A stretch of DNA of 32,836 bases from Candidatus Woesearchaeota archaeon (GTDB lineage: Archaea; Nanobdellota; Nanobdellia; Woesearchaeales; WJIZ01), in contig JAAOYF010000044.1 of NCBI GenBank assembly GCA_018221205.1, positions 1 to 32,836 of the forward strand, read 5' to 3'. The notes under the pieces were generated by a model, which did no database searches, was not told the DNA's origin, and saw nothing but the letters and a program-made list of their open reading frames with translations. The position numbers were made by a program, and so were the translations under genes. Below are positions 1 to 32,836 of this stretch, piece after piece. Numbering within the stretch: position 1 is the stretch's first letter; each line of letters starts with the position of its first letter.

Positions 1-480
1 GCCATATTCATCTCTGTGATGGCATTTATGTTCTATCTCAGCCATAAAGTCACCATTCCAGGATTGGACTGGCTCATCAGGAATTTCGGAAGGGAGAATG
101 AGACTCCTGGAAGCGGCTTCTTGTACTACTTAATCGGAGCTGAAGTTGTGCTGTTCCTCTTCACTGAAGATATTGCTATTGCTGCTTTATTGATCCTGGC
201 TGTCGGTGACAGCATACCTAACTTTGTGAGCATGTACTTCAGACAGATCAAGCATCCTTTCTCTGACAGAAAGTATCTGGAAGGGATGGTTGCGGGCATA
301 TTCTTTGCATTTTTGGCTGCTTCTTTGGTTGTGAGCTGGCTTGAGGCGCTGGTTGCTTCTGTCATTGCACTTATTGTTGAGGGATTCGACATGAAATACG
401 GCTTCCAGAAGATCGATGATAATCTTATCATCCCTTTTGTTGCCGGCTTGGTGATATTTCTTCTACGGATGTTTCTCTAG
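1..480 (+). CDS. Dolichol kinase / phosphatidate cytidylyltransferase-like integral membrane protein (5' end outside window)
   Basis: Frame open to window edge (AIFISVMAFMF...); hydrophobic; GDSIPNFVS...HPFSDRKYLEGMVAG and VEGFD motifs resemble the polyprenol/dolichol kinase family. Confidence 0.65.
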   Translation, partial: AIFISVMAFMFYLSHKVTIPGLDWLIRNFGRENETPGSGFLYYLIGAEVVLFLFTEDIAIAALLILAVGDSIPNFVSMYFRQIKHPFSDRKYLEGMVAGIFFAFLAASLVVSWLEALVASVIALIVEGFDMKYGFQKIDDNLIIPFVAGLVIFLLRMFL

Positions 481-518
481 GATAGCTTTATAAATAATCT
501 CAGCTACCTAAACCGCTT

Positions 519-1424
519 ATGCTACCGGAAAAAATGAAGGGACGATTATTTGAGAAGGATTCTTTCTCAGATATATTAGGCCAGGAAAACGTGAAGAATG
601 AGCTTAAGTCTGCTCTGCTTGCTGGCAGGAATATCATTGTTGTGGGAGAGCCGGGAATAGGTAAAACGACGTTAGCGAAGAATGTCGCTGGACTGGGCAT
701 GAAGAACTTCATCCGGATTCAAGGAAGTCCAGATCTTACTGTCGAGGATATTTTAGGAGACATTGATCCGGTCAGGGCTTTGAAGCATGGTCCGCTCTCT
801 TTGGAAGCTTTCCAGAAAGGGAAGATCTTCAAGGCAGATAAAGGAGTATTGTTCTTTGATGAGCTGAACAGATGTCCGGAGAAGCTGCAGAATGCTTTAT
901 TACAAGTTCTTGAAGAGAAAAAAGCAACATTAGGCAGTTATGATGTTGATTTTGACATCGATTTCATCTTCATCGGGACCATGAACCCAGAGGACAGCTC
1001 TACAGAGAAACTGAGCGATGTTCTCCTCGATAGATTCGATGTCATCTATATGCATTATCCTGAAACTGATGCCATAGAGAGACAGATCCTGAAAGATAGG
1101 GGGAAACAACTCTGCACGGTGTCTGAGGGATTGCTGCAGCTGATGGTACGCTTTGTCCGTCAGTTGAGGGAAAGTGATGATCTGGAGAAAAAACCTTCTG
1201 TCAGGGCTTCTTTAGGATTATATGAACGGAGCCAGGCAAATGCTCTGCTTGATGGACGGAAGAACGTAAGCTTTGAGGATCTGAAGAAAGCGGTTGTTTC
1301 AGTCTTAAGCCATAGGATCCGATTAAAGCCATCTATCAAATATCTCGAAAGCCCTGTGCAGTATATTACAAAGCAATTTTCTTTGATTGATGTTTCTGAC
1401 TTAGAAAAGGGTGGTGAAGGGTAG
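519..1424 (+). CDS. MoxR/ChlI-type AAA+ ATPase
   Basis: Walker A GEPGIGKTT, Walker B VLFFDELNR, sensor GTMNPED; TTTATAAA box about 30 nt upstream of ATG. Confidence 0.9.
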   Translation: MLPEKMKGRLFEKDSFSDILGQENVKNELKSALLAGRNIIVVGEPGIGKTTLAKNVAGLGMKNFIRIQGSPDLTVEDILGDIDPVRALKHGPLSLEAFQKGKIFKADKGVLFFDELNRCPEKLQNALLQVLEEKKATLGSYDVDFDIDFIFIGTMNPEDSSTEKLSDVLLDRFDVIYMHYPETDAIERQILKDRGKQLCTVSEGLLQLMVRFVRQLRESDDLEKKPSVRASLGLYERSQANALLDGRKNVSFEDLKKAVVSVLSHRIRLKPSIKYLESPVQYITKQFSLIDVSDLEKGGEG

Positions 1425-2601
1425 CAGCTATGATGTTGAAGTCGAGGAGATCGAAGAGATCGATGAAGTCAATGGCAGCGTATCAAAGCAGGACATCGAG
1501 GATAAATTATTGAAGAGTGTCCTGCAGAATGACAAAAAATCTATTGAAGAAGGAAAACTCATCTCTGAATCGTTCAATCAGGGGATATCTGCATTCAATC
1601 CTGACATCATGTTTGAGAATCTGACCAAAAACTATTCTATGGCCAAGAAAATCTATGGCCAGACACTGATCAAGCTTATCTCCGGCTATAATTCTTCGTA
1701 TGTTGAGAGAAACATCAACATCCCTGAATTTCGAAGGGAGCTGAAGAAGAAGATCCAGGAGAAAGTTGAAGAGATGAGGGATGAAAAGTTATTGAAAAGA
1801 GACTTCTCTGTCTCTGACCAAGGCTTGAAGCTTGCTTCTTTGATATTATATACTGAAGAATTGGACAATCTGATCCCTAAAGGGGTTTTCGGGGAGAAGA
1901 TCCACAAGGAAAGGGCGCATTATGGTGAACGAGGAGAGTCACGAAGATATAAGAAAGGGGATCGATATAAAGATATCTCGATTCGGGAGAGTTTGAAACT
2001 GGCTTTGCGTCGGGGCAGACAGAAGATCGGAGTCGATGAGCTGAAGACCTCGCAAAGACAGAGCAAAGGCCAGCACCATATCATCTATGCACTGGATGCA
2101 TCTGGCAGCATGAAAGGGAAAAAGATCGAGGTATGCAAAAAAGCAGGCATTGCTCTTGCGTATAAAGCAATAACAGCGAAAGACAAAGTTGGTTTAATTG
2201 TGTTTGGATCTGATGTCAAAGAGGAAGTAAGGCCTACTCATGATTTCTCTTTGCTGTTGAGAGAGATAACCCGCATAAAAGCCTCTAAACAGACTGATTT
2301 CAAGGCAATGCTGCATAAGACCATGGACCTGTTCGAGAAAGGAGATTATTCTAAGCACCTTATTGTTTTGACTGATGCGATGCCTACTGTAGGAAAAGAT
2401 CCGCAGAAAGAGAGCATAAGAGAGATTTCTAGGATTAGGAATCTGGGAATAACTGTCTCACTTATCGGTATTAATCTGGATAAAGAAGCCCGTCAATTTG
2501 CAGAAAGATTGGTTGAGATCGGTGAAGGTAGGCTTTATCTTGTAAAAGAGTTAGAAGAATTGGATAAAATAGTTTTAGAAGATTATTATGCTATTGCGTG
2601 A
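1411..2601 (+). CDS. VWA-domain protein (ChlD/CoxE-like partner of MoxR ATPase)
   Basis: MIDAS DASGS ... T ... LTDA in C-terminal half; starts inside the end of the MoxR ORF (14 nt overlap). Confidence 0.85.
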   Translation: MVKGSSYDVEVEEIEEIDEVNGSVSKQDIEDKLLKSVLQNDKKSIEEGKLISESFNQGISAFNPDIMFENLTKNYSMAKKIYGQTLIKLISGYNSSYVERNINIPEFRRELKKKIQEKVEEMRDEKLLKRDFSVSDQGLKLASLILYTEELDNLIPKGVFGEKIHKERAHYGERGESRRYKKGDRYKDISIRESLKLALRRGRQKIGVDELKTSQRQSKGQHHIIYALDASGSMKGKKIEVCKKAGIALAYKAITAKDKVGLIVFGSDVKEEVRPTHDFSLLLREITRIKASKQTDFKAMLHKTMDLFEKGDYSKHLIVLTDAMPTVGKDPQKESIREISRIRNLGITVSLIGINLDKEARQFAERLVEIGEGRLYLVKELEELDKIVLEDYYAIA

Positions 2602-3622
2602 GGACAGGGTGCATTATTTTTTCTCGATCAACCAATTTATAGCGCTCTTCTAGGGCTTCTTCTGTGAGTGTTTCTAAATCTAATCCCAGCTCTTCTCCTG
2701 GATCAATGATATGTGCTTTGTCAACAACCGGTTTGCTTGAATCACCTGGTCTATAGATTCTAAGGACCATAACTACTTCTCTATCATCATACTGAGCTAC
2801 AAGATGCCTTTTCCTCGAAGACTTGTTCTGCAGAGTTGAATGCTCCTCTTCCATTTTAGGTGTTATTGGCTCAAAGGTGAGTTTTGCGAATTCCCCTATG
2901 CCTCCGAACATAATTTTAATTGCTCCAACCCAATCTAATCCATAACGGGTCTGATGATAAAAAACTGCACAATCCTGTGCTAATGTTATGCCCTCTGACA
3001 CAAGTGGATCTATGGTAAGCTGTTTGTTTTTAATAAGAACGCCATACTGTCCCCGTTCAGCTAGACAGACACCCAGGCCTGCTGCCAATTGGATTTTTGC
3101 ACCAACTTCCTCCAATAGAAAAACCCTTGGTTTTGAGCCATTATCTGCTGTTTGTTTGATCTCTGGGTCGGTCACGTATCTCATCACCACATCTGCTTCT
3201 GTTGATTTTGCAGTCATACGTCCGCTCGCTTCAGACAGACCGATTATATCTTCTGCCTTTCCTAAGAAATGATAAGTGTCTAAAAGTACGCCATCTATAT
3301 AGCGGTCTGGAAAGAATACCAATGCATTATCCCTTTCAAGAGAGCGTAATACTGCACTCGAGAAAGACCGTACTAGATTTCTTCCATACTTGCTTGCCCT
3401 TGGTTCTAGTTTTTCTTGCAGATCTAGAGGTAATAGTGCTCCAGGTATAAATGATCCTCCATGCTGATCTAACTTGCCTACGACCATCTCTCTTGGCTGA
3501 GGCATCATCCCTTGCCCTCTTTTTTCAATAACTGCCCAAAGTGTATCATACTTTGCACGGGCAAGAGTGCGCATCAAGACGTTATCGAGAAAATAAGCTT
3601 TTGTATATTGTCTTGCTACCAT
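2591..3622 (-). CDS. Hypothetical protein (about 343 aa)
   Basis: Long ORF; ATG at 3622 preferred over upstream TTG at 3625; TATA-like TATAAATACT about 25-30 nt upstream; no recognised family. Confidence 0.7.
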   Translation of the reverse strand: MVARQYTKAYFLDNVLMRTLARAKYDTLWAVIEKRGQGMMPQPREMVVGKLDQHGGSFIPGALLPLDLQEKLEPRASKYGRNLVRSFSSAVLRSLERDNALVFFPDRYIDGVLLDTYHFLGKAEDIIGLSEASGRMTAKSTEADVVMRYVTDPEIKQTADNGSKPRVFLLEEVGAKIQLAAGLGVCLAERGQYGVLIKNKQLTIDPLVSEGITLAQDCAVFYHQTRYGLDWVGAIKIMFGGIGEFAKLTFEPITPKMEEEHSTLQNKSSRKRHLVAQYDDREVVMVLRIYRPGDSSKPVVDKAHIIDPGEELGLDLETLTEEALEERYKLVDREKIMHPVLTQ

Positions 3623-3672
3623 CAAGAATTATATTTGAAGGGTAGTATTTATACTTTACTCTCGAGTGGTTA

Positions 3673-4113
3673 TTAATTCAGCCTATATGCATCGAAAAGT
3701 GCCTTTGCTTTCTGGTCTTCTCCTGCTCCAGAAAGATATGCTTCTAACTTGCCATAGACACTCCGATTAGTGGTTGCTTCCAGCTCAGTCGGTTCAATGA
3801 CTGGTCTGGACTTCGGTAAGATAATGCCGTCATGTGCATTCTCTAAGAATATCAGCTTCCTGAATCTTTCTTTTCTTCTTCCATCTTTGCCGAGAACATA
3901 AAGAGAATATCGCACATACGCTGTACCTGGCTCTGGACCCTCAGTAGCGATCACCTGTGCAGTCATAGTAGTCTGTCCGTCTAATTTATCCATGACGACA
4001 AGGCCTTTAGCTAGTGAAATGAGATATCCTATATCCTCAAAATCATCCAAGAATCTTTTACGGATCATATATAGACGAAAAAAGAAGTGATTAATAAAGC
4101 TTTCTATATTCAC
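3673..4113 (-). CDS. Hypothetical protein (146 aa)
   Basis: ORF in same-strand cluster, 18 nt downstream of the repeat-protein gene. Confidence 0.65.
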   Translation of the reverse strand: MNIESFINHFFFRLYMIRKRFLDDFEDIGYLISLAKGLVVMDKLDGQTTMTAQVIATEGPEPGTAYVRYSLYVLGKDGRRKERFRKLIFLENAHDGIILPKSRPVIEPTELEATTNRSVYGKLEAYLSGAGEDQKAKALFDAYRLN

Positions 4114-4131
4114 TCTTATTTGGTAGTTACA

Positions 4132-5088
4132 TTACTTTACCAGTGCATATGGCCTTCCGATAATCTCATGAGCATAGAGAATGATTGCGTACTTAACGAC
4201 CGTATGAAAATAATCTTCTGATATGGGCTTGTCGGGCTGGATTCTGCTCTTGAGAACTGTCCTGTCCATATGACTGCGCAGATGGGGTATATACCAATAA
4301 TGTGTTTTGGGAAGAGTTACTTCCTCCTTTGCTGCTCTGATTTGTCGAGTCAATTCATCTTGGTATTTAAGGGCAAAATCAGCTGCTGCTGCTTCTTTCA
4401 TGAAATAGAACAATCTTTTCCTGGGTACCTTTCCTCCTGCCCACAGTGCCTGGGCACGGTAAGACATGCTGAGATCATTTTTTTGGCCATAGAGAAAGAG
4501 AACCACATCTTCTGGATGCTTAAACTGCTGCCTTACATGCAGACTGGGTGTGCGGGCAAAATAGTCGGCTGCGGCTGCTGCCCTCTGAAAACTGTTCTGC
4601 TTTTTTAGCGGTACTTTTCCTGCAGTCCATAAAGCCCTTGCCAGATAGGAATAGCTAAGGGAATCTGGCTTCTTCTCCCGTAGAAATTCTATCATCTCGA
4701 AAGTGTCATCAAAAATCTCGTCAGTGTGCAGCCATGAATTTTGTTCGTAATAGTCTGCTGCGCCTGCTGATCTGATAAATTCTTCCAACTGGTCGTGAGG
4801 GATACTTCCTGCAATCCATAAAGCGCGTGTAAGTATGCCGAGATTCATGGAATCTTCGCGGTGCTCTCTGAGATACCCTATCATTGAAATGGGGTCTTCA
4901 AATGCATCATCTGGATTCAGCCAGGAATGCTTTTCGAGTGCATCTGCAGCAGAGGCCAGATTGACGATATCGACATTAGGATCATCCCGGAGATCCCTTA
5001 TCATTTGGCGATAGGTTGTTCCTTGCTTTCTTCTAGTCTGCAAACTTTCTACTAGCGCATCCAATCCCTTTACATGCTCTGAAACCAT
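4132..5088 (-). CDS. Helical repeat protein of unknown function
   Basis: Three consecutive units of about 63 aa beginning AAD(A/Y) with core (A/T)RALWxAGxxP. Confidence 0.75.
   Translation of the reverse strand: MVSEHVKGLDALVESLQTRRKQGTTYRQMIRDLRDDPNVDIVNLASAADALEKHSWLNPDDAFEDPISMIGYLREHREDSMNLGILTRALWIAGSIPHDQLEEFIRSAGAADYYEQNSWLHTDEIFDDTFEMIEFLREKKPDSLSYSYLARALWTAGKVPLKKQNSFQRAAAAADYFARTPSLHVRQQFKHPEDVVLFLYGQKNDLSMSYRAQALWAGGKVPRKRLFYFMKEAAAADFALKYQDELTRQIRAAKEEVTLPKTHYWYIPHLRSHMDRTVLKSRIQPDKPISEDYFHTVVKYAIILYAHEIIGRPYALVK
4387..4950 (-). repeat. Three tandem protein-level repeats of 62-63 aa
   Basis: AADALEKHSWLN...TRALWIAGSIP / AADYYEQNSWLH...ARALWTAGKVP / AADYFARTPSLH...AQALWAGGKVP, followed by a partial AADFALKYQ. 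Confidence 0.8.
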
Positions 5089-5169
5089 GGGAATAGGATT
5101 TCTGCACCATTAATAAATGTTGATGCTGATAAGGCAATCTTTTTAAATGAAAGTTGGATTTATTCAGGA

Positions 5170-5778
5170 ATGCAATGTTTAGCTTTTGTGGATACACATG
5201 GGAATAAGAACTATCTGGAGGTCCTGAGGAATAAGATAAAGCTAGATAATCCTGATTTTGTGATCTGTGCAGGTGATTTTACGCAGTTTGAGACGAATAT
5301 GAAGAAGTATCTTGAGGATTTCTCTAAATTGCATGAAAAGGTATTCCTTATCCATGGCAACCATGAATCAGCGAGTTCTATTAAGAAAATGATAAAAGAC
5401 CTTCCCAGCATAGAATTCATCCACAACAAGGTCGTTGAGTATAAGGATGCTGTCCTGATCGGATGGGGGGGAGGCGGCTTTTCTCAAGTTGAGGAAGAAT
5501 TCGAGAAATGGATCAAAAGCAAGAAAGAAAAGATCAAAAGCTATAAGGAGAAAGGCAAGAAGATAATCCTTGTTGTGCATGCGCCTTTCTATAACACTAA
5601 GCTAGATGCGATCAACGGCGATCATGAAGGAAATATTTCTTATTCTAATTTTGTGAAGGAAAAGTTGGTCGATTACGGCTTCTGCGGGCATTTCCATGAG
5701 AATGCAGGCAAAAAAGATACTATCGGAGAATGTAAAGTGTTCAATCCAGGGCCTAAGGGGAAGGTAATCGATCTCTAA
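5170..5778 (+). CDS. Calcineurin-like metallophosphoesterase
   Basis: DTHGN, GDF, GNHES, HAPFYNT and GHFHE motifs in family order. Confidence 0.85.
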   Translation: MQCLAFVDTHGNKNYLEVLRNKIKLDNPDFVICAGDFTQFETNMKKYLEDFSKLHEKVFLIHGNHESASSIKKMIKDLPSIEFIHNKVVEYKDAVLIGWGGGGFSQVEEEFEKWIKSKKEKIKSYKEKGKKIILVVHAPFYNTKLDAINGDHEGNISYSNFVKEKLVDYGFCGHFHENAGKKDTIGECKVFNPGPKGKVIDL

Positions 5779-6052
5779 CTAATAAATCGAGTCTTCTCAA
5801 TTCAATTCGCATTCTTTCTGCTTCATTGATAACTTCTGCTTTTGAAAGTTTATCTTTGTTTGACCTATCTACTAAGCTTGAAAGTGCCTCGAGTACTCCC
5901 CGGTCAGAGGGAGTAGTGAATTCAGCTACTTTTTCGTATCCAACAGAGTCTCCCATTGCTACCATCTTTGCCATATCTTCCGGATCAGGATGACAATGTA
6001 AGATTGCTTCCGACCTCACTTCATTATATGATATAGTGTACGTTGTTGTCAT
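5753..6052 (-). CDS. Small hypothetical protein (99 aa)
   Basis: ORF with TATA-like CTTTAAAAG upstream on the minus strand; 26 bp convergent overlap with metallophosphoesterase. Confidence 0.5.
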   Translation of the reverse strand: MTTTYTISYNEVRSEAILHCHPDPEDMAKMVAMGDSVGYEKVAEFTTPSDRGVLEALSSLVDRSNKDKLSKAEVINEAERMRIELRRLDLLVRDRLPSP

Positions 6053-6124
6053 GACTATCGGAATTATTGCCCTCTTTTAAAGCCTTTCCTGTAGATTTAT
6101 AAATCCTTTAGGATTTATACACTT

Positions 6125-7114
6125 ATGATCTGCTTAGGCATCGAAAGCACTGCCCATACGTTCGGAGTGGGTATTGTTACGGACAAGAAGAAAGTTCTTG
6201 CTAATGTGCGAGACAGCTATACGACCAAGACAGGAGGCATCATCCCTTCTAAAGCAGCTGATCATCATGTCGAGGTCTTTGATAAGGTTGTTAGGCAAGC
6301 ATTGGAAGATGCTAAGGTTGGTTGGGATGATATTGATTTCATCGCTTTTTCACAAGGCCCTGGATTAGGGCATACGCTCCGGTTCGGAGGGATAGTCTCT
6401 CGAACTCTTGCTCTATTGAAAAAGAAACCATTAGTAGGAGTGAACCATTGCATTGCCCACCTAGAGATAGGGAGGATGCTGACAAAGGCTAAAGATCCTG
6501 TTCTCTTATATGCTTCTGGTGCCAATACCCAGATCATCGCCTATGATGGGGGCAAATATCGGATTTTTGGCGAGACTCTAGATGGGGGCATCGGCAATTT
6601 CCTGGATACGTTTGCCCGTGAATTAGGATTGGGATTTCCTGGCGGTCCGAAAGTGATGGCATTGGCTAAGAAAGGCAAGAATTACATTGAACTGCCTTAT
6701 GTGATCAAAGGGATGGACACGAGTTTTGGCGGAATCTTGACTAATGTGAAGCAAAAACTAAAATCTGGCAAGTATAAGAAAGAAGATCTAGCATTTTCTT
6801 TGCAGGAAACGGTCTTTGCGATGCTTGTTGAAGCTTCAGAAAGGGCGATGGCCCATTGCGAGAAGGATGAATTGTTATTAGGAGGAGGAGTTGCCTGCAA
6901 TACTCGGCTGCAGGAGATGTGCGCTATCATGTGCAAGGAAAGGAACGCGAAAAGTTATGTTTTGGCTAATGAATTTAACGTGGATAATGCAGCGATGATT
7001 GCGTGGCTTGGTATTGAAATGTATAAAGCTGGTATAAGAACTCTATTAGAGAAAGCTATTATCAGGCCTTATGAAAGGACTGATGATGTTTTGGTTAAAT
7101 GGAGAAATAACTAG
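6125..7114 (+). CDS. kae1: Kae1, tRNA N6-threonylcarbamoyladenosine synthase catalytic subunit (KEOPS), without fused Bud32 kinase
   Basis: GIESTAHTFGVGI, HCIAHLEIGR, ASGANTQIIAY, GGGVACNTRL motifs; ends after Kae1 domain at 329 aa. Confidence 0.95.
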   Translation: MICLGIESTAHTFGVGIVTDKKKVLANVRDSYTTKTGGIIPSKAADHHVEVFDKVVRQALEDAKVGWDDIDFIAFSQGPGLGHTLRFGGIVSRTLALLKKKPLVGVNHCIAHLEIGRMLTKAKDPVLLYASGANTQIIAYDGGKYRIFGETLDGGIGNFLDTFARELGLGFPGGPKVMALAKKGKNYIELPYVIKGMDTSFGGILTNVKQKLKSGKYKKEDLAFSLQETVFAMLVEASERAMAHCEKDELLLGGGVACNTRLQEMCAIMCKERNAKSYVLANEFNVDNAAMIAWLGIEMYKAGIRTLLEKAIIRPYERTDDVLVKWRNN

Positions 7115-7117
7115 GAA

Positions 7118-8152
7118 TTAATCTGGGTGCATTGTTCTATGTGCCACTGTCTCCAATATGTCGTTGCTTTGCAATAAAAAGCCAACCAGTCTTTCGAAGC
7201 CAACACCATATCCTCCTCTCAATAGTGGAGCAGTTTGTGTAAAGACATTGAAGTAATCTGCAAATTGTTCTACAGGATCCTGACCTTTGGAACTCAGATA
7301 AGTACCAATCTTTGATCCTCTAAGTTGGTCTTTTATTACTTCTCCGTCTTCCTCTCTTACTGCGCCCCCTGTTGATTCTCCTAGTCTTGGCATGAGTAAG
7401 TCAACACTATACACTCTTTGTCCGTCTGGCATCCTCTTCATGTTGAAGAACTTCATGGATGTAGGATAATGCGTCACAAATACAGGAATGTTATCAAACA
7501 CCTTCAATATCTCTCGTTCTTCTTTAACATCTAAGTCATGACCGAACTCATAATCTCCTCCTCTTTGATTAAGTAAAGCTAGGGCATCATCATAAGTCAT
7601 CCTGTGAAAGTCATTTTCAAGAACAGTTTTGAGATAGGCTAGATCTCCTCCTAATACTTCGACATCTTGTGCACATTCAGATACAACTCTTCCGATTACC
7701 TGTTTAATAACCTGCTCTTGTTCTTCAATTATTCTATCAAGTGCTTGACCAGGTGTCAATCCAACATATGGTCTTTCAGGTTCAACCAATGTAAATTCTG
7801 ATAATCTTCTTCCTTCTGCGTCAGGATCATCAAAGTTTTCTTCCCTGAAACTGTTGTTGACTGTAAAGAATCCCCTATTCAATCCTATCACTAATTTCTC
7901 TAACTGGATCTGAGCACTTTGAGATAAGTGTGCTTCTCTTCCATAATACGGCAGGGTGAACGAGGCATGTGGATTTTCACAACTGCCTGCAATGTTCACT
8001 AATGTAGAGGTGGTTACTTCACTATATCCTCTTGATTTTAGCGCTTCTCGTAATCCATCGAGGGCATGTTCCCGCACATTGACCAATGCATTGAACTTCG
8101 CAACGCTAAAATCTCCAAGTCCAGTTGTTATTTTTTGCGTCATTTTCGTCAC
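7118..8152 (-). CDS. Archaeal asparagine synthetase-like protein (AsnRS/AspRS class II core paralogue lacking anticodon-binding domain)
   Basis: Class II motifs (FTVNNSFREENFDD..., GVGFERLVGFLL); starts directly with catalytic core, no N-terminal OB domain. Confidence 0.8.
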   Translation of the reverse strand: MTKMTQKITTGLGDFSVAKFNALVNVREHALDGLREALKSRGYSEVTTSTLVNIAGSCENPHASFTLPYYGREAHLSQSAQIQLEKLVIGLNRGFFTVNNSFREENFDDPDAEGRRLSEFTLVEPERPYVGLTPGQALDRIIEEQEQVIKQVIGRVVSECAQDVEVLGGDLAYLKTVLENDFHRMTYDDALALLNQRGGDYEFGHDLDVKEEREILKVFDNIPVFVTHYPTSMKFFNMKRMPDGQRVYSVDLLMPRLGESTGGAVREEDGEVIKDQLRGSKIGTYLSSKGQDPVEQFADYFNVFTQTAPLLRGGYGVGFERLVGFLLQSNDILETVAHRTMHPD

Positions 8153-8216
8153 TACTAGGAGAATAAAGCCTATTTTATATATTTATTTATTGATTTTTAC
8201 CTAAATTATGGAAATA

Positions 8217-8224
8217 TTTATATA
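8217..8224 (+). promoter_or_regulatory. TATA-box-like element of AsnC-family gene
   Basis: TTTATATA 30 nt upstream of ATG 8247. Confidence 0.5.
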
Positions 8225-8246
8225 TAATTACGTATTTTATGGTATT

Positions 8247-8735
8247 ATGAAGCTAACGACGAGTGGAAAGGCTAAGTTAGACTCTAAAGATAAAAAAATT
8301 ATAGAACAATTGCAGAAGAATTGTCGTCAATCGGTGTCACGGATAGCTAAAGCAACAAAACTTCCAAGAGATGTAGTCGTCTATAGGATCAAGAAGTTGG
8401 AACAAAGCAAAGTGATCAGCGGTCATCATTCATATATCAATCCAGCAAAAATAGGATATCCCCTCTATTCATTCGTCCTCTTTCAATGTTATAATCTCAA
8501 GCCAGAAGTGGAGGGTAGATTCATCTCATATTTGGTGGCGCATAAGAATCTAGCTTATGTTGCAAAAAATTCAGGAGAGTTTGACTTCACTATTGGAGTT
8601 TGTGCAAAAGATTATCTTGAATTTGATGAGATATTAAGGCAGATAAGACAAAGATTTGTGGATGTTATCAAAGACATAAAGATCACTCCGGTGATTGAAG
8701 AATATAAAATATATCAGATGTCAGAACTGATTTGA
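8247..8735 (+). CDS. Lrp/AsnC family transcriptional regulator
   Basis: LDSKDKKIIEQLQKNCRQSVSRIAKATKLPRDVVVYRIKKLEQSKVI HTH plus RAM-like C-terminal domain; internal ATG at 8247 preferred to 8208 because a TTTATATA box lies at 8217-8224. Confidence 0.85.
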   Translation: MKLTTSGKAKLDSKDKKIIEQLQKNCRQSVSRIAKATKLPRDVVVYRIKKLEQSKVISGHHSYINPAKIGYPLYSFVLFQCYNLKPEVEGRFISYLVAHKNLAYVAKNSGEFDFTIGVCAKDYLEFDEILRQIRQRFVDVIKDIKITPVIEEYKIYQMSELI

Positions 8736-8771
8736 TTTCTTTTCCCCTACTTAATATACCAAAATGAGGTC

Positions 8772-8788
8772 ATTGACGGCCAGTCCAT
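8772..8788. repeat. Copy 1 of ACGGCCAGTC repeat (ATTGACGGCCAGTCCAT)
   Basis: 14 nt identical to copy 3; 13 nt identical to copy 2. Confidence 0.75.
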
Positions 8789-8795
8789 AGTATCG

Positions 8796-8825
8796 GTATC
8801 GGCTGAATTTACTATTAGCCGATAC
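8796..8825 (+). promoter_or_regulatory. Inverted repeat, candidate operator of the Fic gene
   Basis: GTATCGGCT - 12 nt - AGCCGATAC (perfect 9-bp arms), immediately upstream of TTTATATA (8827-8834), ATG at 8858. Confidence 0.65.
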
Positions 8826-8857
8826 ATTTATATATTCATTGATATTTCTAATTTAAT

Positions 8858-9760
8858 ATGGTAAAAACAGTATTCCAAAGAATTACTGAGAAAAAGAAAG
8901 AACTAGACTCTTTAAGGCCTCTTGAAGAGTCACAAATAAGTAAATTAATAGAAGAAAATGACATAGATTACATCTATAATTCTGTTTCAATAGAGGGAAA
9001 TACTTTAACATTAAATGAAACCAGATTTATTTTAGAAAAAGGAATTACTATCGGAGGTAAGAATCTAAGAGAACATCTTGATGTTACCAATCAAAAAGAA
9101 GCCATGACTTGGATTAGAGAACAAATTAAAAAGAAAATCACAGAAGCAGATATTTTAATCCTTCATAGAATAACTCTTAAAGGCATTTCAGATTACTGGG
9201 CAGGGAAGTATAAGACATCTCAAAATAGAATATTGGGTTCTAAATTAAAAACAACTCTCCCTCATAAGGTTCAAAGTGAAATGCACAACTTAGTGCAATT
9301 TATGCAAAAACCAAAAGGAACTATCGTTGATATTGTAGTATTTGTTCACCATGAGTTAGTTAGAATTCATCCATTTGTTGATGGGAATGGAAGAGTAGCC
9401 AGACTACTTGTAAATCTTGTTCTCATTAAAAATGGATATCCTCCAATAATAATTAAGAATCAAGATAGGAAAAGATATTTTGATAGCCTAGAAAAAGCAC
9501 ATTTTGGAAATATGGGGCCATTTAGATTTTTTATGGCATTGGCAGTTGAGTCATCATTAAACATGTATCTGAATGCTCTTAAGTCAACTAATAAAAAAAA
9601 TGAAATGTTGTCATTAAATGACTTATCAAAAGAAGTTGAATTTTCTCAAGAGTACCTTAGTCTGCTTGCGAGAATTGGAAAATTGAGTGCAACAAAAATA
9701 AATGGAGTATGGCATTCTACCAGAAAAGACCTAAATGAATATATGGATTCTCGAAATTAG
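8858..9760 (+). CDS. Fic/DOC family protein (predicted AMP transferase) with C-terminal HTH-like region
   Basis: Fic motif HPFVDGNGRVAR; N-terminal inhibitory-type motif SVSIEGN; C-terminal LNDLSKEVEFSQEYLSLLARIGKLSATKING. Confidence 0.92.
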   Translation: MVKTVFQRITEKKKELDSLRPLEESQISKLIEENDIDYIYNSVSIEGNTLTLNETRFILEKGITIGGKNLREHLDVTNQKEAMTWIREQIKKKITEADILILHRITLKGISDYWAGKYKTSQNRILGSKLKTTLPHKVQSEMHNLVQFMQKPKGTIVDIVVFVHHELVRIHPFVDGNGRVARLLVNLVLIKNGYPPIIIKNQDRKRYFDSLEKAHFGNMGPFRFFMALAVESSLNMYLNALKSTNKKNEMLSLNDLSKEVEFSQEYLSLLARIGKLSATKINGVWHSTRKDLNEYMDSRN

Positions 9761-9803
9761 TGACAGTTTGTATCCCTAATTTCTAGACAAAAAGTACATA
9801 GGT

Positions 9804-9816
9804 ACGGCCAGTCCAT
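9804..9816. repeat. Copy 2 of ACGGCCAGTC repeat (ACGGCCAGTCCAT)
   Basis: 13-nt match to copy 1; abuts toxin stop codon at 9816-9818. Confidence 0.75.
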
Positions 9817-10157
9817 TACTTAAATCCTTTAGGTCCGATGATCTTTAGGATATTCTTTATCTCATTAATGGTTTTCTGCTGATGCTTCTTATCAGACATA
9901 CGGACAAATCTTAACAGTAAATCAGTTAAGTCATCAACGGATAAGAATTTCATCTTATGGCCATCTACTATGAAATAAAATCTAAAATTTCTATACTTTA
10001 ACTCCTTAATAAGGATTCCACCCACTGTTCCCAATACTTTTCCTTTTTTTGGATTCTCCTCGAGAGCTTTCAGATACTGTAACACCTTGACTGACTCGGC
10101 TTTAAATTGCTTGGAGATTTTCTGATACAAAGAGTCGACGACCTCTACATATGCCAT
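9816..10157 (-). CDS. RelE/ParE-superfamily toxin
   Basis: GGILIKELKYRNFRFYFIVDGHKMKFLSVDDL fold signature; follows a small antitoxin-like ORF with 13-bp overlap. Confidence 0.75.
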   Translation of the reverse strand: MAYVEVVDSLYQKISKQFKAESVKVLQYLKALEENPKKGKVLGTVGGILIKELKYRNFRFYFIVDGHKMKFLSVDDLTDLLLRFVRMSDKKHQQKTINEIKNILKIIGPKGFK

Positions 10158-10348
10158 TCTTTCTTTGCTCGCTTGATGGCTTCGTCAATCGGAATAGCAT
10201 TCTTAGAACTCATGAGAAATTCTCGAAGTTGCTCTTTGACAGCCATATCATACAACCTTTTAATGATGACTTCATAGGTGTCTTCCTTATTTCCAAAAGT
10301 ACTTATGAGTTTCTTGGTTTCGTTGCTTATCTGTATTGTAGTATTCAT
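10145..10348 (-). CDS. Antitoxin-like small protein (67 aa)
   Basis: MNTTIQISNETKKLISTFGNKEDTYEVIIKRLYD: short N-terminal beta-strand/helix as in RHH-type antitoxins; overlaps toxin start. Confidence 0.7.
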   Translation of the reverse strand: MNTTIQISNETKKLISTFGNKEDTYEVIIKRLYDMAVKEQLREFLMSSKNAIPIDEAIKRAKKEWHM

Positions 10349-10349
10349 T

Positions 10350-10382
10350 CTATAGCCAGTATAGTGACTATAGTATATAAAT
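10350..10382 (-). promoter_or_regulatory. Toxin-antitoxin promoter/operator
   Basis: Two CTATAG sites (10350-10355, 10368-10373) next to TATA-like TTATATAC on the minus strand, about 27-34 nt upstream of start. Confidence 0.5.
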
Positions 10383-10425
10383 GTTACGCTAACCTAAACA
10401 CAATTGTGCATAAGAATTAGCAAAT

Positions 10426-10439
10426 ATTGACGGCCAGTC
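10426..10439. repeat. Copy 3 of ACGGCCAGTC repeat (ATTGACGGCCAGTC)
   Basis: 14-nt identity with copy 1; 7 bp from helicase stop codon. Confidence 0.75.
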
Positions 10440-10446
10440 ATATTCT

Positions 10447-11733
10447 TTATCTTTTAGAACGATGTTTGTGCCGTGACCTAAATTTGGATTTTCTAGAAAA
10501 TGAGTGCCTTGATGCGGGTTTTGATTTTCTTGATTTAAATCCTCTAGAAAATGATTTCCTTGGTGGAGGTTTTGCTGCTGTACCTACTGCGTTTTTAGCA
10601 GACTCTGAATGAAAAGTATGATCCATGACATCCAGCTTTTGCTTTATCAACCTTTCAATATCGCTAAGGTAATTTCGCTCTTCAGCTGCGCAAAATGAGA
10701 ATGCAGTTCCATCCGAGCCAGCCCGAGCAGTTCTTCCGATCCTATGGACATAGCTTTCGGGTTCGTTTGGAAGCTCAAAATTTATAACATGCGAAATATT
10801 CTCAATATCTATTCCTCTGGCAGCGATATCGGTTGCTACAAGGACTTTAGTTCTACCTGTTTTAAAATCTTTAATCGCCTTAGTTCTTGCATTTTGTGTT
10901 TTATTTCCATGAATTGCATCTGAGGATATGCCATTTTTACTAAGAAATATCGCTACTTTGTTTGCCCTATGTTTTGTCCGGGTGAAGACTAAAACACTTG
11001 TAAGATGCTCATGTTCCAGAAGTTTTAACAATAACTTTGCTTTTGAATCCTGATCAACAAAAAATATATGTTGTTTCACACTTTCGACAGTAGTTGCCTG
11101 CGGTGCAACTTCAACATGGGTAGGGTCCTTTAAAAGGCTCTTTGCAAGTGTGTTGACTTGAGGAGACATTGTTGCTGAAAAAAATAGAGATTGTCTTTTA
11201 TGGGGCAGTTTTGAAATTATTTTCTTAATATCATGAATAAAACCCATATCCAGCATTCTGTCAGCTTCATCGAGTACAAAAAATTCTATATTCTTTAGAG
11301 TAAGTTTTCTTTGATTCATTAAATCTAATAATCTACCTGGTGTTGCAACAACAATATCTACTCCTTTAGATAATGCCTGCACTTGTCTTCCTTGTTTTAC
11401 TCCACCAAAGATCACTGTATGTTTAAATTTAAGAAATTGGCCATAGGTAGAAAAGCTTTCTCCGATTTGTGCAGCAAGTTCCCTCGTAGGGGTGAGTACC
11501 AATGTTTTGATCTCTCTGGGATATTTTTCAGTCATCCTTTGCAGTATGGGCAATATAAAAGCAGCAGTCTTTCCTGTTCCGGTTTGTGCAATGCCTATCA
11601 GATCTCTACCCAACAGCAGACCGGGAATTGATTTTGATTGTATAGGAGTAGGTATGGTATATCCTTCTTTGGTCAGTGCTCTCTCAAGAGGAGGGATTAG
11701 ATTCAGATCTTTAAATGATATCTTATTATCCAT
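10447..11733 (-). CDS. DEAD-box RNA helicase (RhlE-like) with basic Ser/Arg/Lys tail
   Basis: [29 protein letters not shown] motifs; C-terminal [35 protein letters not shown]. Confidence 0.95.
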
Positions 11734-11832
11734 TGCAGCTTAAAACATACTCCTGGTTATAAAAGTACGCTATTAGAAAGCTTGTTCAATAGTTTCTGGC
11801 ATTCCAGACAGAAAGTATATAGATAGCCCTGT

Positions 11833-12033
11833 CTATTTCTTAGGATTCTCTGGTACGACCATCCAAGCGATGATGTATAAGAGAATAAAGGGAAAGAATC
11901 CGGTCAGGATGATCAACAAAGCTGTTACGATTCTCACCATTGAAGGGTCCCAGTCGAAATACTCTGCTATTCCGCCGCAGACTCCTCCCAGCATCTTATC
12001 TTTTTTTGATCTGAATAAGCGTTTCTTTGCCAT
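11833..12033 (-). CDS. PspC-domain small membrane protein
   Basis: RSKKDKMLGGVCGGIAEYFDWDPSMVRI plus one TM segment. Confidence 0.9.
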   Translation of the reverse strand: MAKKRLFRSKKDKMLGGVCGGIAEYFDWDPSMVRIVTALLIILTGFFPFILLYIIAWMVVPENPKK

Positions 12034-12113
12034 ATTGAACTAAAAAGCAGAGGGATATTTAAAATTAATGATTAAAACATATATTTTTATATGAGCTGGA
12101 TTTCATTGTTGAG

Positions 12114-13001
12114 ATGAAAAACAGCAGAGCTATGGTGTTAGGGAGCTTTATCGGAGATGCATTAGCTTTAGGCCCTCACTGGATCTATGATGTAGAAGAA
12201 TTGCATGACAAGTTTGGAGTTGTGGATGGCTTTACAGATCCTCCTAATGATTCATATCATCCTAACAAGAAAAAAGGAGGATTCACCCATTACGGAGATC
12301 AGACATTCATCCTTCTGGAGTCTTTGGCAAAGATGGGAAAATTTGATCTGCAAGACTATCTCTTCAGATGGCAGAGATTATTCACCCAGTATAATGACTA
12401 TCTTGATCATGCCACCAAAGATACGATGGAGCACATCGAAAAGGGAGTTAAACCCTCTGGTTCAGGATCTGAAGATATAAGTGCTGTCGGCAGGATTGCG
12501 CCGTTGCTGTACCTATATGAAGGGGATGATATGATCCTGACAGGGGTGAGAGAACTGATAGAGATGACCCACAACAATCCTTTAGTCATCGATACTGCCT
12601 TGTTCTTCGCTAAAGTCACTTCTCGAGTATTACATGGGAAAAGGCCTGTAGAGACGATCAAGAAAGTTATGGAGACTGCTCCAAAAACTGTCAAGGTGTT
12701 GATGCAAAAAGGCCTTGACTCTGCCCAGAAGAATTCAATCGAGGCCATCAATCATTTCCGAGCTGGCTGTTCTACAAGTATGGCATTGCCAGGGGTGATA
12801 CATCTGATCGCGAAATATGAGGATAGTCTCAAGGATGCATTAGTCAACAGTGTGATGGCTGGCGGCGACAATGCAGCCAGGGCAGCTGTTGTAGGCATGG
12901 TCTTGGGAGCTCATTTAGGAGAAAAGGCCATTCCGCGAGAATGGATCTCTGGATTACAGAAAAGAAAAGAAATAGAATCGTTATTGGATAAACTAAATTA
13001 A
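12114..13001 (+). CDS. ADP-ribosylglycohydrolase (ARH/DraG/J1-crystallin-like) family protein
   Basis: GSFIGDALALGPHW at N-terminus, HYGDQT, GGDNAARAAVVGMVLGAHLG at C-terminus. Confidence 0.85.
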   Translation: MKNSRAMVLGSFIGDALALGPHWIYDVEELHDKFGVVDGFTDPPNDSYHPNKKKGGFTHYGDQTFILLESLAKMGKFDLQDYLFRWQRLFTQYNDYLDHATKDTMEHIEKGVKPSGSGSEDISAVGRIAPLLYLYEGDDMILTGVRELIEMTHNNPLVIDTALFFAKVTSRVLHGKRPVETIKKVMETAPKTVKVLMQKGLDSAQKNSIEAINHFRAGCSTSMALPGVIHLIAKYEDSLKDALVNSVMAGGDNAARAAVVGMVLGAHLGEKAIPREWISGLQKRKEIESLLDKLN

Positions 13002-13172
13002 TTCTCCAATATCGACTTCGTCTTCTGCTATCTGATCAAGCTCTTCAGTTGTCTCTTCCATAGCGCCTTCAGTCTCTTCTATGGTTTCCTGGGTTTCATC
13101 TACAACCTGGCTTGGACCGCATGCAGTCAGTACGACCGCAAGGATCAGCAATAATGCGATTAGCTGTTTCAT
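12993..13172 (-). CDS. Small acidic lipoprotein (59 aa; not in the supplied ORF track)
   Basis: MKQLIALLLILAVVLTACGPSQVVDETQETIEETEGAMEETTEELDQIAEDEVDIGELI; lipobox LTAC-G; ATGA overlap with upstream gene. Confidence 0.75.
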   Translation of the reverse strand: MKQLIALLLILAVVLTACGPSQVVDETQETIEETEGAMEETTEELDQIAEDEVDIGELI

Positions 13173-14773
13173 GAGTCATCCTCCTCATCATTTTCATCGT
13201 CATTGATCTCGACACTTTTCTCAAGCACCCTGGCTTCTATGCGTTCCCTGATTTCAATCTGCTTTCCTTCAGCTGTCTCGATCCGGACCTCTCTTCTTAG
13301 CTCATTTGTGTCACGGATGTTTTTCACTCGTGCCTCGAAGGCCTTTATCCTGCTTCTCGCGACTTCTGGTGCAATATCGGGTGTTATCTCCTTGAATTCC
13401 TTGCTGAGCTCCTCGATCTTAGCTAATAGGTCAGAGACATCTTCGCCTTCTGCTTTCTTTGCTCGCACTTCTCTTTTTAATTCAGCGATATCTTTGGCGA
13501 GCTCTTTCTTGATCTCGTAGTTATCGGTTACTTGTTCCCTTCGTTCTTCGAACCTTTCCTTGGCTTCGTCCCATCTCTGCTTGATCTCTTCAACTTTTTC
13601 CTGAGACAACTCACCATCTTGGTACTTTTCCTTGAATTTCTCCATTACCTTGATCTTTGCAGCGAGGTCTGCCAAATCTGCCCCATCTTTCTTGAGCGCT
13701 TTGGCTTTTCTCTTGAAGTCATTTAGCTGTCTGGTGAACTGGGCATTGTTATGCTTGATTCTCAGCTCTAGCTCAGTTTCTTCAACTTCATCAGAGTCTT
13801 CGTGCTTGGCATCCTTGATCCTTGCTCGTAGCTCACCGCGTTCACCTTCTGGAACTAAATTATGCACTTCATCCTTGAATGCCTTGATGATTCTCCGAGC
13901 TTCCTGGATGGCAGCTTCAAATTCCTCCTGAGTCATGGTCTGCGGATCTATACCTTCTCTGAATGCTTTTAATTCAGCAAAAATCTCTTCTAGCGTAGTT
14001 GTATCCTTTTCTAATGCTTTAATCCTTTCAATTAAGATAGCAGCTTGTGCTTCATGCCGTAGTATCTTCTTCAAGAGTTGATAGGCTCTGACCATGTGGC
14101 CTCTTGGAGCATCGGTTACAGGCTCTTCCTCACCGATCTCATCTTCATCATCAACTTCCTCTTCTGTCTTATCAAGGAATTTTCCTCTTGCGTCATTTGC
14201 AAGATCCTTCGCTTCCTCAGCAAGGGCCTCTGCTTCTTCATAATTGCCAGCATCGAATGCTTCTTGAGCTTGGGCAAGGAAATCTTTGGCTTCTTCTAGT
14301 TTCTCCTTAGAAAGCTCGACCTCTTTACCGTCTGCCTCAGCTTCAGCAATCTCTTCCTCTGCCTTGGCTATCTCCTTTTCAGCATCCTCAATCTCCTTAG
14401 CAGCATCTTCAGTAAGATCCTCTTCATCTTCCTCATCAGTCTCATCTTCGAGGTCTTCACATTCTCCTGCATCGCAGAACTTATCTGCATCACAGTCAGT
14501 GTCTTCTACGCACTCAACTTCATCTTCCTCATCAGTCTCATCTTCTTCATCTGTTTCGTCTTCGTCATCAGAGTCATCTAAAACACACTCTGAAGGTAAT
14601 GGACATCCATCATCATCCAAACTGACATCATCATCCAATTCATATCCTTCCTCGCATTCTACAACAGTATATGTTGGACAATCATCATTAATTTCGTCAC
14701 TTTCAGCTATTGCCACTGCGGAAAAGAGCAGCAAAAAACACATCAATATCGTAAACAGTTGCTTCATTTTCAT
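13169..14773 (-). CDS. Secreted, highly acidic coiled-coil protein with N-terminal Cys motif
   Basis: Signal peptide MKMKQLFTILMCFLLLFSAVAIA; DEEDETDEEDE runs; long Glu/Lys/Ala helical regions. Confidence 0.8.
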   Translation of the reverse strand: MKMKQLFTILMCFLLLFSAVAIAESDEINDDCPTYTVVECEEGYELDDDVSLDDDGCPLPSECVLDDSDDEDETDEEDETDEEDEVECVEDTDCDADKFCDAGECEDLEDETDEEDEEDLTEDAAKEIEDAEKEIAKAEEEIAEAEADGKEVELSKEKLEEAKDFLAQAQEAFDAGNYEEAEALAEEAKDLANDARGKFLDKTEEEVDDEDEIGEEEPVTDAPRGHMVRAYQLLKKILRHEAQAAILIERIKALEKDTTTLEEIFAELKAFREGIDPQTMTQEEFEAAIQEARRIIKAFKDEVHNLVPEGERGELRARIKDAKHEDSDEVEETELELRIKHNNAQFTRQLNDFKRKAKALKKDGADLADLAAKIKVMEKFKEKYQDGELSQEKVEEIKQRWDEAKERFEERREQVTDNYEIKKELAKDIAELKREVRAKKAEGEDVSDLLAKIEELSKEFKEITPDIAPEVARSRIKAFEARVKNIRDTNELRREVRIETAEGKQIEIRERIEARVLEKSVEINDDENDEEDDS

Positions 14774-14944
14774 ACCTCTGGCTTATGCTGTACATCTAAT
14801 AAGATGAGACAGTGTATAAGTCCTTAATGGACTTTATGGAACTGGGCTTTTTAAAGTTTTCTGTTAATTGCGCTATCAGTATACCATTATACACATAAAT
14901 ATATCAGATATATAAGAAAATGGGGGTTATTTTTCCATATGAGG

Positions 14945-14999
14945 AGGAATATCAAGAACTTAGAGACAACTGTCTCTGGGCCAAAATCTCGATATTCCT
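14945..14999. other. Intergenic nested inverted repeat downstream of polB
   Basis: Outer arms AGGAATATC (14945-14953) / GATATTCCT (14991-14999); inner AGAGAC-AACT-GTCTCT (14962-14977). Confidence 0.5.
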
Positions 15000-15010
15000 T
15001 GATAATGCAC

Positions 15011-17356
15011 CTATTGGAATTTAGAAAGGTCAGTCTGTTTATGCGGAGAGATAAGATCATCAAAGGTCTGATCCTGGAAGCTCAAGATGGAATCTGCTAT
15101 AGGCTTCAATTGCTTCTCTATATAATGAGCGTAATCAAGTTTTGAGGTCTGCTTTTCCAAAGGTTCTGGACCGTTGATGGTTATCACATACTCGATTATT
15201 CCAGGCAGCTCTCTTCCCAATAATCTGGCTGCCTTGATATGTGGAGGGGTGGTCTTGACATACTGGGAGACGCCTTTCCTGATCGCTTTTTTGTATACTA
15301 AGAGATTATCCATCTTGCCGTTTTTCAGCTCAGCCACAAAATTACGTACATAGGCTTCAACTGGCTTGTCATGGAAGATATGATCCAACAATTCCATCTG
15401 GAATTTCTTTGAGAGATCGGTCCAGTCGCGTCTTACAAATTCCAGACCCACTATCTGTATCTTCTCTTTCTCTCCTTTCTTGATCATGCCTGCGTATCTT
15501 TTTTTGGCGCCAGATTCTGAGCCCCTTACTTTGGGCATGAGGAACTTGAAGAATGACTTCTCGAATTCCAACTCCAAGAAGGATGTCCTGCCAAATGCCT
15601 CTTTCACATAGTTCTGATAGAAGTTATTGATATGGGACTTCAGCTCTGTCCCTATCCTGTTCGCTTTTTCCGGATCAGCTGTATTGACGAAAATAGAATC
15701 AGTATCGCCATAGATGACTTCATAGCCTTTCTCCTGGATCTTTTCAGCTGATAATTTAATAAGGAACTGGCCGAAATGGGTTATGGCATTGGCCATCTCT
15801 ATAGAATAGAACCTGCATGTCGGGTTTGCTAGCACGCCGAAGAAGGAATTCATCAGTATCTTTATGGCCTGACTTCCTAGATTATCCTTTCTTTTTTTCG
15901 CCAAATCCCTTTGCTCCCATAATCGATTGATAAGTACAGGCAGGATGCCCTCTTCATTCTTGAAATGCGCCTGATTCGGCGACTCAATCAGATCCTCTTT
16001 CTCCTTTTCAGAGAGGGTCTTGTATATTTCCTGAGGAACAAAACTGTAAGGGTCAATATTGAATGTTCGGATGATGCTTGGATACAGGCTCTTGAAATCT
16101 AAAACGATGATGCCGTTATAGATTCCGGGCTTTGACTGCATGACAAAGCCTCCTTTTATCCGTTCATCACGCTCATTGACAAAGGCTGTCGGTGCAACTA
16201 ATTTTCTCTCTAATAATTCTCCTAAATATAATGAGTCTAGCGAAGCTATGCTTGCATTCACCCTATCCAGCTGCATCCTGGTGAGGATGCTCCTTCGTAT
16301 GGAAAGGTCGAGAGTATTGGATTTTATGATTATCTCATATGCCAATCGTGCATCCTGCAGGTTGTAATCGACCAATTTTTGTGGGTCTTCATGATAGATG
16401 TTCTCTATGACCTTATGGCGATCCGGCCCGGCGATGAGCTTCTCTTCTCCTAAGATGGTCTTAGCAGCTGTATTGAGCTTGTAATCATCCAATCTTAAGA
16501 AAGAGACTTTCATCAGATGGATGCCGTCAATAACAGCGCGGCCAGGAAAGTTAGCAGAGGAATCAATGAAAAATGAGTCTGTCAGCCTCAGGGTGCATTC
16601 GCGATCGGATCTCCCCAACACAAAAGGGAGATTGTACTTTCGGAAAAGATCTCTGATCAATTTGAAATCAAAATCAATGACATTCCAGCCTGTGATGACA
16701 TCAGGGTCTTCCTTGAGGACGATATTCTTGAATTCTTCGAGCACCTCTTTCTCTGTTGCGAAAGAATCTGCACCATCATACTTCTTATCATTTACCAGAA
16801 GGACTTTCTTGATATTTTTTGAGTATATCCCCAGCGCGTAGAGCTTCTTGTTATCCATGCTTGTCTCTATATCTAGAGAGAGTATATTCAGCTCAGGCCA
16901 GAATTCGGTCGGTCTGATTTCTGGATTAAGAAAGACTTTATCGACGAAGAAGCCTTCTTCTTTTTGCGCTTTCCCTTCAATCTCCATGCATGCCTTTATC
17001 TTATGATCTATCATAAATCTGTATGAGAACCTGATATCTGCCTCAAAACAGGTGATATGGTTGTCCAGGAATATCTTTTTCAATTCAGGGACTTCTTTCG
17101 GCACTGTCAACGTGACTCTAGAGACAGGCTCGTCATTGAAATTATGGAAATCTGAATCATCTACTTCTATGTTCTTCAGATCCAGGCTCTTTATGAGATC
17201 CTGGGCTTTTGACGCATCTGTCTTCTTTACCCAGAAATAAGGACGGAAATCACTTATCGTGACAAAGGATTCTCCATTCTCTAATCTACCGAAGAGCATG
17301 ACTTGGGCCTTGCTTCCATCAACCCTATACGTCGGATAGACGATGAATCCTTTCAT
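15011..17356 (-). CDS. polB: Family B DNA polymerase
   Basis: Exo I LSLDIETSM, motif A DFKSLYPSII, motif B KILMNSFFGVLANPTCRFYS, motif C YGDTDSIFV; 781 aa, no intein seen. Confidence 0.97.
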   Translation of the reverse strand: MKGFIVYPTYRVDGSKAQVMLFGRLENGESFVTISDFRPYFWVKKTDASKAQDLIKSLDLKNIEVDDSDFHNFNDEPVSRVTLTVPKEVPELKKIFLDNHITCFEADIRFSYRFMIDHKIKACMEIEGKAQKEEGFFVDKVFLNPEIRPTEFWPELNILSLDIETSMDNKKLYALGIYSKNIKKVLLVNDKKYDGADSFATEKEVLEEFKNIVLKEDPDVITGWNVIDFDFKLIRDLFRKYNLPFVLGRSDRECTLRLTDSFFIDSSANFPGRAVIDGIHLMKVSFLRLDDYKLNTAAKTILGEEKLIAGPDRHKVIENIYHEDPQKLVDYNLQDARLAYEIIIKSNTLDLSIRRSILTRMQLDRVNASIASLDSLYLGELLERKLVAPTAFVNERDERIKGGFVMQSKPGIYNGIIVLDFKSLYPSIIRTFNIDPYSFVPQEIYKTLSEKEKEDLIESPNQAHFKNEEGILPVLINRLWEQRDLAKKRKDNLGSQAIKILMNSFFGVLANPTCRFYSIEMANAITHFGQFLIKLSAEKIQEKGYEVIYGDTDSIFVNTADPEKANRIGTELKSHINNFYQNYVKEAFGRTSFLELEFEKSFFKFLMPKVRGSESGAKKRYAGMIKKGEKEKIQIVGLEFVRRDWTDLSKKFQMELLDHIFHDKPVEAYVRNFVAELKNGKMDNLLVYKKAIRKGVSQYVKTTPPHIKAARLLGRELPGIIEYVITINGPEPLEKQTSKLDYAHYIEKQLKPIADSILSFQDQTFDDLISPHKQTDLSKFQ

Positions 17357-17468
17357 GGTGATAAGAAAGAAGAGTGTATTTTTAATATTTTGGCTTATTT
17401 CTTTGCCATTGCACTTTCTTGCTTCAGCAGCCTTTTTCGCGCTCGATCTGCTCGACAGATGCCAGATG

Positions 17469-18812
17469 TTAAGGCCAAGTGGAGTTAATCAGCTTTCCCA
17501 CCTGATCCACGATGGTTGCATTGGTGGCATTCTGCAGCTGCAGGACATAGAGCGCGGGAGAGATGTTAAAGAGCCCACTTAACGTAGATTCTCCTGCAGA
17601 GACGTAATTGAACGCCCATCGTTTATTGTTATAGACTGCAAACTTATCAAAGACACCACTGAATTCATCTCCATTGAGATTCTTTGCAGAGACCTTCTGG
17701 CTGTCATAGATAGTTGCAGATCCTCCTATTTCGCTTCTTATGATGCCAAGCTCAATGGAATAATCTCCATCAGATTCGGAAGCACCCCCTATCTGCATGA
17801 GCAGTGCGCCTGAAGAGCTGCTCAGATTCTCTATTCCTGTTGAGGACTTGCATCCTATGTAGACATTATGCTGGCCTGGCGTCGGCAGCTCATCAGCCGG
17901 ATCGAGAGTGCAGGTATGGCTTGTCGTTCCTTGTCCTGAACATGTCCCGTTTCGTGCAGCGCCCATATCAGTGTAGTTCAGATTTTCATCCCCCATTCTA
18001 CACCAGGCGTTGATATCAGAAGAAAATGTGAAAGTGGGTGTGGTGTCTAAGGTATAATAGGGCGATTCGTTGTCACCGCCACAGGAAGTGCAAGTGAATC
18101 CAGAAAGGATTGGCGGATTGTTACCAGTAAAAGGCCTGTCTTCTGTGCTCACCCAGAAATCATCTATATAATAATGGAAATTGTCACGCGGGTAGAAGTC
18201 TATCGTGCTGAATGCGATCGTACCGTACCCTGAAAAAGTATAACAAAGTTCACCATCTTGATAAAAGAGCGCATCATTTTCTGTGATATTAAAGGTCATG
18301 TTCTTCCATGCGGAAGCAGTGAACGTATCTGCAGAACAGGAATATGCCCCGGCATCATCGGCAGGGCGCCAGTCTTGGCCTGTTGGACCGTATATCCCTA
18401 TATAGGACCCATTCGCAGCATTTAGTCGTATTGATATATATTTAGATGCCGATGTAGCCATTATACTCCAATGGGCAACACCCTTGAAGATGGAACTGTT
18501 GAGATTAGCCTTTATGTACTGTCCCTTCGAAGATGCTCCAGGATAGATATCAATGCTCTTATTATGCCTATAGACAGTGCCAGTCGTATAGGTTGCCGTT
18601 CCTTCATCAAGCGTGTATATCCATCCATAGTCATCAAGATGCTCTCCATTCGATGGTGTTGAGCTGTTCAATGCCGCATCGCCATCCAATCCGTCAGTGA
18701 CATAGTACTGGCCGTTGAAGTGATAGTCTTCCAGGTCATAAGAGAAGTCAAGAGCAATGCTGAAGGAGCTGAGCACTATCACTAAACAAGCAAAGAGGAG
18801 TGTTCGTTTCAT
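17469..18812 (-). CDS. Secreted protein with LamG/concanavalin-like N-terminal region and Cys-containing Ig-like region
   Basis: Signal peptide MKRTLLFACLVIVLSSFSIA; FYQDGELCYTF...YIDDFWVSTEDRP; last gene of surface operon. Confidence 0.65.
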   Translation of the reverse strand: MKRTLLFACLVIVLSSFSIALDFSYDLEDYHFNGQYYVTDGLDGDAALNSSTPSNGEHLDDYGWIYTLDEGTATYTTGTVYRHNKSIDIYPGASSKGQYIKANLNSSIFKGVAHWSIMATSASKYISIRLNAANGSYIGIYGPTGQDWRPADDAGAYSCSADTFTASAWKNMTFNITENDALFYQDGELCYTFSGYGTIAFSTIDFYPRDNFHYYIDDFWVSTEDRPFTGNNPPILSGFTCTSCGGDNESPYYTLDTTPTFTFSSDINAWCRMGDENLNYTDMGAARNGTCSGQGTTSHTCTLDPADELPTPGQHNVYIGCKSSTGIENLSSSSGALLMQIGGASESDGDYSIELGIIRSEIGGSATIYDSQKVSAKNLNGDEFSGVFDKFAVYNNKRWAFNYVSAGESTLSGLFNISPALYVLQLQNATNATIVDQVGKLINSTWP

Positions 18813-19402
18813 TTTAGCTCCTCCACTTCCAGCTTTTCCAGGAAGAAGCTTTCATCTTCTTCAGTGAACTCATACTGAGAATTCTTCACAAGCCTCGTCA
18901 CACCCTCTTTTGTTATCCTGAACTGGATGCACGACTCTCCCGGCTTGCATATGCCGTTGTTGTCGCCATCATATTTTGAATCGCAGGTTATGATTGCTGC
19001 TTCTCCATCTGCTTCATAGCTGCATTTCCCCCAATCTCCATAGTTAAGATTGTAATTCTTTATCGATACATCCTCAACGCTGATTGCAAACTCTTTCTCT
19101 TTACATTCTTCCCTGCTTTTCTGGACCGTATTTGTTCCCGTCCTGCAGGTGTAGGTGTAGTTCTTATCTTGCATGGAACACGACTTGTTCAATGGCTCGT
19201 CGTCGCATATTGGTATCTCGGCACTGGCGATACACGTGCCATATATTGGCTGTTCCTCCTGCCAGGTTAACGTTTTGCATTCCTTCTTCTCTTCCAAGCT
19301 TATATCCTGGGTTACCTCTACTTTGGATGTTTTCATGGCGCTATAGACCACTAGCGATGCAATCGCCAAGACAGCAACAATGATTACAATGTTTTTTTTC
19401 AT
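18809..19402 (-). CDS. Membrane-anchored/secreted Cys-containing hypothetical protein
   Basis: N-terminal TM KNIVIIVAVLAIASLVVYSAM followed by multiple Cys; 4-nt overlap with downstream gene. Confidence 0.65.
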   Translation of the reverse strand: MKKNIVIIVAVLAIASLVVYSAMKTSKVEVTQDISLEEKKECKTLTWQEEQPIYGTCIASAEIPICDDEPLNKSCSMQDKNYTYTCRTGTNTVQKSREECKEKEFAISVEDVSIKNYNLNYGDWGKCSYEADGEAAIITCDSKYDGDNNGICKPGESCIQFRITKEGVTRLVKNSQYEFTEEDESFFLEKLEVEELK

Positions 19403-19416
19403 GTTATCACCTTGTT

Positions 19417-21753
19417 TTATGGTACCATAATAGTTATATTGGTTGAGTCTGATAAGGTGCCGTTGAAGGCAGTGGCATTAATGCCAAAGGTTCCTCCGGT
19501 GCTGAAGTTATGCTTGGCATAGACAAACGCAGTCTCATTCGGCCCCAAAGCGAATATGGTTGAGCTGTTGATAAGGCCGTCGCTGGTATCGATTGTCCAG
19601 GAGACATTGGAAAGATTGATGGTGAGGGTGTTGGTGATGTAAAATTCGAAGATTGTCTCCCTGTCAGTGAGGTTAAGGAGCTGAAGGTCGCTTGCCTGAA
19701 TATCTAGGAGTTCGATAGGCAGGATCCAGGTGTCAAGATACAGACCGTTTGTTGTAGAGAAATTCACCTTGTAATCCCCTGTCTGAGAGTAACCATGCTC
19801 CGTGTAGATGAAGGCAGTCTCATTCGGTGCAAGGGAAAGGAGATTATCAGCACTTGCAACCTGCCCATCACCTGTATTGATGCTCCAGTTGATGCCAGTC
19901 AGATTCGAGAAGGCGTTGTCATTCCTGATCTTGGCTTCAAAAACAACGTTCTTGTTCACTGTTGAAATAAGCTCGAAAGAGTCTATCTGCAGATCGCCCA
20001 CATGCACTTGTAGGGTCTTATTAGCACTAAGATTATTCCCGAAAGCATAGACAATCGCCTCAAAAGAGCCTATTGAGGAGTAATTATGTTGCACATACAC
20101 GAAGAGATCCTCTCCGGCAGTTAGATTTACTGGAGTAGTGTTGTTAAGTGAATTGCCATCCCCGAGATCAATGGTCCAGTTTATGTTGTCTAAAATAACT
20201 TGTCCATTATTTTTTATGATGAATTCAAACACTCTCTCGAAATCATTAGCATAGATCTTGCTGAAAGAGGAAACGGTTAATGAAGGAAGTGCCTCTTTCG
20301 CATTGGTGACTATATTGTTTGATTCATCAGCCTCATCAACGAAATTGTCGAAGTCAACGATGGCTGTGAAGAGTGACTCATTTATCGTCTCTTCTGCATT
20401 GAATGAGAACGTCTTGGACTCATTGACGTCGAGGAAGGAGACAGAGGACTGGTTTTCATAGCTTGCATTGTCAAACACATCAACGAAGATGTTGAAAGCA
20501 GGCGCTTCTCCTGTGTTGTTGATAACAATGCTGACATTCGTGACGTTCGTGGTTTCGTTAAAGGTTGTGTTAATGCTGATGATGAGATCAGGTAATGGGG
20601 ACCGCTCAAAATCAGTGTAATATGTAATATTTGTCGTATGGGCATCAAAGACAATGTCCTTTGTTTGATTTCCTATAGACAGTTTGGCAAATGAAAGGAT
20701 AAATTCCCCGTTGTAATAAGTTGAATAGATATCTTTTCCTTCTATTTCTATATCTACAATTTGCAATCCTGTACTGAGAGTCTCGTTTTTAGCGAGAGAT
20801 GCGATAAAGTTGTTGTCAAGATCATAGAGGGCAGCTTCTAGAGTATAATCATCAGCAGATTTTACATTGATAGTAAAATTAAATCTGAAAATATCAGAGA
20901 GGTTGTTTGAGTTGTTGTCTATTTGACTGCTTTCGATTGACTTGATGTAGGAGGTTTTAGCAAAATCTTCATAGTTGTAGGAGAAAGTGTTATGCGAGAA
21001 TTCTATGATTTTATTCCCAATTTGAACACTTTCAACACTTAATGTGCCATTAAAATGAGTTGACTTTATCGTTTCATTATCAAAATCAATGGAGACAACC
21101 TGAGCCGGACTTGAAAGTGTTGTTTCCTTTGTAGCAGAGATAATAGAATCATTATATTCCAGATTTACTGAAATATTCACTGTTTCGTTCTTTGTCACGT
21201 CTAAAGATACATTAATCCTGATAAGAGCATTGTTCACATTTTCATCAGACAGAGCAGTTATATTCGTTCCCGTTTCATAATCTGCATAAGTCGAGGTATT
21301 GTATTTTCTGCTTTCATAGACGATCTGCCCGATTTCATTATAGATTCGCGCGTAATACGCATATTGGGACTGCGAGAGGAAAAAAGTGCTGATATTCATG
21401 ATAAAAGACGGATTTGTAGAGGAAATACTCCTCGTGTCAGAGACAATAGGCAGATCTTCATCTTCAAAGAAGATGTTGGCCGTAAAATTCGCTGATGTGC
21501 TATAATCCGTTGTTAGGTTGAAGATAATGGTATCATTCTGGCCATTTGAATCAGAGTCAACGATGGTATCTGCAAAAGAGGTTATATTAATCGTCCCATC
21601 ATAGAATGATGTGTCAAGATTCGAAACATAATCTTCGAGAGTGAGAGCAGACGCAAATGATATTGCTAGAATGAAAATTAGCAAAGCTATACCTCCCTCA
21701 GTGTATTTATTAGGTAGGTTCAATGGATTCTCTTTCCTAATCTTTGTACTCAT
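19417..21753 (-). CDS. Large secreted CARDB/Ig-like repeat surface protein rich in N-glycosylation sequons
   Basis: Signal/TM GGIALLIFILAISFASA; CARDB-like PDLIISINTTFNETTNVTNVSIVINNTGEAPAFNIFVDVFDN; three C-terminal repeats with WTIDxxDG...PNETAFVYxxH. Confidence 0.75.
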   Translation of the reverse strand: MSTKIRKENPLNLPNKYTEGGIALLIFILAISFASALTLEDYVSNLDTSFYDGTINITSFADTIVDSDSNGQNDTIIFNLTTDYSTSANFTANIFFEDEDLPIVSDTRSISSTNPSFIMNISTFFLSQSQYAYYARIYNEIGQIVYESRKYNTSTYADYETGTNITALSDENVNNALIRINVSLDVTKNETVNISVNLEYNDSIISATKETTLSSPAQVVSIDFDNETIKSTHFNGTLSVESVQIGNKIIEFSHNTFSYNYEDFAKTSYIKSIESSQIDNNSNNLSDIFRFNFTINVKSADDYTLEAALYDLDNNFIASLAKNETLSTGLQIVDIEIEGKDIYSTYYNGEFILSFAKLSIGNQTKDIVFDAHTTNITYYTDFERSPLPDLIISINTTFNETTNVTNVSIVINNTGEAPAFNIFVDVFDNASYENQSSVSFLDVNESKTFSFNAEETINESLFTAIVDFDNFVDEADESNNIVTNAKEALPSLTVSSFSKIYANDFERVFEFIIKNNGQVILDNINWTIDLGDGNSLNNTTPVNLTAGEDLFVYVQHNYSSIGSFEAIVYAFGNNLSANKTLQVHVGDLQIDSFELISTVNKNVVFEAKIRNDNAFSNLTGINWSINTGDGQVASADNLLSLAPNETAFIYTEHGYSQTGDYKVNFSTTNGLYLDTWILPIELLDIQASDLQLLNLTDRETIFEFYITNTLTINLSNVSWTIDTSDGLINSSTIFALGPNETAFVYAKHNFSTGGTFGINATAFNGTLSDSTNITIMVP

Positions 21754-21757
21754 TGTT

Positions 21758-22252
21758 TTATCCCCAACTTATTACAAAAAGATAAAATCCAAAAAATGTT
21801 GAAAAAATAAAAGTGATTATCAATAACAAAAGATAATATGCGACAGATGTTAATAGCATTTTTTTGTATGATCTTTTTTTATCTGTTAAATGGGATTTAT
21901 CAACAATAAAGTTAATAAAAACCGAGACAATAAAAGCAAGAAGAATAACAATGCTAATCGAATTGGATACCAAAATTCTATTTAAAGCTCCCATATGTAA
22001 AGCGAGGATAATAACAAACAAGAAAATAGAGGAACGCAAAAGTCCAGATGTAACTTTATCTCGATCATAAATTCTAAAATATATTTTTAAAATAAAATAC
22101 ATTAGAAGTGCATATAAAACAATGAAAAATATGAAAATCTTAAATATTTTAAAAGAATCAAAAATACGAGAATTCCAAACATAGCTAAAAGTTGTTACAA
22201 AAGTAAGAACGTATGACATTACAAATATATAGATAATTTTTAATCCCCTCAT
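21758..22252 (-). CDS. Small polytopic membrane protein (about 4-5 TM)
   Basis: Repeated long hydrophobic stretches; ATGA-type overlap with preceding gene, 4 nt from next. Confidence 0.65.
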   Translation of the reverse strand: MRGLKIIYIFVMSYVLTFVTTFSYVWNSRIFDSFKIFKIFIFFIVLYALLMYFILKIYFRIYDRDKVTSGLLRSSIFLFVIILALHMGALNRILVSNSISIVILLAFIVSVFINFIVDKSHLTDKKRSYKKMLLTSVAYYLLLLIITFIFSTFFGFYLFVISWG

Positions 22253-25200
22253 TTTAACGCCTCCTTGACAGCAGAAATCACAGACTCATCTGAGATTAAA
22301 GCTACATGATTTATACCATAATTGATAAGATCCCACCAGTTACTTGTTATATTAGTCCCTGTTCCATAGCCAACTGAATCTAGAATTCTAGACTGGTCCT
22401 CTGCTCCCAATACTTTGTCATCAGGCTTTCCATTAAATAGGTAGAGTTCGCTTACATTTACGTTGCTGAGGTCAATTGAGGAGCTTTCATTTATTGCGAG
22501 CTCATTATAAAAATTCATCAAATTAGAAGAAATCTTTCCATCGTCCGGAAAAAAGTTTCCAATCGGATTCAGATATTTTGCGTAATCTTTCAAATTTAGG
22601 TGATACTTCTCATTTTTGCTTAACTGTTGCATCGCATAATCTCCTGCAATTTCTGCAATAATATGAGATGTTCTTCCTGCAGCAACAAGGGGACCTCTTG
22701 CTAGTGTAGTGAATAAAGTATCATCATTCAATGTAACAGGAATAGCAACACCCACGAAAATATCTATAGGATTTGCTTTTAAGTCCGCTGATTCATATTG
22801 GCCATTTGTCAGGTTAAAGAAATACCCGGCATCGCTCTTCCCGTTCGGATAATTGTGTAAAGAGCTTAAAGCCACCCTGCCTCCATTGGAATGACTGACA
22901 TAATCCATCGAATCTTTCCCTGTGTAGATTTGGACTCCACCTATTAATGCTGGCCAATAGTAATCGACTTGATCGTAATAAGTATAATTAGGGCATAGTT
23001 CACATTCTGTTGTGGGGCCACCACTCATTTCAATCTCCCAGACATCCCTTCCTTCATCAGCCAATTCTCGTGCCAATCCGTCATTGTTTTCCCAAGACAC
23101 TAGATTACTGAAAATTCCTCCGCTGAAAGTTACTGGTTTATCACTTTCTGAAATTGCGTCCTTAAAATCCTCACTGTAATCTGCATTCACATTTTTCAAT
23201 CGGAGAATAGTTTCTTCGCCGTAACTCGTTTCATTCAAGGTTTTCACTGTCCTGATAGCAACATCAAAAATATTGTCAAAAAGTATTTTGTTCACAACTG
23301 ACAAATACGCTGAAGAATTCTTCGCTACATTTCTAGGGAGTAAATTGTCAATCCCCAGGCCTAACCTATCGTAATCATCAAGAAATAAAGGATTCAAATA
23401 CGGAGAATCAAGATCAGAAAACATATTAGCCCGAGCTGAGATTAACTTTTTTATTGCAGCGATATCACCGTCTACATCAATTCCATATGCAAGAATCAAG
23501 GGTTTATTTTGAGTTACGTGAAGTGTTCTTCCTACTATTCCTGCATAACTTTTTTGTGCACGACGACCATAGCCAACTATCCTACTATTTTCATACCCCC
23601 AGATAGTGTACTGCACAGGCTTACCATCAATAATTAATGTATTCTGATTGTAATTTTTAAATTCACTTGTAAATCTCCCAACAGAAATTACTAATTCAGC
23701 CTCTCCTTCTGAAACCGAATCCACGTACTGTTCCAGGAAACCCTCAATCAATGAGTTAACATTAAGGTATGACGTGTTTATTGACAGATAGACCCTTGGC
23801 ACATTTTGAGATACAAGACGATAGACGAAATTATCGCTCTTTGACTCGTTGAACGCTCCAGCTTCGTCAATATAGACATTCAACGCAGAAGCGGAATTGA
23901 GATCCCAAGTCGTTGTCCCAGAAGCAGTCGAAAAGGAATCAATTGAAAGAAGCAAACTCTTTGTATCATCGATTAGACCCGTATCTCTATTCACTCTATG
24001 CAAGGATACGTTAACCGTACCATTAAGATCAGAAGAATGAATAGTAACATTAATCGTACTTCCCTTTACTGACACATCTTCATTAGTAAGCCAAAAGTTA
24101 GGATCTGCATCACAAGTTTTGATACAGTTTGAATCAACTACTGTGACAGTCTCCCCGTCATTGTTGACATAAACAGTTTCCGAATGGCAGAGTGTCTGGT
24201 TGTTGGAACAGATGACACTAACATTTATTCCGTTTCCGCAAACATTGGAAACTTCTTTCTGAATGAATTGTGAAACATCGGTTTGTCCTTCATGCACGCT
24301 ATTGACTTCAACATTCAAGTCGCTATTCGAGGTAACGATATTTAGCGTTCCATTGCATACTTCTCCTTGCGTTGCACTACATACTCCCCCCACGCAGAAA
24401 TGGCCTGTTAAGCAGTCATCATCTACTGAACATGAAAATCCGTCTTTTGTCCGGCAAACATCATTAGCGCCGCCATCACTTGTCTCGTATTGGTAGCTTT
24501 CATCGGTGACCACTACTCCTGCACGATAAGGATCACATTGCTCACTTGAATCACAACTTAAGTCTTGAACATTTATCCAAAAATTGGAGTTGAATCTTCC
24601 TCTGACTCGCCATGTTGAATTTGTAAGACAGGATGAATTAAGTGCATCAATTATATATAAGCTATCATAGTCATCATCATCCTCATTGCCTGCATCCCCA
24701 CAATCCCAGAAAGCTATTACTCCAAAATACCTTTTTGTACTGTCGTCAAGGAGACTATTCGGATAGTCATGAGAATCTTCCACCCCTGTATCGCTACAGT
24801 CTGAAGGGTTAGAATCACAGAAATCTGCTAGGTCCCCATCCCCACTTGAACAAGCGCCAATGCTTCCGGTTCCGTTCCCCCAACATTTATCGAACTCGAA
24901 TGGGATTACGTAAGTATCAGAGGAATCAAATGAATAGCATGCAACTTGAAGTTCATCTTCTACACATTCATCACATTCAAAATCAACATCACCATCTACC
25001 CAGACTACCCCATCTCCTGCATTTCCATAGTTTGTGTAATCGTCCTCAGCATCCAAATGGATTTCTGTGAACAAGAAAACAATAGAACCGCTCTCGCCAA
25101 CGTAAATCGTTTGGTTTATGATCTCTTCAAGGTATTTTACAATCTGGTAGTATCCTTCCATGAACTCTACATCGTCAATCGTTCCTGTCCCATTCAGCCA

Positions 25201-26457
25201 GAAATGGAGCGTCTGGTTCTCTGTGCCGTAGTCAGTGATGTTGAAGATTTCATAGGGATAGGAAGCATTTCCAAGCGAAAAATCAGTTGATGTAAGGTTA
25301 ATCCTTACTAATCCATACCCGTACTCATCATCCTTCCCAGCAATTCCCAAATCAAGCGCATCATTCTGCAATTTTCCCCTTATTTGATCATTTGTCCAGC
25401 TTGAATTGTATGACCTCAATAAGCAGGCAACGCCAGCAACATGAGGCGCTGCAAATGACGTACCAGAAGAAACATTATAGGTATTATTCAAAAAAGTAGA
25501 ATTAATATCAACACCACCGGCAACTAATTCCAATTCACTTCCAGAGGAAGAAAATGGGGCTTTTTCAAGATTCTCATTAACGGCGCCAACAGCGATAACA
25601 TCGCTATATGCAGCAGGATATACTACACTGCCCCCGGTGTTCCCAGAAGCCGCAATCAAAACGATATCATTATCATACGCATCTTCCAGGACTTCCTTGA
25701 AGATCTGGGAATAGCCTTCCATGCCGAAGCTCATGGAAACGATGTCCATGTCATTCTCTATGGCCCATTCCAGGCCAGAGATGGCATCAGAAATCTTCCC
25801 GGTGGAGCCATTCGCTATCTTCACGGCATACAGTGAAACAGAGGGAGCAACACCTACAATACCTTCACCATCTAAAACAGCAGCCAGCACGCCAGCAATA
25901 AGGGTGCCATGGCCATAGGTATCACCATAATCCTCGCTCACGAACGAAACGCCTCCTGCTAGAGATAAATCGTCATGTGATGCAATGCCCGTATCAAGCA
26001 GGCCTACCTTAACGCCACTCCCATTCGTCGCATTCCAGGCGAGAGGAGCAAGAGTAAGGTTTACCCCATAAGGTATCTCACCAAGAACAGTAACATTCTG
26101 ATCTAATTCAATATACTCAATGTCCTTGTCCAGCAACAGCAGACTGACAGCCCCTGCCTCTCCTTCGATGCGGGCCAAGGCAAACCGCCCATACTCTTCC
26201 TTTATCGTGACATTCTTAAGTTCCTTCTTCACCTTATACTTAATGAGGTAATCTTCCTGTTCATCCTTCTTCACCTGTGCAAAATACTCTCTTGTCTTTT
26301 CATCCAGTTTTTCGGCATACAGCTCAGCACGGACATACACATCAACATCCTTCGGTGTGTAAATGAAATCAACCTCAGAACGGACAGAGAACAACATGAT
26401 AATCAGGACAAGAAGAAAAACTAACTGTTTAGATCGGCTTTTTTTAATGATTGACAC
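22249..26457 (-). CDS. Subtilisin-like (S8) serine protease with large extension, including C-terminal alpha/beta-hydrolase-like region
   Basis: S8 triad VGLLDTG, YGHGTLIAGV, SGTSFAAPHVAGVA plus oxyanion AASGNTGG; C-terminal DYVSHSNGGRVALSSL, NGKPDDKVLG, YGINHVALISD. Confidence 0.9.
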   Translation of the reverse strand: MSIIKKSRSKQLVFLLVLIIMLFSVRSEVDFIYTPKDVDVYVRAELYAEKLDEKTREYFAQVKKDEQEDYLIKYKVKKELKNVTIKEEYGRFALARIEGEAGAVSLLLLDKDIEYIELDQNVTVLGEIPYGVNLTLAPLAWNATNGSGVKVGLLDTGIASHDDLSLAGGVSFVSEDYGDTYGHGTLIAGVLAAVLDGEGIVGVAPSVSLYAVKIANGSTGKISDAISGLEWAIENDMDIVSMSFGMEGYSQIFKEVLEDAYDNDIVLIAASGNTGGSVVYPAAYSDVIAVGAVNENLEKAPFSSSGSELELVAGGVDINSTFLNNTYNVSSGTSFAAPHVAGVACLLRSYNSSWTNDQIRGKLQNDALDLGIAGKDDEYGYGLVRINLTSTDFSLGNASYPYEIFNITDYGTENQTLHFWLNGTGTIDDVEFMEGYYQIVKYLEEIINQTIYVGESGSIVFLFTEIHLDAEDDYTNYGNAGDGVVWVDGDVDFECDECVEDELQVACYSFDSSDTYVIPFEFDKCWGNGTGSIGACSSGDGDLADFCDSNPSDCSDTGVEDSHDYPNSLLDDSTKRYFGVIAFWDCGDAGNEDDDDYDSLYIIDALNSSCLTNSTWRVRGRFNSNFWINVQDLSCDSSEQCDPYRAGVVVTDESYQYETSDGGANDVCRTKDGFSCSVDDDCLTGHFCVGGVCSATQGEVCNGTLNIVTSNSDLNVEVNSVHEGQTDVSQFIQKEVSNVCGNGINVSVICSNNQTLCHSETVYVNNDGETVTVVDSNCIKTCDADPNFWLTNEDVSVKGSTINVTIHSSDLNGTVNVSLHRVNRDTGLIDDTKSLLLSIDSFSTASGTTTWDLNSASALNVYIDEAGAFNESKSDNFVYRLVSQNVPRVYLSINTSYLNVNSLIEGFLEQYVDSVSEGEAELVISVGRFTSEFKNYNQNTLIIDGKPVQYTIWGYENSRIVGYGRRAQKSYAGIVGRTLHVTQNKPLILAYGIDVDGDIAAIKKLISARANMFSDLDSPYLNPLFLDDYDRLGLGIDNLLPRNVAKNSSAYLSVVNKILFDNIFDVAIRTVKTLNETSYGEETILRLKNVNADYSEDFKDAISESDKPVTFSGGIFSNLVSWENNDGLARELADEGRDVWEIEMSGGPTTECELCPNYTYYDQVDYYWPALIGGVQIYTGKDSMDYVSHSNGGRVALSSLHNYPNGKSDAGYFFNLTNGQYESADLKANPIDIFVGVAIPVTLNDDTLFTTLARGPLVAAGRTSHIIAEIAGDYAMQQLSKNEKYHLNLKDYAKYLNPIGNFFPDDGKISSNLMNFYNELAINESSSIDLSNVNVSELYLFNGKPDDKVLGAEDQSRILDSVGYGTGTNITSNWWDLINYGINHVALISDESVISAVKEALK

Positions 26458-26619
26458 CTCAACGAATGCTTACTATATGCAATTCAGGTATACTCAACCC
26501 CCAAATTGAAAAATAACCTTGCAACTATAAAAGAGTTGTTAATCCCTCGATAGTGGACTTATCCCATTATTCATTTTTAGGATACATTTTACTGATAATT
26601 TATCCACTGTGCTTAATCA

Positions 26620-26634
26620 CGGTTCTCCAAACCG
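26620..26634. terminator. Small hairpin downstream of lonB
   Basis: CGGTT-CTCCA-AACCG inverted repeat between lonB 3' end and S8 operon promoter; weak. Confidence 0.25.
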
Positions 26635-26689
26635 AGAGTGGTAAAGCTAGTTCCTATAAATATCTTACAGAGGAGTAAAATGTCCAGTG

Positions 26690-28582
26690 TTATTTCTTAG
26701 AAGTGATCTTTCTCAGTACAGCTTTCCTGCCATTCCAATCCAGGGCTACTTTCAACACATCTTCGATCGTCTCTACAGGGATGATCTTGACTTTCTTTAT
26801 CTTTTGAGAGTCGATGATGATGTCTTTCATATTTGATTTGGGAACAATGACCTGTTTCATCCCTGCTTCGATCGCTGCCTCTACTTTTGAAGTGACGCCT
26901 CCTACAGGCAATACCTCTCCTCTGACTGATAATGAACCGGTCATGGAAGTATCTTGCCTTACGGGAATGTCCCTGAATGAAGATATGATCGCTACGGCAA
27001 TGGCGATGGAGGCAGAATCTCCTTCCACTCCTTCATAGGTCTGCAGGAACTGGACATAGATATCATATTTCTCTTTCAGATCCTCTCCAAAATATCTCAA
27101 TATGATCGCAGAGACGTTGATAACAGCTTCTTTTGCTATATCTCCTAGTTTTCCTGTTGCGACAAACTCTGTCTTCTTTCCTCCTATCGTCACCTGCGCT
27201 TCGATCGGTAAAATGATGCCTGAGAATGAATCCTGGCCGCCTATAACTGCCATACCATTGACCCTGCCTATCTTCTTGCCTTCAGTACGGATGACTGCAT
27301 ATTCTTTTTTCTTCTCGATATATTTATCTGCTATCTGCTTCTCTAGAGGACGAGCCACTAGTTTTGCTTTCTCAACATGCTTTTTTGAGACTAATTTTGC
27401 ATTCTCCTCTACTGCGATATCTCCTGCTGCCCTCACCAAACCGCCTAGATCCCTTAACCTTAATGTTAAGTGGTCTTTTCGGTTTGCCCTTCTCTGGGCC
27501 TCTTCTATAATGGCATTCACGGCTGTCTTGTCAAAATGAGGGATCCTTTTATCTTTGGTCACTTCCTGTGCGACGAAAATCGCTATTTTTTCCCGATTTT
27601 CTGGAGTGTCTTTTATGGTCTCATCCATAAAAATCTCATAGCCATATCCTCTGATCCTTGATCTTAATGCTGGGTGCATGTTCTTGACTGTCTCTAGATT
27701 TCCTGCAGCCACCAACACAAAATCGCAAGGCACTGGTTCTGTCCTGACCATCGCTCCTGCTGAGCGTTCTGATTGTCCTGTAATGGAGAATTTTCTTTCT
27801 TGGAGAGCGGATAACAGCTCTTGCTGAGTCACCCTATTCAATGTGGCGATCTCATCGATGAAAAGGACGCCTTTGTTTGCCTTGTGGATCATTCCGGCTA
27901 CTACCCTTTCATTTGCTGGTGTTCCCAGACCGCCCGACTGGAAAGGATCATGAAGGACATCACCTACCAATGCGCCGGCATGCGAACCAGTAGCATCAAA
28001 AAAAGGAGCCTGCTTTTTCTTGAAATTATCGACGATGATCTTTGGCGCTTTTGACTGCGATCCCATCCGTGCCCCTACTCTCATCGAGAGCATGAAACCT
28101 GCTAAGATGAGCATGGAGCCCATCATCGAGGCTGCGAAAATGATCGCGTTGGCTGTTTCTCCTAACTCAAAAGGATTTGAGCGCCACCAGAAATAAGGCA
28201 GGATGATGGCAGCCAATAATAATATGATAAAGACAATGTTCAATGTCTTGGAGCTGGACATGCCCTGCATCTTGGATTGCGCGACAATCGACCTTCCTTG
28301 TCCGGCCGGAACAGACCGTATCAAAGGAGCATTATCGTCATTGGGATTGTGGAATGAGAGTATATCTACTAATTTCTCTTTTGGCAGGAGCTCTGCTAAA
28401 GCTAGTCCTAACATCGATTTTCCAGTTCCGGGCTCGCCGATAAGAAAAAGATGCCTTCGTTGTTTTGCGGCTTTCTTCGCCACAGCGACAGCCGAATCCT
28501 GGCCTATGACCTGGTCTACTATCTTCTTGGATACTTTGATATCTGCTGTGGTCGTGTATTTCAGAGCCATTTTTTTAGCCAA
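26690..28582 (-). CDS. lonB: Archaeal membrane-anchored Lon protease
   Basis: Walker [10 protein letters not shown], inserted TM segments [18 protein letters not shown], Lon catalytic region [18 protein letters not shown]...K. Confidence 0.95.
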
Positions 28583-28681
28583 TACCCCTGCTCTTTTAAA
28601 TCTTATGTTATAATGGAATCACTACTCTGGAAAAGATAAATGCTTTTAAATTGGTGAGTAATTTGGTGGTTGGGTGGTATA

Positions 28682-30049
28682 ATGGGTTTTCAACCTAAAC
28701 TGAATCGGCTTTGGGAAGAAGAAGGCGAGCATGTCATTGATGATATTGTCAATATGATACAAGTTGAGAGCATCAGCGTTGATGGAAATCATGGAGAGGA
28801 AGTGAGATTAGCTTCGCAGCGAGCCGGTGCATTGGCCGAGGAACTTGGTTTTGAATCCCAAGTAGTAGATGTCGATGGAACTCATTATGTCCAAGCAACT
28901 TTGGAAGGTAATTCTCCTTTCCACTTTGTTTTTTATGGTCATACTGATGTGCAGCCGGTGGAAGAAGAAAAATGGGATGACCCTCCTTTTGCACCACCCC
29001 TTCAAGGGATAAAAAAAGGTAAGGTATATGGGAGAGGGGCTATTGATGATAAAGGGCCTGTGGTTTCCGTCCTTCATGGATTGGCTGCAGCGCGGAATTC
29101 TGGGTCAAAAGTTCCGACTATCACTGCTATTCTTGAGTGTGAAGAGGAAACTGCAAGCCCGAATTTTCCACGAATCTTGCGCGCTGAAAAAGAACTTTTT
29201 GAAGATGCTGACGGGGTTTTTGTCTTTGATACTGGTAATGAAGGAGGCCAGCCAACTATTACCTACAGTCTCCGGGGAGCGGTTAAAGCGTATCTTTCTC
29301 TCGTTACTGCTGAAAGTCCGGTGCACTCTGGGATAGGTGGGGGATTAGCTAATAATCCTCTCATCGATATGTCTGGTGTAATCTATAACACTGCCCCTCC
29401 ACGAAGAGGAAAGTTGCTTATTCCTGGTGTTTATGAAAATGTCTCCGAATTCTCTGAAGCTGAAATACGTGAACTCGAAAGAATCGCACGAATAACAGAT
29501 GTTGCTAAAGTAAAAAAGGAGCTAGGAGTCATTGGTGGTCCTGATCGAAGTGTAGAAATGTATCTTCGAGAACTCTATGCTCAACCTACTTTTGATGTCC
29601 ATAATGTAGAGGGAGGAATAAAGGGAACGACTGTTCCTGATCATTGTAGATATGAAATTTCTATGAGGATTGCTCCGGGACAGGATCCAGAGCACATTGC
29701 AGAACTGCTTACTGAACATGTCAGAAGATTAGATGATAGGGTTGATGTAGAGATTGCATTCAAGCTTCATCCTTACAAAACCGCTATTGAACACCCTTCT
29801 TTACAGATAGCTGCAACTGCACTACAGCAAGTACATGGTGTAGAACCCTATTTTGCAGGTTGTGGTGGATCGATTGGTGCAGTGGCATATATGGCAATGC
29901 TGTTTCCAGAATTGCCAATTGTTCTCTTCGGAGTAGGAGAGCCAAAAAACAACATGCATGGACATAATGAAAACATTCGGTTGGACCAAGTAGAAAAGGT
30001 CTACAAAACCAGTGCAATGTTCAGCCATATGGTTGCGAATAAATCGTAA
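28682..30049 (+). CDS. M20 family metallopeptidase (dipeptidase/deacylase)
   Basis: FYGHTDVQP, GRGAIDDKGP, CEEETASPN motifs; ATG 28682 preferred to upstream TTG 28670. Confidence 0.92.
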   Translation: MGFQPKLNRLWEEEGEHVIDDIVNMIQVESISVDGNHGEEVRLASQRAGALAEELGFESQVVDVDGTHYVQATLEGNSPFHFVFYGHTDVQPVEEEKWDDPPFAPPLQGIKKGKVYGRGAIDDKGPVVSVLHGLAAARNSGSKVPTITAILECEEETASPNFPRILRAEKELFEDADGVFVFDTGNEGGQPTITYSLRGAVKAYLSLVTAESPVHSGIGGGLANNPLIDMSGVIYNTAPPRRGKLLIPGVYENVSEFSEAEIRELERIARITDVAKVKKELGVIGGPDRSVEMYLRELYAQPTFDVHNVEGGIKGTTVPDHCRYEISMRIAPGQDPEHIAELLTEHVRRLDDRVDVEIAFKLHPYKTAIEHPSLQIAATALQQVHGVEPYFAGCGGSIGAVAYMAMLFPELPIVLFGVGEPKNNMHGHNENIRLDQVEKVYKTSAMFSHMVANKS

Positions 30050-30103
30050 TTTTTCCGTTTTTTTCTTAGTTATTTTTATCAATACGGCTTCTTTCTTCTT
30101 TTC

Positions 30104-30406
30104 ATGCAAGAAAAATATCTTATCTTGATTGCTTTCCTATTTTCTTTAATTGGATTAATGGGATTATTCATCCTTTCGCTTACTTTGGAAGAGAGCGTGA
30201 GCGAGGACATGGTGATCTTCTCAGGAAAAGTTGAAGAAGTATCTCATTATGGCAATATGACGTTCTTTTCTATCGGAAGGCCGATAGAAGCTGTTGTTTT
30301 TCAGAATGTTTCATTATATGAAGGAGAGATTGTTGAGATAGTGGGCAAGGAAGATGAAGAGGGTATTGTGGTCGAGCGATTACGGGTAATCAATTCGTTC
30401 CAGTAA
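30104..30406 (+). CDS. Membrane-tethered small OB-fold-like protein
   Basis: N-terminal TM then beta-rich VIFSGKVEEVSHYGNMTFFSIG...EIVEIVGKEDEEGIVVERLRVI. Confidence 0.6.
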   Translation: MQEKYLILIAFLFSLIGLMGLFILSLTLEESVSEDMVIFSGKVEEVSHYGNMTFFSIGRPIEAVVFQNVSLYEGEIVEIVGKEDEEGIVVERLRVINSFQ

Positions 30407-31799
30407 GAAATTCGACTGGTGCATGGTCATCTGTCAAGATCATTGCGCTTGTTATTTTTTCGACTTTTTCTATGGGCCTTCTCTCTATGACGCGCTGGAT
30501 CTCGACAATGGGCGAAGAGATATCTGTCCCTATCTTCTTCCCGGCAAAAACAATATAGTTTGGACTGAGGTCTATCTCAAAGACTTCTGGAAATATCTCC
30601 AGCATGGTCTGCTCCATAGCATCTATCAATCCTCTATCTTTGGGGCTGTAGACATTCACTGCAATGATGCCTTTTTCTGAAAGGACATCCTGGACAAGAG
30701 TAAAGAATTCCTTTGTTGTTGTGTAGAATGGAGTGTAGATAGAGCCTTGAAAGAGATCTATCTCAATCGCATCATATGTTTTCTTAGTTCTTTTCAGAAA
30801 AGGACGGGCATCTTCGACGAAAATTGAAAGTTTTTTGTTTTCTTGTATGCCGAAGTAGTCTTTTGCCACTTGCACTACTTTTTCATCGATCTCTACGGCG
30901 TCAATGTCGATTTCAGGATAATATATCTGATATTGATCTATTGATGTTCCGGCACCCATGCCTAAGATAAGGAAATTCTCGACTTCTGTCATCAACGGAA
31001 GGAAAAGAAAATAATCATAGTATCTTCCAGAGATGAAAAGTTCATGATGCCTTGTGGAGTGGACATTGGTCTGCTTGTTGAGGAACAATCTCAATTCATT
31101 TGTGGAATTCTTCACGACAATATGATTATAGAGGGAATCGTCCTCATAGATGATCTCTTTGTCAGCTGCATACGTTGGTGTGAAGAGAAGAATGAATGCG
31201 AGCAATGCTAAGGCGATATATTTTCTTCTTATTGTTGATAATGCAATGATGGATATGGCTAATAACGCGAGAAATAACACCTGTAATGATAATCTCACAC
31301 CGATTGAGGGGATTAAGACAAAAGAGCCAAGATAGACTCCAATAATATTTCCTATGGTTGAAATAGCTGTTACACTTCCCACTGTTGTGCCTATTTTATC
31401 TCTTTTTGCGATGAGCTTGATGATATAGGGGGTTACGGTGCTGAGCAAGAACATAGGGAGAGCGAAAAGTGTGAATGTTGCCAGGATTGATCCATAGAAT
31501 AGTCCTACATCAAGAGATTCAAGAAATGGTTTGTAGAAGAAAAGCGTAGCAAGTATGTAGAGTGCGGTGCCTAATATAATATAATAGAGCATCTTAGCAT
31601 CTTTCTGCTTATCTGCTAGTTTCCCGCCAAGATAATAGCCAATTGAAAGTGCGATAAGGATAACTCCGATCAGATTTCCCCAGACATAGATGGAATTTCC
31701 GAAGTAAGGTGCTAACATGCGCGCGCCTATCATCTCCAACGCCATCAAGACTGTTCCGGTTATGAAGGCTGTTATTAAAAGAAGTTTTGAGTCCATCAA
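30390..31799 (-). CDS. Spermidine-synthase-like methyltransferase-fold domain fused to multi-TM domain
   Basis: N-terminal TMs ALEMIGARMLAPYFGNSIYVWGNLIGVILIALSIGYYLGGKLAD; C-terminal LILGMGAGTSIDQYQIYYPEIDIDAVEID. Confidence 0.9.
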   Translation of the reverse strand: MMDSKLLLITAFITGTVLMALEMIGARMLAPYFGNSIYVWGNLIGVILIALSIGYYLGGKLADKQKDAKMLYYIILGTALYILATLFFYKPFLESLDVGLFYGSILATFTLFALPMFLLSTVTPYIIKLIAKRDKIGTTVGSVTAISTIGNIIGVYLGSFVLIPSIGVRLSLQVLFLALLAISIIALSTIRRKYIALALLAFILLFTPTYAADKEIIYEDDSLYNHIVVKNSTNELRLFLNKQTNVHSTRHHELFISGRYYDYFLFLPLMTEVENFLILGMGAGTSIDQYQIYYPEIDIDAVEIDEKVVQVAKDYFGIQENKKLSIFVEDARPFLKRTKKTYDAIEIDLFQGSIYTPFYTTTKEFFTLVQDVLSEKGIIAVNVYSPKDRGLIDAMEQTMLEIFPEVFEIDLSPNYIVFAGKKIGTDISSPIVEIQRVIERRPIEKVEKITSAMILTDDHAPVEFLTGTN

Positions 31800-31825
31800 T
31801 TGTATTGAATAGAATCAGTATTTAA

Positions 31826-32224
31826 TCATTTCTTTTTCGTAATCTTTCCTTCGATGAGGATGAAATAGATTAAAGCAGCGAAGATTGATGAGAGCAGAAA
31901 TTCTCCCATGCCTATGCCTATGCCGACAATGGCCATGGCCCAAATGGATGCAGCTGTTGTCAGTCCCATGATATCCTTTCCTTTGGCGATGACTGCTCCT
32001 GCTCCCAAGAAGCCTATTCCTGTGATGAGTCCTGAAAGCACTCTTGCTATATCTCCTGGAAAGGATTTTAATGCGACAATTGTGACGAAAGTAGAGCCTA
32101 GGGCGACTAATGACAATGTCCTGATGCCCACTGGCTTATGGGCCTGTTCCCTCTCCATCCCTACGAGAGTTCCCAGTATCCAGGAAAGGAGTAACTTGAA
32201 GACTTCTGCTAAAAATTCATACAT
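31826..32224 (-). CDS. MgtC/SapB family membrane protein
   Basis: LGTLVGMEREQAHKPVGIRTLSLVALGSTFVTIV...GFLGAGAVIAKG...GLTTAASIWAMAIVGIGIG. Confidence 0.93.
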   Translation of the reverse strand: MYEFLAEVFKLLLSWILGTLVGMEREQAHKPVGIRTLSLVALGSTFVTIVALKSFPGDIARVLSGLITGIGFLGAGAVIAKGKDIMGLTTAASIWAMAIVGIGIGMGEFLLSSIFAALIYFILIEGKITKKK

Positions 32225-32321
32225 AGCTTCCCTTTAGATCAGGAGTTTAAAAAATTTACTCTTGGAAGATTTCCGAATTTCTTTGAGAGGATCTTATTAA
32301 TGGAGTTCTCATTCTCAATGT

Positions 32322-32836
32322 ATGTTTTGGGAGATCATTATTGCCTTAGCCGTTGGAATAATTTTAGGAATATTTACAGGCTTGATTCCTGGCATCCATG
32401 TGAATCTAGTTTCAGTCATGCTGATCAGTATATCTCCATTTCTCTTGAAATATACGTCTCCTTTAGTGTTGGCTGTCTTCATCATCTCTCTTGCTTTGAC
32501 CCATACCTTCTTAGATAGTCTGCCTTCTATCTTTTTGGGAGCGCCAGATCCAGATATGGTGCTTTCTGTATTGCCTGGGCATAAGATGCTGCTAGAAGGA
32601 AAAGGATTTGAAGCTGTTAAATTGACTGTTATCGGCTCTCTTTTTTGTCTATTCATTACGTTGTTGATCATCCCCTTGCTTGTTCCGGTGTTGCCTTTGA
32701 TCTATGGCTTCATCCAGCCGCATATGGGCTATATTCTTTTAGCGGTTGTCCTTGGGATGATTGTGATGGAGAAAAAGAGATTCATTGGGTTGTATATTTT
32801 CCTTCAAGCAGGCTGTCTTGGATTATTGGTTTTGAA
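32322..32836 (+). CDS. DUF112/TctA-like polytopic membrane protein, 3' truncated by window (not in ORF track)
   Basis: MFWEIIIALAVGIILGIFTGLIPGIHVNLVSVML...FLDSLPSIFLGAPDPDMVLSVLPGHKMLLEGKGFEAVKLTVIGSL; frame open to window end. Confidence 0.75.
   Translation, partial: MFWEIIIALAVGIILGIFTGLIPGIHVNLVSVMLISISPFLLKYTSPLVLAVFIISLALTHTFLDSLPSIFLGAPDPDMVLSVLPGHKMLLEGKGFEAVKLTVIGSLFCLFITLLIIPLLVPVLPLIYGFIQPHMGYILLAVVLGMIVMEKKRFIGLYIFLQAGCLGLLVL

What the first reader, a model, noticed from the sequence alone, without database searches (positions are those of the whole stretch)
22249..26457. Subtilisin joined to a second, alpha/beta-hydrolase-like catalytic region in one 1402-aa secreted protein
The N-terminal third carries a complete S8 triad (VGLLDTG, YGHGT, SGTSFAAPHVAG). 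The C-terminal third contains a nucleophile-elbow-like VSHSNGGRVALSSL (near 22861-22920), followed by an acidic NGKPDDKVLG (near 22416-22440) and a late His in YGINHVALISD (near 22300-22325). That is the Ser-Asp-His order of lipase/esterase hydrolases. The middle holds a Cys-rich segment. Protease triad and hydrolase-like triad are read from sequence; that the C-terminus is a working hydrolase is inference.
Basis: partly seen in the sequence, partly recalled or inferred. Interest (0 to 1): 0.65.

Follow-up and report, generated by a model that had tools for sequence, protein, structure and literature searches.

The report
Swappable protease-hydrolase weapon in tiny archaea
A secreted protein of a tiny archaeon really does join a subtilisin protease to a second enzyme of the lipase-like alpha/beta-hydrolase fold, and its relatives swap the end of that second enzyme together with a small membrane protein next door, which is how bacterial toxin-plus-antidote systems that mediate microbial rivalry are built.

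Summary
Gene 22249-26457(-) encodes a complete subtilase (S8) and a C-terminal alpha/beta-hydrolase (ABH). The ABH is supported by a confident AlphaFold model, whose best PDB matches are gastric and lysosomal acid lipases, and by S1190-D1347-H1384, kept in nearly all of about 60 relatives. S8+ABH fusions recur in 9 further genes, so this is no assembly artefact. It is more than a two-enzyme curiosity. The ABH belongs to a family so far seen only in Woesearchaeales-type archaea. In 45 of 52 cases the gene is followed at once by a small multi-pass membrane protein (controls 6 of 146). Ten loci hold two or more ABH genes, mostly 5'-truncated cassettes with their own membrane partners. Between related loci, S8, linker and the nucleophile half of the ABH stay 45-90% identical, while the rest of the ABH falls to 16-35% and the membrane protein to chance level. 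A neighbouring secreted protein, present in the window, stays 80-86% identical among close relatives. This is the genetic signature of a polymorphic toxin-immunity system. Best reading: an archaeal lipase-like polymorphic toxin with a membrane immunity partner, S8 probably acting in processing or target access. Toxicity, substrate and immunity are inferred, not shown.

The parts
22249..26457 (-). Whole gene: secreted S8-stalk-ABH protein, 1402 aa (P0001)
26374..26457 (-). Residues 1-28: signal-peptide-like N-terminus (KKSRSKQLVFLLVLIIMLFSV)
   Evidence: sequence; inference, no signal-peptide predictor on hand
26083..26373 (-). Residues 29-125: probable subtilase propeptide
   Evidence: position between signal and S8; inference
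25297..26079 (-). Residues 127-387: S8 domain, D155/H183/S334
   Evidence: PF00082 E 5.6e-50; PDB M-protease 1mpt E 3.7e-59
23863..25296 (-). Residues 388-865: Cys-rich, beta-rich stalk; relatives have a CARDB domain at its end
   Evidence: invariant Cys columns, modest AF2 model pLDDT 67.8, CARDB in relatives
23143..23856 (-). Residues 868-1105: conserved pre-hydrolase domain (called CN here); region in which orphan cassettes usually begin
   Evidence: AF2 model
22252..23283 (-). Residues 1059-1402: alpha/beta-hydrolase domain
22888..22890 (-). S1190, predicted nucleophile
   Evidence: 58 of 60 Ser; strand-loop-helix turn in the model
22417..22419 (-). D1347, predicted catalytic acid
   Evidence: 58 of 58 Asp
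22306..22308 (-). H1384, predicted catalytic His
   Evidence: 56 of 57 His
22252..22737 (-). Residues 1241-1402: hypervariable half of the hydrolase (cap, Asp, His)
21758..22252 (-). 164-aa protein with about 5 hydrophobic segments, ATGA overlap with the hydrolase gene: predicted cognate immunity or partner protein
   Evidence: no true homologue in 338 genomes
19417..21753 (-). 778-aa secreted CARDB/PKD protein, conserved neighbour of these loci
   Evidence: Pfam; homologues in 17 other loci
18809..19402 (-). 197-aa single-span protein, conserved locus partner
   Evidence: homologues next to S8-ABH genes in L018, L052, L061
17469..18812 (-). 447-aa secreted protein (weak LamG match), conserved locus partner
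   Evidence: homologues next to S8-ABH genes in L018, L052, L061, L064

Best explanation
The gene encodes a secreted modular protein: signal peptide, propeptide, active-looking S8 subtilase, Cys-rich beta stalk, a conserved pre-hydrolase domain, and an alpha/beta-hydrolase of the lipase-like branch (domains shown by sequence and model). It works like a polymorphic toxin. The constant front part handles export, presentation and processing. The C-terminal part of the hydrolase (cap, Asp and His, which set specificity) together with the overlapping membrane-protein gene is one exchangeable unit, stocked in relatives as silent 5'-truncated cassettes and moved in by recombination (inferred from sequence patterns). 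The hydrolase would attack an ester in the envelope of a competitor or partner cell, and the producer's membrane protein 21758-22252 would block the matching hydrolase (inferred). S8 probably frees the hydrolase or opens the target's S-layer (speculative).
For: ABH fold and conserved triad. A small membrane-protein ORF lies within 40 bp downstream in 45 of 52 ABH genes, 15 of them with an exact 4-bp overlap, versus 6 of 146 control ORFs (Fisher p 2e-30). The partners fall into 29 clusters, although ABH is one family. Ten loci hold two or more ABH genes, several as tandem arrays with a partner after most copies. 17 of 19 short ABH ORFs lack an N-terminal hydrophobic stretch, versus 4 of 38 long ones. 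L060 orphans begin inside the hydrolase fold (profile position 70) yet keep the triad. Within arrays identity is mostly 70-100% in the CN region and generally falls to 12-40% in the C-terminal half. L061 vs L064: S8 82-92%, CN 84-88%, then 16-26% after the nucleophile; partner 25%. Mean identity across 10 loci: CARDB neighbour 45, ABH N-half 52, C-half 27, partner 27 versus 26 when shuffled. Partner similarity tracks the C-half given the N-half (partial r 0.24, p 0.0005), not the reverse (0.02, p 0.35). N- and C-half trees reject each other.
Against: No toxicity, immunity or enzyme assay exists. The window itself holds one copy and no cassette array. Without the 13-member partner cluster the co-variation test is only marginal (0.08, p 0.054). 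The C-half could in part diverge by fast evolution instead of swapping; the L054 pair differs little in that half. TM counts rest on a hydropathy rule. Seven of 52 genes lack a partner by this rule. Polytopic membrane immunity to a lipase has no precedent that I know of. Archaeal ether lipids are not ester substrates, so the target is open. S8 is absent from most family members, so it is not essential to the system.
Confidence: 0.62

Rival explanations
1. A secreted bifunctional scavenging enzyme: S8 digests proteins and the ABH digests lipids or polyesters for nutrition; the membrane protein is an uptake or anchoring partner.
For: Both domains look active. ABH profile hits include gastric/lysosomal lipases and PHB depolymerase PhaZ7. 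The organism is a small-genome archaeon that probably imports building blocks.
Against: Does not explain truncated signal-less cassettes with intact triads, membrane partners at chance-level similarity in otherwise 83-86% identical loci, or their co-variation with the C-half. Uptake partners are normally conserved.
Confidence: 0.15
2. A self/non-self recognition or attachment system like VARTIG of Thermococcales: the variable hydrolase half and membrane partner are matched recognition surfaces for kin or host binding, not a killing device.
For: Same general plan: large secreted protein with hypervariable C-terminus followed by variable membrane proteins (VARTIG, PMC8416519). The CARDB/PKD and LamG-like neighbours suggest adhesion.
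Against: A complete catalytic triad is kept even in the variable half and in orphan cassettes, which pure recognition would not need. VARTIG authors found no toxin domain; here there is an enzyme.
Confidence: 0.17
3. Ordinary two-domain fusion plus ordinary fast evolution: lid regions of lipases and small membrane proteins diverge quickly, and tandem copies are decaying duplicates.
For: Lid regions do vary in lipases; some copies are frameshifted or truncated (L077, L078, L050:10205-10939).
Against: The drop is abrupt: L067 vs L068 falls from 84-94% to 22% between neighbouring 50-residue bins, L061 vs L064 from 84-88% in CN to 16-26%. Truncated copies keep intact triads. AU test rejects one tree for both halves. 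45 of 52 partners in place versus 4% in controls.
Confidence: 0.06

Closest known systems
Polymorphic toxin systems (Zhang et al. 2012, PMC3482391; CDI, Rhs, MafB kinds)
   Same: Long secreted protein with constant front and exchangeable C-terminal enzyme, standalone cassettes in toxin-immunity order, one partner gene per cassette. That paper lists Tox-ABhydrolase-1 to -3 as lipid-acting or miscellaneous toxins and subtilisin among processing proteases of Sec-exported toxins.
   Different: Here the variable part starts inside one catalytic fold, after the nucleophile, not at a domain border with unrelated toxins. Partners are polytopic membrane proteins, whereas that survey found nearly all immunity proteins cytoplasmic and mostly absent in archaea. 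DPANN archaea.
VARTIG modules of Thermococcales (PMC8416519)
   Same: Archaeal, large secreted protein first, hypervariable C-terminus, variable membrane proteins downstream that go with C-terminal subfamilies.
   Different: VARTIG C-terminus is an Ig domain with no toxin found; here it is an enzyme with a conserved triad, with truncated cassettes, and S8 in ten members.
Staphylococcal type VII lipase toxin TslA with immunity TilA (PMC10730906)
   Same: Lipase used against other bacteria, polymorphic toxin domain, variable set of adjacent immunity genes.
   Different: Different export route; immunity is a lipoprotein that binds the lipase, not a multi-pass membrane protein. Sequence relation not tested.
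Gastric/lysosomal acid lipases and PhaZ7 (alpha/beta-hydrolase superfamily)
   Same: Best profile and fold matches: 6v7n E 3e-8, PhaZ7 1e-4; 1k8q Foldseek 8.7e-12.
   Different: 15-17% identity in the top fold matches; below Pfam cut-off for the window protein.
SPEARE proteins of Nanohaloarchaeota (PMC6642349)
   Same: Very large secreted DPANN proteins with a serine protease and adhesion modules, linked to host interaction (found by search only; details from memory).
   Different: Not compared by sequence here; no hydrolase cassette or partner gene known to me.

Membership tests
Peptidase S8 (subtilase) | Asp/His/Ser motifs in the S8 profile | tested here: met
   PF00082 E 5.6e-50, full profile; D155, H183, S334; PDB subtilisins to 3.7e-59
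Alpha/beta-hydrolase superfamily | Fold | tested here: met
   AF2 pLDDT 87.8; 611 PDB matches at E<=0.001, all listed ones ABH-fold
Alpha/beta-hydrolase superfamily | Nucleophile-acid-His in canonical order and places | tested here: met
   S1190, D1347, H1384 conserved; positions relative to strands. Distances not measurable (no coordinates)
Pfam Abhydrolase_1 | Score above the curated cut-off | tested here: not met
   15.8 bits at best versus 25.8 for the window protein; 39 of 61 members match at E<=0.1, best 8.3e-10
Lipase activity | Hydrolysis of lipid esters | not testable with these tools
   needs assay
Polymorphic toxin system | Constant N-terminus, C-terminus exchanged between close relatives | tested here: met
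Polymorphic toxin system | Standalone 5'-truncated cassettes next to the full gene | tested here: met
   Met in relatives (L050, L051, L054, L060, L062 and others); not met in the window itself, which has one copy
Polymorphic toxin system | Partner gene directly after each toxin, co-varying with it | tested here: met
   45 of 52 vs 6 of 146; partial r 0.24 p 0.0005, weaker (p 0.054) without the largest cluster
Polymorphic toxin system | C-terminal domain is toxic and partner gives immunity | not testable with these tools
   needs expression experiment
Polymorphic toxin system | Unrelated toxin domains on the same N-terminus | tested here: inconclusive
   Search with the CN domain (338 genomes) gave ABH proteins or CN remnants; no other toxin domain recognised, but not every remnant was examined
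VARTIG | C-terminal Ig domains | tested here: not met
   C-terminus is ABH

The most novel reading that the evidence does not exclude
A DPANN-specific conflict system in which the polymorphism lies inside a single enzyme fold: the nucleophile half is constant, while cap, acid and histidine are swapped as a cassette together with a polytopic membrane immunity protein, with a subtilisin front end in some members. It would be a lipase-type polymorphic toxin-immunity system of archaea with membrane-embedded immunity.
Probability: 0.55. Interest if true: 0.85.

Novelty: new variant of a known kind. Interest (0 to 1): 0.72.

Why it matters
Weapons and kin recognition in ultra-small, mostly uncultured archaea are almost unknown, and the 2012 survey found that most known immunity families are absent from archaea (PMC3482391). 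Here is a catalytic candidate effector, a one-to-one membrane partner and standing cassette arrays, so toxin and immunity can be tested directly by pairing alleles. It also raises a protein question: how an enzyme tolerates replacement of its cap, acid and histidine as one block while keeping its nucleophile half.

Tried and rejected
Assembly fusion artefact: rejected, nine further S8+ABH genes in other genomes. Chance triad: rejected. D1346 as acid: rejected, D1347 is invariant. Phage or viral origin: no relative in viral contigs. First genome-contig scan with the single protein found nothing; the alignment query found 36 loci, all titled Woesearchaeota, Pacearchaeota, Nanoarchaeota/Nanoarchaeia/Nanoarchaeales or plain archaeon. 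Homologues of the window's membrane protein: only composition-level hits, several across stop codons. Pfam on ten membrane partners: no family above cut-off. Other toxin domains on the same front part: none recognised. Stalk structure: too low confidence to search. Second S8 gene of the genome (G000:C53) gave no phmmer match to any P0001 segment in the recorded search. Makarova et al. 2019 (mBio.00715-19), the archaeal toxin survey, is not held, so I cannot exclude that some of these loci are listed there.
Full report
What was claimed and whether it holds. The finding describes one 1402-aa protein with a subtilisin at the front and a lipase-like triad at the end. The frame is open from 26457 down to 22249. 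The S8 domain matches PF00082 over its whole length (E 5.6e-50) and solved subtilisins to 3.7e-59, with D155, H183 and S334 in place. The C-terminal motifs lie at the stated coordinates.

The second catalytic region is real. Pfam alone gives only a sub-threshold Abhydrolase_1 hit (E 0.012). I therefore collected relatives from the same order and aligned them. S1190 is Ser in 58 of 60, D1347 Asp in 58 of 58, H1384 His in 56 of 57. A nearby D1354 is also Asp in all 58. The profile of the family finds lysosomal acid lipase (3e-8), gastric lipases and PhaZ7 in the PDB. 39 of 61 members match Abhydrolase_1 at E<=0.1, the best at 8.3e-10. AF2 on residues 865-1402 is confident (pLDDT 87.8). Foldseek returns 611 PDB matches at E<=0.001, led by 1k8q; the 50 listed are all alpha/beta-hydrolase-fold proteins. 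In the model S1190 sits between strand 320-325 and helix 327-338, D1347 after strand 473-477 and H1384 after strand 507-510 (model number = residue minus 864), which is the canonical layout. I could not measure distances, because coordinates are not released.

Distribution. The ABH family occurs in 43 of 353 genomes of the order. A motif-based scan of 84,980 species genomes returned 36 loci whose titles name Woesearchaeota, Pacearchaeota, Nanoarchaeota/Nanoarchaeia/Nanoarchaeales or plain archaeon. A phylum-wide sample of 371 genomes gave matches only in the same order. No relative was found in viral contigs. The genome of the window is 1.28 Mb in 74 contigs; that it is Woesearchaeales-like is inferred from its kinship to these loci.

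Architectures. Ten genes, the window's included, carry S8 and ABH together, with S8 motifs intact where I read them (L016 reads TGTS where the others read SGTS). Others have FG-GAP propellers, a NosD-type beta-helix or Cys-rich parts instead. Nearly all share, before the ABH, a conserved domain that I call CN (alignment A3), often preceded by CARDB. So the subtilisin is one of several front ends on a shared C-terminal module.

The membrane partner. In the window the hydrolase stop overlaps the ATG of a 164-aa protein with about five hydrophobic segments (21758-22252). The same holds across the family: 45 of 52 ABH genes have a small ORF of at least two predicted membrane spans within 40 bp downstream, 15 with exactly a 4-bp overlap, against 6 of 146 control ORFs in the same loci (p 2e-30). 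The partners split into 29 clusters, ten that I tested match no Pfam family above cut-off, and the window's partner has no credible homologue in 338 genomes.

Cassette arrays. Ten loci hold two or more ABH genes. Examples from the maps: L050 = [CN-ABH] TM199 [CN'-ABH] TM138 [truncated] CARDB protein; L064 = [S8-CN-ABH] TM96 [CN-ABH] TM108 [CN remnant] CARDB protein; L060 = [CN'-ABH] TM134 [ABH'] TM133 [ABH'] TM140 [ABH'] (the number after TM is the length in aa). Short copies lack an N-terminal hydrophobic stretch in 17 of 19 cases, versus 4 of 38 long ones. L060 copies start inside the fold, at profile position 70, yet keep Ser, Asp and His. The CN stretches are direct DNA repeats, most copies 70-84% identical, which would allow homologous exchange (inference).

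Where the variation sits. Within arrays identity is mostly 70-100% over CN and generally drops to 12-40% in the C-terminal half; the L054 pair is an exception. Between loci of one genus, L061 and L064 are 82-92% identical over S8, 84-88% over CN, then 16-26% after the nucleophile, with partners at 25%. L067 and L068 go from 84-94% to 22% between neighbouring 50-residue bins. Over ten loci the CARDB neighbour averages 45%, the nucleophile half 52%, the C-terminal half 27% and the partner 27%, against 26% for shuffled partners. For L061/L062 the figures are 86, 80, 34, 27. Partner similarity follows the C-terminal half when the N-half is held constant (partial r 0.24, p 0.0005) and not the reverse (r 0.02, p 0.35); without the 13-member cluster the effect is marginal (0.08, p 0.054). 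Trees of the two halves reject each other by the AU test, with the caveat that the N-half is short and fast trees were used.

The wider locus. The 778-aa CARDB/PKD gene at 19417-21753 has homologues in 17 other loci, usually just 3' of the array. The 197-aa and 447-aa proteins (18809-19402, 17469-18812) have relatives next to the S8-ABH gene in L018, L052 and L061, the 447-aa one also in L064. The window therefore holds what looks like a five-gene system, with one hydrolase-partner pair and no extra cassettes.

How it most likely works. Shown here: two complete catalytic domains, a fixed partner position, cassette arrays, and co-variation of C-half and partner. Inferred: Sec export; S8 maturation by propeptide cleavage (established for subtilases); exchange of the C-half plus partner by recombination at CN or in the nucleophile half; a hydrolase acting on esters at a neighbouring cell's envelope; protection of the producer by its membrane protein. 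Speculative: S8 cuts the Cys-rich stalk to free the hydrolase, or cuts the target's S-layer. Zhang et al. list subtilisin among processing proteases and ABH domains among toxins of bacterial systems (PMC3482391). A lipase toxin with a bound immunity protein is proven in Staphylococcus (PMC10730906). VARTIG in Thermococcales has the same general plan without a toxin domain (PMC8416519).

Verdict. Observation confirmed, first interpretation supported in fold and triad, and extended. As a bifunctional enzyme alone it would be moderately interesting. As part of a probable polymorphic toxin system in DPANN archaea, with variation inside one fold and membrane partners, it is a new variant of a known kind. 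Membership by genetic criteria is largely met; by function it is untested.

Noticed in passing
L061:9105-10163, L026:10166-11152, L054:4610-5020, L064:5430-5765, L062:4437-4784: Orphan CN-domain remnants without hydrolase sit directly upstream of the conserved CARDB/PKD gene, as if marking the far end of the cassette array.
   Followed up: partly
L063:482-1966: One family member has Asp at the nucleophile position in the alignment (DDDH), though Asp and His are kept: an inactive or differently acting variant, or misalignment.
   Followed up: no
L077:191-4817 and L078:5350-8404: The ABH gene is split over two overlapping frames within the CN domain in both loci, with a TGA inside the L078 (G165:C7) match: frameshift, sequencing error or switched-off gene.
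   Followed up: no
G000:C53 (L025:480-3935): A second, unrelated-looking S8 protein (1151 aa) in the same genome, with a Gly-rich linker and a C-terminal membrane span.
   Followed up: partly
window 8858-9760 and 12114-13001: A Fic-domain protein and an ADP-ribosylglycohydrolase in the same 33-kb window.
   Followed up: no
window 519-2601: MoxR-type AAA ATPase followed by a VWA protein, overlapping genes.
   Followed up: no
window 13169-14773: Signal-bearing 534-aa protein with acidic linker and long charged helical part, no confident family.
   Followed up: no
L049 (G275:C62): Closest relative of the hydrolase half (61% identity over the matched part) lacks S8 and starts directly with the Cys-rich part, so front ends change quickly.
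   Followed up: partly
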